Under the pieces are notes generated by a model. That model was not told the origin of the DNA. It did not search any database and saw nothing but the letters and a program-made list of their open reading frames with translations. The position numbers were made by a program, and so were the translations under genes. This document shows, piece after piece, positions 1 to 64,000 of a stretch of DNA of 64,000 nt; the first letter of the stretch is position 1; each line of letters opens with the position of its first letter. The DNA lies in the NCBI GenBank assembly GCA_009664345.1, contig CP043547.1, positions 186,001-250,000 on the forward strand, written 5' to 3'. The DNA is from Planctomycetales bacterium 10988. Its GTDB lineage: Bacteria > Planctomycetota > Planctomycetia > Pirellulales > Pb10988.

Positions 1-429
1 GGCGTGAGTGAAACAGAACAGATCGCCACTTTCGAAAAAGACATACACTCCTGCCGCATCCACGACCGGAGTAGGAGCACCACGGCTGTGATAATCATCA
101 TTTTTTTGTAAGGCGCTGGCGGGGAGAACTTTCTTCCAAGCCTCAGTTCCGTCCTTGCAGCGGAAGGCAAATACCCATAGATTTTCCTTGTCATCTCCTT
201 CAACAGAGGTCAAATAGACCATTTCTTCCCAAACAACAGGGCTAGATTGTCCGTATCCAATAAGTTCGGCTTTCCATGCCAAATTTTCTTCCGCAGACCA
301 TTTGAGTGGCAAAGAAGGTTGAGAAGCCAAGCTGGTTCCATTGCCTCGAAACGCGGTCCAGGCTTCCTCTGCCTGAAGGGATTGAACACTAAAGAGCAGA
401 AGAACAACTGTGCAAAAAAAAGTTTTCAT
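1..429 (-). CDS. Secreted PQQ-like beta-propeller protein, N-terminal part only
   Basis: The frame is open from an ATG at 429 to the left edge of the window, so only the first 143 residues are present and the stop lies outside. Residues 1-20 form a signal peptide (MKTFFCTVVLLLFSVQSLQA). The mature start WTAFRGNGTS, followed by LAWKAEL, GQSSPVVW, VYLTS and PTPVVDAAGVYVFFESGDLFCF, is the typical opening of exported PQQ-binding-like beta-propeller proteins, which are abundant in planctomycetes. The blades usually start with an AxTPVV..D motif, visible here near residue 117. No enzymatic role can be given from this fragment. It is divergent from the thioredoxin-like gene at 614. Confidence 0.85.
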   Translation of the reverse strand, partial: MKTFFCTVVLLLFSVQSLQAEEAWTAFRGNGTSLASQPSLPLKWSAEENLAWKAELIGYGQSSPVVWEEMVYLTSVEGDDKENLWVFAFRCKDGTEAWKKVLPASALQKNDDYHSRGAPTPVVDAAGVYVFFESGDLFCFTHA

Positions 430-613
430 TCGAGGCGGGTATCCCTGGCTAGAAGGCGAAATGATTTTTGTGAAAGATAAAGACAATTTAAATAAGTGAG
501 ATTCTGTTGTCTAGGATCACTAAGAGTTTGCCATCTTATGATTGTTCATCTTGAAAGCGACTTGAGAACCTAACCAACAAAGATTTACTCCCCCCTTCCC
601 AAAGGAAAAATTG

Positions 614-1087
614 ATGCAAATCCGTACTGGCTCGATGGTTGTAGGAACACTGCTAGCTGGCTTGCTTGTGATGGGAACGCTTGGCTGTTTCAATCCGAAC
701 GACGCTTTTCAAGCTCTGGACTCTGTGTCCGGCAATGAGCGATCCCCTGAGGTTGCCAAAAAAATCGGGGCTCCTGTCAAACTTACCGCTGACAACTTTC
801 AACAGGAAGTCGTCAATGCCGATCAAGTTGTCTTGATTGACTTTTATGCCGATTGGTGCGGACCTTGTCGTTCCATGGAGCCGATCGTCAGCGACTTGGC
901 CTCGGATTACAAAGGCAAGCTGATTGTTGGAAAGGTCGATGTCGATAAAGAGCAGGCCTTGTCGCAACGAATGGGGATACAAGGACTTCCAACTTTTCTT
1001 TTGGTCAAGAATGGAAAAGTGGTGAAAAAATTTGTCGGCTCGCGTCCTCGTTCGGAATTAGAAGCTCAAATCAAAAAACATCTCTAA
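614..1087 (+). CDS. Thioredoxin-like lipoprotein
   Basis: This 157-residue protein has a lipoprotein signal peptide (hydrophobic residues 8-24, lipobox ending in Cys25) followed by a complete thioredoxin fold. The redox motif WCGPC is at residues 81-85, and the cis-proline region GLPTFLLV comes about 45 residues later. It should sit on the periplasmic face of a membrane and reduce or isomerise disulfides there, or act in cytochrome maturation; the partner is unknown. I use the ATG at 614, not the TTG one codon upstream, because AAAGGA at 601-606 is well spaced for it. The protein is longer than a plain thioredoxin (about 105 residues) only because of the signal peptide and a linker of about 25 residues. 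Classification is firm, substrate is not. Confidence 0.9.
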   Translation: MQIRTGSMVVGTLLAGLLVMGTLGCFNPNDAFQALDSVSGNERSPEVAKKIGAPVKLTADNFQQEVVNADQVVLIDFYADWCGPCRSMEPIVSDLASDYKGKLIVGKVDVDKEQALSQRMGIQGLPTFLLVKNGKVVKKFVGSRPRSELEAQIKKHL

Positions 1088-1118
1088 AATTCGCTTAACA
1101 CTTTCGACCGAACGCCTA

Positions 1119-1155
1119 AAATAAGAGCAATCCTCCTTCGGGAGTTCTCTTATTT
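1119..1155 (+). terminator. Hairpin terminator after the thioredoxin gene
   Basis: AAATAAGAG at the left pairs with CTCTTATTT at the right around an inner stem CTCC-TTCG-GGAG with a stable tetraloop. It lies 32 bases after the stop of the thioredoxin-like gene. The T tract is short, so efficiency is uncertain. Confidence 0.5.
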
Positions 1156-1254
1156 CCGATCATTCTATGGAATGAAAGCAATAGACAAGCCAGCCGGCAT
1201 CCAGTCCCCCTTGCTGGAGAAGCTTGGCTTTGATGAAAAATCAGTAGGCGTCGT

Positions 1255-1947
1255 ATGAAACTTTTGCGTATTTTAACCGTGATTCTCGCTTGTATGATTC
1301 TCCTTCTCTGCGGGAGCCTGATTGGCGCTTATTCAGCGAGTCAAGTCGAGCCGGAATTTTATCAACAGGTAATCCAAGAAGATCCTATCAAATTGGAAGA
1401 GGCAGGCGATGAACTAGAGGCAAAGACCTCCGCACTGGCCAGCCTTACCGATCGGCCTGGGACATGGCAAGCCTCTTTCACACAACGTCAAATCAATGGT
1501 TGGTTGGCCTCGGACTTGCCTGAAAAGCACCCTGATTTACTTCCCAAAAACATCCAGGATCCCAGAGTGGTTCTGGCTCCCGACGTGGTCAAAGTTGCCT
1601 GTCGCATGGAGCAAAACGGGGTTAGTTCGGTGATTTGGCTCGAATCGGAAGTCTTTTTGACCGATGAACGCGAACTAGCGATCCGTATTCGTTCATTGAA
1701 AGCTGGTGCCCTGCCGATGCCGACAAGCGTGCTCCTCGAACAACTCGATCAGGAATTCGAAAAGCTTTCTGTTTCGATTCGTCGAATTCAAAGTGAAGGG
1801 AAACAGACCTTGTTAATTAAACTTCCCAGAGCGAAAGAAGGAGTTTTCTCCCGAGAAATCGGTCAGCTAGAGGTACGAGAGGAAGAAGTGTTTATTGCCG
1901 GCAAGACGACTGATGAGAATCAAGAGACTACGGATCCAACCGAGTAA
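1255..1947 (+). CDS. Unknown membrane-anchored protein
   Basis: This 230-residue protein has one N-terminal hydrophobic segment (residues 4-26) that serves as signal peptide or anchor, and an exported remainder rich in Glu and Gln. The middle reads like the YpmS/DUF2140 type of extracytoplasmic protein: a W-x-A-x-F-T-Q-R-Q-I-N-G-W-L stretch at about residues 71-84, then a beta-rich region. That resemblance is from memory and weak. No catalytic motif is visible. The last 20 bases overlap the end of the convergent phosphoesterase gene. The Shine-Dalgarno sequence is poor, but no better start is present downstream before the hydrophobic segment. Confidence 0.7.
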   Translation: MKLLRILTVILACMILLLCGSLIGAYSASQVEPEFYQQVIQEDPIKLEEAGDELEAKTSALASLTDRPGTWQASFTQRQINGWLASDLPEKHPDLLPKNIQDPRVVLAPDVVKVACRMEQNGVSSVIWLESEVFLTDERELAIRIRSLKAGALPMPTSVLLEQLDQEFEKLSVSIRRIQSEGKQTLLIKLPRAKEGVFSREIGQLEVREEEVFIAGKTTDENQETTDPTE

Positions 1948-2314
1948 AGCTCCAGGCCGCTGCCGATTCCATCTCTTTTACTAATTGAAAAGTTCCTCGG
2001 AGCCGAGTTCCGAAGAGTTGAAACTTCAGCAGTTTTTCGGATTGAAGAACCCATTGACAGCTTCCACGATCCCACTGCTTAACACTTCCTCGATTGTTGG
2101 AAATCGGCCCTTCATACAATAAATAATCCCTGCGGTGATCCGGTAAGACCACGGCAGGGATTATTTGTGCAGTGTCAGGTTGTAAAGCTAACGCAAAGGT
2201 CTTCAGTTTTGAAATGCTGTCAATTTCAAACAACAGGTCCCAATGCGAATCGCGAGGATGTTCGGCTGGCAACTCGTGAAAAAGAATCACAAAAGAAAGC
2301 TCTTCACTTGCCAC
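1928..2314 (-). CDS. LigD-type 3'-phosphoesterase domain protein
   Basis: The 128-residue product matches the 3'-phosphoesterase (PE) domain found at the N-terminus of bacterial LigD. It has FHELP near residue 12, HWDLLFEID at about 24-32, a LPDHRRDYLLYEGPIS block at about 57-72 and a RGSVKQWDRG strand after that. In LigD the PE domain trims 3'-phosphates and ribonucleotides at breaks; stand-alone versions exist in many bacteria. Active-site His and Asp residues in the HWD and DHR blocks are present. It starts with GTG at 2314, 16 bases after the sufT stop, and is the last gene of the Fe-S block. Its 3' end overlaps the convergent gene by 20 bases. No polymerase or ligase domain and no Ku gene are in this window. 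Confidence 0.75.
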   Translation of the reverse strand: MASEELSFVILFHELPAEHPRDSHWDLLFEIDSISKLKTFALALQPDTAQIIPAVVLPDHRRDYLLYEGPISNNRGSVKQWDRGSCQWVLQSEKLLKFQLFGTRLRGTFQLVKEMESAAAWSFTRLDP

Positions 2315-2330
2315 AACTTCTCTGCTTTAC

Positions 2331-2657
2331 CTAAAAAATGCCGAGTTGATCGCGAGCATCGTCCGTCATCATTTCCGGGTCCCAAGGTGGAGTCATGACC
2401 AATTTGACCTCAACTTCGCGCACGCCTTCCATTTCTTGAACGCAAGTTTTGGTCGAATGAATCAACTGAGGCCCAGCCGGACAGGCTGGCGAGGTAAGCG
2501 TCATTTCGATCAAGACATCTTTTTCTTCTGCGTTCTCTTCAATGTCTTGCAGTTGAATGTCATAAACTAGTCCAAGATCGACGACATTGACAAACAACTC
2601 TGGATCGATGACGTGCTCTTTCATCGTTTCGCGAATGGCTTCTACTTCGACAGACAT
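2331..2657 (-). CDS. sufT: MIP18/SufT-family Fe-S assembly factor
   Basis: This 108-residue protein is of the DUF59/MIP18 family (SufT, PaaD-like), which helps mature Fe-S proteins. Diagnostic features are DPELFVNVVDLGLVYDI at residues 19-35, the single conserved Cys59 in LTSPACPAGP, and the C-terminal V.L..TPPWDPEMM segment. The start ATG at 2657 is preceded by GAAAGG at good distance. It is 25 bases downstream of the Rieske gene and 16 upstream of the phosphoesterase gene, so these three are very likely co-transcribed with sufD. The name sufT is used for the family member found in suf operons; the exact client proteins are not known. Confidence 0.87.
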   Translation of the reverse strand: MSVEVEAIRETMKEHVIDPELFVNVVDLGLVYDIQLQDIEENAEEKDVLIEMTLTSPACPAGPQLIHSTKTCVQEMEGVREVEVKLVMTPPWDPEMMTDDARDQLGIF

Positions 2658-2682
2658 GGTTCAACCTTTCAATGTAAAACTT

Positions 2683-2994
2683 CTATTCTTCTTCATCCAA
2701 AGCGATATAGATATCGTCATCTTCGACCTTCACCGGAAACGATTGGATAGGGCGAATGGCCGGCATGGTTAAGGCCGCCCCGGAGCGAATGTCAAACTTG
2801 GCCCCATGCATGGGACAGACAATCGCCCCTTCCTCTAAATTGCCATCGGAAAGCGGAACCGCAGCGTGGCTGCATTGGTCTTCCAAGGCAAAGTATTCCC
2901 CATCTTGGTGAACAATAATCAAAAACTGATCTTCAACTTCGACCGGCAAAATACCGCTGGCGGGGATTTCCGAAACCTTCGCGACTTTAATCAC
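2683..2994 (-). CDS. Rieske-type [2Fe-2S] ferredoxin
   Basis: The 103-residue protein is a free-standing Rieske ferredoxin. Both cluster-binding motifs are complete: C41-x-H43 and C60-x2-H63 (CSH and CPMH). The length fits the small soluble ferredoxins of the non-haem oxygenase or NirD type, with no signal peptide or membrane segment. Such genes often sit in suf operons as the ferredoxin linked to SufBCD; a role as electron donor during cluster assembly is inference. It starts with GTG at 2994, 50 bases after sufD, with only a weak ribosome site, which suggests translation after sufD on one message. Confidence 0.88.
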   Translation of the reverse strand: MIKVAKVSEIPASGILPVEVEDQFLIIVHQDGEYFALEDQCSHAAVPLSDGNLEEGAIVCPMHGAKFDIRSGAALTMPAIRPIQSFPVKVEDDDIYIALDEEE

Positions 2995-3044
2995 GGGCTT
3001 GTTCCATTCTAGACAGGAATTGGGAGAGAGAACAAAAGGGTTGT

Positions 3045-4352
3045 TTAGACATATTCACGGATTCGACGACCGATCGCTTCCGCCAAAGCCTCTTTGACAC
3101 TTTCAATCGTGATGCGGTCAAAGATTTGTTGAAAGAATCCCGCCACGATCATGCGGGTGGCTTCTTTCTTTGTTAACCCGCGAGATTGAGCGTAGACAAT
3201 TTGTTCTTCTTCCACTTTCCCCGTCGTCGCCCCATGGGTGCAGATGACGTCATCGGCTTCGATTTCCAAACCGGGAATGGAATCCGTACGGGCATGATTG
3301 GAAAGCATTAAGTTATCATTGCGTTGATAACCATTGGTTTTTTGAGCTACGGAATCGACCTTGATCATTCCTCGCCAAACGAGGTGCGACTTGTCTTGAA
3401 GGGCCGATTTATAAAGGAGATCGCTGATTGCATTCTCGGCACGATGATGTTGCAGCGTGTGATAGGCCAAATGCTGTTTATCTTCGGTAAACATCACGCC
3501 GTTGACTTGGGCTTGGGATTCCTCACCGGTGAGTTCCACATGTTGATTGACTTTCGCCAGCCGAGCCCCCAGGGCGCCGATGGTCCATTGCAATTGGGCT
3601 TTCTTTTCAACTCTGGCCTTTTGATGAGCAAAGTGGAATGTTCCCATGCCCCAGTTTTGCAGATTCACATAGCGAAGTTTTGCCTTTTCTCCGACGAAAA
3701 GTTCCACACCTCCACAATGAAGACCGGGATCATTGCCACGGCCGAGGGTTTCGGCCATAAGGGTTGCTTCGGCACCGGATTCCAAAATGACCAAGGTATG
3801 CGAGAAGTCCACTCCCCCTGCGGAAATGGCGGACCACATGTGAAGCGGAAGATCAACTTTTACGCCTTTGGGAACATAAAGAACTGCTCCTCCACTCCAA
3901 CCGGCGGCATGCAAGGCGGAGAACTTGTCGTAATCGGTATTCACCAATTGTAAAAAGTAGGGTTTGAGCAGATCGCCATGGGTGTTGAGAATCTCACTCA
4001 AAGAACCAAAGAGAACGCCTTGCTCTTGATATTTTTCCTCTAAAAAAGAGGATTGCGGAAAGCTATCGACGCTTCCGACCTGCCCACCAAGCTCAACGCC
4101 GAGACTTAACAAGGCTTCTTCGGGTTGAACTTCGGCGGTCTTTTCCAAGGCAAAACCGTAACGATTCAGTCGCAACGGTCGAAGGTCGGTCCGCCGCCAT
4201 TCTTCGAGTCGGCGATGGGGCATTTCGAGCGATTCGTAGGATTCCCAAGCTTTCTTTCGCAGATCACTCACCCAGGATGGTTCGTTGCGGGTTTCAAGAA
4301 AGGCAGAAAAGCTTTCGGAAGTAAATCCAGAATGCGTAGCAAGCTCGGTCAT
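3045..4352 (-). CDS. sufD: Fe-S cluster assembly scaffold subunit SufD
   Basis: This 435-residue protein is SufD, partner of SufB and SufC in the SufBC2D scaffold that builds [4Fe-4S] clusters in the cytoplasm. The N-terminal part holds the helical region with RRLEEWRRTDLRPL, the middle is the beta-helix core, and the C-terminal region has the family signature HGATTGKVEEEQIVYAQSRGL with a GLTKKEA motif. The size is normal. It follows sufB but after 192 bases, with a strong hairpin in the gap, so its level may be set separately. The Shine-Dalgarno before the ATG at 4352 is weak. Confidence 0.95.
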   Translation of the reverse strand: MTELATHSGFTSESFSAFLETRNEPSWVSDLRKKAWESYESLEMPHRRLEEWRRTDLRPLRLNRYGFALEKTAEVQPEEALLSLGVELGGQVGSVDSFPQSSFLEEKYQEQGVLFGSLSEILNTHGDLLKPYFLQLVNTDYDKFSALHAAGWSGGAVLYVPKGVKVDLPLHMWSAISAGGVDFSHTLVILESGAEATLMAETLGRGNDPGLHCGGVELFVGEKAKLRYVNLQNWGMGTFHFAHQKARVEKKAQLQWTIGALGARLAKVNQHVELTGEESQAQVNGVMFTEDKQHLAYHTLQHHRAENAISDLLYKSALQDKSHLVWRGMIKVDSVAQKTNGYQRNDNLMLSNHARTDSIPGLEIEADDVICTHGATTGKVEEEQIVYAQSRGLTKKEATRMIVAGFFQQIFDRITIESVKEALAEAIGRRIREYV

Positions 4353-4493
4353 GGATGTCGTCTCTAGTTAAATACAAAAAATGTTTTTTGGTTTGGAAGC
4401 TCTGAAGGATAGAAAGAACTTCATTAAGGAAGGAAGCTTGGTCGCAAGCAACACGATAAAATCTGAGGGGAGCTGACTTGATAGAAAGGCAAT

Positions 4494-4527
4494 CAGAAGT
4501 GCAAAGAGGGGACGCTTCGCACTTCTG
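4494..4527 (-). promoter_or_regulatory. Hairpin in the sufB-sufD gap
   Basis: CAGAAGTGC at 4494-4502 and GCACTTCTG at 4519-4527 form a perfect 9-bp stem around a 16-base loop. On the coding (minus) strand it begins 18 bases after the sufB stop. No U tract follows, so it looks more like an mRNA-stabilising or attenuating structure than a full terminator. Confidence 0.5.
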
Positions 4528-4544
4528 AAAAAGAACCAAGTCAA

Positions 4545-5960
4545 TTAACCGACGGAACCTTCCATTTGGAGTTGGATCAATCGGTTCATTTCCACGGCGT
4601 ATTCCATCGGCAGCTCTTTGACCAACGGTTCGACAAAACCATTGACAATCATCGTGCTGGCTTCCGGTTCGCTCAGGCCGCGGCTCATAAGATAGAAGAG
4701 TTGCTCTTCATTAATGCGGGAGACCGAAGCTTCGTGACCGATCGTCACTTCATCTTCTTCCACTTCGATATAAGGATAGGTATCGCTGCGGCTGATAGGA
4801 TCAAGAATTAAAGCATCGCAAACAACGCTGCTCTTGGAATTCTTAGCACCATCTTCGACTTTCACCAAGCCGCGATAGCTGCTGCGTCCGCCGCCTCGGG
4901 AAATCGATTTCGAAACGATGAGGCTCGAAGTATCGGGAGCGGCATGGACTACTTTCGCACCAGCGTCTTGATGTTGGCCTTTATTGGCAAACGCGATGGA
5001 GAGAATTTCTCCTCGGGCACCGGGTTCCATCATATAGACGGCCGGATATTTCATCGTCAGTTGGCTACCGAGGTTTCCATCGACCCATTCCATCGTAGCG
5101 TCGCGATAAGCGACGGCACGTTTGGTGACCAAGTTATAAATATTGTTGGCCCAGTTTTGAATCGTGGTATAACGACAGCGGCCGCCTTTTTTCACCATGA
5201 TTTCGACAACTGCCGAGTGGAGGCTTTCGGTAGTATATTTAGGAGCGGTACATCCTTCGACGTAGTGAACTTGTGCCCCTTCGTCGACGATGATCAAAGT
5301 CCGTTCGAATTGCCCCATGCTTTCGGCATTGATGCGGAAATAGGCTTGCAACGGGAATTCAATTTTAACTCCCGGCGGGACATAAATAAACGAACCACCC
5401 GACCAAACCGCCGAGTTCAATGCGGCAAATTTATTGTCTTCCGGCGGAATGACTTTGGCGAAGTATTCTTGCACAAGGTCAGGATATTCCCGCACGGCAG
5501 AATCCGTATCGGTAAAGATAACGCCTTGCTTTTCGAGGTCTTCTTGCAAAGAACCGTAAACGACTTCACTTTCGTATTGGGCTTTCACCCCGGCAAGATA
5601 TTTCTTTTCCGCTTCCGGAATCCCCAGCTTATCAAAGGTGTCTTTGATTTCAGCAGGCACATCATCCCAACTGTGACCTTGGCGGTCCGAAGGTTTGATA
5701 TAGTAGTAAATATCTTGGAAATCGATGTTGATATTTCCGCCCCAATTGGGCATCGGTTTGGAATTAAAGATATCCAAAGAACGTAAACGGAAATCTCGCA
5801 TCCATTCCGGTTCTTTTTTCATCGCAGAGATTTCACTGACAATATCAGCATCGAGACCTTTGCGACTTTTAAAGATATATTTTTCTTCATTGCGGAAGTC
5901 ATATTTATTAATGTCCTCAAAACCGAGGTCTTCATGTTCCGCTTTTGTATCCGTAGCCAT
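4545..5960 (-). CDS. sufB: Fe-S cluster assembly scaffold subunit SufB
   Basis: This 471-residue protein is SufB, the subunit on which clusters are assembled together with SufC ATPase and SufD. The typical length (about 470) and landmarks are present: the [17 protein letters not shown] segment early, [21 protein letters not shown] at about residues 190-210, [23 protein letters not shown] after it, and the C-terminal [22 protein letters not shown]. The Cys in EGCTAP is the conserved cysteine linked to sulfur transfer. AAAGGGAA precedes the ATG at good spacing. No SufS desulfurase or SufU/SufE is in the window, so the sulfur donor must be encoded elsewhere. Confidence 0.97.
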
Positions 5961-6123
5961 GGTATTCCCTTTGAATATTTAATTTGAAAAACAAATAGAC
6001 ATTAGAATTTATTTACTCTTCAAACTAAAAGTTTTGGTACTGGCAATGCTTGAAAATTCTTTTAGAACTTCACTTCATTTCTATTTCATTATAGTCATGA
6101 AGCTCATTCATTGTTCGCAACCA

Positions 6124-6942
6124 TTAGCTGGAAGCGGTCGTTTCTTCTTCCATTGATTCGTTTTCAGCAGCCGCTTCGGGGTGCTCGTGTCGAATGCGGC
6201 CGTAACCTTCTTTATGCAATTCAGCGGCCAGCTCAGCCCCACCGGTTTCGACAATCCGTCCGCCTAACATCACGTGGGTGTAGTCGGGTCGGTTATGTTC
6301 GAGCAGCCGTTCATGGTGCGTAATAATCAGGATGCCCATTTCGGCACCGCCAATCTCCGCAATACTGGTACTGGCAAGGCGAACCGCGTCAGCATCGAGT
6401 CCGCTATCCGTTTCATCGAGAATGGCGAACTTCGGTCGGAGCATGGCGAGTTGTAAAATCTCGGCCCGCTTCATTTCGCCGCCGGAGAAGCCTTCGTTAA
6501 CATATCGCCGGGCGAACTGCGTATCCATTTTCAGCTGATCCATTTTCGACTTCAGTTCCTTACGAAATTCTCGCATCGGAATGAGGTCTTCCCCTTCTTT
6601 TCGGTCGGGGTTGCGAACATTCGTTGAAGCATGACGGAGGAAGTCGGCCATCTTCACGCCAGGGATGGACATTGGGCGTTGAAAAGCCATGAACAAACCA
6701 GCGCGGGCACGTTCATGCACTTCCATTTCCAAGAGGTCTTCTCCATTAAGTTCAACCGAACCAGAAGTCACCTCATAACGGGGATGTCCCATCAAAGCCA
6801 ATCCGAGGGTGCTTTTTCCCGAACCGTTCGGTCCCATCAACGCATGAACTTCTCCACGGTTCAGGGTTAAATTGACCCCTTTGAGAATCGGTTTCCCTTC
6901 GACGGAGACATGAAGATCGCAAATTTTTAACGTTTCTGTCAT
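6124..6942 (-). CDS. sufC: Fe-S cluster assembly ATPase SufC
   Basis: The 272-residue protein is the ABC-type ATPase of the SufBCD complex. Walker A GPNGSGKST lies at residues 37-45, the signature FSGGEMKR near 152, Walker B with FAILDETDSGLD near 170 and the switch histidine in ITHHERLL near 207. The SufC hallmark DETDSGLDADAV is complete. The C-terminus carries an acidic tail of about 15 residues beyond the usual end. It lies between nuoB and sufB, with 102 and 163 bases on either side, and no clear Shine-Dalgarno before the ATG. Confidence 0.97.
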   Translation of the reverse strand: MTETLKICDLHVSVEGKPILKGVNLTLNRGEVHALMGPNGSGKSTLGLALMGHPRYEVTSGSVELNGEDLLEMEVHERARAGLFMAFQRPMSIPGVKMADFLRHASTNVRNPDRKEGEDLIPMREFRKELKSKMDQLKMDTQFARRYVNEGFSGGEMKRAEILQLAMLRPKFAILDETDSGLDADAVRLASTSIAEIGGAEMGILIITHHERLLEHNRPDYTHVMLGGRIVETGGAELAAELHKEGYGRIRHEHPEAAAENESMEEETTASS

Positions 6943-7044
6943 GGATACAACTATTGAGTGTTAGGTGAGATTAAAGGATACGAAGGCGTGATTCTGTGGC
7001 AAAAATCTTTGGTATAAACAAAAACGATTGATGCCGAAATCACG

Positions 7045-7689
7045 CTATTTTTTGGTAAATTCTTGATGATGAAAGGCGAGGTCGTCTTCTTGCACCTCTA
7101 CATGGCCGGATCGCGAAGGAACCGGAAGTTCGTCGTCAACCTTGGTATTGGTCGAAGCAAGCGAACGAACCCAATCAATCGCACTCTCCGAAGAGGTCTT
7201 TCGTTTGGCCAAATGATGGCCGCGTACTTTGTCTTGAATTCGCATCAACCCTTCAAGGAGGGCTTCCGGGCGTGGGGGACACCCTGGCACATAAACATCA
7301 ACCGGGACGACTAAATCGACCCCTTTGACGACGTGATAGCCATACTTGAAGTAAGGACCTCCTCCGACGGTGCAGGCCCCCATGGCAATCACGAATTTCG
7401 GATCGGGCATCATGTTGTAAAGCCGACGAATCCGGCTGGCCATTTTATAGGTGACCGTTCCGGAGACGATCATCAAATCGGCTTGCCGCGGAGTCGCTCG
7501 AAAGGCGCCCGCTCCGAAACGTTCTAAATCATAACGACTTGCGCCGGCGGCCATCATTTCCATGGCACAACAGGCCAGCCCAAACGTCATCGGCCAGAGG
7601 CTCGATTCGCGTGCCCAGTTGATGGCCTGGTCGAGAGTCGAAGTGATGACTCCTTCTTCGAATCGGCCTTCAATCCATGGCTGTCTCAT
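7045..7689 (-). CDS. nuoB: NADH-quinone oxidoreductase subunit B-like protein
   Basis: This 214-residue protein has all four ligands of the N2 [4Fe-4S] cluster of complex I subunit B: adjacent C40-C41 (ACCAMEMM), C106 (GACTVGGG) and C137 (PGCPPRPE). The quinone-site region around [22 protein letters not shown] is also present. NuoB normally sits in a 13-14 gene nuo operon; here it stands alone between sufR and sufC, with AAGGA before its ATG. It has a C-terminal extension of about 50 polar residues. It may be the only nuoB of the genome, moved away from the operon, or a paralogue with another redox role; the window cannot decide. Confidence 0.9.
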
Positions 7690-7854
7690 TGAACGTCCTT
7701 CTCAACTAAAATATTTCATCCAGAAAGCAATCGAGCCGAGCGAAAATGCGTAACTCTTTGTTGTTTACTTCTTTCCGGGTCTTGGTTTGCAATCACAACA
7801 TCGTGAACGATTTCACTTAGTTATATTTTAAGAAAGCCGGGAAACCTAGGGGGT

Positions 7855-8499
7855 CTATTTCTCGGGGGTTCGTTCTGGGGAGGAATCGACCTGAAAGCGA
7901 CAACAGGCGTGGCCATCAAGGCGGCATTCCGCCAAGTCCACTTTTTCCTCAAGTAGTTCACCGACAAGCATTTGCTCCATCGTGCAGACCGAACGATCAT
8001 GCTCCGCCAAGGTCGGATAAGGACAATCCACCGCTTGCAGAATCGGCAGGGGGCCGGAATCATCCACCTTGAACTGAACACCGCGATCGCTCAAAAGCAT
8101 TTGCACGGCCTTCATTTTTTCTTCATAAGTCGAGCCTTGAATTTCTCGATGATATTTTTGGGCCAATCGACCGACGACCCGCTCCATCAATTGTTCTCTT
8201 AATTCAAGGTCAGGAATCGCCTGAAGTTCTTGCCACAAGGCGATCGCCAAGTCATTTAAGTTCGAACCGGCTTGCTGGGTGCCTTTCTCCGTCACGGAAT
8301 ATTGGTGACTGGGACGACCGCGACCTTGATGACAGGTCTTGCGTTCGATCATCCCGGCTGCCATCATACGCGTAAGTCGTTGGCGTACCGCAGTTGCTGT
8401 AACTCCTAAGTTGTCAGCAATTTCCGTTACTCCGGCGGGTCCGCTCCGACGGAGCAAATCGAGAACTTCACGATCACTCCCGAGTAACATGGTTGACAT
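7855..8499 (-). CDS. sufR: SufR-family Fe-S-sensing transcriptional regulator
   Basis: The 214-residue protein has an N-terminal winged helix (about residues 10-72, with VTEIADNLGVTATAVRQRLTR as recognition region) and a C-terminal cysteine-rich domain. Cysteines fall at 159, 172, 192, 199 and 200; the first two are spaced C-x12-C as in SufR proteins, which bind a [4Fe-4S] cluster and repress suf operons when clusters are plentiful. It is the first gene of the Fe-S block. The ATG at 8499 has AAGGA seven bases upstream. A GTTG-N6-CAAC inverted repeat covers the start codon, fitting autoregulation. Confidence 0.88.
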   Translation of the reverse strand: MSTMLLGSDREVLDLLRRSGPAGVTEIADNLGVTATAVRQRLTRMMAAGMIERKTCHQGRGRPSHQYSVTEKGTQQAGSNLNDLAIALWQELQAIPDLELREQLMERVVGRLAQKYHREIQGSTYEEKMKAVQMLLSDRGVQFKVDDSGPLPILQAVDCPYPTLAEHDRSVCTMEQMLVGELLEEKVDLAECRLDGHACCRFQVDSSPERTPEK

Positions 8500-8505
8500 A
8501 ACAAC
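8492..8505. promoter_or_regulatory. Candidate SufR operator over the sufR start codon
   Basis: GTTG-acataa-CAAC is a perfect 4+6+4 inverted repeat spanning the sufR start codon. The operator described for cyanobacterial SufR is CAAC-N6-GTTG, the same half-sites in the opposite order, so the match is suggestive only. Confidence 0.35.
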
Positions 8506-8544
8506 ATCCTTAGCAGTTCAGAGAAATTGGCTTCCTTTTAAGAA

Positions 8545-8572
8545 ATCCTATTCATTTTGACATTTTTTGCAA
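8545..8572 (-). promoter_or_regulatory. Candidate sigma-70 promoter of sufR
   Basis: On the minus strand TTGCAA (8572-8567) and TAGGAT (8550-8545) are 16 bases apart, each matching the consensus at four of six positions. It lies about 45 bases upstream of the sufR start. Confidence 0.35.
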
Positions 8573-8630
8573 TGATATATGCGAAAAATCACGGCTTTTT
8601 TTCTGCTATTTTCATAAGGTGTTGACATAA

Positions 8631-8708
8631 TTCGACTTTAACGTTTACAAGGGTACCGCCCTGGGAACACAATACTTCTACAATCCTGACGGACAGATCG
8701 TCAAGTAA
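8631..8708 (+). pseudogene. Possible 3' remnant of a lost gene
   Basis: After an in-frame TAA at 8628-8630, 25 sense codons run to TAA at 8706-8708 and encode FDFNVYKGTALGT followed by QYFYNPDGQIVK. There is no start codon or ribosome site, but the peptide has ordinary protein composition and is followed 36 bases later by a strong terminator hairpin that serves no other gene on this strand. This suggests the tail of a gene whose front was deleted. A 25-codon open stretch is not rare by chance, so the call rests mainly on the terminator. Confidence 0.3.
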
Positions 8709-8744
8709 GACACGACGGATTCAAGGCTTAAAAAATAGTTTGAT

Positions 8745-8785
8745 CGTTGGGTCGGAAATAACCGTTTCCAACCCAACGTATCTTT
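8745..8785 (+). terminator. Strong hairpin terminator after the gene remnant
   Basis: CGTTGGGT-c-GGAAA pairs with TTTCC-a-ACCCAACG (8745-8758 with 8765-8778), giving 13 pairs with one mismatch and a six-base loop, followed by TATCTTTT. It sits in the 5' region of the symporter gene, so it could instead be a leader structure of that gene. Confidence 0.55.
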
Positions 8786-8821
8786 TCGCATTTTGTCATT
8801 TCATCGACGAGGGGGAAATCG

Positions 8822-10510
8822 ATGAGAGAAACTTGGTTCACATCTCTATTATTCGTTTTCATTTTATGTCTAGGGGGGGGGACTTCTTCGGCCATCCATG
8901 CCCAAGAGGCAACCGCTGAGCAAGCTGAATCATCCACTACAGAAGTGGAGAAAGCTGCTGAGGTAGAAGAATCGATTGAGGAAGGGAAGTTCGAAGACCC
9001 GGAGGAGATCGAAGAGCAGGTCGCCGAGGCACCGAAATGGGTCAAAACGGTGGATGAGTGGTTTGGAACTTACCTAGTAGTTCCGCTTTTTACGGTCCTG
9101 TTCTACGACTTTGAAACTGGGGATTGGCTAGGAACAAGCATTCCCTTTGTCGTTCTCTGGCTCTTTATGGGAGCGATTTTCTTCACACTACGGATGGGCT
9201 TTATCAATGTCCGAGCTTTCTGGCATGCGATCACCATCACCAGAGGCGACTACGACAATCCCGATGAAGAAGGGGAAGTCTCTCACTTTCAAGCTTTGAC
9301 CTCCGCCCTTTCGGCTACGGTTGGTTTGGGAAACATCGCAGGAGTTGCGATTGCGGTGAGTGCCGGAGGACCGGGGGCAATCTTTTGGATGATCGTCGCT
9401 GGCGTCTTGGGGATGAGCAGTAAATTCGCCGAATGTACGCTCGGACAAATGTATCGAAAGGTCTCTCCAGACGGCACGGTCAGTGGTGGGCCGATGCATT
9501 ATTTAAAGGATGGGTTGGCAGAACTTGGGCTGGGACCTTTAGGTTTGGTTCTTTCTATTCTATTTGCGATTCTCTGCGTCGGGGCCTCGTTCGGAGGGGG
9601 CTGTGCTTTCCAAGTGGTTCAATCTTTGAATTCGGTCGAAGAACAACTCCCTTGGCTGGAAGCTCACCGTTATGTTTATGGCCTGATCATGGCGGCAGCG
9701 GTTGGAGTCGTGATTATCGGGGGGATTCGCAGCATCGGAGCAACTGCCGAGAAGATCGTTCCTCTGATGTGTGGGGTGTATGTCGCGACGGCGTTGATCA
9801 TTTTGGTCATGAAATTCGACCAGATTCCTGCTGCTTTTGCTTTGATTTTCGAAAGGGCCTTTTCCGCTGAATCCGTTGGTGGTGGAATCATCGGCGTGAT
9901 GGTCACCGGGATCACTCGCTCAGCGTTTTCGAATGAAGCAGGGATCGGATCGGCCTCGATTGCTCACTCGGCTGCTCGTACGGATGAGCCGGTTAGTGAA
10001 GGGATCGTTGCCCTCTTGGAACCCTTTATCGACACGGTGATTGTTTGCACGATGACTGGTTTGGTGATTGTGATCACCGGGGCTTATGATCGAACGGACC
10101 CGACTTTTGCGGATGCCATTACAACTGGTGAAGGGGCAAGACTTACCTCTTTGGCTTTTGGTTCGGTTCTTAGTTGGTTCCCGATTGTCTTGTCGGTCGC
10201 TGTGGTATTGTTTGCCTTCTCGACGATGATTTCTTGGTCTTATTATGGGGAACGCTGCTGGAGTTACTTGGTTGGCGATCGTTTCTCTATGATCTACAAG
10301 ATGGTCTTTTTGGGGTTTGTCTTCTTGGGCTCGATTGTCACTCCGCAAAATGTCTTGGACTTTTCCGACTTAATGATTCTTTCCATGGCCTTTCCCAATA
10401 TTTTAGGGGTGGCTCTTTTAAGTGGAAAAGTAAAGCGGACCCTCGATGATTATTGGGGACGCCACAAGCGTGGTGAACTTGAAAAGTTTCCTAAAGAAGA
10501 AAAGGTTTGA
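8822..10510 (+). CDS. Sodium:alanine/glycine symporter family (AGCS) transporter
   Basis: This 562-residue membrane protein belongs to the AGCS family, which imports alanine or glycine with Na+. The family signature GLGNIAGVAIAVSAGGPGA is at about residues 163-181, and AFSNEAGIGSASIAHSAA further on is also typical. About ten hydrophobic helices run from residue 80 to 540. The N-terminus is unusual: a cleavable-looking signal peptide (1-27) and an acidic, Glu-rich stretch (28-75) precede the first family helix, which would place that stretch outside the cytoplasm. AGGGGG is eight bases before the ATG. Exact substrate unknown. Confidence 0.92.
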   Translation: MRETWFTSLLFVFILCLGGGTSSAIHAQEATAEQAESSTTEVEKAAEVEESIEEGKFEDPEEIEEQVAEAPKWVKTVDEWFGTYLVVPLFTVLFYDFETGDWLGTSIPFVVLWLFMGAIFFTLRMGFINVRAFWHAITITRGDYDNPDEEGEVSHFQALTSALSATVGLGNIAGVAIAVSAGGPGAIFWMIVAGVLGMSSKFAECTLGQMYRKVSPDGTVSGGPMHYLKDGLAELGLGPLGLVLSILFAILCVGASFGGGCAFQVVQSLNSVEEQLPWLEAHRYVYGLIMAAAVGVVIIGGIRSIGATAEKIVPLMCGVYVATALIILVMKFDQIPAAFALIFERAFSAESVGGGIIGVMVTGITRSAFSNEAGIGSASIAHSAARTDEPVSEGIVALLEPFIDTVIVCTMTGLVIVITGAYDRTDPTFADAITTGEGARLTSLAFGSVLSWFPIVLSVAVVLFAFSTMISWSYYGERCWSYLVGDRFSMIYKMVFLGFVFLGSIVTPQNVLDFSDLMILSMAFPNILGVALLSGKVKRTLDDYWGRHKRGELEKFPKEEKV

Positions 10511-10618
10511 GTTTCCATCTTGTAGATGCATAAAATTGAATCAGCAAGGTTAAGCAACATCGAACTTCAATTTTGAAGAACGTTCCCGATCAAACATCTC
10601 TGAAGAGCGGATACACTT

Positions 10619-11062
10619 ATGATCTGGTTACCCAAGAAAACAGTTGTCGTCCCGGTGGATTTTTCGAAAGAGTCATTTCGACTTTTAAATTTAGCCGCGG
10701 ATGAATTTGTGAACGATATTAAGGAACTACACGCGATCCATGTTTTACCCAAGCTTTCAGCGGCGGAACCGGGGGTCATTTGGAAGACCGTGACTGATCA
10801 ATCTCGGAAAGAACATGCTGCGGTCGCCTTGAAAAAATGCCTCGACAATGATGAAAAGTTTGAAGGGCTAAATATCGAAATTGCGATCGGAGACCCCGGT
10901 CGTAAGGTGATCGATTATTGCAAAGGGATCGAAGCGGATTTAATTTTAATGGGCTATAGTAAACCCAATGATGGAATTCGCATGTCAGCCGGAACGGTCG
11001 TCGATCGAATCGTCCGAGTGTCACATTGTCCTGTGTTGGTCTTTCCACCAGAGACCGTGTAA
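10619..11062 (+). CDS. Universal stress protein family (UspA-like)
   Basis: The 147-residue protein is a single Usp domain. It opens with TVVVPVDFSKESFRLL and ends with ADLILMGYSK, then a SAGTVVDRIVRVSHCPVLVF segment. The last block contains the G-x9-G(S/T)-like nucleotide loop in altered form (the usual GS is replaced by SAGTVVDR), so ATP binding is possible but not certain. It follows the symporter after 108 bases and may share its message. A bidirectional terminator follows it. Confidence 0.88.
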   Translation: MIWLPKKTVVVPVDFSKESFRLLNLAADEFVNDIKELHAIHVLPKLSAAEPGVIWKTVTDQSRKEHAAVALKKCLDNDEKFEGLNIEIAIGDPGRKVIDYCKGIEADLILMGYSKPNDGIRMSAGTVVDRIVRVSHCPVLVFPPETV

Positions 11063-11096
11063 TATTAAAAAGTTTAAACACTTTATTTTTAAATAA

Positions 11097-11133
11097 AAAA
11101 GAGGTTGGCCTATTTTCAAGGTCAACCTCTTTT
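11097..11133. terminator. Bidirectional terminator between usp and ilvB
   Basis: AAAAGAGGTTG at 11097-11107 pairs with CAACCTCTTTT at 11123-11133; further pairing CC/GG closes the loop. T runs on both strands suit termination of both convergent genes. Confidence 0.85.
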
Positions 11134-11163
11134 CTATTGATCGTTTATTTAAAAGTTCAATCT

Positions 11164-12978
11164 TTACGATTTAATAATGTCTTGAACGGTGCCGCCGGAT
11201 GGAATCATTGGAATGACGTGTTCTTGATAGGGAACCATCACATCCAACAAGTACGGTCCAGGATACTCAATCATTTCTTTCACGGCAGCAGTGAAGTCAC
11301 TCTTCTTGATAACGTGCGAGGCACCCCAGCCAAAGCCTTTTGCCAAGGCAACGAAATCAGGATAACGTTGATCTGGACCAATTCCGTCCCCTTGCCCAAT
11401 GGCCTCAGGGTGATCGACCGGACCTAAGTAAGTATGGGCACGATTACCGGCATGGAAACGATCTTCCCACTGAACAACCATCCCCAAGTGTTGATTGTTG
11501 AGCAACATCACTTTGACGGGAATATCCTCACAGTGGCAGGTGGCCATTTCTTGAATGTTCATCAAGTAACTCCCATCGCCATCGATATCCACCACCAAGC
11601 GATCGGGGTAGGCCAGTTTGGCTCCCATGGCGGCGGGAAGACCGAAGCCCATCGTTCCTAAACCCGAACTGGACAGCCACGAGCGGGGGCTACGGAATTC
11701 ACAGTATTGAGCGGCAAACATTTGATGCTGACCGACCCCGACCGCGATGATCGGGTTCATCTCTTTGGTGATCCGGGAAAGTTCCGCACAAGCATATTGA
11801 GGCAAGATGCCTTCATAATCTTGATTGTAGCGAAGTGGCTCGTTTTCTTTCCACTGTTTAATTTGAGCATGCCACTCGCTCAGGTCTTCCGGAGCTTCCA
11901 CTACTTTATTGAGGTCAGCCAAAGCGGATTTCACTTCGCTCACGACAGGGAAATGAGCGATCTTGTTTTTATTGATTTCGGAAGCATCCACGTCGATATG
12001 GACAATCTTGGCATTTTTCAAGAACTCGCTCAGCTTACCGGTGACGCGATCATCAAAGCGAACGCCCAGAGCCAAGACCAGATCGGCTTCGCTAATGGCA
12101 TAGTTAGCATAGACCGTGCCGTGCATCCCCAGCATTCGCAGCGAAAGTTCCGCATCCGTTGGATAACAGCCAAGGCCCATCAAGGTCGTGGTGATCGGAA
12201 TGCCGGTTTTATCGACAAACTCTTGAAGTTCCGCACTGGCATTGCCAGCGATGATGCCGCCACCTGCATAAACAATGGGGCGTTTGGCCATCGAGATCGC
12301 GGAGGCAATTTGAGCAATCTGGCGAGGATCGGCATGCTTCGTCTCGACCTTGTAACCAGGAAGCTTCATTTCGGCTTCATAATTCGGCACGGTTTGGGCC
12401 AGTTGCACATCTTTCGGCATATCGATAAGAACCGGACCGGGACGACCTGTCGTTGCCACATGAAAGGCTTCCCGCATAATCCGGGCCAAGTCTTCTACAT
12501 CTGTCACAAGATAATGATGCTTGGTGATCGAGCGGCAGACTTCCACAATGGGGGTCTCTTGGAAGGCATCGCTTCCGATGACGTCGGTTTTCACCTGACC
12601 AGTGATGGCGATCATCGGGACGCTATCCATTTTGGCATCGGCAATGGCCGTCACCAAGTTCGTCGCACCCGGGCCACTCGTCGCCATACAGACGCTGATT
12701 TTTCCCGAACAACGGGTGAAGCCTTGGGCGGCGAAACCACCCCCTTGTTCATGGCGGGGAAGTACCGTGCGAATTTTATCCTTGAATCGTGTGAGGGATT
12801 GATGCATAGGCATGCTGGCTCCGCCCGGATAGGCGAAGACAACTTCTACACCATGATTCACGAGTGATTGAACCACGATGTCTGCCCCGGACTGAAGTGA
12901 GGCTGCCTTCTTTGTTGTTGTTTGCTCAAGCGTGCCAGACACGGATGACCATTCCCTTGCTAGCCTAGTAGCATTCAC
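11164..12978 (-). CDS. ilvB: Acetolactate synthase large subunit
   Basis: The protein of up to 604 residues is a thiamine diphosphate-dependent acetolactate synthase, first common enzyme of valine, leucine and isoleucine synthesis. The N-terminal domain has [11 protein letters not shown] and the [15 protein letters not shown] segment with the catalytic glutamate; the C-terminal domain has the ThDP/Mg motif [16 protein letters not shown]...[10 protein letters not shown]. The FAD-binding middle domain is present, and WEDRF near residue 505 is typical of the biosynthetic enzyme. No ilvN small subunit is adjacent. The start is uncertain: GTG at 12978 has no ribosome site, and GTG at about 12942 with AAGGGA upstream is an alternative that loses 12 residues. 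Confidence 0.95.
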
Positions 12979-13340
12979 GAGTCATAATGGCAGGAGGCGA
13001 TTCCACTTGATCGCCTTCTAAAGAATACGTCGTACGAGAGGGTAATCTCCGCAGAGATTTTTGAAGGATTCCGACAAAACGAGAGGTCTAGATCGAACAA
13101 CTCTTGGGAGGATTTATTGAGATCACTCTATAGGAATTTGCCGGAACTTCTAAAAAGAGTCCTTTATCTTAAGGTTTGCCAGGCAAAAATTCAACGGGTT
13201 GAATCTCTTTTCTTCCCAGAGATCTTTTGCATCTCGTGCGGATCATACGGCTTGGTAGGACAATTCGAAGCCACGTTATAAGTAATTAAAATAGTAAGGC
13301 ATCGGACTATCAGAGGCGGATGAGCCTGCTTGATTGGAGG
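12979..13340. other. Intergenic leader of ilvB and 3' region of the TPR gene
   Basis: No gene is seen in these 362 bases. A short hairpin (AGGCGAT 12995-13001 with ATCGCCT 13010-13016) lies 17 bases upstream of the ilvB GTG. I found no branched-chain-codon leader peptide or T-box-like pattern. Confidence 0.5.
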
Positions 13341-13646
13341 CTAAACCATTCGCGAACGGGCCAGCATGTCTTCCGCTTCCGGAATCTTCCCAGCATCTCG
13401 ATAGATCACGCTGAGCGCGGTGTAAGCAAAGGTGTTTTGCGAATCCAGCTCCAAGGTCTTCTTCCCGTACTCAATCGCCTTGTCGTGATTGCCTAGATTG
13501 CTCTGGTACTTGGCCATCGCGTAGTGACAAAGGACATGATCGGGGTCGATTTTCAACGCCTCTTCGATTTTCGCAACGGCTTCCTCAAGCTTGCCTTCTT
13601 CTTTCAGTTCATCTGCTTCGTCGTAGAGTTTATCGGCTTCTGCCAT
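13341..13646 (-). CDS. Small TPR protein
   Basis: The 101-residue protein consists of three tetratricopeptide repeats (about residues 2-34, 36-69 and 70-101), with typical A-x3-G/Y spacing, for example EEALKIDPDHVLCHYAMAKY and GKKTLELDSQNTFAYTALSV. There is no signal peptide, so it is a cytoplasmic protein-interaction module. AGAGGAA lies eight bases before the ATG. It stands alone between ilvB and dnaA; the partner is unknown. Confidence 0.88.
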   Translation of the reverse strand: MAEADKLYDEADELKEEGKLEEAVAKIEEALKIDPDHVLCHYAMAKYQSNLGNHDKAIEYGKKTLELDSQNTFAYTALSVIYRDAGKIPEAEDMLARSRMV

Positions 13647-14189
13647 AATAGAGTGTTCCTCTTGATTGGTGGTTCACACAAATTCATCTCGTTTCATCGA
13701 ACCGTCCTTCCGCCTGATGAAGGGGATTCCATCTATCTTCCATTGAAAGAGAGTTTGGGTGTGCTAGCAAGGACTAGACGGCAAAAGCGGGAAAATTTTT
13801 CAAGATGTTTGCCCCTCACCTCCTTGGAGCGATCCTTAGAAATGGCATAACCCAAGCAAAGATTAGAACAGCAATCGATGAGATTCTTGTGAAGAAGAAT
13901 CCGGCATTCTACCTCAATTAACATCTATCTTACCTCTCCCATTCTGTCGAAAAACGATCAGAGTGCCAGTTCTTGGGCGATCGATTCTCGGTGTAATCGC
14001 TCCTTTTGGAATGACTGATTTTCAAAATAAATCTTTCCAAACGGGAAAGGGGCTAGTCGAGAAGATTGTGCTATCGTAGCATGCTATGCTATCAACTAGG
14101 CATCGAAGCTTAAGAATGAGCAACACGGGGTTCGCTCGGGATGTAGCGGCTCCGAAAACGGGAAGTTTTGGCAGGAAGGACGGGCTTCA
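13647..14189. other. Intergenic region upstream of dnaA
   Basis: These 543 bases between two divergent genes hold no convincing gene. No TTATCCACA-type DnaA box was found by eye. The noticeable content is a cluster of TGCTAT repeats at 14069-14092 and a ribosome site AGGAAGGA just before the dnaA GTG. Confidence 0.5.
14069..14093. repeat. Three TGCTAT repeats upstream of dnaA
   Basis: TGCTAT occurs at 14069, 14082 and 14087, with the palindrome TAGCATGCTA overlapping the middle copy. They lie about 100 bases before the dnaA start and could be an operator or an origin-type site; no assignment is possible. Confidence 0.4.
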
Positions 14190-15716
14190 GTGAAGCAGGG
14201 GAAACGCGTTAACGATGCTCTTATACAAGCTTTTGAACACCAAATCGGCCCCGAACGCTTCGGTCTGTGGTTTAAACAATCCGTTCAAATGGCGATGCAA
14301 GACGATACTCTGCAAGTACTTGCGTCCAATAAATTCATTCTCGATTGGCTGAGAAGAAGTTTCAAGGAAGATTTGGAAGTTGCGACGCAAGCCGTGCTTG
14401 GTGGTCCGGTACAGCTTGAGTTTTCGCTAGCGGCAGGTCTCTCGCAAACCGAAAATGCCCTAGCCGAATCTGCTTCTTCCCCTGCATCGAATCCCAAAAG
14501 TAATGGAAAGAAATCTCTGCAATTGCGAGTCTACCAAAAGAATGGTTCGACTCATTCGGTAAATGATACGACTACGGAGAAGACGCAAAAGTCACACTCA
14601 AAGCGATCTCCCAAGTCCCGTCAACGAGAGCATTTAAGTTCTCCAGCTTCCAGACCGGGAAGTCAAAAACAGCCTAGTTCCTCCAATCGTCGAAGTTTCG
14701 GTTCCCTCCAAGAATTTGTCAGCGGAAGAAGTAATCGCTTGGCGTTAACTTCGGCGGAAATGGTGATCGAACGACCCGGCACGTTGAGCCCCCTCTTCTT
14801 TTATGGACCCCCAGGTGTCGGAAAAACGCATCTTTTGGAAGGAATTTATGGAGGACTGAAGCGGCAAAATCGACGCATCAAAGCATTATTCCTTTCAGCA
14901 GAACAGTTTACGACTGAATTTGTCGAATCGGTTCGGAGTGGAATGCCGAGCTTTCGACGAAAATATCGTTCACTTGACCTCCTGATTTTAGATGATTTGC
15001 AGTTCTTTCGAGGGAAACAAGCGACGATCGGAGAGCTTTATCACACGATTGACACCTTGGCCCGACAAGGCCGTCAAGTGGCTCTTTCCGCCGATAGTCC
15101 CCCGCATTATCTGACGGAACTCGGACCAGAATTGATCTCTCGCCTAACAGCGGGCATGGTTTGTTCTTTGGAACCGCCTGAGTGGCAGACACGGCTGGGG
15201 ATCGCGCGACGCTTTGCAAAACAGCTTGAATTACAGATTCCGGAAGAAGTTCTGGAGCATTTGGCACATCAATTTACAACCCATGCCCGTGAGTTGGCGG
15301 GTGCATTGCATCGTATTAAAGCCACTGCGAGGGCCTTGAGACGTCCTATCAGTTTAGATCTGGTCAATGAAGCGCTTAATGACCTCTTCCCTGCCAGTCT
15401 GCCGGTGGTTCAAGCCGATGACGTCGTTGCTTCGGTCTGTCGAATTTTCCAATTAACTCCGGAGTTGATGCAATCCAAGCGCCGCAGTAACCGTATCGCT
15501 CAGCCGAGAATGTTGGCAATGTGGCTTATTCGGAAGCATACAAATGCCTCCTTCAGTGAGATCGGTTCCCTTTTCTCTCGACGTCACAGCACCGCCATTG
15601 CGGCTTCAAAACGCGTCGATGAGTGGGTGAAAGGTTCGGAGATGTTGGAATTAGGAACCTCTCGAATCCATATCAACGACGCTATCGAGCGAATTGAAAG
15701 CAGCTTTCGTTCTTAA
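14190..15716 (+). CDS. dnaA: Chromosomal replication initiator DnaA, divergent
   Basis: The 508-residue protein has the DnaA layout: domain I at 1-85, a long Ser/Lys-rich low-complexity domain II at 86-168, an AAA+ domain from 170 with FVSGRSNRLA, Walker A GPPGVGKTH (206-214) and Walker B LLILDDLQFF (about 257-266), and domain IV with the DNA-binding signature ending in FSRRHSTAIAASKRV. It departs from the norm in the P-loop (GPPGVGKTH instead of GxxGLGKTH) and in the ISRLTAGM segment where SRFxWGL is usual. GTG start with AGGAAGGA upstream. dnaN, recF and gyrB are not adjacent. A second, more canonical dnaA elsewhere is possible. Confidence 0.92.
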   Translation: MKQGKRVNDALIQAFEHQIGPERFGLWFKQSVQMAMQDDTLQVLASNKFILDWLRRSFKEDLEVATQAVLGGPVQLEFSLAAGLSQTENALAESASSPASNPKSNGKKSLQLRVYQKNGSTHSVNDTTTEKTQKSHSKRSPKSRQREHLSSPASRPGSQKQPSSSNRRSFGSLQEFVSGRSNRLALTSAEMVIERPGTLSPLFFYGPPGVGKTHLLEGIYGGLKRQNRRIKALFLSAEQFTTEFVESVRSGMPSFRRKYRSLDLLILDDLQFFRGKQATIGELYHTIDTLARQGRQVALSADSPPHYLTELGPELISRLTAGMVCSLEPPEWQTRLGIARRFAKQLELQIPEEVLEHLAHQFTTHARELAGALHRIKATARALRRPISLDLVNEALNDLFPASLPVVQADDVVASVCRIFQLTPELMQSKRRSNRIAQPRMLAMWLIRKHTNASFSEIGSLFSRRHSTAIAASKRVDEWVKGSEMLELGTSRIHINDAIERIESSFRS

Positions 15717-15887
15717 TATAGATAATGTATCTAGATATCGAAAAATGTCTGCACCGCAAATAATCGGTAGATTCCGATCAATCGTTATTTTTTGCTTATC
15801 TTCACACCCTCTTCCATCCGAATCTAGAACTGAACGCCTCCCAGGCGGGATGAGGCATTGTGTACGCCGGATGTGAAGAGGTAGATC

Positions 15888-18494
15888 ATGCGATCGATCA
15901 GTTCAGAGCGACGAGATTTTGGACCAGGTGTTTGCTTACTTTATTTGGGGCTTCTCTATTTAGGGGCCTCGGCACTTCATGGGCAAACTCCGAGCACGCC
16001 AAAAAAAGCCCCAGTTCCGCTCAATCAATTCCCAAGTGGGGTTTCCGCCGACCGCCTTGTTCCCGAGACGGCTCCGACTCCGGTGCAACTCACCAGTGGG
16101 GAAGTGGCAGAAGGCGAAGCTTCGCAGATTAAACAGACTTCCCCGACTGCCAATTCGACACGTCGCACCGACTTATTTGTCGAAAAATTTCTCAAAAGAC
16201 GAGCGGAGATGAGCCAACCCTCCATCCCTTCTCAAACGCCGGCAACGCCTTCGCAGGCCTCTACGCGAGCGACGCAACCAGCAGAAGCAGCTACTTCGAC
16301 AACTCGCAGCCCTATTCGACAAGCCCAACGCACACAACCTTGGACGCCGCCTGTCTATTCCCCGAATGGTTATGACCTTCCTTCTCCACTGCCAATCGGA
16401 GAAGAAATGGAGGCGATCGAGCAAAGCACCCGTCCCGCTCCTCAGGAGTCCACGCCACCTACCGCAACTCCGCAGCCGGTCGAGCAAATGCTTCCGACTC
16501 CACAAGCCGTTGAATCGAGCCGCAAGGCCCCTGCTTTTGAGGAAATTAACGACCCGGCTCCTGTTCAACAACCACAAACAATCGCGGTGCCAGAACAAAA
16601 AAGTACTCCCTCAGTGGAAACGTTCCCCGTTGAGTTAAATATGGAGCAGGAAGCAACGGTCAAGCCTAGCCCTGTCAGTCCAGCTTTACCCATGCCAACC
16701 TCGGAAGCCGCACCTGCGGAAAGTACACCCATTGTGGAAAGCAACACGCAATCGAGTCCAATGATTCGTCCTCGCTATTCCTCTCCCGTCATTGGTCCTT
16801 CTTCTACTCCCCAAACACGACCTCAGCCTGAGCCACAGGCGGCAACATCAGCACCAACCTCGGAAATACGTGAAGAAAAATCACCAGAGGAAATCGAATT
16901 GTTGCATCGCCTATTTCCCACTCAATCAGAAATCAATTCGCAAAAAACTCGCTTGCGGTTGAAGACTCCAGAGGCTTCCACGCCTGAGACTCCAGCACCG
17001 GCCATGCGGGAGCCAATCCAACGGCGAGAGCCAGCACGAGTCTCAACCCGACCCACAACCGAACTTACTCCGCAAATCAAACCGCATCCGGATTCGCAAG
17101 TGAGCCGACCGATCTCCGGCTCTCCGCTGCAACTACGCATCAAAACCAATAGTATTCCAGCCGGGAAGGTCGTTGATCTGGAAATGGTAGTGAAAAATAC
17201 CTCCGCCGGCATGATTCCCTTTGCCAAAGTTGATCTTGCCCTCCCTCAAGGCATCCAGCTTCATGACGACGAAAAGGAATTTTCCAAAGAAGGTCTCATC
17301 ACTTGGCACTTTGAGGGGTTACGTTCTGGAGAAGAAAGAAGCTTCCAGCTCTCGGTTCAAACCCAAGACCCAGGGAAATTTTCGCTGCCGGTACAACTTT
17401 ATGTAGGGACATTAGAGACGATTGACATCGAAGTCGTAGCGACGGAAGTGGATTTAACGCTTTCCGCTCCGAATCCTTGGCCCACTACTGCTCCTGCGAA
17501 TTTTCAAATCACCTTGAACAATGATAGCTCCTTGGCCTATGAAAATGTGTCAGTTGTTGTTCAGCTTCCCCCGCTCTTTCGAACGGCAACCCAAACGGAT
17601 TTGACATTTCATTTGCCCAAGCTGGATCGAGGCCAAACCGCGGGCTGGACGCTGCCGCTTGAAGCTGTTCGCTCGGGAAGAACGCAGGTTACCGTTCAGG
17701 TCTGGGAAGGTGATCGGTTGTTGACCGAGGCTTTTGAAGAAGTTCAGATTCAAGGAGAAGAGATTGAAATCTCCGCCTTTGGACCCACAGCTCATCCGGT
17801 CGATGAGGTCGGTCTCTATGCTGCGGAATTGTCGAATTCTGGAGCAAAGACCGTCGACGAGCTGGTGGTCTGGGTTTCCCCGGACAAAAATATCCAGGTC
17901 ATCGACGCTGAAGAAGGCGTGGAAGTCGATCAAGAAAATAACTACATTGGGTGGATGCTTAACAATTTGCCACCAGGCAAAAGACAGGTCATCCGCTGGT
18001 GGGCGGTGGGCAAGCAAGAAGGTCACCATCAAACGCAAGTCAACTTGGCCGTCAATCCTCAAGGGGAGAATCCCAAGACCTATCAAGAGACGATTCACAC
18101 GGAACATTATTCCGCGAGAAACTATTTTGTTCATTTGGAATCGATCGAACCAACGGTTGAACTCGGCAAAGAAATGACTGTTCGTTTAAAGGTGATTTCT
18201 TTAGCGTCAGAGACTCCACAAAGTTTACTTTTGGAAGCAACGTGGAGTGAACAATTGACCCCGATTTCGAATGAGTTGGGATCGCTCCGTTCTGACAACT
18301 TACAAGCGGTGCAAATCCCGGTTGTTTTAAATAAACCAAATCAGTTGGAATTGATCCAGTGGCGGGCAAAAGCGACTTCCATCGGAGAAGCAAAAGTACA
18401 AATTAAAGTCCGAGATCAACAATCGGGTGAAGTCCTCGAAGAGTTAGAAAAAACGCTTGTTGTTCGCAGTACACGACAAGCCCGCTGGCGATAA
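15888..18494 (+). CDS. Large exported protein with Pro/Thr-rich stalk and Ig-like repeats
   Basis: The 868-residue protein starts with a signal peptide (1-32), followed by about 370 residues of Pro/Thr/Ser/Gln-rich low-complexity sequence, then four beta-rich repeats of about 110 residues (from about 405 to the end) that look like DUF11/CARDB-type Ig-like domains: phrases such as VVKNTSAGMIPFAKVDLALPQGIQL and the GLRSGEERSF pattern recur in altered form. Such proteins are typical of planctomycete cell surfaces. There is no C-terminal anchor. AAGAGGTAG precedes the ATG. Function unknown; a structural or cell-wall role is a guess. Confidence 0.8.
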   Translation: MRSISSERRDFGPGVCLLYLGLLYLGASALHGQTPSTPKKAPVPLNQFPSGVSADRLVPETAPTPVQLTSGEVAEGEASQIKQTSPTANSTRRTDLFVEKFLKRRAEMSQPSIPSQTPATPSQASTRATQPAEAATSTTRSPIRQAQRTQPWTPPVYSPNGYDLPSPLPIGEEMEAIEQSTRPAPQESTPPTATPQPVEQMLPTPQAVESSRKAPAFEEINDPAPVQQPQTIAVPEQKSTPSVETFPVELNMEQEATVKPSPVSPALPMPTSEAAPAESTPIVESNTQSSPMIRPRYSSPVIGPSSTPQTRPQPEPQAATSAPTSEIREEKSPEEIELLHRLFPTQSEINSQKTRLRLKTPEASTPETPAPAMREPIQRREPARVSTRPTTELTPQIKPHPDSQVSRPISGSPLQLRIKTNSIPAGKVVDLEMVVKNTSAGMIPFAKVDLALPQGIQLHDDEKEFSKEGLITWHFEGLRSGEERSFQLSVQTQDPGKFSLPVQLYVGTLETIDIEVVATEVDLTLSAPNPWPTTAPANFQITLNNDSSLAYENVSVVVQLPPLFRTATQTDLTFHLPKLDRGQTAGWTLPLEAVRSGRTQVTVQVWEGDRLLTEAFEEVQIQGEEIEISAFGPTAHPVDEVGLYAAELSNSGAKTVDELVVWVSPDKNIQVIDAEEGVEVDQENNYIGWMLNNLPPGKRQVIRWWAVGKQEGHHQTQVNLAVNPQGENPKTYQETIHTEHYSARNYFVHLESIEPTVELGKEMTVRLKVISLASETPQSLLLEATWSEQLTPISNELGSLRSDNLQAVQIPVVLNKPNQLELIQWRAKATSIGEAKVQIKVRDQQSGEVLEELEKTLVVRSTRQARWR

Positions 18495-18547
18495 TTTTTT
18501 TGTAGAAAAAAACATCTCGTTATAATTATATTCTAATTGCCCAGCTT

Positions 18548-19351
18548 CTATTCTTTCATAAAACGATCAACCACATCTTTGTCAAAATAGTTGATCTCCA
18601 TGCCGGCGTCGACGACTAACCGCTGTGCATTAATTCCACTCGAACGTGGGCTAAGTAAGAAAGCTGCCACCTGGGCGGCTTCTTCTGTTTGTACCGCTTG
18701 CTTTCGCGGAATGACTTGCTCGGCAAACAAATAGCTGTCTACATAACCTGGGATTCCTGCCGAGGCCGATGTCTTTAACAATCCTGGGCAAACGGCATTA
18801 CAACGAATCCGTTTGGGTTGACTTAAAGACTTGGCAAGAAAAGCAACCGAAGAATCCAAGGCGGCCTTCACAGGTGCCATAAATCCGTAATTTTCACTTG
18901 CCATGCGTGTTGTTGAAATCGAGATGGTGACGATGGAGCTATCTTCCGCAAAGAGTGGAAGTAAAGCGTTCGATAGGGACATCAGAGAGTAGCAAGAAAT
19001 ATCCACTGCTTGTAAAAAAGCACTTTTTGGGGTTTCATGAAACGGCTTCATTCCTTCCGAATAATCCGCGAACGCGATCGAATGAACCACACCGTGAATC
19101 GTGTCAAAGTCTTGTTGAAGCTGTTTTGCTAACGATTGAATTTGTTCAGGAAATTCAACATCACAGATATAAAGTGGAGCATCCTTCAAAAGCTTCTTTA
19201 AACTTTCCGCTCGTGCCTCGGATCGGACCACATAAACGACCTTTGCCCCCACTTCGGTTAATGTCTTGGCAATGTGATAGGCGACGCTCTTGCGATTTGC
19301 GACACCAAAGACAAGAATCGTTTTCTCTTCAAGCTGTAAATAATCGGCCAT
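18548..19351 (-). CDS. fabI: Enoyl-[acyl-carrier-protein] reductase FabI
   Basis: The 267-residue short-chain dehydrogenase completes each fatty-acid elongation round by reducing enoyl-ACP with NAD(P)H. The nucleotide-binding start [20 protein letters not shown], with the FabI-type GVANxxS, is at residues 13-32, and the catalytic Y-x6-K (YGFMAPVK) lies near residue 155. VHSIAFAD is the FabI version of the NNAG motif. It is 23 bases after fabZ and last in a four-gene minus-strand run. Confidence 0.93.
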
Positions 19352-19374
19352 AGTGCTCTGGGTAGAAAAGGTCT

Positions 19375-19806
19375 TTATTTAGGTGAAGTAACCGTGCAAG
19401 CAAATTCCAAACGCGTCGTGACTTTCCCTTGACTTAAAACTTTTCCGGTTAAGAAAAAAGCGTCTGAAAGTCGCTCATCAAGCTTCACTTCCATGGTCAT
19501 GATATCACCTGGATAGACCATGTTTTTAAAACGCACATTATTTAATCGCGTTGCGACTGGTACTTGTTCTTCAACATTTCCGGCGACATGTTTTGAAAGT
19601 AATATCGCTCCCGCTTGCAAGGCTGCTTCACATTGAAGAACCCCCGGCATGATCGGATGGTTTGGATAATGACCTTGAAACCAAAATTCATCCCCGGACA
19701 ATGTTTTCTGACACTGAATAAAATTTTCCTCCCACTCAACAATGGTATCCACTAACAAAAAGGGATCACGGTGGGGAATCGCTGCATGAATTTTTTCTAA
19801 ACTCAT
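19375..19806 (-). CDS. fabZ: 3-hydroxyacyl-ACP dehydratase (FabZ-like)
   Basis: The 143-residue hot-dog protein dehydrates 3-hydroxyacyl-ACP in type II fatty acid synthesis. The catalytic H-x2-N-H-P-x2-P-G ([11 protein letters not shown]) and the conserved glutamate in QCEAALQ are intact, and the N-terminal [11 protein letters not shown] is the family opening. It sits 49 bases after RNase R and 23 before fabI, so a dehydratase-reductase pair is translated together. Confidence 0.93.
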
Positions 19807-19855
19807 TGTCTTCTAATTCTATAAAACGCAATATGAAATTTTTTTAAGTTTGAAC

Positions 19856-22108
<2,253 letters not shown>

Positions 22109-22177
22109 TATTTAGACATCCGCGAGATTTGCTGTGATTAAGTCTTTTACATAACCATTCTGAATCTCGCTGAAAAG

Positions 22178-23179
22178 TTAACTTGTAGGCTCTTCCAAAC
22201 TTTCGGCTGGTGCCGTGGAACCGCCTTTATAGAGTTTACGATCAATCGAAGGATGATATAAAGTCCAAGGACTATCGGTATTGGGGTCTTCCTTCATGAG
22301 TTGATGGAAGCTGTGAAGCTTGGCATCAAGATTGTCAAGCTGGCAGAGAGCGACCGCTTCAAGTGTCATGGGGAGTTTAGGACTCCCAAATTCATATTGA
22401 CCGTGATGACTGACAATTAAGTGTTGAAGTTGTAAGAGTAATTCCGGTGGAAAAGGTTCGCCGGAAAGTTGTTCCGCTTTATCGACTTGCTTTTGTAAAA
22501 TTCCAATCGCAATGACAATATGCCCAACGAGCTGACCATGATCCGTATAACCAAATCCACACAGATAGCTTAGCTCGTCGATCTTTCCTAGGTCGTGCAA
22601 AAAAGCTCCCATTAAGAGGAGATCACGATCCAATTGTGGGTATAAAGGTTTAATCCGATCAACCATTTGCATGATCGTAAAGACATGCTCCAGCAATCCG
22701 CCCCAGTAGGCATGATGGTTTTTCACTCCGGCAGGGGCTTTGGTGAACTTGGCCATGAACTCTTCATCCATCAAAAAGCAATCGACCAAATTTCGTAGCG
22801 GCGGGTTTTCAATCGAACGGAGCAAGCTTTGAAATTTTTGAATCAGTTGATCCATATCTTGATCGGCTTGCGGCACAAAGTCGGCGTGCTTGATGTGTTC
22901 TCCATCAATGGTTTTGAGCCGGGTGGCGATAATTTGCATCTCGCCTTGATACAGTTGGGCGCGACCTTCCACTTTGAGAAAATCACCATCTTCAAAACTA
23001 GTGTAGAGTTCTTGTGAGGCATTCCACAGCCGAGCCGTGATGGCTCCGGTGCGATCGGAGAGTTGCACTTGTAAGTAAAGGTCTCCATTTCGATTGGGTC
23101 GTAGCTTTTTCTCGGAGACTTGATAGACCTCATTTACCGATTCTCGATCTTCAAGTTGATTGATAAAACGACGACCCAT
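22178..23179 (-). CDS. YhaM-like 3'-5' exonuclease (OB fold plus HD domain)
   Basis: The 333-residue protein has an N-terminal OB-fold nucleic-acid-binding domain (about 18-95, opening VNEVYQVSEKKLR) and an HD hydrolase domain (about 150-300). The metal-binding residues are visible as the HHAYWGGLLEH histidines, GAFLHDLGKI (HD pair) and VSHHGQYEFGSP. This is the arrangement of Bacillus YhaM, a 3'-5' exonuclease for RNA and single-stranded DNA. It is the first gene of the operon with rnr, fabZ and fabI, so two exoribonucleases are made together. Confidence 0.9.
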   Translation of the reverse strand: MGRRFINQLEDRESVNEVYQVSEKKLRPNRNGDLYLQVQLSDRTGAITARLWNASQELYTSFEDGDFLKVEGRAQLYQGEMQIIATRLKTIDGEHIKHADFVPQADQDMDQLIQKFQSLLRSIENPPLRNLVDCFLMDEEFMAKFTKAPAGVKNHHAYWGGLLEHVFTIMQMVDRIKPLYPQLDRDLLLMGAFLHDLGKIDELSYLCGFGYTDHGQLVGHIVIAIGILQKQVDKAEQLSGEPFPPELLLQLQHLIVSHHGQYEFGSPKLPMTLEAVALCQLDNLDAKLHSFHQLMKEDPNTDSPWTLYHPSIDRKLYKGGSTAPAESLEEPTS

Positions 23180-23402
23180 TGTGCGAACTCTGCTTCCTTT
23201 AGAGTGGATTGATTAGACGAGGCAGGTACCTAAATGTATGGTTGATCTTGCGACGTTTGAAGTTTCAGGTGGAAGAGGTCGGGCGAGGAATCCCTTGGCT
23301 CGACCTCCGAAAGAGCAGTTATTCTAAAGGGGCAATCCCAAATGAACAAGATTCCGGGCTCCGGTTCCTGATGAAATCAAGAGGAACCATTTTGGAATAG
23401 CC

Positions 23403-24911
23403 CTACATTTCGGATTCTGAGTTGTCTTCTAACCAATGTTGGGAACGCTTAACCGCACGTTGCCATTGACGATAACGACGTTGCATCTCCTGGGAGTTTT
23501 CCTCAAAATAATAGGCTTGATCGAGTTGCCAATTCTCTTCAATTTCGCTCAGATCATTCCAATAACCGACCGCCAACCCTGCAAGATAGGCTGCTCCCAA
23601 GGCGGTCGTTTCAGGAACCTGAGGGCGTTCAATTCGCGTTTGCAATAAATCTGCTTGAAACTGCATCAGCAGGGAATTGACAGAAGCCCCGCCATCGACT
23701 TTGAGGCGTTTCAGTGGAATTTGTGCATCTTCTTGCATGGCATCGAGAACATCTTTTGTTTGAAAAGCCATTGATTCCAAGGCGGCTCGGGCAAGATGTC
23801 CGGCGCTCGTCCCCCGAGAAAGGCCGAGGATTGTCCCCGTTGCGGTGGAATCCCAATAAGGAGCACCTAAACCAACAAAGGCCGGCACAAGATATACGCC
23901 ATCGGAGTCTTCGACCGATTGGGCGAGGGCTTCAATTTCTTCTGAGGAATTGATGATCTTCAAACCATCACGTAGCCATTGAACGACCGCTCCTGCGATA
24001 AAGACCGCCCCTTCGAGACAGTAAACCGTTTCCTTTCCGATCCGCCATCCGACAGTCGTTAAGAGGCGATTTTCGGAGATGACTGGCTCGGAGCCAATGT
24101 TCATTAGCAAAAAGCAACCTGTTCCATAGGTGTTTTTCGCTTCTCCTTTTTGAAAACAAGCCTGTCCGAAGGTTGCGGCTTGTTGATCTCCAGCGACCCC
24201 TGAGATAGGAATTTCCTTGCCGAACCATTGAGGATCGGTGGTCGTGAAGATACCGCTGGAGTCGCGAACTTCCGGCAACATGACAGAAGGAATGTTCAGT
24301 AATTTGAGAAGCTCTTCGTCCCATTTGAGTGTGTTTAAATTGAACAACATCGTTCGACTGGCGTTGCTGACATCAGTTGCATGACACTTTCCGCCGGAAA
24401 GCTTCCACATCAGAAAACTATCCACGGTACCAAAAAGGATTTCGCCGCGTTCGGCACGCTCTCGTAAACCATCATGTTGATCGAATAGGAATTGAATTTT
24501 CGTCGCGGAAAAATAAGCGTCGATGACCAATCCGGTCTTGGAGCGAATCGTCTCTTCCAGGCCCTCTTCGATGAGTTTTTTGCAATAAGGGGCACTAATG
24601 CGACTCTGCCAGACAATTGCATTTGCGATCGGTTTTCCGGTCGCTTTCTCCCACAGAATCGTGGTTTCACGTTGATTGGTAATTCCAATGGCGGCGATCT
24701 GCTCGGGTTGAATTTCAGCCTTTTCAATCGCTTTTCGGGCAACTTCGAGCTGCGTCTCCCAAATCTCTTCAGGGTCGTGTTCGACATGCCCTGGTTTTGG
24801 AAGAATTTGCCTGAACTCTTTTTGCGCCATCGCGACCGCTTGGCCGGAACGATTAAATAGAATTGCCCGGCTGGATGTCGTTCCTTGATCTAAAGAAAGT
24901 ATGTAATCCAT
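23403..24911 (-). CDS. glpK: Glycerol kinase
   Basis: The 502-residue FGGY-family kinase phosphorylates glycerol to glycerol 3-phosphate. The start YILSLDQGTTSSRAILF is the glycerol kinase hallmark; AIVWQSRISAPYC, the GVAGDQQAATFGQ block and GGASVNSLLMQFQADLL are the FGGY signatures. The length equals the family norm. AAAGGGAA precedes the ATG. No glpF, glpD or glpR lies next to it, so it is a single-gene unit. Confidence 0.96.
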   Translation of the reverse strand: MDYILSLDQGTTSSRAILFNRSGQAVAMAQKEFRQILPKPGHVEHDPEEIWETQLEVARKAIEKAEIQPEQIAAIGITNQRETTILWEKATGKPIANAIVWQSRISAPYCKKLIEEGLEETIRSKTGLVIDAYFSATKIQFLFDQHDGLRERAERGEILFGTVDSFLMWKLSGGKCHATDVSNASRTMLFNLNTLKWDEELLKLLNIPSVMLPEVRDSSGIFTTTDPQWFGKEIPISGVAGDQQAATFGQACFQKGEAKNTYGTGCFLLMNIGSEPVISENRLLTTVGWRIGKETVYCLEGAVFIAGAVVQWLRDGLKIINSSEEIEALAQSVEDSDGVYLVPAFVGLGAPYWDSTATGTILGLSRGTSAGHLARAALESMAFQTKDVLDAMQEDAQIPLKRLKVDGGASVNSLLMQFQADLLQTRIERPQVPETTALGAAYLAGLAVGYWNDLSEIEENWQLDQAYYFEENSQEMQRRYRQWQRAVKRSQHWLEDNSESEM

Positions 24912-25448
24912 GATTGTTCCCTTTATATTTATTAAAGTTGTTCAATAAACACTCTTTTTAAAGTGTGTTAGTTTTTTTCTAACAAAAGAAAACCTGACAG
25001 AATTGGAAAACACTTGGTAAAAGCGACTAACATAGAACTTTTGATCACAAATTCTTAGAATTCTCAAAAATTACCCAGCTTCGGCAATTTCCTCAAACCG
25101 ATCGAGTTTACCAAGATTTTCGGTGTAAAACTAGGGAATTGACCGCAGTTTGGGAAAAGACAAAAGCAAGGAAAGCCTCTTTTTTAAAAAATCAAGGAAA
25201 CGCTGGAAATCTTTAAAATCCACCTTGCCACAGTGAAAAAGGACTGGTACATTCCCGCCCGTCTTTCGGAGAGTGCGACAGAAAATCAGTTGAACTTTAA
25301 TCGTTCTGGGAAATTGTTTTAAGAAGTTAATCAGGTTTGCAAGAAGTGAGCTTGACCTAAGTTTGTCAGAATTCTTAAATAGTCCCGTTTCTGTATTCAC
25401 TCCTACTTGCCCACTTTGCTAAACCCTTGACACGGAAGTCGAGGCACC
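24912..25448. other. AT-rich intergenic region between glpK and the sugar transferase
   Basis: These 537 bases separate divergent genes. Near 24950-24982 there are two small inverted repeats (ACACT/AGTGT and GTTAG/CTAAC) in the glpK leader. A minus-strand open frame of 89 codons at 25131-25400 lacks a ribosome site and homology that I recognise, so I do not call it a gene. Confidence 0.45.
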
Positions 25449-26210
25449 ATGATTCAATTGGAACAGCGCATGGAATTGCCGTCCAGCGTCCTGGACCTTC
25501 TCCCACTTTTTCAATCCGAACGAGCCAATAAAAAACGACAAGCGACGCGTGTAGAGCAAGAGAGGTTACAGCTCCAAGCTCGACATCGCTATCTGTGGTT
25601 ACGCGGAATGGTGGAATACTCTTTTGCTGGATTATTATTGTTATTTTTGGCTCCCGTAATTTTCATTTTGGGAATGGCCATACGGTTAACTTCAAGCGGG
25701 CCTGCGATCTATTCGCAAGTTCGTGTCGGTGCTCACGGTCGACGGTTTGCGATCTATAAATTGCGGACGATGAGTTACAATTGTGAAGCGAAGTCTGGTC
25801 CGGTTTGGGCTGCGAAAAATGATCCTCGCGTAACTTGGCTAGGTGCAATTCTTCGCAAAACTCATCTTGATGAACTTCCACAATTATGGAACGTTTTGCG
25901 TGGAGAAATGAGTTTGATTGGTCCACGACCGGAACGACCGGAGTTTGTCACCAAGCTCGAAACAGAAATTCCTGAATACGGAAAACGCTTAGCGATTCGT
26001 CCCGGAATTACTGGTCTTGCTCAGATTTCCCAAGCCCCTGATACCACCATCCACTGCGTTCGCCGTAAAACAAAATACGATCTTTTCTACATTCAAAAGA
26101 TGAACTGGCGAATGGACTTACAGATTCTTGTTGCGACTGGTTTGAAGGCCCTTGGGCTCAATCGCTATCGAATTTGTGCAGAGAAACCCGAGAAGATTAA
26201 AATAGGTTGA
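25449..26210 (+). CDS. Polyprenyl-phosphate sugar-1-phosphate transferase
   Basis: The 253-residue protein is of the bacterial sugar transferase family (WcaJ/PssY type), which loads the first sugar phosphate of an exopolysaccharide or glycan onto undecaprenyl phosphate. A single hydrophobic segment (about residues 58-80) is followed by the cytoplasmic catalytic domain with VRVGAHGRRFAIYKLRTM, LRKTHLDELPQLWNVLRGEMSLIGPRP and RPGITGLAQ, all family signatures. It is the small one-segment type (PglC/PssY-like), without the extra helices of WcaJ. No glycosyltransferase genes lie around it. It directly precedes a PEP-CTERM gene, and PEP-CTERM systems are commonly linked to exopolysaccharide production. 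Confidence 0.92.
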   Translation: MIQLEQRMELPSSVLDLLPLFQSERANKKRQATRVEQERLQLQARHRYLWLRGMVEYSFAGLLLLFLAPVIFILGMAIRLTSSGPAIYSQVRVGAHGRRFAIYKLRTMSYNCEAKSGPVWAAKNDPRVTWLGAILRKTHLDELPQLWNVLRGEMSLIGPRPERPEFVTKLETEIPEYGKRLAIRPGITGLAQISQAPDTTIHCVRRKTKYDLFYIQKMNWRMDLQILVATGLKALGLNRYRICAEKPEKIKIG

Positions 26211-26542
26211 ATTTAGCATTAATATCGATTTTATCGATTGAATGGCCGAAAATGGTATAGAAGAGTACCTTTATCCAGATCCGGCTCATGCTGTTGAGAT
26301 GTAAATGACATTCTGAGAACAATCATTCACCGTAGCTTAGCACCATACGATCGCTTGTAGAGACGTTTGTAAGTTGAAATCAGTCGTTTTCTAGCATAGA
26401 GACAGTCTAGAGAACACTTTGAAAATTCGAGTGCATTCTCGTTTTCGTTTGAATTGCCGGTAGGCTTTGTTGCCTATCAACCACCTTGCGGTTTCACTTG
26501 TATAGAGGATAAGTGAAATCCATTCCATGGAGGGAAGAGACT
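26211..26542. other. Intergenic region upstream of the PEP-CTERM gene
   Basis: No gene or clear structure is seen in these 332 bases. GGAGGGAAGAG at the right end is the ribosome site of the next gene. Confidence 0.4.
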
Positions 26543-27292
26543 ATGAAACGTTTAGGTATGGTAGCCCTGATGGGGTTGCTTGTGACTCCTTTTGTCACCA
26601 ACGCCGCGATTGAAACGACCATCACGGTCGAAGCTTCGCACACCGCTCATTACGCCGGTCAAACCCCTTTGAGCTTGGGTGCCGGTGCCGCGATCACTGG
26701 GCCTTTTGGCTTTTTGGTGCCCCCGACTGCCTACAATCAATGGATGGACCCGTATCAAGCTGCTGATACCATCCCTGGTTTCGTTGACTTGACCGGCTTT
26801 GGTTCTTTGATCGAAGTTTCCGCTGTCGGTACTTGGGACAATGGAAACGAAGGCGGTGCCTCGGGTCCTGGTGGAAATGGCGTCTTCCGCACTACCCAAG
26901 GGGTTTATTCCTCGTTCGGGATTTCGCAACTCAGTGCCGATTTGAACACTTTGGTAGGTGTCTTCATTGACGAAACCAATGTTCCTTGGATCTTCGATAC
27001 CCCGCCGGCCGCTTTGAGCGAAGGCGTTCACTCGATGACCTCGCCGGAACTGAATCAAATTTTCGCCATCGGCGATCTGTTGACCATGATCAACGTTCCG
27101 ACCGGTGCCACCCGACTTTACTTGGGGATGCATTCGGAATATGACTGGACCGCTGCCTCCGGTTCGGTGGATGCGACCGTCAAAGCGGTTCCTGAACCTT
27201 CCAGCCTGATCATTTGGTCGGCTCTGGGCCTCGGTGGCGCTGCTATCGGGTATCGCAACCGCAAGAAAAAACAACCTGAAGCAAACGTCTAA
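26543..27292 (+). CDS. PEP-CTERM protein with a LecA-like sugar-binding fold (inferred)
   Basis: The 249-residue protein has a signal peptide (1-21), a beta-rich domain, and a C-terminal sorting signal: VPEPSS, then a hydrophobic stretch and a basic end (RNRKKK), the PEP-CTERM tag processed by exosortase. The domain reads like the PA-IL/LecA galactose-binding sandwich: VSAVGTWDNG, GPGGNGVF, LNTLVGVFI, the GATRLYLGMHSEYDW stretch and a final SGSVDATV follow the order of that family. I use the ATG at 26543, preceded by GGAGGG, and not the GTG ten codons upstream. The LecA-like call is from pattern memory. A strong terminator follows. Confidence 0.85.
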   Translation: MKRLGMVALMGLLVTPFVTNAAIETTITVEASHTAHYAGQTPLSLGAGAAITGPFGFLVPPTAYNQWMDPYQAADTIPGFVDLTGFGSLIEVSAVGTWDNGNEGGASGPGGNGVFRTTQGVYSSFGISQLSADLNTLVGVFIDETNVPWIFDTPPAALSEGVHSMTSPELNQIFAIGDLLTMINVPTGATRLYLGMHSEYDWTAASGSVDATVKAVPEPSSLIIWSALGLGGAAIGYRNRKKKQPEANV

Positions 27293-27384
27293 ATCAACTT
27301 TGCATCAGATGGCCGAACGATTTCTCAGAAGAGGGAGTGAAACGGTTCTTCGCCATCTGTTGCATTTATTTAGAAAAGACGCCC

Positions 27385-27408
27385 AGGCCGCCATTGTGCG
27401 GCCTTTTT
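27385..27408 (+). terminator. Rho-independent terminator of the PEP-CTERM gene
   Basis: AGGCCGC (27385-27391), loop CATTGT, GCGGCCT (27398-27404) and a run of five T make a textbook terminator about 90 bases after the stop. Confidence 0.9.
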
Positions 27409-27473
27409 GTATTGATGGAGAAAGAAGTGAGATCAATACTAACGCAGCAGTTAAAAAGAACTCCACCGAAAAA

Positions 27474-27563
27474 AATTTAGAGTTTGTGGTCAATTGCCAC
27501 TCGAAGGTCATTTTCCAATCCGTTGTCGATTTCTGCCAGATTTTGTTGACCATTGGCCCTTAA
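27474..27563 (+). repeat. Dispersed short repeat with inverted ends, copy 1
   Basis: A block of about 90 bases bounded by TGGTCAA (27487-27493) and TTGACCA (27546-27552). It shares the left flank AATTTAGAGTTTGTGGTCAA and the inner core CGATTTCTGCC with the block at 40024. Its right end supplies the stop codon of the LON-domain gene on the other strand. Confidence 0.75.
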
Positions 27564-28255
27564 TTCGAACTGAACTCCGGGGGGAATTCGCCATTATCGC
27601 CATGCTTGGTGGGTTGCTGCATTTGGTAAAGATGTTGAATGAGGCAATCAGTACGCTTATCGACATCTACCTCGGCTAGCAAATCGGTCTTGATAGTGAG
27701 ATCAAGGTCCACCGTATAAGCGATGATATCAGCAAGCGTTCCAAGACCGAGATCGCTCTTTAAAAGCTCTTTGAACTGCTTTTGTGCTTCAGGAATTTGA
27801 GGGATGAGATTCCTAAAATAAGTCACCAACTTTTCTCTTTTCTGTGGATGACAAATAATTTTATCCAGCGAGGTGTGATCGTGCAGGATCTCAATTTTTG
27901 CTTCTCGGTACTGTTTCGAAGGCGATAATTCCTCGACGATTCTTGCTCGACAGACTCCTTGGGCAAGGAGATTGTAACGGCCATCGTCAAATTGATGGCA
28001 AGTCGCAATGCGGCACATACAGACCGTAGGGAAAATCGGGGGTCTGCCTTCGTAATCCTCTTCCCAGCCCGGTTCCAGCAGCGACATCGCAATCATGCGA
28101 TCCCCTTGCATCGCGTCTTGAATCATCTCTCGATAACGTGGCTCAAACACATGGAGCGGTTGGAGCACATGCGGGAAGACCACATGGTTCGGAAGGGGAA
28201 ATAGTCGTGCTACTTCCTCCATGGAAGGTTCATAATTGAAGTCTTCTTGACACAT
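27560..28255 (-). CDS. LON peptidase substrate-binding domain protein
   Basis: The 231-residue protein is a stand-alone LON N-terminal domain, without the ATPase and protease parts of Lon. It opens with LFPLPNHVVFPHVLQPLHVFEPRYREMI at about residues 18-45 and continues with VCMCRIATCHQFDDGRYNLLAQGVCRARI, both typical. Such proteins bind other proteins; their role in bacteria is poorly known. Its stop codon lies inside the right end of a dispersed repeat, so the C-terminus may have been altered by that insertion. The final stretch GDNGEFPPEFSSN is polar and probably disordered. Confidence 0.9.
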   Translation of the reverse strand: MCQEDFNYEPSMEEVARLFPLPNHVVFPHVLQPLHVFEPRYREMIQDAMQGDRMIAMSLLEPGWEEDYEGRPPIFPTVCMCRIATCHQFDDGRYNLLAQGVCRARIVEELSPSKQYREAKIEILHDHTSLDKIICHPQKREKLVTYFRNLIPQIPEAQKQFKELLKSDLGLGTLADIIAYTVDLDLTIKTDLLAEVDVDKRTDCLIQHLYQMQQPTKHGDNGEFPPEFSSN

Positions 28256-28516
28256 GAAGATTGATTTCGCTGGCCACGTGGATTGTCAATGAATCGCATT
28301 TCGATCAGGAAATGGTCAGATGTAGGGTCAGAATCAGCAGCAATACCGAAGTAGCACCGGTAAAAGCCCGATGAAAAACTTCGTTTTCTAAAAGAAGTGT
28401 AGACCGCGAAGCCGACTTGGCCAGCAGCGGAGAGCCAAATTCAAGATTTCTCGATTAGGAGAAAATCTTAGCAAAGCATCCAGTTTAACCTAGAGAAGAA
28501 AGAATGTTGAAAAAGC

Positions 28517-30595
28517 TTAACGTTCAGGCTTGGGAACGCGTGCTCGCTTTCCTCCTTTGCCACGACGGCCTCGGCCACGACCTTTGCTTTCTTTTCCTTT
28601 TAAATTCACCTTGCTTTTTTTATTGCCCACTTCCGCCCGGAGGGATTCGATCTGATCCCGCAAGATGGCGGCTCGTTCAAATTCCAAGGCAGCCGCTGCC
28701 GCACGCATTTCTTGTTCAAGCTCTTCCAGGAATTCCTCGGTGATGGTTTCGTCACTATCTGAAGATCGACCCACTACCGCATTCGCCTCGGCTCGGGCAG
28801 AGGCCTCGGACTCGATCCCTTCGCGAATCTTCTTGCGAATCGTTTGCGGCGTGATGCCGTGTTCTTTGTTATATGCCATTTGCAAACCACGACGACGTTC
28901 GGTTTCGTCAATGGCTCGTTGCATGGAATCCGTGACACTGTCCGCATAGAGAATCACCTTGGCATTCACATTTCGAGCTGACCGCCCAATTGTTTGCATC
29001 AAAGAACTTTCACTACGCAAAAATCCTTCTTTGTCAGCATCTAAAATCGCCACCAATGAAACTTCCGGCAGGTCTAGACCTTCCCTCAATAAGTTGACCC
29101 CGACGACTGCTTCGAAATTTCCAAGCCGAAGTTCTTTGAGAATTTCCACCCGTTCAAAAGCATCGAGTTCACTATGCAGCCATTTGCAGCGAATGTTCTG
29201 TTCATTGAAGTATCGGGTCAAATCCTCTGCCAGACGCTTTGTTAAAGTCGTGACTAAGACCCGTTCACCCACCTTGGATCGGGCTTGAATTTCTTTGGTT
29301 AGATGGGGAACTTGCCCGCGAGCCGGACAAATTTCAATGACCGGATCAAGCAAACCCGTGGGGCGAATGATTTGTTCGATGACTTCCCCTTGGGTCTTTT
29401 CAAGCTCGTAGGGCCCTGGGGTTGCGGAAACATAAATGCGATGATTTCCCCGTTTTTCCCACTCTTCGAAGGTCATCGGGCGGTTATCCATGGCACTCGG
29501 CAAGCGAAAACCGTGCTCAACGAGGGTTCGTTTTCGAGCTTGATCCCCATGAAACATGCCCCGAATTTGTGGAACCGAGACATGGGATTCGTCGACCATC
29601 AACAAAAAATCTTTGGGGAAATAGTCATAAAGCGAGGAAGGAGGAGTGCCAGGCGGTTTTCCGGAAAGCGGCAAACTATAATTTTCAATTCCAGGGCAAT
29701 AGCCGGCTTCCAACAACATTTCGAGATCGAACCGTGTTCGAGCATTCAATCGCTGAGCTTCCAGCAACTTCCCTTCACTTTTAAACTTTTCGAGTTGTTC
29801 TTCGAGTTCTTTACGAATTCGCTCCACGGCATTTTCGATCCGACTTTCAGGAATGACAAAATGCTTGGCTGGATAAATAAAGAGTTCTTCCCGCGCGGTG
29901 ATCGTTTCGCCACTGGTTGGATGGATGAAGGCCAATTGCTCGATCTCGTCGCCCCAGAGTTCAATGCGAAAAGCAAACTCTTCATAAGAAGGCCAAATTT
30001 CCACATTGTCGCCGCGAACGCGAAATTTTCCTGGCTGGAGATCGAGGTCATTTCGCTCGTATTGAATTTCTACCAGTTTTAATAAAAGTTGATCGCGGTC
30101 GATCCATTCGCTGGTTTTCAAGGAAACCATCATCGAGCGATAGTCTTCCGGGGAACCCAACCCATAGATCGAAGAAACACTTGCTACCACAATCACATCA
30201 CGCCGACTCACTAAAGCACTGGTTGCGGCTAATCTCAGGCGATCAATATCTTCATTAATGGAAGCATCTTTCTCAATATAAATATCACGCTGAGGGATAT
30301 AGGCTTCCGGTTGATAATAATCGTAATAAGAAACAAAATAATGAACGGCATTATTGGGGAAGAATTCTTTAAACTCCCCATATAATTGGGCGGCGAGGGT
30401 TTTATTGTGGGACATGACCAAGGTCGGTCGATCAAACTTCTGAATCACATTGGCCATGGAAAAGGTTTTTCCAGAACCTGTCACCCCCATGAGAACTTGT
30501 TCTCGCTGGCCGTTCTCCAGTCCTTGCACTAGACTATCAATAGCTTTTGGTTGGTCGCCTGCCGGTTCAAAGGGATAGACAAGTTCAAAGCCCAC
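28517..30595 (-). CDS. uvrB: Excinuclease ABC subunit UvrB
   Basis: UvrB opens DNA at lesions in nucleotide excision repair together with UvrA and UvrC. The start [19 protein letters not shown], Walker [13 protein letters not shown], the hairpin region [23 protein letters not shown], the QTIGRSARN motif VI and a C-terminal UVR motif ([23 protein letters not shown]) are all present. GTG at 30595 is the better start: AGGAAGAGGG lies seven bases upstream, whereas the TTG at 30625 has none. The last 35 residues are a Gly/Arg/Lys-rich basic tail beyond the UVR motif, not part of the standard protein. Confidence 0.97.
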
Positions 30596-30742
30596 AAGAT
30601 GACCCTCTTCCTTAGAAGTGAACAAAATTTAACTACCGTTAATTTATTGAATTGGCAAAAGAGTTACTAGAGTCAAATTTGGAATTTTCTTTTCCATTTA
30701 CTTCCTCTTTCGTTGGTGAAGTCCCGCGCGGAAACTTTTTTT

Positions 30743-31648
30743 ATGTGGATACGTAAGCATTCGGATGGGTTGGAGATTTATGCTCCGGCCAAACTGAATT
30801 TATCACTCAATATTCTTGGCAAGCGCCCTGATGGATTTCACGAAATCGATACCCTGGTGTTGCCGATCGATTGGTATGATCTTCTCTATTTTCGTCCTTT
30901 GAAATCGTCACGTTCCTTAGAGCTTGAAATCGAACAGACCGTCCCTTCTTATGCGATTGAACAACGCCCACGACTGTCGAGCCGACAAGACAATCTCATT
31001 CTTAAAGCATTGTCACTATTGAGGATACGAACGGGATACACCGGTGGAATGTCGATTCGAATAGTCAAGAGTATTCCCTGGGCGGCAGGGCTGGCAGGCG
31101 GTTCTTCCAATGCGGCGGCGAGTTTGTTTGCAGGAAATCTACTTTGGAATTTGGGGCTGAGTCAGGAAGAGTTGAAAAGCTTTGGAGCGGAACTTGGAAG
31201 TGATATTCCGCTTTTCTTTCAAAGCTCCGCAACGCGATGCCAAGGCCGCGGCGAATTACTGGAAGCGGTGCCTCAATTGTCCGGGCTTCACTTTGTTGTA
31301 TTGTCTCCAAGACAAGGTTTGTCAACCGCCGACGTTTTTCGCTCTTGCCAAATTCGCGAAGGTATGTCAGATTGCTCCAAATTAATTCAAAGTCTCCGCA
31401 CTGGCGACCTACGAAGTGCGGGTCAACTGATGCACAACGATCTCCAAGAGGCAGCCGAACGGCTCCTTCCCGAGATGGTGCGATTAAGAAAACAGTTTGA
31501 TCAATATCCGGTCGCCGGCCACCAAATGAGTGGCAGTGGGACGAGTTATTTTGCGTTATGTTACGGAGCAAACCAAGCGCGAAGGATCGCGCGACAGCTC
31601 CATGCGACCCATCAAGGGGACGTTCGTTGGGTTCGTAGTTTTTGTTAG
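30743..31648 (+). CDS. ispE: 4-diphosphocytidyl-2-C-methyl-D-erythritol kinase
   Basis: The GHMP kinase of the MEP isoprenoid pathway. [22 protein letters not shown] is the family opening, [15 protein letters not shown] the ATP-binding loop, and [12 protein letters not shown] the C-terminal glycine motif. The length (about 301 residues) is normal. ATG at 30743 fits the family N-terminus; TTG at 30713 and GTG at 30716 add ten residues but lack ribosome sites. It lies only 25 bases before spoVG, the same neighbourhood as in Bacillus, where ispE lies shortly upstream of spoVG. Confidence 0.93.
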
Positions 31649-31673
31649 ATCGCCGTACCGAAGGAGGTCGGTC

Positions 31674-32270
31674 GTGGAGATCACTGAAGTTCGCATCAAG
31701 CTCATGGAAGATTCCGGCGATCGCTTACGCGCTTTTTGTTCCATTACATTGGACAGCGCATTTGTGATTCGCGATCTTAAAATTATCGAAGGACCAAATG
31801 GTCTCTTTGTTGCCATGCCAAGCAGAAAACTTTCTGCACGTTGCACGAACTGTGGCTGTAAAAATCATTTAAGAGCAGCCTATTGTAATCATTGTGGGAG
31901 CGAGCTGGATTCGCTTGATCTCCCGCACGATGATGAGGGCAGGACCAAGTTGCATGCCGATGTTGCTCATCCTATTAATTCCACTTGCCGTGAGATGATT
32001 CAATCTCGCCTGCTGGAAGCTTTGGAAGAAGAGCAAGAACGGGCCATGCTCCCTGGCTATGTTTCCAATTATTATGAAGACGATTTGGGCGAGGACATCG
32101 ATTACGGTCCTTCGCAATCCGAAAAGCCTTCGAAAAAGGAAACGATGACGGTCGCTTATTCTCAAGCCCATCGCGCACCGCAGGGACCGCATCGCTCACG
32201 CGTGCAAGAATCCAGCGGAAGCCGAAAACGTTCCAGTGCTTCGGATTCCTTTGGGGCAGGAATTCTTTAA
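31674..32270 (+). CDS. spoVG: SpoVG-family protein with a zinc ribbon and long tail
   Basis: The 198-residue protein begins with a SpoVG domain ([12 protein letters not shown], then [23 protein letters not shown] and [10 protein letters not shown]), an RNA- or DNA-binding regulator. Unlike the Bacillus protein (about 97 residues) it continues with a zinc ribbon, C-x2-C-x11-C-x2-C ([18 protein letters not shown]), and about 110 polar residues ending in a Ser/Arg-rich stretch. GTG at 31674 is chosen for AAGGAGG ten bases upstream; the open frame extends further upstream into ispE. The added zinc ribbon is typical for planctomycete SpoVG as far as I recall. Confidence 0.9.
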
Positions 32271-32288
32271 CAGAGTCGGGCGATTCTA

Positions 32289-33134
32289 TTAATGAAATGC
32301 CTCGACTCCGTTGTGGAAAATCTTGAGGCCTTCCCCTTTGCGGTGATTGGGCATACGCGTCCAACGTGGATGATGTGTGAAGTCAATATACCGCTCAGGG
32401 TGCGGCATCAAGCCCAGCACGGTTCCGCTTGGATCGCATAAACCGGCGATATCGCCTTGGGAGCCATTCGGATTCGATGGATACGGTAGCGGGGTGAAAG
32501 GAAAATCCAAGTTTCCTTCATTGAGAGCTTGGACTTCCGGGTCCGATTTTAACTTCCCCGTCTGAATTTTATGTGGAGAAGTATAGCGGAGAACTGCCTG
32601 CGAGCGTGAAAACAATCGGTGAATCGCCGAAGGTTCTTTCGCCACGAATTTCCCTTCAGCATGGGCAATCGGCAATTCCAATCGCTCCAGACCTTGCAAC
32701 CAAACGGAAGGTCCCGGATCGACGCGTAAATGGACCCATCGGTCTTCATAAAGCCCGTTCTCATTCCAGGTCAAGGTCGTATCTGGAGGAGTGGAATCTT
32801 GCGCGTCTTGAAAGAGTCCCGCTTTTAACAAAACTTGAAAGCCATTGCAGACGCCGAGAATCAATTTTTGTTGAGACCGAAATTTAAAGAGTGCATCTTT
32901 CAAACGTAATTGAAATTGGTCCGCGAAGATTTTACCCGCGGCGATGTCATCTCCATAGCTGAAGCCACCCGGCACGCAAAGAATTTGGAAGTCGTCCAAA
33001 GACTGAGGAGATTCCAATAAACGATTGATATGCCAAACCGTGGCGGCTCCCCCTGCTTTTTCGAAAGCAAAGGCGGTTTCTTGATCGCAATTACTGCCGG
33101 GGGCTCGCAAAATTAATACACGCGGTTGAGCCAT
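32289..33134 (-). CDS. purQ: Phosphoribosylformylglycinamidine synthase subunit PurQ
   Basis: The 281-residue class I glutamine amidotransferase supplies ammonia for FGAM synthesis in purine biosynthesis. It starts PRVLILRAPGSNCDQETAFAFE, has FSYGDDIAAGKI and the nucleophile Cys in LILGVCNGFQVL (about residue 100), and ends with the catalytic His-Glu pair in GLMPHPERYID. It is about 50 residues longer than the small PurQ of Bacillus and closer in size to archaeal-type and fused versions. AGGAAAG precedes the ATG. It follows purL by 129 bases on the same strand. Confidence 0.95.
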   Translation of the reverse strand: MAQPRVLILRAPGSNCDQETAFAFEKAGGAATVWHINRLLESPQSLDDFQILCVPGGFSYGDDIAAGKIFADQFQLRLKDALFKFRSQQKLILGVCNGFQVLLKAGLFQDAQDSTPPDTTLTWNENGLYEDRWVHLRVDPGPSVWLQGLERLELPIAHAEGKFVAKEPSAIHRLFSRSQAVLRYTSPHKIQTGKLKSDPEVQALNEGNLDFPFTPLPYPSNPNGSQGDIAGLCDPSGTVLGLMPHPERYIDFTHHPRWTRMPNHRKGEGLKIFHNGVEAFH

Positions 33135-33263
33135 TCTTTCCTCGATTTATCAATAATTGACGGTATAGAATTTTGTTGAGCGATTGAGTGGAAATGAAGG
33201 AAACTTTTCTATTCTCACTGCACGTTCAAGTGGTTGAAGATTGGAAAAAGCTTCTCCACTTGT

Positions 33264-36200
33264 TTAATTAAACTTTAAAGGTTTTTGCCAAGCCGCTTTT
33301 AGTTCTTCCAAAGGCGTTCGAATCAAGACCGGAGACATCGGTTCTTCCCAATGATCTTCGGGCAAAGCGGAATAAAGATGGGGAAGTCCGACGATTTCCA
33401 ACATCCCGTGATCAACCACCTCTCCAATCAAAGCGTGTGGCACTTCTTCCATCTGTTTTTCAAAGGCTTCCGTTTGATCCGGGGGAACCTCGCAAAGGAA
33501 GCGGCTGTTCGATTCGCTAAACATCAGTAAACAAGCGGCATCCTCTCGATTCGCGATCGCCGGCAGTCCTTCTCCGTCATATCCCTGATCGTTATATTTA
33601 TCATTTTCGCCCGATAGTTGTGTTTCTTCCTCAGGTGTGGAAATCGCATGGGGACATTGTGCCAAGAAAGCCCTTACGCCAAGTCCACCGGCGAATGCCA
33701 TTTCCGCAAGGGCAACGGCCAATCCCCCTTCACTCAGATCATGACACGATGCTACGGAGCCAGCCTTGATGGCTCGATGAAGCATCATAAAAGTTCTTTT
33801 TGCCAACGAAGGATCGACTTGTGGCACTTGTCCAGCATCAAGATTAAAAAGTTGATTGAAGTGGGAACCGCCCATTTCTTCTTTGGTTAAACCTACCTGA
33901 TAAATAAAGTTCCCAGGGGCTTTCAAATCCATGGTTACACAATCGGCAACATCTTCCACTTGTCCCATCGCACTAATTAACAAGGTGGAAGGAATCGCGA
34001 TCGTTTCATCCGTGCCGTCTTCTTTTTTATAGCGGAACTCGTTATTTAAACTGTCTTTTCCACTAATAAATGGTGTTTGGAAAGCGATCGCCATTTGTTG
34101 ACAAGCGAGGGCCGCACGAACCAAAGTCCCCAACGTTTCGGGCTTTTCCGTATTTCCCCAACAGAAATTATCCAAAATCGCGATCTTTTCTGGATCGCCA
34201 CCGACGGCGACATTGTTGCGAATCGCTTCATCAATGGCACTGGCAGCCATATCAAAAGGATCGTAATCGCCGTAGTTGGGATTCATTCCGCAAGAAATAA
34301 CTAAGCCTTTGCGACTATCCAAACGAGGCCGAACGACCGCAGCATCGGAAGGTCCGTCATCGACAACCCCGACCAGAGGTTTAATAACACTTCCACCTTG
34401 AACCTCGTGATCGTATTGACGGATAATCCATTCTTTACTGGCAATGTTTAAAGAGCTTAAAAGCGCTTTTAGGATCGTCGAATATTCAACATGGGAGGTT
34501 TGTGGGAGACTCCAAGGTTTGATCTCCGCCGGTTGATAAACTGCATCACGAATCACCGGAGGACGGCCATCATGAAGGAAGCTCATCTCGAGTTCGCCAA
34601 CGAGTTTGTCTTCATAATTTAAAGTCAACTTACCCGTATCGACAAATTTTCCGATGACCGTGGCATCGACATTTTCACTGCTACACAGGTCTTTCAGCTT
34701 GGACCATTGTTCTTCCGAAACCGACAAAACCATCCGTTCTTGCGCTTCCGAGATCCATATCTCGGTATAATTGAGACCTTCATATTTTAAAGGAACTTTA
34801 TCAAGCCAAACTTCAGCACCAAGTTTCTCTCCCATTTCCCCAACAGCACTGGAAAAGCCACCGGCTCCGCAGTCAGTGACCGCGTTGTAAAGGTTTTGAT
34901 CTCTAGCTTGTAACAGAACATCAAGGACCATTTTTTCGGTAATGGCGTTCCCGATCTGCACCGCACCACCGGAGATGGTTTCGCTTTCTTCGGTCAATTC
35001 CGCGGAGCTGAAGGTTGCCCCATGAATTCCATCGCGTCCGGTTTTTCCTCCGATCGCCACAATCAAATCGCCGGGATGCACTTTTTTCTTCGTTTTATCC
35101 CTGGGAATAATGCCAACGTTTCCACAATAAACAAGCGGGTTTCCTAAGAATCTTTTATCAAAATAAACGGCCCCATTGACGGTCGGAATGCCCATACGAT
35201 TTCCATAATCCCGCACTCCTGCCACGACTCCTTGCAAAACTCGTTTGGGATGGAGGACTCCGGTCGGCAAAGAATCCGCCGCAGTCGAGGGATCGGCAAA
35301 ACAAAAAACATCGGTATTACAAACCGGCTTCGCACCAAGTCCGGTCCCCAACGGATCGCGAATGACTCCACCGAGTCCGGTATTCGCACCCCCATAAGGT
35401 TCAATGGCCGAAGGGTGATTATGTGTTTCTACTTTAAAAACAACATCATTCTCTTCATCAAAACGGACGATACCGGCATTGTCTTCAAAGACACTGACAC
35501 ACCAATCTTTTTCACCTTTTGCTTTACGAATTTGTTGGGTAGCGGCAAAGATTGTCTCTTTGAGCATATTCTCAAACTGACGCTCGCCCTTTTCATCCTG
35601 ATAATGAATGCGGCCCGCCAGGGTTTTATGGCTACAATGCTCACTCCAAGTTTGTGCAATCGTTTCAAGTTCAATGTCAGTTGGGTCTCGTCCCAATTCA
35701 TCGAATTTCTTTTGAATCGTTTGCATCTCAGCCAATTGAAGATAAAGTTGTTGCTTTAAACTCATCTCCATCAACGCTTCATCTGACAATCCACTTAAAG
35801 AAACCGTCAGTTTTTCAAATTGATAATCTTTCCCTAGATCAAGTTGTTGAAAAGGGAGCGAGCCATAATAAACTTGTTCTATGGCATCATTCGCTAGAAT
35901 TTTTTGAGCAATCTTTTCAATCGTTGCTTGATCGATCCCTTCAAACCAATACTTTCGCAACGTACGGACTTCATCCACAGAAATGGAATGTCGTGCAATG
36001 GCTTCGTGTGTCGATTGGGCAACCGGGTCCATGACGCCGGGCTTGGCTAATACATAGACAAGTTGCGATTCGTTGCCTGAAGGTGACTTTAAAAGGTGAT
36101 CTTCATTCGGCTTGCCAACTTGTACCGTTTCCACTACGGAATCATACAATAAGGTTTCGGTAATGAGCTGGATCTCTTCCGGGGTCAATTCCCCTTGAAT

Positions 36201-36329
36201 TAAATATCCCCGCGTGGCGTCCACGGTTAAATTTTCCTGGATGCCGAGTTCCGTCGCTTCAGTAATCACACGTTGAGCCAGCAGGTTGGGTTCCGATTCC
36301 CGTGGCTGGATATCAATTTCCCATAGCAT
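33264..36329 (-). CDS. purL: FGAM synthase PurL with fused N-terminal PurS-like repeats
   Basis: The 1021-residue protein is larger than small PurL (about 740) and smaller than the E. coli type (about 1300). Residues 1-75 and about 88-165 look like two PurS-like units ([19 protein letters not shown]..; [20 protein letters not shown].., each ending in a V..V(Q/Y)(V/Y)G strand). The PurL core follows: [27 protein letters not shown], then [16 protein letters not shown] and the second half with SGKDSLNNE and [15 protein letters not shown]. It makes FGAM from FGAR with PurQ, which is separate here. The ATG at 36329 overlaps the end of tyrA by 17 bases, so the two genes are translationally coupled. 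Confidence 0.95.
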
Positions 36330-37167
36330 TGCGATTTTGCTGTGCCTCGCTTAGAAAGTTGAAAAGTTGGTCTGAGTCTGACGCCTCTAGCGCCTTTTCG
36401 ATGCGATCAAATTGTTGACGAAATTGTTCAATCGCGTTGATTAACTCTTCTCGATTTTCAAGAAAGATTTGTGTCCATAAATGAGGGCTACCTGCCGCGA
36501 TGCGCGTTGTATCACGGTATCCGCCTCCGGAGAGGGTCAGTTGGTCAGGTTGAATGGTTGCCGCTAAACTACTTGCTACAAAATGAGGTAAATGGCTGGT
36601 TAGGGCCAAAATTCGATCGTGTTCTTCAGGAGAAAGCTCTACCGTTTGACATCCCAACGCTTGCCAAAATTGTTTGAGATGGAGAACGTCTTGTTGTACT
36701 GTTTCCTCAGTGGGCGTGATGACAACTGGGCGATTTTCAAATAAATCTTTCATCGCGGCTTGCGGCCCACTCGCTTCACTTCCGGCAATTGGATGACTTC
36801 CCAGAAAACGAACTTGGTTTTGAAGCGTAGTTCCCAACTCTCGGACGAGAGCGGCTTTGGTACTGCCCGCATCCGTTATTAACGTATTTTCTTTACAAAA
36901 GGTTGCTACCTGTTTAACGATAGGAACGATTTGGGATACCGGGGTACAAACGATTACTAAATCTGCTTGTTGTACGCCCGTTTTTAAATCCGTGGTCGCT
37001 TCGGTAACCACCCCACATTCCAGGGCCTTTTTTAAAGTGCTCTTAGACCGGCCGATCCCAATGACGTGGTCAGCCAGTTGACGAGTTTGTAAAGCCAATC
37101 CGATGGAACCACCAATGAGGCCAACTCCGACGATTGCAATCCGATTCCAAGGAGGATATGAAGTCAT
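36313..37167 (-). CDS. tyrA: Prephenate dehydrogenase TyrA
   Basis: The roughly 284-residue protein has the Rossmann start [18 protein letters not shown] and the TyrA landmarks [33 protein letters not shown] and the [12 protein letters not shown] helix with the catalytic-site residues. It converts prephenate to 4-hydroxyphenylpyruvate in tyrosine synthesis. I use the ATG at 37167, with GGAGGG ten bases upstream; the longer frame to 37251 adds 28 residues without family similarity. Its 3' end overlaps purL by 17 bases. No chorismate mutase or ACT domain is fused. Confidence 0.94.
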
Positions 37168-37699
37168 CGACGTTATTCCCTCCCAGAAAACGAAGTCGTT
37201 GCGAATAGAAAGAGCCTGGTCCAAGAAGCAATTTTTCGAATGAAGATACATTCAAACAAGGTTATCTTCTTACTACAACGACAACCTTCATGTTGTTTTA
37301 TCTCAGAGCTTCTTAGCCATCATTGTAACCCAGAGGGAACAAGTTTGACGAGGGGGCAAGAACGATCACTTCCCAAAATTAAGAGGAATCAAGGCGAACT
37401 TTATTTCTAAAGTTGATTTCCCTTCCCGATACAATCAGAAAACCCAACTCAATAGAAAGAGTATAAGTAAATCAATAGCTCATATGGAAAAATATAAGAA
37501 GAAGCGTATCTGCCAACCCCTACTTCTAGGTTTTGCTTCAAAATTCACGATGCGCTTGTCGATAAATGGCCTGAGTTTAGCGGCAGCATTCGACAAAGAA
37601 ACTACCATTAACTATTCAAAGAAAGATCAATAGGATACATTGAGAATCCGATTGTGCAAGCACCTGAGAAGCGTCGAAAAGCGAAGGGAATAGGCCGCC
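37168..37699. other. Intergenic region between tyrA and the GspF-like gene
   Basis: These 532 bases between divergent genes contain no gene, repeat or hairpin that I can support; only the ribosome site GGAGGG of tyrA and a weak AGGGAA before 37700 stand out. Confidence 0.4.
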
Positions 37700-38740
37700 A
37701 TGTTATTTAGTGCCGAAGTGCGTACCAAAGAGTTAGCCCGTCTTTGTCGAAATTTATCGCGTGGGCTTGAGGCTGGCCTTCCTCTTGTTCAAGTCATGCA
37801 GCGAACCACCGATGGGAGTTATTCCGCAGCTTTAACCATGCGGTTGAAAGAGATGAGCCACGCTCTGAGCACTGGTGAAAATTTAGAAGCCGCGCTCTCA
37901 GAAACAGGTACTTATTTCCCACGTCTTTTTCGAGAGTTGGTAAGTTTAGGAGAAAAAACAGGACAACTTCCCGAGGTTCTCAAACGCTTGGCCGATAGTT
38001 ATGACCTTCGTTTAAAAATGCGGCAAGAGTTTATTTCTGCCATTAGTTGGCCACTTCTTCAATTGGTGGCGGCCATTTTTATTATTGGATTTTTGATTTG
38101 GATTTTAGGGGTGATCAGTGAAATTCTTGGCAGTGAAGCCTTGGATATTACAGGGTTGGGCCTGGTAGGGACAAAAGGCGTCATTATTTATTTTACGGTT
38201 GTTACCCTTATCTTTATAAGTCTATGGCTAGGATATGAAGCCTTTCGCCGAGGGGTTGCCGATTCGATTGCACTTCATCGTTTTGTCTTAAATATTCCTG
38301 TGGTTGGGCCTGCCTTGAGAATCTTGTCACTATCACAAATTGCTTGGTCGATGCAATTGGCTTTTGATACCGATATGCCTTTAAAGGAGTCGATTCCATT
38401 AGTTTTAGCAAGTACTCCGAATCGAGTCTATCAAATACAGACCGATCAAATCGTTCGAAAAGTTTTAGACGGAGAGTCCTTAAGCTTGGCCTTTTCTGAA
38501 GCCGGGGATTACCCTTCCGATTTTCTTGACACTTTGGAAGTCGGAGAACAAACCGGACAGATTCCAGAATCGATGGAAATCCTCGCCACCCAATATCGAG
38601 AACGTGCCCAAACTGCCTTGGCGACTTTGGCAAAAGTAGCTGGCTTTCTTGTTTGGGCTTGCGTCGCCATTATTTTGGTTGCGATGATTCTAAGAATCTT
38701 CTATGTAGCTTACCTAAAGCCAATCCAGGAATTGCTTTAA
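37700..38740 (+). CDS. Type II secretion/type IV pilus inner-membrane protein, GspF family
   Basis: The 346-residue protein has the two-repeat GspF/PilC design. Repeat 1 (about 10-145) starts LARLCRNLSRGLEAGLPLVQVM and has FPRLFRELVSLGEKTGQLPEVLKRLADSY; repeat 2 (about 210-345) has FDTDMPLKESIPLVLAS and DFLDTLEVGEQTGQIPESMEILATQY. Three hydrophobic segments lie near 115-143, 155-177 and 313-340. It is an inner-membrane platform for a pilus or secretion machine. No gspE, gspG or pilin gene is next to it, so it is separated from its partners. Confidence 0.9.
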   Translation: MLFSAEVRTKELARLCRNLSRGLEAGLPLVQVMQRTTDGSYSAALTMRLKEMSHALSTGENLEAALSETGTYFPRLFRELVSLGEKTGQLPEVLKRLADSYDLRLKMRQEFISAISWPLLQLVAAIFIIGFLIWILGVISEILGSEALDITGLGLVGTKGVIIYFTVVTLIFISLWLGYEAFRRGVADSIALHRFVLNIPVVGPALRILSLSQIAWSMQLAFDTDMPLKESIPLVLASTPNRVYQIQTDQIVRKVLDGESLSLAFSEAGDYPSDFLDTLEVGEQTGQIPESMEILATQYRERAQTALATLAKVAGFLVWACVAIILVAMILRIFYVAYLKPIQELL

Positions 38741-38915
38741 GGCTTTGGTCGATTGTCAGATTATCGGCTAATTGCAATGGAAAAAATTACTATTGTATCG
38801 GATAATAATCCTGTCCTTTGCCAGAGCTTTCAAGCAACAATGGTCAAGATGTCGTTAAATGAGATATCCTCAGGGAGACAAAACCTCTCTATAATTTCTG
38901 TGAATCAAGCTTGGG

Positions 38916-39824
38916 TTATTGAAACCATTGTTGTGAAAATGCGACACCAACTTCATTCTCCCATTGTTTGAGAATTTGTAAATAATATTCACCAGGGTTG
39001 CCCTCTCCGATGTCTTGTTGGTTTACTGAAACCACTGGAATGACCGCCCAGGGGGTGCTAGTCAGCCAAATCTCATCCGCGGTCAACAACTCTTCTACTG
39101 TCAGAGATTTCTCTTTCACTTGCCATCTCAACTCTTTAGCAAGCTTCAATAAATATTGAAGACTAATTCCCCATAGGATTTCTTCTCTTCGCGGCGTGAT
39201 CACCACCGGCGTGGCACCTCCATTCCAAACAGCCACGAGGTTCGCCGTAGGGGTTTCCGTCACGAACCCGTCTTGATTCAAAAGTAAAGCGATGGCTTGA
39301 GGGGCACGTTTTTTTACTTCCTGAGCCGCTAAATAATAATGAGCGCGGCTACGACATTTCAATTGACTAGGCCAACAAGTCGCAGGAACCTGGCGGACGG
39401 TGGAAACTTCCAACTCGACCCCGTTTTGATAGTAGCCCGCCCATCTATTTACCGGAAGTTGATAAGGCGTCAAATAGTAAGTGGGTTCTGAAATTCCATC
39501 CGGTGTAAACGTTGGATAAAAGCCGGGTGAGATCGCAATCGTTAAGCCCATTTCTCTAGGATTGGATTCTAAAGAGGTAGAAGAAGTTAAAAGAGTCTCG
39601 GCAATTTCCCTCCAATCCTTAAAGTCAGCAGGTTTTTCAATAGATAGAATCTTCATTGACTCTTGAAGTCGAGTGATATGTGCTTCCCAGGCAAATAATT
39701 TTCCACCAAAGGTTCGCAACTGCTCCGAGGCCATTACTCCTTCAACCACCCCGCGATCATACACACGTAAGGATAATTGGTCGGTAGGGAGAAATGTTCC
39801 TTTATAGTAACTTAAACCACTCAA
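38916..39824 (-). CDS. Class IV (branched-chain type) aminotransferase
   Basis: The roughly 302-residue PLP enzyme belongs to fold type IV (IlvE, D-amino acid aminotransferase, PabC). It opens YYKGTFLPTDQLSLRVYDRGVVEG, has the lysine region QLKCRSRAHYYLAAQE, then ALLLNQDGFVTETPTANLVAVW and ITPRREEILWGISL, and a late LLTADEIWLTSTPWAVIPV. Substrate cannot be told: the residues fit neither IlvE nor PabC clearly. TTG at 39824, with AAGGAG six bases upstream, is a better start than the TTG at 39848. It ends convergent with the GspF-like gene, 175 bases apart. Confidence 0.88.
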   Translation of the reverse strand: MSGLSYYKGTFLPTDQLSLRVYDRGVVEGVMASEQLRTFGGKLFAWEAHITRLQESMKILSIEKPADFKDWREIAETLLTSSTSLESNPREMGLTIAISPGFYPTFTPDGISEPTYYLTPYQLPVNRWAGYYQNGVELEVSTVRQVPATCWPSQLKCRSRAHYYLAAQEVKKRAPQAIALLLNQDGFVTETPTANLVAVWNGGATPVVITPRREEILWGISLQYLLKLAKELRWQVKEKSLTVEELLTADEIWLTSTPWAVIPVVSVNQQDIGEGNPGEYYLQILKQWENEVGVAFSQQWFQ

Positions 39825-40023
39825 AACGTTCTCCTTGGAGGATAGCAACGGAAAGAAAGGGGCTAATAAGAGCTTTTCACACCGAGGCTAAATTTATTGG
39901 TCTCAAACTTTCTTCTGTTCAAACATTCGATTCATTCAGAGGGAAATCTAATAGGAACGGGGAAGAAAGAGACAGCATATTCTCGAAGTAGACGACAAGT
40001 AACTTTGGGATCCAATCGTATTG

Positions 40024-40115
40024 AATTTAGAGTTTGTGGTCAAAAGCATTTCGAGGGCCACTTTTTCCAAGTGCCTAACGATTTCTGCCGGGTTTTGACC
40101 ACTGGCTCTTACTTA
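40024..40115 (+). repeat. Dispersed short repeat with inverted ends, copy 2
   Basis: GTGGTCAAAA (40036-40045) and TTTTGACCAC (40093-40102) are perfect 10-bp inverted ends, 67 bases overall, the same end-to-end length as copy 1. The shared left flank AATTTAGAGTTT and core CGATTTCTGCC show common descent with 27474-27563. Confidence 0.78.
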
Positions 40116-40434
40116 TTTACGTTAAATTTTGGCCATTGAACGAAAAGCTGAACCGTCACTCGAAGAACATTTTTTGAAGCTGAAAGCTCTGTCGGCTCAG
40201 AACGTTTGGGTTAAAAAATTGCCTTTGAACCTGATGTTTCGAATTATGCTTTTTTCCTGACAGGCATTCCAAACAATAGTGAATTGTCTGTGATTGAGAA
40301 ACTTACGTCAGAAAATTTTCAATATTTTAGTTTTTCTATGCTTGAAAAAAATAAAAGTAAAGTATTTAATATGAAAGTGTTGCAGTCATCTACTTTTCTG
40401 ACTACTATCAATCAACAACTTTGAACGATGCGTC

Positions 40435-40503
40435 AATGGTCAAAAACCGAACCGACTTAGAGAAACGCTCGGTATAGACGGCAATCAAGTGACTATTGAC
40501 CTC
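40435..40503 (-). repeat. Dispersed short repeat, degenerate inverted copy 3
   Basis: GGTCAA (40438-40443) and TTGACC (40496-40501) are 64 bases apart end to end. Read on the minus strand, its first half (GGTCAATAGTCACTTGA) matches copy 1 (GGTCAATTGCCACTCGA) at 14 of 17 positions; the core is diverged. Orientation is opposite to copy 2. Confidence 0.5.
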
Positions 40504-40758
40504 AATCTTTACTCTTCACAACTTTGGAATTCTGAAAACTTGGTATTTTTTTTGTGCTATCATTCCATTGTCGTCGAGTAGAAGTGACACCGAGGGACCT
40601 ATCAACATTAACTTCTCCGTCTTGGATCTTCCATACAATCAACGGAAATTGGATCAGCGTGAAGCTCCAAAACGCTTGATTCACCTTTTTTAATACAACT
40701 TGTTCTATTTGATTTTTCTACCGATGATCTGTGACTTGCGTTCATAGAAAGGTTTGTA

Positions 40759-41439
40759 ATGTCCTCTGATTCTACTACAGAAACTGCCGCAGATGCTTCA
40801 ACGAATGCTTCACAAGCCATTCGTGACTATCTACAAGACAACAATGACGCTCCCAATAAAGAGGTGATCGCCGCGATTAAGGATCGTTATGGTTTCGAGC
40901 CAAGTGCTCAACTTGTCAGTACGGTTCGCCGACAACGTATGCCGGAAGGAGAAGCTGAATCGGAAAGTCCCGAAACGGAAGCTCCAGCTGAACCCCCAAA
41001 AAAGAAACGTGCTAAGAAATCTTCAAACAAACGCGCTAAAAAAACTACGAAAAGGAGTGCGAAAGGTATGAGTCGTAAAAAGAAATCTACTCGATCGGGA
41101 AGCCTTACCAGTCACATCATTGAATATTTAGAAGAAAATCCCACCGCAAAGCCTGCCGAAGTTCAATCTGCTTTGTCTGACAAAGGGATCAAGGTTTCTA
41201 GCCAATTGATCTATCAAGCCCGAACTCGAATGAATCTTCCTAAATCAACCGGCAAAAAGAAAACCACAAAACGAACGAAAAAGACGACCAAAGTCACGGC
41301 CGCTCCCGCCGTCAAAGCTTCGGGTGAATCGGTTGTCAAATTGAAAGAAGCGAAAGAACTTGTCGCTAAACTTGGCGGGATTGAAAATGCCCGGCAAGCA
41401 TTGTCGGTTCTCGAAGAGCTTCAATTCTCCGAAAACTAG
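40759..41439 (+). CDS. Lysine-rich, histone H1-like DNA-binding protein (inferred)
   Basis: The 226-residue protein has two related helical units of about 42 residues (19-61 and 118-160): AIRDYLQDNNDAPNKEVIAAI with SAQLVSTVRRQRM, and HIIEYLEENPTAKPAEVQSAL with SSQLIYQARTRMN. Each resembles a small helix-turn-helix. Between them (81-112) and after them (161-180) are Lys/Arg/Ser/Thr tracts (KKKRAKKSSNKRAKKTTKRS; KKKTTKRTKKTTK) like histone H1 tails. The C-terminus (190-226) is helical, with LKEAKELVAKLGGIENARQAL. A nucleoid protein is likely; no experimental basis is known to me. AAAGG precedes the ATG and a strong terminator follows. Confidence 0.85.
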   Translation: MSSDSTTETAADASTNASQAIRDYLQDNNDAPNKEVIAAIKDRYGFEPSAQLVSTVRRQRMPEGEAESESPETEAPAEPPKKKRAKKSSNKRAKKTTKRSAKGMSRKKKSTRSGSLTSHIIEYLEENPTAKPAEVQSALSDKGIKVSSQLIYQARTRMNLPKSTGKKKTTKRTKKTTKVTAAPAVKASGESVVKLKEAKELVAKLGGIENARQALSVLEELQFSEN

Positions 41440-41536
41440 TTTTTGATTGATCAACGTGGTCGATATACATCGCTTTTTCACCCCGATCATCGAAATTTCA
41501 TTTCTACGATTATTTCGATTCTTTCGATCATCCACT

Positions 41537-41577
41537 AAGCTGAGTTAAGAAGATTTTTCTTGACTCAGCTTTTTTTA
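41537..41577 (+). terminator. Rho-independent terminator of the H1-like gene
   Basis: AAGCTGAGT (41537-41545) pairs with ACTCAGCTT (41563-41571), with AAGAA/TTCTT extending the stem, followed by a T run. It ends just before the pyrC start. Confidence 0.92.
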
Positions 41578-41588
41578 TAGGTTTATTT

Positions 41589-42917
41589 ATGCGAACCTTG
41601 ATTCGATATGCCTCCGTTGTTTTGCCACAAAGTATTGAGAAGACACACCTTCTGATTGAGGATAGCAAGATTCTTGAGATCGATGCCGCCGAACATTCTG
41701 ACGCCGATGAGATCGTTGATTGTAAAGGTCTTCACGTGATTCCTGGGGTTATTGATGATCAAGTACACTTTCGCGATCCGGGGCTAACTCACAAAGAAGA
41801 TTTGCACACTGGGAGTCGCGCTTGTGCCAAAGGGGGCATTACCACTTTTTTTGAGATGCCCAACACGAATCCGACCACAACAAGTTGTCAACGACTCGAA
41901 GAAAAGCTGGCACTCGCAAGTGAGAAGTGTGTTGTAAACTATGGTTTCTTTATTGGAGCAACGGAAGATAACCTTGAAGAACTTCAACAAGCAAAACGCA
42001 CCCCGGGAATTAAAATCTTCATTGGTTCCAGTACAGGAAACTTGTTGGTAGATGAACAAGCGGCTTTGGAGAAAATATTTGCGGAAACGAGCCTTCCCAT
42101 TTGTGCCCATTGTGAGGATGAAACAACCATCCGTGAGAATCGTGAAAAGTTAGGAGAACCTAGTTCTGTTGCTGATCATTCAAAGATTCGTGATCATCAC
42201 GCAGCATGGGTTGCCACGAAAAGGGCAATCGATCTTTCAAAGAAATATGAACATCGCTTTCATGTGTTGCATGTTTCAACCAGACAAGAACTCGACTTAA
42301 TCAAAGCTGCTCAAGGGATTGTCACCGCCGAGGTTTGTCCCCATCATCTTTTCTTTAACATTCAGGATTATGAACGCCTTGGCTCACTTGTTCAAATGAA
42401 TCCTTCTATCAAAGACCCTGCCGACAATACTGCCCTCTGGGAGGCATTGAAGTCAAATACCATTCAAGTGGTGGCGACGGATCATGCCCCTCACTTGCTT
42501 GAAGAGAAAGAAAAAAACTATCCACAATCCCCATCTGGCTTGCCGGCTGTAGAAAATTCTCTTGCATTAATGCTTAATCAAGTGAATTTAGGAAAATGCA
42601 CCTTGCAAGAGGTTGTTCACTGGATGTGTGAAGCCCCTGCACGTGTGTGGGACCTGACGAATAAAGGGAGAATTGAAAAAGGTGCCGATGCGGATTTGGT
42701 TTTAATAGATATGGCGAAATCTGACACAATCTTCAATGAAAATCAAGTAACGAAAGCGAAGTGGTCTCCCTGGCATGGAACCACTCTAACTGGTTGGCCT
42801 GTTAGAACTTGGGTCAGAGGGAAGACAGTTTTTCAAAATGGAATCATCACTACTAAACCCCTCGGGGAAGAAGCGATCTTCGATCATTCTTTAAAAGGAT
42901 ATTGGGACTCTGTTTAG
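41589..42917 (+). CDS. pyrC: Dihydroorotase (class I type)
   Basis: The 442-residue amidohydrolase closes carbamoyl aspartate to dihydroorotate in pyrimidine synthesis. The barrel begins [20 protein letters not shown] (53-72); MPNTNPTT, the lysine in [28 protein letters not shown] and ATDHAPH follow in order. The first His of the usual metal motif H-x-H is Gln here (Q58-V-H60), a form I recall from Bacteroidetes-type dihydroorotases, so activity is still likely. No other pyr gene is adjacent. It starts 12 bases after the T run of the preceding terminator, so its promoter must lie further upstream or overlap that terminator. Confidence 0.9.
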
Positions 42918-43003
42918 ATTCCACTTCTATAGAATCGTCTCACTTCTCATCTTGAATAGATAAAACAATACCCACTTTGATTCATAAAGTTTGAGGTCAA
43001 GAG

Positions 43004-44494
43004 ATGCGTCAGTTCCTGATGCGGCTTGTTGCGATTGGTCAACTCCTGCTAGCAGTACTATTTGGAGTATTAGCTTATTATGTGTCTAATTTCGTGAATG
43101 TAGATTCTCTTTATGAGGATGTTCATAAAGCGACCGCAGTGACCAAAAGTGAATTGAAAGCGTTTGAAAAATCTTTGGCCGAGTTAAATCAGCCTGCGTT
43201 GATTGTTTTTACTGAGCAGTTAAGCCAGCATGCGAGCGCCGTCAGCAAAACTTTAAATATGCAGCGAATGGACTTTAAGGCGATTCAACAACTAAGTCTT
43301 CATTTTGAAGAGATGTCTAAAGGCGTCACGGAGTTGAATCGCTCATTAGACCCGGCGATGCTGAGAGAGTTCAGTCAGGGCATCGGGAAGACCTCCAATT
43401 TTTTAAAGCAAATCACTCCGGTCGCGAATCAAGCAGCCCAAGAGTTAGAAGCCTCTTCCGATTCCATGCAACAAAATGCTGAGATGGTTGCCGACTTGTT
43501 AAAAACAAGTTCAATCGACTTTACACTGTTAAATCAGCTAGAAAAAAATTGGGAATCTTTTGATGAAGGTCTGAATCATCTCGATGATCTGTTAACCTTG
43601 AACGGACTTGCTGACATGCGGCGAGGTTCCGTTGGTTTGAAAGATGCCCTTTCAACTTCGGCGAAACAAGTAGAAAAACTTTCTTCCTATACTTATCCTG
43701 TGGTGAAACTCCGGGGATTCTCACCACCTGAGATCGACAATAAAAAGTTTTGGCCCGATGGCGAGCGGATTGCGGATGGCCTGACCGAAGCTTCCAAGGG
43801 ACTTGAACAACTTCAAGCTGAACTCACTCGATTAGAAAAGGAACTTCCTCGGTTAAGAGACTCTTTAAAAACTAATCGTCGATTATTTCAAGAGAGTGAA
43901 GAGACTTTTCAATCCACCATCAATCGCTTGAAGAAGCTGGAACCTTTATGGAAAAAAGCACCGGATCAAGCAGAAAAGCTAGCGAAACAGCTTCCCCAGT
44001 GGGCGACCAAAATGGCAGGCTTATTGAGAGAGATGGAAAGCCTTGAATCAATTGCAGATTCTTTAAGTGAGGCAGAATCAAGGTTAGAAACGAGCGCAGA
44101 ACGCTGGGAACAAGTCCAACGCTCGCTCGATGCATCCGCCAAAACGTTGAAACTTTTTTCAGAGCAACTGATGAAAGTTTATCAGAATCGCGCGGTTTAT
44201 GAGATCGCCCTTGAAGAAAGCAGCCGACTTTCAGAACGATTTTCCGAAGAACTTCCAAATTTACAAAAAGGTTGGGAATCGAAATTGATGGCTCAACAGG
44301 AAAGTTTGAGGAGAATGGAAGCTCATGTCGAGGGCGTGCAAGCCAGACTCCCTACCTATCAAAATCAAACCCGGACTCTTTTACTCGGAGTACAAGTCGT
44401 CTTCATTGCCCTCGCTATTTTCTGTTTATTGAATGGAGTCCAAGGCTTTCTGACAGCCAGACCTAATGAAAGCATCAATAAAGAGAAGGTTTAA
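43004..44494 (+). CDS. Unknown coiled-coil protein with membrane segments at both ends
   Basis: The 496-residue protein has a hydrophobic segment at residues 8-28 and another at about 461-485, with about 430 residues of almost continuous helix between them. That middle part is rich in Leu, Glu, Lys, Gln and Ser with heptad-like spacing and many LEKEL, LRDSLK and LKKLE phrases. Both ends would be in the inner membrane and the coiled coil in the periplasm. GAGGTCAAGAG lies before the ATG. No enzyme motif; it resembles chemoreceptor signalling helices only in composition. It ends 22 bases from the convergent next gene. Confidence 0.78.
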   Translation: MRQFLMRLVAIGQLLLAVLFGVLAYYVSNFVNVDSLYEDVHKATAVTKSELKAFEKSLAELNQPALIVFTEQLSQHASAVSKTLNMQRMDFKAIQQLSLHFEEMSKGVTELNRSLDPAMLREFSQGIGKTSNFLKQITPVANQAAQELEASSDSMQQNAEMVADLLKTSSIDFTLLNQLEKNWESFDEGLNHLDDLLTLNGLADMRRGSVGLKDALSTSAKQVEKLSSYTYPVVKLRGFSPPEIDNKKFWPDGERIADGLTEASKGLEQLQAELTRLEKELPRLRDSLKTNRRLFQESEETFQSTINRLKKLEPLWKKAPDQAEKLAKQLPQWATKMAGLLREMESLESIADSLSEAESRLETSAERWEQVQRSLDASAKTLKLFSEQLMKVYQNRAVYEIALEESSRLSERFSEELPNLQKGWESKLMAQQESLRRMEAHVEGVQARLPTYQNQTRTLLLGVQVVFIALAIFCLLNGVQGFLTARPNESINKEKV

Positions 44495-44516
44495 ATTATT
44501 GGAAGCTTCAAAAATT

Positions 44517-46568
44517 TTAGTTCGTGACTTCCGGTAAAATGAGACTTCTAGTCCATTGATCGGCCGAGGCATTTTGAGGTAACAAGAGAGCGGCAACTTC
44601 ACATATCGTTTGATTATACGTTGTCAACATCTCCAAAAATTGTTGAGTTAGCTCATCTTGAAATTGATAATGTTGAAATAAAGCCGCCAATGTTACCTGA
44701 CCTTGCATGTATTGCGTCTGTAGCTCGGCCGATAAACGGTCTTGCTCTAAGACTTGAATTACGGTCTGTTCCATAAAATGAAAAAGTGATTCAAGATGGG
44801 CGGGCATGGTTGTGAGTTGTTTCAATTGTTCCGCAGTGTCATTTTCCAAGGCAAGATTAAATTGATAGCCAGCAGCATGCGGAGTTGAACTCGGTAGAAG
44901 CCATCGCGGCGACTCAGCAAAGGAGGCGTCTTGGTTTTGATTATTGAGAAGCTTCGCAAGTCGATATTGAAGTTGAACGATTTCCGCCTGCGATTGGTCT
45001 AATTCCGCTTGTAAAGAAAGTTCCTTTGCCCTCAACAGCAGCATCGCGCGGGCTCCGCCGGGGGAATGACGTAATTCAAGCGTTGGAACTTGTAAAAATA
45101 AACAGCGTTCCAGAGCTTCTTCTTTAACCTGTTGAATCGCGAGGGCCTCGCGGGTTTTCCAATAAAGTCGAATGCCATCGGGTCGCTGCGATGGAGAGAG
45201 TTGGCCCAGCCATTCATTCAAAGAAAGGGATTCTCCTTGGTGCCGATCGGACTTGCGTTCCCAATGTAACAAATGGGCGAATTCGCGAACTTGATCTTCT
45301 TCGGGCATACTTTGCAACCCGCTATACATTCCATTCTGAAAAGAATTGTCAGCAGGAGTTTGTTGCAAAGTATTGGTTTCATAATTGACCCTTTGAATGG
45401 GTTGTTCTTGACTTGGAAAAGTAGATTCCACCGGCATTTCGGAAGTAGAAATTGGGCTTGTCCATTCCTCCGATTCAAATCTTTCCGGGGCTTGGGTTGG
45501 GCCAGGTGTCGAAGGAGGGATAGAGTCGGGAACGGCAACTTGACGAGAGTGGATTACCGCAGGCGTCGGAGCGACTTGAGTTTCAAAAGGAAATTTTCTC
45601 GCGGTCACGGACTGATGCAATTCCCATTCGGCTCTCAACAAAGGACGCGGATTCGTCGGAGTAAGCCCGCCACCTTGCTGAGTCAAGCTTTCACGATCCA
45701 GGGTGAATTCAGCGAAAGGGGCATTCGGACTCTCTCGTTTTACCAACATGGCGGAAACTTTTTCCACCGGGGTTTGGGGGCTTGCCAAAGGAATCGCATA
45801 GGCAGCGATTTCTTGATTGTAACGAATGACTGAATTTAAAAATCGAAGCTCTTCCCGGTAGAGATGATTGAGGGCATCTTGAAGAATTTTCTGCGACTCC
45901 GGCCCATTGGTGATCGTTTCCAAAACAGCATTTAAATCATCTTTCGCGGCGATTACCGCATCTTCCCGTCCCGCCACGCTTTGATACCACAACGGAAGCG
46001 ACTCATTTAAAAAATGAGCTTGGAGCGACATGGGGCGGATTTGTTGAATCTCTTCAAAACGAGTTTTATACACTCCCAACAACGGCATGGTTTCAGGAAC
46101 CACCCCGACGAGTGAAGCCGATTCTTGAAGTTGATAAGCCATCAATTGTTGGGCGTTGGCCAGTTGAAGCTCCGCCGTTTTCCTGGTCTGTTTAGCCGAT
46201 TGAATCAAAGGAAGCAGCCATTGCTCCGGAACAGCCGCCGTGAGATTTTGCATTCGTCGTTGATGACGGCTGGCAATTGCCTTGGTGGCCGAGTATTCAA
46301 AAATTTTCCAATAGCACTGAATGGCAGAAATTCGACCCGCCGGCTCTTCGATGGTTTCTAAAAGTTCAGAAAGTGCGAGAGACCGCGAAGGGGTAAATTC
46401 AGGATCGACAGGCGTGATGAGATCGCGGAAACGTTCTTCTCGGGCAGCATCTAAGATGCGTGTTTCCTCGGCATTCTGCGGAGGCTCACCTTGTTGAGCA
46501 CTTCCGGTCCAAGGAGAAATTAAAAGAAGAATAAGGACAGAAAAGGCAGTTCTGACGGAGACGTTCAT
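44517..46568 (-). CDS. Exported helical protein with two related halves
   Basis: The 683-residue protein has a signal peptide (1-24), a helical first half (about 45-260), a Pro/Thr/Gln-rich linker (about 265-430) and a helical second half (about 435-675). The halves are related: LSELLETIEEPAGRISAIQCYWK against LNEWLGQLSPSQRPDGIRLYWK, and FLNSVIRYNQEIAAYAIPLASPQ against FLEMLTTYNQTICEVAALLLPQ. The helix pattern and the Y-N-Q-x-I near the end of each half recall TolC-type outer-membrane factors, which also consist of two repeats, but the strands of a TolC barrel are not evident. No efflux pump gene is adjacent. Function unknown. Confidence 0.75.
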   Translation of the reverse strand: MNVSVRTAFSVLILLLISPWTGSAQQGEPPQNAEETRILDAAREERFRDLITPVDPEFTPSRSLALSELLETIEEPAGRISAIQCYWKIFEYSATKAIASRHQRRMQNLTAAVPEQWLLPLIQSAKQTRKTAELQLANAQQLMAYQLQESASLVGVVPETMPLLGVYKTRFEEIQQIRPMSLQAHFLNESLPLWYQSVAGREDAVIAAKDDLNAVLETITNGPESQKILQDALNHLYREELRFLNSVIRYNQEIAAYAIPLASPQTPVEKVSAMLVKRESPNAPFAEFTLDRESLTQQGGGLTPTNPRPLLRAEWELHQSVTARKFPFETQVAPTPAVIHSRQVAVPDSIPPSTPGPTQAPERFESEEWTSPISTSEMPVESTFPSQEQPIQRVNYETNTLQQTPADNSFQNGMYSGLQSMPEEDQVREFAHLLHWERKSDRHQGESLSLNEWLGQLSPSQRPDGIRLYWKTREALAIQQVKEEALERCLFLQVPTLELRHSPGGARAMLLLRAKELSLQAELDQSQAEIVQLQYRLAKLLNNQNQDASFAESPRWLLPSSTPHAAGYQFNLALENDTAEQLKQLTTMPAHLESLFHFMEQTVIQVLEQDRLSAELQTQYMQGQVTLAALFQHYQFQDELTQQFLEMLTTYNQTICEVAALLLPQNASADQWTRSLILPEVTN

Positions 46569-46806
46569 CCATGAACCTCAAACGTTTTCTTCAAAGGAAG
46601 GTCAATCACTCGCCAAGAAGGTCAAGCGAAATCGTGGTTGGTTGTTTTGGGAATCCACCCAAAAAAGGCTTGCTAAGCTTCCCAAGAAGTGGCGATAAAG
46701 TCAATTGCAATTTTGGCCATACTAGCGAAAGCAGAGGAAAGAAGTAAGATGAGTTCGATCTTTCCCTGAAACGAACCTGCTCCGAGCTTCAAAAGCAGAG
46801 AATCCG

Positions 46807-47646
46807 ATGAATATTCGCTATCTAGCCGCAGCATTTTTTCAGAAGTGGAATTTGATTTTCTTTTTCGGGGGTTGTTGCCTAGCCTTCTTCATGGCGAATT
46901 CCTATCGTCCGCTTTTGGGAATCCTCGGCCTCGAAGTTCTCTATTTAATTGTCGTTTCTTCTTTGCCTCATTTTCGTATGTATGTAGATGTGCAGGAACA
47001 TCTCCGACAAATGCAGATCGTGAATCCCAGCGATGATTTGGATTTTCAAGACGAGTTCAAAGATAGAAGAAAATTGGCCCAATCGTTGAGAAAATTACCA
47101 TCGACCTACATTCGAAGATATGAGGAGTTTGAAAAACGTCTGCGTGAAATACTGGCGAAGTGTTTAGGAGAAATTTCAGAAGAGAACGATCGGAAATTGA
47201 AAACTGACAGCAAAGTGTCAGTCATTTTTCATTTGGTTCTACAAAAGTATCTGGAGTATCTAGTACTTGATTCTCAACTACAGCGGGACCTCCCTTTTTC
47301 CAACCGTGAAAAGATTGGGTTATCAGAAAGCCCTCAAAATATGCAGTTAGAGCTTTCTCAAAATGATCATTCGAATCCTGCGTTCGTTATTTCTAAGAAT
47401 CAAGTTGAAAGAGAATTTTCGAACTCAGAGAAGTATCAAACATTAAATAACTTGCAAGAAGTTAAATTCAAACTGAAGGCGATGGAAGGGCTTTTGAATA
47501 AGCTTTATAAAACAAAGGTCTTAACTATCGAACAAGAAAAATCGGCCACTAACAGCACAACTTTCGAAGAGATTCTATCACAATTGGAATCAAGTGTCGA
47601 AGGCTCAAATCCTTTAAGTCAACAAAAAAAGGATGAAGAACGATAA
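46807..47646 (+). CDS. Unknown protein with two N-terminal membrane segments
   Basis: The 279-residue protein has two closely spaced hydrophobic segments (about 12-31 and 34-53) and then a long charged, mostly helical cytoplasmic region. Phrases such as KLAQSLRKLPSTYIRRYEEFEKRLREIL suggest coiled coil. No motif is recognised. GAGAA precedes the ATG weakly. The last codons are part of a terminator stem, so coding and termination signals overlap. Confidence 0.75.
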   Translation: MNIRYLAAAFFQKWNLIFFFGGCCLAFFMANSYRPLLGILGLEVLYLIVVSSLPHFRMYVDVQEHLRQMQIVNPSDDLDFQDEFKDRRKLAQSLRKLPSTYIRRYEEFEKRLREILAKCLGEISEENDRKLKTDSKVSVIFHLVLQKYLEYLVLDSQLQRDLPFSNREKIGLSESPQNMQLELSQNDHSNPAFVISKNQVEREFSNSEKYQTLNNLQEVKFKLKAMEGLLNKLYKTKVLTIEQEKSATNSTTFEEILSQLESSVEGSNPLSQQKKDEER

Positions 47647-47666
47647 AAATTCTCCATCCTTTTCTA
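47627..47666. terminator. Terminator overlapping the end of the preceding gene
   Basis: AAAAGGATGAAGAA (47627-47640) pairs with TTCTCCATCCTTTT (47650-47663), with one mismatch. The stop codon TAA (47644-47646) lies in the loop. A-rich and T-rich flanks make it usable for the convergent DUF1501 gene as well. Confidence 0.75.
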
Positions 47667-47698
47667 TTTCAAGTTTTTACAGAAATCAGTTTCTAAAA

Positions 47699-49039
47699 TT
47701 AAACTAATTCCGAGATTGGTTGATAACCGGGATCGACAAGATATTGCGGTCGGCCTGCGAAGTCAGGAATCGTGACATAGTTCGAATCTATTCCTAAATT
47801 CTTATACATGGTGGCGAACACTTCTTGGAAGTGAACCGGGCGATCGATGGCCTCTTCGCCGAGTCGATCGGTGGCCCCAATGACTTGACCAGTCCGCATG
47901 CCGCCACCAGCTAGTAATGCAGTGGAGACTTTGGGCCAGTGATCACGGCCGCCTTTGTCGTTGACTTTCGGAGTTCGTCCAAATTCACCCCAGACGACAA
48001 CCGTCGTGTCTTGCAGCATGCCACGCATTTCCAAATCTTCAATCAAAGCACTGAGACCTTGATCGAGCATCGGCATGTCTTCGCGTGCTCGCTTGAAGTT
48101 GTTATCATGCCAATCCCAACGGCTGAAAGCCAAGCTGACACAGCGAACGCCAGCTTCGACCAAACGTCGAGCCATGAGGAAATGTTCCATCATGCGAGGA
48201 GCCCCGTCCAAGACATTATTAGGGTCCCCTTTGCCATAGCGTTCGACAACGCGAGGGTCTTCTTTGCTCAAGTCGAGTGCTTCAACCAACTTACTGCTGG
48301 TCAATACTCCGAAGGCTTGTTGATTAAAGGCATCCAAACCGGCCATCATCCCCGAGGAATCCGCATCGCGACGGAAACGGTCCAACGAAGAGAGCAGCTT
48401 CTTTCGATCACCAAGGCGTTCGAGAGAGATTCCATTGAGAATCATATCGTCTCGGCCTTCAGCATTGGGCTTGAAGGGGCCATTGGCGAAACCAGCGAAG
48501 CCAGGTTGTCCAGCATCTGCCCACGGTGTATGCCGCATGGCAGGCGATAAACCAACAAAAGGAGGAACTGCCGGATCGGTCGGACCCTTCAAACGCGAAA
48601 GTGCCGAACCTAAGGACGGCCAGCCTCCCGGCGGTTGGCGATCATCGCTACGACCGGTCAGACATTGAAAAGCGTGATGCTTTCCGGTTGCTCCGACCAT
48701 CGAGCGAATCGGGACGAGTTTATCCATCATCCCCGCCAATCGCGGCATCAACTCACAAATCTCAATCCCGGATACATTCGTCGGGATCGGAGAGAGTTCA
48801 CCACGGATTTCCGCAGGTGCGTTTGGTTTTAAGTCATACATATCCAAGTGGGGCGGACCACCTGGCAGATAAATCATAATGATCGATTTTTGAGAGGAAC
48901 GAATTCCCGCTTGTGCTTCTGCCTGAAACAACTGGGGGAGAGAAAGACCGCCTAGGGCCAACCCACCGATTCTCAGGAAATTACGTCGATCAAGTCCGTC
49001 ACAAAGACGGGAATGCCCCTTTGCTAGGATATTAAGCAT
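47699..49039 (-). CDS. DUF1501 protein, Tat-exported
   Basis: The 446-residue protein belongs to DUF1501, a sulfatase/alkaline-phosphatase-like family found in great numbers in planctomycetes. The N-terminus has a twin-arginine signal ([15 protein letters not shown], about 17-31). Family landmarks are [20 protein letters not shown], the [19 protein letters not shown] block and [27 protein letters not shown], with metal-type Asp and His residues. In many genomes it pairs with a DUF1549/DUF1553 cytochrome gene; none is adjacent here. GGGAG lies before the ATG. Biochemical role not established. Confidence 0.95.
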
Positions 49040-49484
49040 GGTCTTACTCCCTAACCATGGTTAGTTTTCGGCTTACATCCCGTGAGCCTAACTAACATTT
49101 AGCTTGATAAAGTTTAGCGATTAAGAGAATTCTGAAAGAGAGAGGATCGTTTTCAGATAGATTTTAAGATTCCAAAATATTCCATTCAAAGCATCAAGTA
49201 TTATGACGTGAAGAAACAATCATATCAACACATCTACATCTGAACAAGATTAAATTTCTTTGAAAAGATTCCTAAAGTTTCGAAAACGAATAATCTACTA
49301 ATACTACGAAATTCGCCCAGCTATTGTTTATTATCGGATTAAAAAATCAACAAACTTTGATGGGTTGGCTGAATTTCTTCCAATAATCTGAACGGATAAA
49401 AGCCCCGCATGGAGTAAAGCTAGGGGGAGAAATGAGCTTTTGATAAGAATGGTTTATTATCGTAAGATGTTTTATATTAGTGTC
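49040..49484. other. Intergenic region upstream of the DUF1501 gene
   Basis: These 445 AT-rich bases separate the DUF1501 gene and the end of the Sua5-type gene. Apart from the palindrome at 49051-49064, I see no gene or strong structure. Confidence 0.45.
49051..49064. promoter_or_regulatory. 14-bp palindrome before the DUF1501 start
   Basis: CTAACCATGGTTAG is a perfect palindrome centred about 18 bases upstream of the DUF1501 start codon, just before its ribosome site. It could be an operator; the bound protein is unknown. Confidence 0.35.
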
Positions 49485-50525
49485 TTATAATTTTTTTGAT
49501 GCTCTGAGAAGGCGGTCGCGGATTGCAAGCCACTCCGAGTCGGAAGGTGGAAGGGTAATATAGATGCGATCCAGTGATTTTTGGTCTAGTTCATGAAAGA
49601 GAGCATAAAGCCGGCGGGCGTAAGCGGCTGGATCGGCAGGGAGGAGGTGATGAATTTTAGGTGAAAGGGCTTGACCTTTTTTCAAATCGGAGATTGACTC
49701 AATGGGTTGATGGGTTAACCAAATCACCTTCTGACTGCCGTCAAGTTCATGCAAAAGATGCTTGGCATGTTCCTCTTCAAGAGCAAAGAGAGGGGTTCGA
49801 GGGGCATAGTGCTGAGGGAGTTGGCCCGGCGAGATCATAATGGTCGACTGATGTGAGGTTTGCTCCTGATTCTTTTCTTGAAACGGTTGGCCGTCCTCTT
49901 GCAAAACCTCCTTGATCATCGCATTGGTGATGGAACCGGGGCGGAGAACCCGCCAAGTCGCCGACGAAAGGTCCACGACTGTTGATTCGATTCCTTTCTG
50001 ACAAGCCCCCCCATCGAGGATCAGCGGAATTTTTCCAGCGAGGCCACGTGAGACATGCTCCACTTGGGTTGGAGAAAGCTGATTAGAAAGGTTCGCGCTC
50101 GGAGCAGCCAAAGGGAGTCCTGAGATTTTCAGAAGTTTCAGAGCAACCGGGTGTTGAGGCATTCTTAGGCCAACGGTCATTCCTCCTGCGGTAACAATGT
50201 CGGGGATGGCGGGATGCTTCGGAAGAATCATGGTGAGCGGACCGGGCCAAAAGGCTTCCGCCAAGCGTGAGGCTCTTTCATTCCAGCCAGTTGTCAGCGA
50301 TCGAGCTTTTTCGATCGAGGAGATATGAACAATCAAAGGGTTGTTGCTGGGTCTTCCTTTTGCTTGAAAAATCTTGGCAACGGCTTCTTCAGAATAGGCA
50401 TTTGCCCCAAGCCCATAAACGGTTTCGGTCGGGAACGCGACAAGCTCGCCCTGTTGTAAGAGTTCCGCAGCACGGCGGAGTTCGCTCTCTGAATGTTCAT
50501 TGACCTCCAGAATCTCTGTTTTCAT
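49485..50525 (-). CDS. L-threonylcarbamoyladenylate synthase, Sua5 type
   Basis: The 346-residue enzyme makes threonylcarbamoyl-AMP for t6A37 of tRNA. The YrdC domain (about 8-190) has VAFPTETVYGLGANA, IFQAKGRPSNNPLIVHI and SANLSNQLSPT. A C-terminal Sua5 domain follows the linker MISPGQLPQHYAPRTPLF at about residue 230, making it the long Sua5 form and not the short TsaC form. The stop is at an AT-rich end, and no other tRNA-modification genes are adjacent. Confidence 0.93.
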   Translation of the reverse strand: MKTEILEVNEHSESELRRAAELLQQGELVAFPTETVYGLGANAYSEEAVAKIFQAKGRPSNNPLIVHISSIEKARSLTTGWNERASRLAEAFWPGPLTMILPKHPAIPDIVTAGGMTVGLRMPQHPVALKLLKISGLPLAAPSANLSNQLSPTQVEHVSRGLAGKIPLILDGGACQKGIESTVVDLSSATWRVLRPGSITNAMIKEVLQEDGQPFQEKNQEQTSHQSTIMISPGQLPQHYAPRTPLFALEEEHAKHLLHELDGSQKVIWLTHQPIESISDLKKGQALSPKIHHLLPADPAAYARRLYALFHELDQKSLDRIYITLPPSDSEWLAIRDRLLRASKKL

Positions 50526-50856
50526 GGAAAAAGTTCACTTTTTCTTTAAATCTTTATGGGAAGGATTTCATCAAGAGAAAATGGCGGGGGCTTGGGTGAG
50601 GAAGCAGAAACGATTATGCTAAGCATACCTTCTTCGTTTATTTTAAAGAATCTCCTCGATTGGTAAACAACCCCGGTCGTGATCGAGGAAACAATTACAA
50701 TCGGCAGGGCATTCTTACACGAAGTGACTGCATTTACGAGATGAATTCAGTCCCGACTTAGACATTCTTGGAACAAGCAGATGTTTCAGAGAATTGTCCC
50801 GTGATAGCAGTCCTTTAAGTCGATCGCTATGACTTTTCACCTGGAGTTTGTCCTTC
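50526..50856. other. Intergenic region between the Sua5-type gene and the protease gene
   Basis: These 331 bases between divergent genes hold no gene. CTGGAG at 50841-50846 is the ribosome site of the protease gene. No repeat or hairpin was noted. Confidence 0.4.
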
Positions 50857-51657
50857 ATGATGCGGCTCTCGGAACCCCCTTCCACTCCTTATGATCTCCG
50901 TTTTCGCCTGTTTGGTATTCCTGTCCGCGTGGCCATGTGGTTCTGGATCATGGCGATTTTGTTGGGACATCCCTTCGAATCGACCCCTCAAGAGATCGTC
51001 ATTTGGGTGGCTGTCGTCTTCGTTTCGATCCTTGTGCATGAATTTGGTCACATCGCGATGGCGGCCTATATGAAATGGGAACCCGAACGAGTGATACTCT
51101 ACCATTTTGGTGGCTTGGCGATTTCTCGACCGACGTATCGCAACTCTTATGCGAGTATGGCGGTCATGTTTGGCGGGCCGTTGGCAGGTTTTCTCTTTGC
51201 GGCATTGATTTTGCTTGTACTCACGCTGTTCGGCAATTTTCCGTTAATAGGATTGGGACATTATAAGGAAGTCGCCTTGCCTGGAGATGGACAAATCATC
51301 TTCAATGCAAATTGGTTCTTTATTCAACTTAGTTATCCTTTGCAATCTTTTCCGTTATTGCTGCTGATTTTTCATTTATTAGCAGTCAATATCCTGTGGG
51401 GAGTTTTAAATCTTTTCCCCATTTTTCCTTTGGATGGCGGACAGATTGCCCGGGAGTTGTTGGTCATGTCCGATCCAGAAAATGGACCTACGCAGGCTTA
51501 TATTTTGTCGATCGTCACCGCTGTCGCCATGGCTGTGCTCGCCGCGGTCTCTTGGGGCAGTTTTTACTTGATGATTATGTTCTTAATATTGGCATATATG
51601 AGTTATGAAAACTTACGATATCAAAACTATGGAGGATTCGGTGGAGACCGTTGGTAA
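50857..51657 (+). CDS. Site-2 protease family (M50) membrane metalloprotease
   Basis: The 266-residue protein is an integral-membrane zinc protease. The metal site H61-E-F-G-H65 lies in a hydrophobic helix (SILVHEFGHIAM), and the second motif NLFPIFPLDGGQIARELL supplies the Asp ligand. About five to six membrane segments are visible, and no PDZ or CBS domain is attached. It belongs to the short M50B type with unknown substrates. ATG at 50857 is used, since GGAG at 50843-50846 is too near the TTG at 50848. Its end overlaps the next gene by 17 bases. Confidence 0.9.
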   Translation: MMRLSEPPSTPYDLRFRLFGIPVRVAMWFWIMAILLGHPFESTPQEIVIWVAVVFVSILVHEFGHIAMAAYMKWEPERVILYHFGGLAISRPTYRNSYASMAVMFGGPLAGFLFAALILLVLTLFGNFPLIGLGHYKEVALPGDGQIIFNANWFFIQLSYPLQSFPLLLLIFHLLAVNILWGVLNLFPIFPLDGGQIARELLVMSDPENGPTQAYILSIVTAVAMAVLAAVSWGSFYLMIMFLILAYMSYENLRYQNYGGFGGDRW

Positions 51658-52459
51658 CTACCAGCCGACAGCCCCGTCTAACTCCTCTTTGGAACCGACC
51701 CATCGGGTGGTTCTCGTGGGGGCAAGCAACCTTACTCGCGCCGTTCACATCATCACCAAAACCGCACAAGACCTCTGGGGAGATTCAGGGGACTTTTTAA
51801 TTGCCATGGGACATGGACGTTCTTATGGACAACCCAGCACCGTGATGGTTCGTCGTTTGCCGGGGATTCTTCAAAGCGGCCTGTGGGATGCTTTGGAACG
51901 ACGTCCCGAGTTGCCGACGCATGCCCTGCTGACGGACATCGGCAACGATATTCTCTACGAAGTCCCAATCGAAAAGATTGCCGGTTGGGTAGAAACGATG
52001 CTGCAACGCTTGGAAAAACATCAAGCACAAACCGTGATCACCTTGCTCCCGACCGAAAATGTCGGCCGGATTCTTCCTTGGCAATACTTTGTGGTGCGAA
52101 GTTTCTTCTTTCCAGGTTGCCGACTGCCACTAAAAGAAGTGGGCGATCGGGCGGTTGTTCTGAATGGACGACTTCGAGAGTTGGCTAAAAAGTACAATGT
52201 CAAGGTTATCGAGCAGAATCCAGAGTGGTACGGCTTCGATCCGATTCACCTGAAAACACAACTTTGGGCAAAGGTCTATCAAGATGTTTTGTCCTGTTAT
52301 GATGAGGCATGTGATCGGGATCTTTCGGTAGGCAGCTTCATTCGCTGGCTTTCCTTGAGAACTTGTTTTCCGGAACGTCATTGGCTCTGTGGTATTGCCG
52401 GACGTGGGGCTCAACCTGCTCGCATCACTCCGGAAGGCTCCCGTTTCTCCTTCTTTTAA
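51641..52459 (+). CDS. SGNH/GDSL-like hydrolase (inferred)
   Basis: The roughly 272-residue protein has the blocks of an SGNH hydrolase in order: VVLVGASNLTRA near the start (with the Ser where GDS is usual), a GHGRSYG loop, TDIGNDILYEVP with the block III Asn, and FDPIHLKTQLW near residue 203 with the block V Asp-x2-His. No signal peptide. The family act as esterases on lipids or sugars; the substrate is unknown. I prefer the GTG at 51641, with GGAGG just upstream, though ATG 51605 and ATG 51629 are also open. It overlaps the protease gene, so the two are co-translated. Confidence 0.72.
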   Translation: METVGNYQPTAPSNSSLEPTHRVVLVGASNLTRAVHIITKTAQDLWGDSGDFLIAMGHGRSYGQPSTVMVRRLPGILQSGLWDALERRPELPTHALLTDIGNDILYEVPIEKIAGWVETMLQRLEKHQAQTVITLLPTENVGRILPWQYFVVRSFFFPGCRLPLKEVGDRAVVLNGRLRELAKKYNVKVIEQNPEWYGFDPIHLKTQLWAKVYQDVLSCYDEACDRDLSVGSFIRWLSLRTCFPERHWLCGIAGRGAQPARITPEGSRFSFF

Positions 52460-52495
52460 AGAACGAACCTCAATCTCGGATCAAAGAAACTATTC

Positions 52496-52550
52496 AAGAG
52501 AACCTTCTCTTTTTCGACTTTCATGCTCGGAAAGGGGAAGGTTCTCTTTC
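52496..52550 (+). terminator. Long hairpin terminator after the SGNH gene
   Basis: AAGAGAACCTTC (52496-52507) pairs perfectly with GAAGGTTCTCTT (52537-52548), and the loop can pair further (CTTTTTCGA with TCGGAAAGG through G-U pairs). The 3' arm ends in CTCTTTC; there is no long T tract. Confidence 0.65.
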
Positions 52551-52694
52551 GCTAAGTTGGTTCTTCCTTTATCTTACCGCCATCGAATTGTCCTCTTGGC
52601 TTTGAATGGGCAACCGTTTCGGTCGGCTTCGAAATGGCCTTTGCAGCTCTCTAGCTCGTTCAAGTATTCATTAGAATGGTACCGTTGATCTCAG

Positions 52695-54503
52695 ATGGAA
52701 GACGCTCACGCTCAGGATTCTCCTTTAAAACCAGAACAAATCTATCAAGAACGCATCACTCAACGAAAGGAAGAACTTCGCCGTTGGGACCAGCGGGAAG
52801 GGATTTGGGGAACCGGCAGGGTTCTCACTTTCCTGGCCATTTTCGTTGTTGGCTATCTCACGAGTGCCACCGCTTGGGAATTCACCATCGGGGTGGTTGG
52901 TTCTATCATTGTCTTTTTGGTGACGATCAAGATTCACCAAAGGATCGTTCGCCGGCAAACTTTGGCCGCTTTGTCAATCCGTCACTATCGCAATGGGTTG
53001 CGTCGTCTTCGAGACCAATGGGCAGGCCACGGCCCGACTGGCAAGGAGTGGCTCACTCCCAATCACCCTTATGCCTACGATCTTGATCTCTTTGGAAAAG
53101 GCTCGCTCTTTCAACTTCTCTGCACGGCGAAAACCCCGATGGGGCAGGCAAAGCTAGCGAATTGGCTTCTGCATCCGGCGGAGAACGAACAGATCAAAGC
53201 CCGGCATGAGGCCATCGACGAGCTTCGAGAAAAAGTGGATTTGCGTGAAGAAGTCGGGGTCATCGAAAGCGAGGAACGCCGCGAACTTCACCCTGGCGCA
53301 CTCATGGCTTGGATCGATGAACCTCCTTTGCTCGTCGCTTGGTTCTGGCCGACAGCGGCGATGATTCTCGGCTTGGCGGCAGCACTAAGTCTGATTGGAT
53401 GGCAACTATGGGGTTGGGGCCTAGAACCTTTCGCCATTATTCTGCTGGCGGAAACAGTCGTTGTCGGGGCATTATTCCGCCGTCTACAGGCGATTTCATC
53501 TCAGGTAGATACGGCCTTCGCCGAGTTGGAAATCCTCGCCCATTTGTTAAAAATATTTGAAAAAGAATCCTATCAATCACCCCTTCTTCAGCAACTTCGC
53601 GAGAAACTGGGGGAAGGGGATCTTCCCTCGAAGCAAATCGCCAAGTTGAATCGCTGGATTCGTAGTTACGAAAACGCTCTCAAGAACCAATTCTTCGCGG
53701 CCTTTGCTTTTCTCTTTCAATTGACGATTCTCTTCGCTTGGGGAATCGAGCGGTGGCGAATGAAAATGAAAGAGGAAATTCCCGATTGGCTCGAAACGAT
53801 CGGGACCTGGGAAGCCTTATTAAGTCTGTCGGGTTATGCTTTTGAAAATCCCGAACATCCTTTCCCCGAGCTGGAATCGGATCGGTGTCTCATTGGGAAA
53901 CAAATCGGCCATCCGCTGCTGCCGCGAGATCGTTGCATCCGAAATGATCTTGATCTGAGTGGGCCACTTCAATTAATGATCGTAAGTGGGTCGAATATGT
54001 CGGGGAAAAGTACTCTGCTCCGCTCGGTAGGTTTGAATGTGGTGCTGTCCCTTGCCGGGGCTCCGGTGAGAGCCAAACGATTCCAATTGTCAAATGTCCA
54101 ACTTGCCAGTTCCATGCGGATTCAAGATTCGTTACAAGAAGGGATTTCTCACTTTTATGCGGAAATCAAACGGCTTCGCGAGATTGTCGATCTCTCGGTT
54201 GAAGAAAAGCCCGTCTTGTTTTTACTGGATGAATTGTTGCACGGGACGAATTCTCACGACCGACGCGTCGGAGCAGAAGGGGTCATTCGTAAACTCTTAG
54301 CCAAGAACGCTTTCGGGTTTGTGACAACCCATGATCTTGCTCTGGCAGAACTGGCGAATCGTCTCGGAGACCAAGCCCGAAATGTCCATTTCAGCGATCA
54401 ACTGGTCGATGGAAAGATGGTCTTTGATTACCAAATGAAAGAAGGCGTCGTTCCTAAAAGCAACGCCCTCGCGTTAATGCGGCTACTTGGGTTAGAGGTC
54501 TAA
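52695..54503 (+). CDS. Membrane-embedded MutS-like ATPase
   Basis: The 602-residue protein ends in a MutS-type ABC ATPase domain: Walker A SGSNMSGKSTLLRSVGLN (about residue 430-447), the QDSLQEGISHFYAEIKRL helix, Walker B VLFLLDELLHGTNSHDR (about 504-520) and the VTTHDLALAEL histidine switch. Before it lie the MutS-like lever helices but no mismatch-recognition domain I or Smr domain. Instead there are hydrophobic helices at about 42-77 (two), 212-262 (two) and 332-355. Such membrane MutS homologues occur in several phyla and have no established function. The ATG has only a weak ribosome site. Confidence 0.88.
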   Translation: MEDAHAQDSPLKPEQIYQERITQRKEELRRWDQREGIWGTGRVLTFLAIFVVGYLTSATAWEFTIGVVGSIIVFLVTIKIHQRIVRRQTLAALSIRHYRNGLRRLRDQWAGHGPTGKEWLTPNHPYAYDLDLFGKGSLFQLLCTAKTPMGQAKLANWLLHPAENEQIKARHEAIDELREKVDLREEVGVIESEERRELHPGALMAWIDEPPLLVAWFWPTAAMILGLAAALSLIGWQLWGWGLEPFAIILLAETVVVGALFRRLQAISSQVDTAFAELEILAHLLKIFEKESYQSPLLQQLREKLGEGDLPSKQIAKLNRWIRSYENALKNQFFAAFAFLFQLTILFAWGIERWRMKMKEEIPDWLETIGTWEALLSLSGYAFENPEHPFPELESDRCLIGKQIGHPLLPRDRCIRNDLDLSGPLQLMIVSGSNMSGKSTLLRSVGLNVVLSLAGAPVRAKRFQLSNVQLASSMRIQDSLQEGISHFYAEIKRLREIVDLSVEEKPVLFLLDELLHGTNSHDRRVGAEGVIRKLLAKNAFGFVTTHDLALAELANRLGDQARNVHFSDQLVDGKMVFDYQMKEGVVPKSNALALMRLLGLEV

Positions 54504-54584
54504 CTCTTTTCTCAAAAACAACCCAATCATCGAATAGAACCTATAAAAATTCTTGTGGCCAGGAAGGCCGTGAAGGAGTCCGCA

Positions 54585-55715
54585 ATGGGGATGGGACCAG
54601 GAATTTCAGCGGAAATTAGCCCGGCTCAAGGCTCAAGAACTCAAGAAGTTGTTGATCGTGAGTTAATTACTGCACAGATCAAAGCTATCGCCCGAGAGGT
54701 GGTGACCAAGCTAACTCAGGCAGAGAAGTTAACGGAAGATTGGTCTAATCAAGGACTTACAGAAATTCTCATCGATCAGATTCTCTCGAATTGCTTGCTC
54801 GAACTCGATGATCTGGGGATTCAAGGTCCCGCCATTGAGTCACTGTCTCCCATCCTTTGGGAAGCTGCTCAATCTTGGTTCAATGTCGGTCGATTGCAAC
54901 ATCGTGCCCGTTTCAAACCCCGCGGGATGGCCGGTGATTATCTCCTTTTCTCCCAAATCTGTACACAAACCGTTGATGAACACCCTTTGGGTGGGGCCTT
55001 GGATCGCTTCTTTTTGCGTCAAGCAGCCCCGCTTGCCGTTTATTCTCGGACTCAACAAACGGCTTTTTCCTTGGTTGATTATGCCCTTTCGGTTCCTGGG
55101 GATCAAAAGATCAAAGTCGTAAGTGTCGGCTCAGGGCCAGCCTGGGATTCTTTTTGGGCTCTCGAAGCACTCCCGGAATCGGTTCGTGAGCGGATGGAAT
55201 TTGTCCTCCTAGACCTTGATCCAGAAGCGGTTCAATCCGCCAAAGAGCTGTTGGAACTCATGATTAAACCGGGTCAGATCACCGCACTTCGTGAGAATTT
55301 ATTTCGTCTGGCGAAAAAGAAATCCTCCATCGAGCTTCTGTCCGATTCTGATTTTATTAGCTGTTTGGGACTTTTTGACTATCTTCAAGATGAACCTGCG
55401 GCCCAGATGATCCGTCTGTTCTTTCAGTCGCTCAAGCCAAATGGGCAACTGTTCGTGGGAAATTTTGGGGCACATTGCCCTAGCCGGGCATTTATGGAGT
55501 GGATTGGGAATTGGTATTTGATTTACCGAACCCCGGTAGAGATGCACTTTTTAGCTGAAAAAGCTGGGATTCCTGCAGGAAAGTGGCAAGTCGCTGCCGA
55601 CCGAACAGGGGTCAATTTGATGCTCCAAGCCACTAGAAAAATCAGCACAACCATTCCAGCCCCGCATTTTTTGCGAACTGCCCATCGGAATGCTTCACAA
55701 GCGATCAAGGAATAA
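54585..55715 (+). CDS. Class I SAM-dependent methyltransferase-like protein
   Basis: The roughly 376-residue protein has a helical N-terminal half and a Rossmann-type methyltransferase domain from about 180. The SAM motif I is KVVSVGSGPAWDSFWALEAL, motif II FVLLDLDPEAVQSA, and LGLFDYLQDEPAAQMIRLFFQ and SLKPNGQLFVGNF follow. The N-terminal half contains FKPRGMAGDYLLF. The methyl acceptor is unknown. I chose the ATG at 54585, preceded by AAGGAG at good spacing; the GTG at 54555 is in frame but has none. It lies 81 bases after the MutS-like gene and may share its message. Confidence 0.85.
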   Translation: MGMGPGISAEISPAQGSRTQEVVDRELITAQIKAIAREVVTKLTQAEKLTEDWSNQGLTEILIDQILSNCLLELDDLGIQGPAIESLSPILWEAAQSWFNVGRLQHRARFKPRGMAGDYLLFSQICTQTVDEHPLGGALDRFFLRQAAPLAVYSRTQQTAFSLVDYALSVPGDQKIKVVSVGSGPAWDSFWALEALPESVRERMEFVLLDLDPEAVQSAKELLELMIKPGQITALRENLFRLAKKKSSIELLSDSDFISCLGLFDYLQDEPAAQMIRLFFQSLKPNGQLFVGNFGAHCPSRAFMEWIGNWYLIYRTPVEMHFLAEKAGIPAGKWQVAADRTGVNLMLQATRKISTTIPAPHFLRTAHRNASQAIKE

Positions 55716-55801
55716 AGTTCATAAGTTGTTATCTGAAAAAGATTTAAAGATAATTATTTTCTTTCGATTCGAGAACAATTTTTTGAATTATTTGAACCTT
55801 T

Positions 55802-55829
55802 TTGCCTGATCATACGTTTTTCTTATAGT
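55802..55829 (+). promoter_or_regulatory. Candidate sigma-70 promoter of the PIN-like gene
   Basis: TTGCCT (55802-55807) and TATAGT (55824-55829), 16 bases apart, match the consensus at four and five of six positions. It would give a leader of about 120 bases containing a perfect hairpin. Confidence 0.45.
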
Positions 55830-55904
55830 CAATGATCATGTGAATACCTTAGAATAGGGAAGTGAGGCAGTTTTTCCTCGTTAGAATGATTCCTTCCCTC
55901 AAGG

Positions 55905-55931
55905 TGAAGCCAGCGTTTTTTGCTGGCTTCA
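55905..55931 (+). promoter_or_regulatory. Perfect leader hairpin before the PIN-like gene
   Basis: TGAAGCCAGC (55905-55914) and GCTGGCTTCA (55922-55931) form a 10-bp stem with the loop GTTTTTT. No T tract follows; the ribosome site AAAGGGGGG begins about 12 bases downstream. Confidence 0.55.
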
Positions 55932-55956
55932 GACTAAATGTTGAAAGGGGGGTATC

Positions 55957-56748
55957 ATGATCGCCGATTTAAAGAAACAAAGTAAATTTCGATCCATGGA
56001 TTTCTCCGGACGTCAAGCCATGTTGGGAAGTACTTCGTTAAGGACAACGAAGAATCGTGTCGTGGTGCTTTATGATGCTAGCTATTTGCTGAATGCATCT
56101 GCCGCCCACCCCTACCCTCAACCTCCAAAAGGTCGGGAAGTCGATCACTTCCTGCCACATGAGGTTCGTTCAGAAATTCGAGATATTTTAGCCCATCCTG
56201 AAATGGAGCATCATACACAACAGGTCAAAGAGCTGGTCATGTCTTTGATGGAGCCACCGCAAGAAAGCAGTTATGACGAACCGGTGCTCGAACATGAAGC
56301 TCGTCCGTTGATTTTGGATGATAGTTTAGGAACCGACTCGCGAACGGGTCAGCTCCTGTTAGGATTTGCCAAAGAACTGCTTGAAGAAGATCGAGCTGGT
56401 AAGGTTATTATTGCCACCGATGATGTTGGCTTGACCTTGGAAGCCAAGCGATTGTGTCAGATTTATGATCTCGACGTGGTGACTTGCAGCTCGAAACAAT
56501 CACTGGCAGATGTGGATCGAGGAGATAAAATGCAAAAAGCAATGAATTGTTCCGATGTAGGGCCGTCAAGCTTCTCTCGAATCGTTTTCCGAAGCTTGGG
56601 TGGTTTGATTACCTTGAGCCTGCTCGGTGGTGCTGGATTCTGGTCGTATTCGGCCGCACCTTGGATTACCGTAGCGGTGGTGGTGACCATCTTGGTTTTG
56701 CTTGGTCCGGCGATGCTGGAAATTTGGTTCCAACGTCATAAGATGTAA
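55957..56748 (+). CDS. PIN-like domain protein with C-terminal membrane hairpin
   Basis: The 263-residue protein has features of a PIN nuclease fold: VVVLYDASYLL with Asp40 at the first strand, a central helical region with acidic residues, and VIIATDDVGLTLEAKRLCQIYDLDVVT (about 148-174), which matches the (T/N)D-D-x-L-x3-A-x4-G-V-x-V pattern of PIN proteins. The last 50 residues hold two hydrophobic helices (about 213-230 and 236-253) and a basic end, so the domain is held at the membrane facing the cytoplasm. No antitoxin-like gene precedes it. AAAGGGGGG precedes the ATG. The nuclease call is inference. Confidence 0.75.
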   Translation: MIADLKKQSKFRSMDFSGRQAMLGSTSLRTTKNRVVVLYDASYLLNASAAHPYPQPPKGREVDHFLPHEVRSEIRDILAHPEMEHHTQQVKELVMSLMEPPQESSYDEPVLEHEARPLILDDSLGTDSRTGQLLLGFAKELLEEDRAGKVIIATDDVGLTLEAKRLCQIYDLDVVTCSSKQSLADVDRGDKMQKAMNCSDVGPSSFSRIVFRSLGGLITLSLLGGAGFWSYSAAPWITVAVVVTILVLLGPAMLEIWFQRHKM

Positions 56749-56781
56749 TCAAACAAGAATTTACATCTGAACGACAAATAA

Positions 56782-56809
56782 AAAAGCCTCCTGTTTTCGG
56801 GAGGCTTTT
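56782..56809. terminator. Bidirectional terminator
   Basis: AAAAGCCTCC (56782-56791) pairs with GGAGGCTTTT (56800-56809) over an 8-base loop, with A and T runs outside. It separates the convergent PIN-like and VWA genes. Confidence 0.92.
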
Positions 56810-56833
56810 GTTGTTTTGATACTTAGTAATCGG

Positions 56834-58861
56834 TCAAAGCTTGGGAAGAACGACCGGCTTTTCACGTTCAAGCATTCGTAATTCCTCCGTGCGGCGTTCG
56901 CGATTTGGAGGCGGTGGCGGATTATTATTGCCTGGCTCCCGTTCCGGTTCAGGGGGTGGAGCGACGTAGGATTCTTCGACTTTAAACCCAAAGGGGTCTT
57001 TTAATTCTCGCTCCGCCATGTGTGCCCAAGGTGTTCCTGGATTTTGTTCGACACATCGCTCTAGCAGCATCTTTGCTTCAGTAGCAAACTTTTCCGTGGA
57101 AGAACCCATCTTCATTTCTGGGTGGGGGACAAAGTTCCAGCGGTTCGATTCTTGATCAACGAAATTCGGCCCGAGTCCTTTCATCACGGCACAGGCCCAG
57201 TTGTATTCCATATTGCGAACGTACATCGCCAACAATCTGCCGCGGGTCAAATCATACCAAGCCCGCCATCGCGGCGACGGTTCTTCGGCATATTCTTTTT
57301 CAAAACCTTTGGCCCCCATCGCTTGCAAGGCAGTTTCAAGTGTTCGCATGTTGTAAGCAACTGTCTTTTGGGCTTCGATGAGTTGCTGCTGATAATTCGC
57401 ACCGGTCGGGGCAAATTGCAGCGTTGGTGTTTCTTTAAAATTCATCTCATTGGTCACTTTGACCACCCTCATGACGGCTCGGCGGAGCGGACTTTGCTGG
57501 GCTTTATACAAATATTCTTTTGCCGAAATGTATTCTGGCATATAAGGTTGCATCGACTCGAAGGCAAACGGCGATCGGTCCTCTTCTTGATCATTGATAA
57601 AATATGAACCACCGGATTCGACACAAAGCCGCGATAAAGCATAGGGGCCAATGCCGGAATGCAAGGTCTCCAGCTGGGGGCCTTCGAACCAATAGGGCAA
57701 GCCGAGACGTTCTTGGAAGGGAGAGTCTGGGCCACGATCGAGCGGAAGTTGATAGATTTCGCCGTTCTCTGGATGCTTGTAAGATCGATAGCCCAGTTGT
57801 TGTCCAAACATCGCGGAAGGCCCCACCGCAAAGACAGGAATTCTCTGGCGAACACAGAGATTTACCGTTTCTTCTAATCGGCCAAGATCGCTACCCGACT
57901 CATCGGTCCAGACAACAACCATCGTTTGGCGACGATCCCGTGTTTGAATCGGGCGGTATTTCTGAACGCTCCACAAGATGGTGGAAAAGACGTTCTCAAT
58001 ACCGGATTCGTCCACCTGAATCGCATCAATCCCTGCAAGAACTTCCTCTCCATTGGTTGTCGGAGGCATCACTTCTTGGGGAATCTGGCCATATCCGAGA
58101 ACGGCACTCATCAAACCGCCATTGTTTCTCTCTTTGAGTTGATCGAGCTCATCATAGACTTGCTGCAATCGTTCCCGGACCCGGCCGCGTTCTTCGACCT
58201 GACTGATGGAGGCATCAAGGAGCCAGATCACAAACACGGGACCGCGTTCGAGACGACTCATGATTTCAAACGTAATTCGATCCATCGCCCCATCAACGTG
58301 AACGACGGCCTGTCCTACCGTTCCTTCATTAACCAGAACGGGGTCAGTCAAGGCAGCCACCAATGGTTCATCCATCGTGAAGACCTCAAGTTCCGCGACT
58401 TCAGCATTGAACGTTTGCGGTTCCTCGATGATCTCGGCAAGGTCGTCTTGGACCAAAGCGACCGAACCAGCTAGCGATTCAAGCAGCGAATCTTTCGGCT
58501 CGTCGTCGGGAAAAGCTAAATCCAACTCGGGTTCAGGAGGGGTGATCTCCTCTTCTTCCTCGGTAAGCCAGGTAAATTCGTTGAGTTGTTGCTCTTGGGT
58601 AATCTTCCATGTGACCCCGGCAAAACAGCCAATAACCAAGAGATGTAAGGAGATACTGAAGAGAAACCCCTGCATTGTCCGCAAGTCAGCTAGCCCAGAG
58701 ATTTCCTCCAACCGCTGCCACGGCGAGCAGGTCCATTCCTCCAGCAAGGCCTCTTCTTCGGGCAAAAGTGCCAAATCCCCAGCGACGGAAGTCCCTTCCG
58801 AAGAAAAGATCCCGTGAAAATAGGAAAAATTTTTCATCAGTGAGGAAAGACGAAAGAACAT
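56834..58861 (-). CDS. Membrane-anchored von Willebrand factor A-like protein
   Basis: The 675-residue protein has a single membrane helix at about 63-86, a Glu/Pro-rich acidic stretch (about 95-130), a VWA-like domain from about 205 to 375 and a Pro-rich basic tail (about 640-675). The domain begins VFVIWLLDASIS, where the MIDAS motif D-x-S-x-S is intact, and has VVVWTDESGSDLGRLEE later. A second helical half (about 450-600) lacks known motifs. ATG 58861 has GGGAGGG upstream. Such VWA proteins are frequent and unassigned in planctomycetes; adhesion or complex assembly is a guess. Confidence 0.85.
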   Translation of the reverse strand: MFFRLSSLMKNFSYFHGIFSSEGTSVAGDLALLPEEEALLEEWTCSPWQRLEEISGLADLRTMQGFLFSISLHLLVIGCFAGVTWKITQEQQLNEFTWLTEEEEEITPPEPELDLAFPDDEPKDSLLESLAGSVALVQDDLAEIIEEPQTFNAEVAELEVFTMDEPLVAALTDPVLVNEGTVGQAVVHVDGAMDRITFEIMSRLERGPVFVIWLLDASISQVEERGRVRERLQQVYDELDQLKERNNGGLMSAVLGYGQIPQEVMPPTTNGEEVLAGIDAIQVDESGIENVFSTILWSVQKYRPIQTRDRRQTMVVVWTDESGSDLGRLEETVNLCVRQRIPVFAVGPSAMFGQQLGYRSYKHPENGEIYQLPLDRGPDSPFQERLGLPYWFEGPQLETLHSGIGPYALSRLCVESGGSYFINDQEEDRSPFAFESMQPYMPEYISAKEYLYKAQQSPLRRAVMRVVKVTNEMNFKETPTLQFAPTGANYQQQLIEAQKTVAYNMRTLETALQAMGAKGFEKEYAEEPSPRWRAWYDLTRGRLLAMYVRNMEYNWACAVMKGLGPNFVDQESNRWNFVPHPEMKMGSSTEKFATEAKMLLERCVEQNPGTPWAHMAERELKDPFGFKVEESYVAPPPEPEREPGNNNPPPPPNRERRTEELRMLEREKPVVLPKL

Positions 58862-59140
58862 AGGGCCCTCCCTGAAGGGTTTGATTTCGAGACGAATAAC
58901 CTATTCACTTTACCAGGTTTTCGGCTTCGTTGCATCTATTTTTTCTAGTCGCATAGAGAATTGACGGAGAAGCGGAATTGGTTACGAATTGAAGTCGATT
59001 TCTTAATAAGTGCTTCACTTCTTTACCCTCGTATTTTCCTCGACTCCGAAATTGATCTTGTAGAAAAATGGGGGTTTTGTCATCCTTTTCGCTTGGTTTG
59101 GATGATCCATTTTCCTCCGCAAGGACGTCGAGAGGCTATC

Positions 59141-60388
59141 ATGAAATTGTTTTTTTCGGCAGGGGAACCAAGTGGCGATCTGCATGCGGCTAGTCTGATT
59201 CAGGCCCTTTCCAAGCAGAAAGAGGTGGAATGCCGTGGTTATGGAGGGCCGCACATGGAGGAAGCCGGCTGTAAGATCGATTTCGAACTCACGCAGCTCG
59301 CACTGATGGGAATCATCCCCGTTTTGATGAATATTCATCGCTTCTATGCTGTCCATCGTCAAACGAAGCAAATTTTAAAAGAATTTCGCCCTGACGCGGT
59401 CATCTTGGTTGATTTTCCCGGCTTTAACTGGTGGGTTGCCAAAGCGGCGAAGGCAGAAGGAATACCTGTTTATTTCTATTGTCCTCCGCAAATTTGGGGA
59501 TGGGCCGGTTGGCGTATTAAAAAGATGCAACGCCTGGTGGATCATGTCCTTTGTCCCTTGCCCTTTGAAAAACAATTTTTTGAAGAAAGTGGACTCAATA
59601 CGCACTACGTCGGGCATCCCTTCTTTGAAGACATTTCCGATCGCCAGCTTGATGAATCGTTTTTAGAAACTTTGCAAGAGGATGATCGTCCGGTGCTGGG
59701 AGTTTTCCCAGGTTCAAGACGCTTGGAAGTTCTGCGGAATACAAAGGCTTTTGAAAAGACAATCCGGGAACTGAAGAACAAGTATCCAAATGTTAAAGCG
59801 GTCGTTGGTTGCTATAACCATCGTTTGGAAAATATGTTTCGAGAGGAACTCAGTGAAGATCATCTTTTTGATGAAATTCATGTTGGAAAAACACCAGAGA
59901 TTATGCAAGCAGCTCACTGTTGCCTTGCGGTTTCAGGTTCTATTTCGCTTGAGTTAATGCATCATTTAAAACCGACTGTGATTCATTATAAAATCACGCG
60001 TTTTCAATATGTGTTGCAATCTATTTTTCGACGAGTTAAATATGTCACACTCGTCAATTTATTGGCAACAAAAGAGCTTCATCCCAAAGATGTGACACTC
60101 TTTGAACCAACACAACCAGATGCCGATCAAGTTCCTTATCCAGAATATGTCACGATTCAAGATCGTAGTCGAGATTTAGTTGCTCATCTCTTGAAGTGGT
60201 TAACCAATCAAGATGAACATCGACGAAAAGTCACCCAACTAAAAGAGTTGAAAACAAAGTTCGGGTTGCCCGGTGCTTCTGACAATGCCGCGAAAGCGAT
60301 TCTAGAAACTTTGAATCAACCGAAAGCTGACACTTTAAAAGGTCCCCACTTTAAAGAAAATGCTAAAGTTTCTGAACAGGCAAAATAG
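59141..60388 (+). CDS. lpxB: Lipid-A-disaccharide synthase
   Basis: The 415-residue GT19 glycosyltransferase joins UDP-diacylglucosamine and lipid X in lipid A synthesis. It opens MKLFFSAGEPSGDLHAASL, followed by ECRGYGGPHMEEAGCKI, ILVDFPGFNWWVAKAAK, IPVYFYCPPQIWGWAGWR, YVGHPFFED, LGVFPGSRRLEV and AVSGSISLELMHHLKPTVIHYKI, all family blocks. I use the ATG at 59141 with GAGAGG upstream; the open frame extends further to 58961 without family similarity. Other lpx genes are not adjacent. Its presence implies an outer membrane with lipid A-type lipids. Confidence 0.96.
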   Translation: MKLFFSAGEPSGDLHAASLIQALSKQKEVECRGYGGPHMEEAGCKIDFELTQLALMGIIPVLMNIHRFYAVHRQTKQILKEFRPDAVILVDFPGFNWWVAKAAKAEGIPVYFYCPPQIWGWAGWRIKKMQRLVDHVLCPLPFEKQFFEESGLNTHYVGHPFFEDISDRQLDESFLETLQEDDRPVLGVFPGSRRLEVLRNTKAFEKTIRELKNKYPNVKAVVGCYNHRLENMFREELSEDHLFDEIHVGKTPEIMQAAHCCLAVSGSISLELMHHLKPTVIHYKITRFQYVLQSIFRRVKYVTLVNLLATKELHPKDVTLFEPTQPDADQVPYPEYVTIQDRSRDLVAHLLKWLTNQDEHRRKVTQLKELKTKFGLPGASDNAAKAILETLNQPKADTLKGPHFKENAKVSEQAK

Positions 60389-60397
60389 AAAAAAAGG

Positions 60398-61873
60398 TTA
60401 ATCCTTTTCTGGGGCATACTTTTCTAAATATTTAGTAAGCTTTAGTTTTCTACGAGTGCTGTCACTACTCATATAGCGAATTTTTCCAAAGACTTGTCTT
60501 TCAGGGCCCCAGGCCCGATCATAACGCCCAAAGACCCAGAAGATGCCCGAATAAGAGTTCGGATTTCTTCCGTCGAGGGCGTATTTATTATTTAATTCGA
60601 TCAAAGTTTCAAGGGCTTCTTGTGGTCTTTCGGACCAGTGTAGCACTTTTTTACCCCAAAACATTCGCAAGTAATTGTGTAATTTTCCATCACGGACAAG
60701 CTCCGTCTGGGCAGCGTTCCAGATGTCATCATGGGTTTTTGCTTCTTCCCATTCTTCAAAACTATAAAGATATGGGCGGGAATCCTTTTCGTGTTTTTTT
60801 AAACTCTGTTTGGCCCAATCAGGAAGCGATTCGTACTTGTCATAATCCTTTGTATGTGAAGTACAATTATAACCGATTTCTCTCCAGGTAATGATTTCGT
60901 CAAGAAACGCTTCCGCACCTTGGCTCATTCCCCACCAACCTTCACGGCTTCCTTTTGTTTCTTCCGATAAATCGCGGGTGTTCCAATCTTCTTGGTTGGC
61001 TAAATCGTAAAAGATTTGATGCGGCGAGATATGTCCAAAATGTAAATAAGGTGAAAGCCCACTACTATGACGATCTTCCACTTCATTTCTTTTGTCGTGA
61101 TAGTGTTTCAGTAGTTTATTTAAAAAGTCTTTCCAAGTTTTTTCCGCTTCGTTACTTCCTCCATTAATCGCACCTGGTCCAACCGAGTGATCAATCGGGA
61201 GATCACTTAACACACTTGATGAAGCAGAGAGTAACTTTTTAGTCGCAGGGGGCCACCGGTCCGTGATAGACTTGGGAAGTTTTTTTAGTGTGGGAAGTTG
61301 GATTCGAGAGAGTGGATGGTGTCGGGGGGCTTCTTCTAAATAGAGAGGAAGTTCCTTTTGTAAATGTCGGCGGAAACTATGTGCTTTGGTAAAAACTCGA
61401 TCTGTCGCTCTTAAAGGTAGCAAACCGTTACTGTCTATCTTCTCCATTCTTACATCGATTCGCCTTCCAACCAGACGAACCATCGTAGGTAGAAAAAAAC
61501 ATGGAAAATCATCGGTCACAACGACACATGCTTTTTCTGACAGTTTTTCTACCAGCCCTTTTCCTGCCAATTGCTCCGGCTCGATGTATGGATAATAGAG
61601 ACAAGGTTTATCTTGAAGCTCTTCTTGATTGACCGCCATGCCTTGCATGACAAACCGATGAATGCGATCACTGGCCCAACGATAATTACAACGAAGTGCT
61701 TCCAAAATGACTAAAGGTTTCTTTAACTCTTTTGCCCAGTCTACCGCTCTTTGCAAACTATAATTCCACTTCGTTCGTCGGAAAGCGATCATCCAATAAA
61801 GTACAAAATCACCATCTTGATTGATGGGGGCGACATTGACATCGGTGAGACGCAGCTCTGGGAAGGATTTCAT
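60398..61873 (-). CDS. phr: Class II deoxyribodipyrimidine photolyase
   Basis: The 491-residue flavoprotein repairs cyclobutane pyrimidine dimers with light. It has the class II features: FVLYWMIAFRRTKWNYSLQRAVDWA near the N-terminus, SGLSPYLHFGHISPHQIFYDL, DDIWNAAQTELVRDGKLHNYLRM, WGKKVLHWS and LNNKYALDGRNPNSYSGIFWVFGRYDRAWGPERQVFGKIRYMSS, where the FAD-binding and Trp-chain region lies. The size fits class II (about 450-490). It is convergent with lpxB, with nine bases between the stops. Confidence 0.96.
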   Translation of the reverse strand: MKSFPELRLTDVNVAPINQDGDFVLYWMIAFRRTKWNYSLQRAVDWAKELKKPLVILEALRCNYRWASDRIHRFVMQGMAVNQEELQDKPCLYYPYIEPEQLAGKGLVEKLSEKACVVVTDDFPCFFLPTMVRLVGRRIDVRMEKIDSNGLLPLRATDRVFTKAHSFRRHLQKELPLYLEEAPRHHPLSRIQLPTLKKLPKSITDRWPPATKKLLSASSSVLSDLPIDHSVGPGAINGGSNEAEKTWKDFLNKLLKHYHDKRNEVEDRHSSGLSPYLHFGHISPHQIFYDLANQEDWNTRDLSEETKGSREGWWGMSQGAEAFLDEIITWREIGYNCTSHTKDYDKYESLPDWAKQSLKKHEKDSRPYLYSFEEWEEAKTHDDIWNAAQTELVRDGKLHNYLRMFWGKKVLHWSERPQEALETLIELNNKYALDGRNPNSYSGIFWVFGRYDRAWGPERQVFGKIRYMSSDSTRRKLKLTKYLEKYAPEKD

Positions 61874-62185
61874 GAAAGTTTCTAGGCGAGGGATGAAGAA
61901 TGAACAAAGTTTATTGTAAGTTGGGAATTTCTTTTCGAGTAGTTATCTATACATAGGCAAAGTAAAACAATGTACAAGTCGGTTCGCACCAGCAAAGGGG
62001 GGATTTCGCAAAGAAACCAGACTGGTCTTGATTTTTTTTAGCTCTAGACGTACGGTCTTCTTTCGACGTGCAAGTGTTGCCGTAAAGCTGAGAATACGTA
62101 GGCTTGTCGTTTTTCTTTTGCAGGACGCAGGATGCTCCATGCAATCGATTCCTATCGATATTCTCCGAACCTTCGGAGTTTCGGC
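61874..62185. other. Divergent promoter region with inverted repeats
   Basis: These 312 bases hold no gene. At its right end ATCGAT-tcct-ATCGAT (62145-62160) and CTCCGAA-cc-TTCGGAG (62163-62178) lie in tandem directly before the FlgI-like gene. The second one contains its ribosome site. Confidence 0.55.
62163..62178 (+). promoter_or_regulatory. Inverted repeat containing the ribosome binding site
   Basis: CTCCGAA and TTCGGAG are perfect inverted arms. The right arm contains GGAG (62175-62178), the ribosome site seven bases before the ATG at 62186, so folding of the message would hide it. At least six pairs with a four-base loop can form. Confidence 0.45.
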
Positions 62186-64000
62186 ATGATGCCAATCCAA
62201 TCGAACAATTCTATCAACCGGTCTGTTCTCCGTTTTGTTCACGGAAAAAAGGCCCTGTTGCTTAGTTATCTTTTGCTGATTTGTGTGCCTTCTACGGGAT
62301 GTAATGAATTTTCCTTCCGCAAAAGCAAAGAGCTGGAAGCACCTAAGGAAGAGAAATTTGATTCCACGAAGTTGATTCGCGATGTTGCGGTGCCGACAGG
62401 CCAGCAATCGATTCGTGTGGAAGCCGTTGCGTTAGTTACGCAATTGAAGGGAACTGGTGGCGATCCGCCTCCTTCTCCGCAGCGAAATAAGCTCCTCTCG
62501 ATTCTGCAACGAGAAGAAACGAATAATCCAAATCAGGTTCTCGCGTCCCCGGATACCGCTTTGGTTTTAGTCCAAGGTTTTCTGAAGCCGGGAATTCGCA
62601 AAGGGGATACGTTTGATGTGCGTGTCCGCGTGCCGGGGCGAAGTGATACAACGAGCCTTCGTGGTGGATTTTTGATGCCTACGGAACTCCGTGAATTCGC
62701 CGTCCTGGGCGGTGCGATTCGTGAAGGTGATTTGTTAGGGATGGCTCAAGGTCCGATTCTTGTCGACCCTTCCGCGGAAGAGGGAGCAAACCGAATCGAT
62801 GCCACGCGAGGTCGGATTCTCGGCGGGGGGCGTTCTCTGATGGATCGTTCTTTAGGCCTAGTGATGAAGCCGGAATCTCGGTCGGTCAGCTATGCCGCAC
62901 TCACCGCCAAGGCGATTAACCTGCGTTTTCATTCCTTTCAACAAGGGATCAAAAAAGGAACCGCCACCGCGAAACGGGATGACTATATCGAACTCGATGT
63001 TCATCCTGATTACCGAAATAATATCGAGCGTTACCTGCAGGTAGTCCGTTGTATTCCGCTACGGGAATCGGACTCCAAACGCAAGCTTCGCATTGATCAG
63101 TTAAGCCAACAATTGCTTGATCCAATCACGGCTCGAAAGGCCGCGCTTCGTCTGGAAGCGATTGGGAAAGAGGGACTCGAAACTCTGCGAGAAGGCGCAA
63201 ATCACCAAAACGTCGAGGTTCGATTCTATTCCGCCGAGGCGATGGCTTACTTAGGCGATCGGGAAGCGGCAGGTGTTTTGGCGGAGATCGCCCGCGATGA
63301 ACGGGCTTTCCGGGTCTTTGCCTTGAATGCCTTGGCGGCGTTGGATGATTCTTATGAGGAACTTCGGGACTTGATGGATGTCGCTAGTGCGGAAACTCGC
63401 TATGGGGCCTTCCGGGCCTTGTGGACGCTCGACTCTTTTGATCCTTTCGTGCGGGGCGAAATGTTGGGTGGTGAATTTAGTTATCACTTGATCGATTCGC
63501 TCGGACCCCCGATGGTCCATGCCACGCAGAGCAAGCGCGCCGAAATCGTCCTTTTTGGGCATGATCAAACGTTTGTCACGCCGCTTGTCTGCGAAGCCGG
63601 GCCTCGCATCATGGTCCATTCAAACGGAGGAACCGAGATTCAAGTCACCCGTTTTAGCCCAAGTTTGCCTGATGAAAGCCGGATTGTGTCCACAAAAGTG
63701 GATGAAGTCATTCGTGCGATAATCGACCTAGGGGGCACTTATCCCGATGTCGTGCAATGCCTGCAAGAGGCTTACGATGGAAAGGCTCTTCAAGGCCGGT
63801 TCCTCGTGGATGCCTTGCCGGAAGCAGGTCGGATTTACGATCGCGAAATTGCCGAAGCGGATCGGGAATGGGACAAGCCTTCCAAAAGGAAAAAACTAGC
63901 GGAAGAAGTCGATGCCCTTGAAGACGAGCTGGCGAGTGAAGAAGGGGAATCTGCGGAGGACGAGGAAGAAGTCAAAACCGCGTCCTGGAAAAATATGCTC
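62186..64000 (+). CDS. FlgI-like lipoprotein with HEAT-type repeats, 3' end outside window
   Basis: The frame is open for 605 codons to the right edge. It has a long basic N-terminus and lipoprotein signal (hydrophobic segment about 25-38, lipobox ending in Cys41). The next part matches flagellar P-ring protein FlgI: VEAVALVTQLKGTGGDPPPS, the LVLVQGFLKPGIRKGDTFDVRVRVP strand, TTSLRGGFLMPTEL and LLGMAQGPILVDP, in FlgI order. After about residue 300 come HEAT-like helices (EVRFYSAEAMAYLGDREAAGVLAEIARDE). The C-terminus becomes very acidic. It is not in a flagellar cluster; a role as a ring or scaffold in the cell envelope is inference. Confidence 0.85.
   Translation, partial: MMPIQSNNSINRSVLRFVHGKKALLLSYLLLICVPSTGCNEFSFRKSKELEAPKEEKFDSTKLIRDVAVPTGQQSIRVEAVALVTQLKGTGGDPPPSPQRNKLLSILQREETNNPNQVLASPDTALVLVQGFLKPGIRKGDTFDVRVRVPGRSDTTSLRGGFLMPTELREFAVLGGAIREGDLLGMAQGPILVDPSAEEGANRIDATRGRILGGGRSLMDRSLGLVMKPESRSVSYAALTAKAINLRFHSFQQGIKKGTATAKRDDYIELDVHPDYRNNIERYLQVVRCIPLRESDSKRKLRIDQLSQQLLDPITARKAALRLEAIGKEGLETLREGANHQNVEVRFYSAEAMAYLGDREAAGVLAEIARDERAFRVFALNALAALDDSYEELRDLMDVASAETRYGAFRALWTLDSFDPFVRGEMLGGEFSYHLIDSLGPPMVHATQSKRAEIVLFGHDQTFVTPLVCEAGPRIMVHSNGGTEIQVTRFSPSLPDESRIVSTKVDEVIRAIIDLGGTYPDVVQCLQEAYDGKALQGRFLVDALPEAGRIYDREIAEADREWDKPSKRKKLAEEVDALEDELASEEGESAEDEEEVKTASWKNML

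What the first reader, a model, noticed from the sequence alone, without database searches (positions are those of the whole stretch)
40759..41439. Histone H1-like protein with two helical repeats separated by Lys/Arg tails
Two 42-residue units of clear mutual similarity alternate with KKKRAKK and KKTTKRTKK tracts. The combination recalls H1-type linker proteins, and planctomycetes are known for condensed nucleoids. The helical unit itself I cannot match to a named family.
Basis: partly seen in the sequence, partly recalled or inferred. Interest (0 to 1): 0.62.

Follow-up and report, generated by a model that had tools for sequence, protein, structure and literature searches.

The report
Two-unit helix-turn-helix planctomycete nucleoid-type protein
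This gene encodes a small basic protein with two helix-turn-helix DNA-binding units and a C-terminal helical tail, one of a widespread but unnamed planctomycete family that most likely packs or regulates the chromosome; it resembles histone H1 only in having lysine-rich stretches.

Summary
ORF 40759-41439 (226 aa) carries two similar ~44-residue units (0 of 5000 shuffles reach their score) and lysine/arginine tracts (+18 and +9). AlphaFold gives each unit as a confident three-helix bundle without a beta wing, so it is not the H1 winged helix. Sequence and fold searches place the unit weakly but consistently among helix-turn-helix DNA-binding domains (ArgR, Sleeping Beauty RED, paired box, sigma-54, Fur). 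The gene belongs to a large family without a Pfam or NCBIfam model: 70 of 99 genomes of its order, 138 of 249 of its class. Most members have one unit, a basic linker (median net +8, often with AT-hook-like GRP) and the tail; nine of 64 proteins examined have two units. The tail also occurs on a Cro/C1-type HTH and on small stand-alone proteins, so it is a portable module, probably for oligomerisation. No phage, plasmid or conserved operon partner was found. Best reading: a lineage-specific DNA-binding protein laid out like a bridging nucleoid protein in reverse order. DNA binding is likely; bridging is inferred. A transcription regulator remains a serious rival.

The parts
40759..41439 (+). 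coding sequence, 226 aa, predicted pI 9.9, 20% Lys+Arg, no Cys or Trp
40801..40938 (+). HTH unit 1 (aa 15-60); predicted helices 11-27, 33-44, 50-60
   Evidence: AlphaFold pLDDT about 94-97; family profile without window sequences E 2.6e-10
40939..40995 (+). acidic, proline-containing stretch (aa 61-79, net -7), predicted disordered
40996..41097 (+). basic linker 1 (aa 80-113, net +18), predicted disordered
41098..41232 (+). HTH unit 2 (aa 114-158); predicted helices 116-126, 132-141, 148-157
41233..41298 (+). basic linker 2 (aa 159-180, net +9), predicted disordered
41317..41433 (+). C-terminal helical hairpin (about aa 187-225; helices 189-205 and 208-225), a portable family module
   Evidence: AlphaFold block pLDDT 87-96; found on other proteins
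41537..41571 (+). intrinsic-terminator-like stem-loop (16 pairs) followed by a T-run

Best explanation
A lineage-specific DNA-binding protein of Planctomycetia that works like a bridging nucleoid-associated protein. Each trihelical HTH unit puts its third helix against DNA (inferred from fold and distant homology). The lysine/arginine linkers, which in many relatives carry AT-hook-like GRP motifs, neutralise or enter the DNA groove (inferred). The C-terminal hairpin joins molecules so that two or more DNA segments are held together (inferred). In this member the HTH unit is duplicated, so one chain could contact two DNA sites by itself.
For: Unit duplication is real. Both units are confident three-helix bundles. 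Distant matches are mostly HTH DNA-binding domains: Sleeping Beauty RED E 0.006-0.009, ArgR E 0.006 with the larger profile, sigma-54 E 0.06-0.28; Pfam HTH_Tnp_Tc3_2 in 11 of 48, HTH_32 in 7 and Arg_repressor in 6 members, all weak (best E about 5e-4 to 9e-4); Foldseek top rows Pax8, Fur, sigma-54, Pax5/6, mariner. Family-wide basic linker, median 21 aa, net charge +2 to +14, median +8. GRP core in 19 of 64 proteins against 1.8 expected from shuffles, maximum 7. The tail is portable: it is fused to an HTH_3 domain that passes Pfam's cut-off and stands alone on small proteins. Broad presence, 70 of 99 genomes of the order, with no shared operon partner.
Against: No direct evidence of DNA binding, abundance or localisation. 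The codon adaptation index is middling (0.652; ribosomal proteins 0.67-0.83, the two HU homologues 0.637 and 0.753), so nothing marks it as highly expressed. The hydrophobic moment of the tail helices is not above shuffles, so oligomerisation rests on portability and the predicted hairpin only. No fold match reaches E 0.001. Several relatives have many paralogues, which fits regulators as well.
Confidence: 0.5

Rival explanations
1. A sequence-specific transcription regulator: the HTH units read a bipartite operator in the manner of a paired domain, and the tail makes dimers.
For: HTH fold; two HTH units with a basic linker resemble PAI-RED paired-like domains, which also carry an AT-hook; the same tail is fused to a Cro/C1-type HTH; several genomes hold several paralogues.
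Against: Neighbours differ from clade to clade and are unrelated metabolic or housekeeping genes. Upstream DNA shows no strong operator-like repeat, and upstream regions of seven close relatives share no clear block. The long basic linker is more than a typical regulator needs (inference).
Confidence: 0.3
2. A domesticated DNA-binding half of a Tc1/mariner or IS630-type transposase, now a host protein of unspecified role.
For: Best profile matches include HTH_Tnp_Tc3_2, HTH_32, IS3 and IS481 transposase models and the Sleeping Beauty RED subdomain.
Against: All matches are sub-threshold and ArgR matches equally well; no transposase catalytic domain; the flanking genes examined are not transposon genes. 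This concerns origin and does not exclude the best explanation.
Confidence: 0.08
3. A basic RNA- or ribosome-associated protein rather than a DNA-binding one.
For: High pI and lysine tracts are also typical of ribosomal proteins.
Against: HTH fold and AT-hook-like motifs point to DNA; the neighbours examined are not ribosomal or translation genes.
Confidence: 0.07
4. A prokaryotic H1-type linker protein proper (winged helix plus disordered basic tail).
For: Lysine-rich linkers around small helical units.
Against: No beta wing in either unit; no Pfam linker-histone match even at E 10; a predicted folded C-terminal module.
Confidence: 0.03

Closest known systems
[quoted passage not shown]
   Same: Two three-helix HTH subdomains joined by a linker, with an AT-hook motif in Sleeping Beauty; helix lengths of unit 2 (11, 10, 10) match those given for RED (aa 67-77, 84-93, 100-109; PMC7827188).
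   Different: No catalytic domain; the two units are repeats of each other; a C-terminal hairpin replaces the transposase domain; the sequence match is only E 0.006-0.009.
H-NS/Lsr2/MvaT/Rok bridging nucleoid proteins
   Same: A DNA-binding domain, a flexible linker (basic in H-NS, MvaT and Lsr2) and a separate oligomerisation region (PMC6936261).
   Different: Order reversed, different DNA-binding fold, no sequence match to their families, and oligomerisation unproven here.
ArgR N-terminal DNA-binding domain
   Same: Similar trihelical core; E 0.006 over 38 positions.
   Different: From general knowledge, ArgR has a wing and a ligand-binding hexamerisation domain; no strand is predicted here and no such domain is present.
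Bacterial H1-like proteins (AlgP, chlamydial Hc1/Hc2)
   Same: Lysine-rich low-complexity segments.
   Different: No KPAA-type repeat domain as in AlgP (PMC9239181); basic segments are short linkers between folded units.

Membership tests
Linker histone H1/H5 | winged-helix globular domain (PMC7801413) | tested here: not met
   Three helices and no beta strand in both predicted units; no PF00538 match at E <= 10. The genome-wide PF00538 search had a silent control and shows nothing.
Linker histone H1/H5 | long disordered basic C-terminal domain | tested here: not met
   Basic segments lie between folded units; the C-terminus is a predicted hairpin.
SAP domain | match to the SAP family or fold | tested here: not met
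   No SAP match in Pfam at E <= 10 and none in the 50 listed rows of either Foldseek search.
Helix-turn-helix DNA-binding superfamily | trihelical core with HTH between helices 2 and 3 | tested here: met
   Predicted structure plus consistent, individually weak sequence and fold matches.
Helix-turn-helix DNA-binding superfamily | binds DNA | not testable with these tools
   Needs a binding assay.
Tc1/mariner-type transposase | DDE/D catalytic domain | tested here: not met
   No transposase catalytic match at cut-off; the 226 aa are accounted for by other parts.
H-NS-like bridging proteins | sequence membership in H-NS, MvaT or Lsr2 families | tested here: not met
   No such Pfam or NCBIfam match.
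H-NS-like bridging proteins | oligomerisation domain plus DNA-binding domain that bridges DNA | not testable with these tools
   Domain layout fits in reverse order; bridging needs an assay.
Planctomycetia HTH-basic linker-hairpin family (defined here) | HTH unit, basic linker and hairpin tail | tested here: met
   Profile E 1.0e-32 with own sequence included; 1.1e-22 for half 2 with own sequence excluded.

The most novel reading that the evidence does not exclude
A planctomycete-specific chromatin system: a family of HTH/AT-hook-like DNA-bridging proteins, sometimes with duplicated DNA-binding units, whose interchangeable tail also exists on small stand-alone proteins that could cap or tune assembly, and which contributes to the condensed nucleoid of these bacteria.
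Probability: 0.2. Interest if true: 0.75.

Novelty: new variant of a known kind. Interest (0 to 1): 0.45.

Why it matters
Which proteins condense the planctomycete nucleoid is an open question; only HU homologues were recognised in Gemmata obscuriglobus, and unidentified particles were seen along its DNA (PMC3440768). A family present in about 70% of sampled genomes of this order, with no curated model, gives a concrete candidate that can be tagged, deleted and assayed. The portable tail also offers a simple test of how DNA-binding proteins of this class assemble.

Tried and rejected
Whole-protein Pfam and NCBIfam searches gave only chance matches. Homologues in viral contigs: the two hits are subtilisin-like proteases sharing a short peptide and do not match the profile. 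Phages and plasmids gave no match to one family member. Conserved gene neighbourhood was rejected as a functional clue. Operator-like repeats and conserved upstream blocks were not convincing. Codon bias as an abundance test was indecisive. Amphipathicity of the tail was not above shuffles. Alignment scores do not support one single ancestral duplication for all two-unit members: in L065 own units are most alike, in L007 and L028 they are not. Papers on planctomycete nucleoids and proteomes were searched and no description of this family was found in the passages read.

Full report
Observation. The ORF at 40759-41439 (+, 226 aa) is as described. The two units align with score 59 against a shuffle mean of 20.0 (sd 4.1, maximum 46 in 5000), and a family profile that contains no window sequence recognises each half independently. 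Charge analysis gives unit 1 (+1), an acidic stretch aa 61-79 (-7), basic linker 1 aa 80-113 (+18), unit 2 (0), basic linker 2 aa 159-180 (+9) and a near-neutral tail (-1). The acidic stretch and the tail were not in the finding. A 16-pair terminator-like hairpin lies at 41537-41571, before the amidohydrolase-family (probable dihydroorotase) gene at 41589.

Family. A protein search of 58 relatives found matches in 26. A profile (A1) found 138 of 249 class genomes, and a broader profile (A4) 70 of 99 genomes of the order. These are lower bounds, because only part of the first-look candidates is scored per genome. In a phylum-wide draw of 294 genomes 28 matched; 23 belong to the class and 5 lie outside it, only two of those strongly (G277, G404). 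Other phyla were not searched directly. One family member found nothing in 50,697 phage or 72,556 plasmid records. The window genome holds one full gene; some relatives hold up to nine matches, where a two-unit protein counts twice and tail-only proteins can count too. No Pfam or NCBIfam family covers it; scans of 48 members gave only sub-threshold HTH matches.

Anatomy across the family. All 64 proteins examined have the HTH unit and 59 have the tail. The linker between them has median length 21 and net charge +8 (range +2 to +14). Median length is 118 aa and median pI 10.4. The AT-hook core GRP occurs in 19 of 64 proteins against a shuffle mean of 1.8 and maximum of 7; the window protein itself lacks GRP and has plain Lys/Arg tracts. 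Nine of the 64 have two units. These loci were the best-scoring ones and are not a random sample. Similarity patterns suggest that two-unit forms do not all stem from one recent duplication.

Fold. AlphaFold with family alignments gives helices 11-27, 33-44, 50-60 and 116-126, 132-141, 148-157, with 10-residue-block pLDDT of about 88-97 over the units, and a C-terminal hairpin 189-205/208-225 (block means 87-96); linkers are low-confidence and pTM is low (0.32), as expected for folded units on flexible linkers. A second prediction of unit 2 plus tail agrees. No beta strand is predicted, so the unit is a plain trihelical HTH. Foldseek gives no match at E 0.001, but top rows are Pax8 paired box, Fur, sigma-54, Pax5/6, mariner and SETMAR, ArgR and CENP-B. 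Profile search of PDB sequences independently ranks Sleeping Beauty RED, ArgR and sigma-54 near the top. Individually these are weak; together they point one way.

Tail module. The tail occurs without the HTH unit. In L091 (another genome of the order) it follows a Cro/C1-type HTH_3 domain that passes Pfam's cut-off (27.9 bits against 23). It also stands nearly alone on proteins of about 55-75 aa in several genomes, including the window's own (MSQESKQ...EDLQVLREFVAKVGGVDQAAELFEQLSDSERRAA). A module that pairs with unrelated DNA-binding domains is most simply an oligomerisation or protein-interaction device. That is inference: the hydrophobic-moment test was negative, and no oligomer was modelled.

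Context. Neighbours are clade-specific and unrelated (acyl-CoA dehydrogenase, HAD hydrolase, protein kinase, MlaE permease, oxidoreductase), with no shared partner. The genome has two HU homologues, so this protein adds to ordinary nucleoid proteins. Codon adaptation is middling.

Mechanism. Shown: the repeat, the family, the conserved architecture, the GRP enrichment, the portability of the tail. Predicted by computation: fold of units and tail. Inferred: DNA binding, oligomerisation, bridging, role in nucleoid organisation. The closest functional analogy is the H-NS/Lsr2/MvaT/Rok layout of oligomerisation domain, flexible linker and DNA-binding domain (PMC6936261), here in reverse order. The closest anatomical analogy for the two-unit form is the paired-like PAI-RED domain of Sleeping Beauty with its AT-hook (PMC7827188). 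Membership in either is not claimed.

H1 question. H1 has a winged-helix globular domain and a long disordered basic C-terminus (PMC7801413); both features fail here. The likeness to H1 is limited to lysine-rich composition. Condensed nucleoids in planctomycetes and the lack of identified condensing proteins beyond HU are documented for Gemmata (PMC3440768), and the P. limnophila study also presumes associated DNA-binding proteins (PMC10632474), so the question is real, but this protein's part in it is untested.

Noticed in passing
G000:C1:5998717-5998854 (locus L086, ORF 1474-1659 +): A small stand-alone protein of about 56 aa in the same genome carries the same tail module without any DNA-binding unit; possible partner or modulator of the window protein.
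   Followed up: partly
L091 105-509 +: The tail module is fused to a Cro/C1-type HTH_3 domain in another genome of the order, showing that it is portable.
   Followed up: yes
L107, L108, L109, L110: A conserved ~58 aa protein (MLSRVEIENLPAHELEILMEYGQDLLSPSELLGVQLFIQRIGG...) ending in the tail module, in four genomes of one genus.
   Followed up: partly
L010, L019, L020, L030: A subgroup keeps the HTH unit but has a different C-terminal segment (for example GGLDAVLLLYKAAQGQ...RQAFLTLVDLLG).
   Followed up: no
L081 and L082 (G000:C1:1867146-1867412 and 6595066-6595359): Two HU-family genes in the window genome; the second is divergent, with a lysine-rich segment.
   Followed up: no
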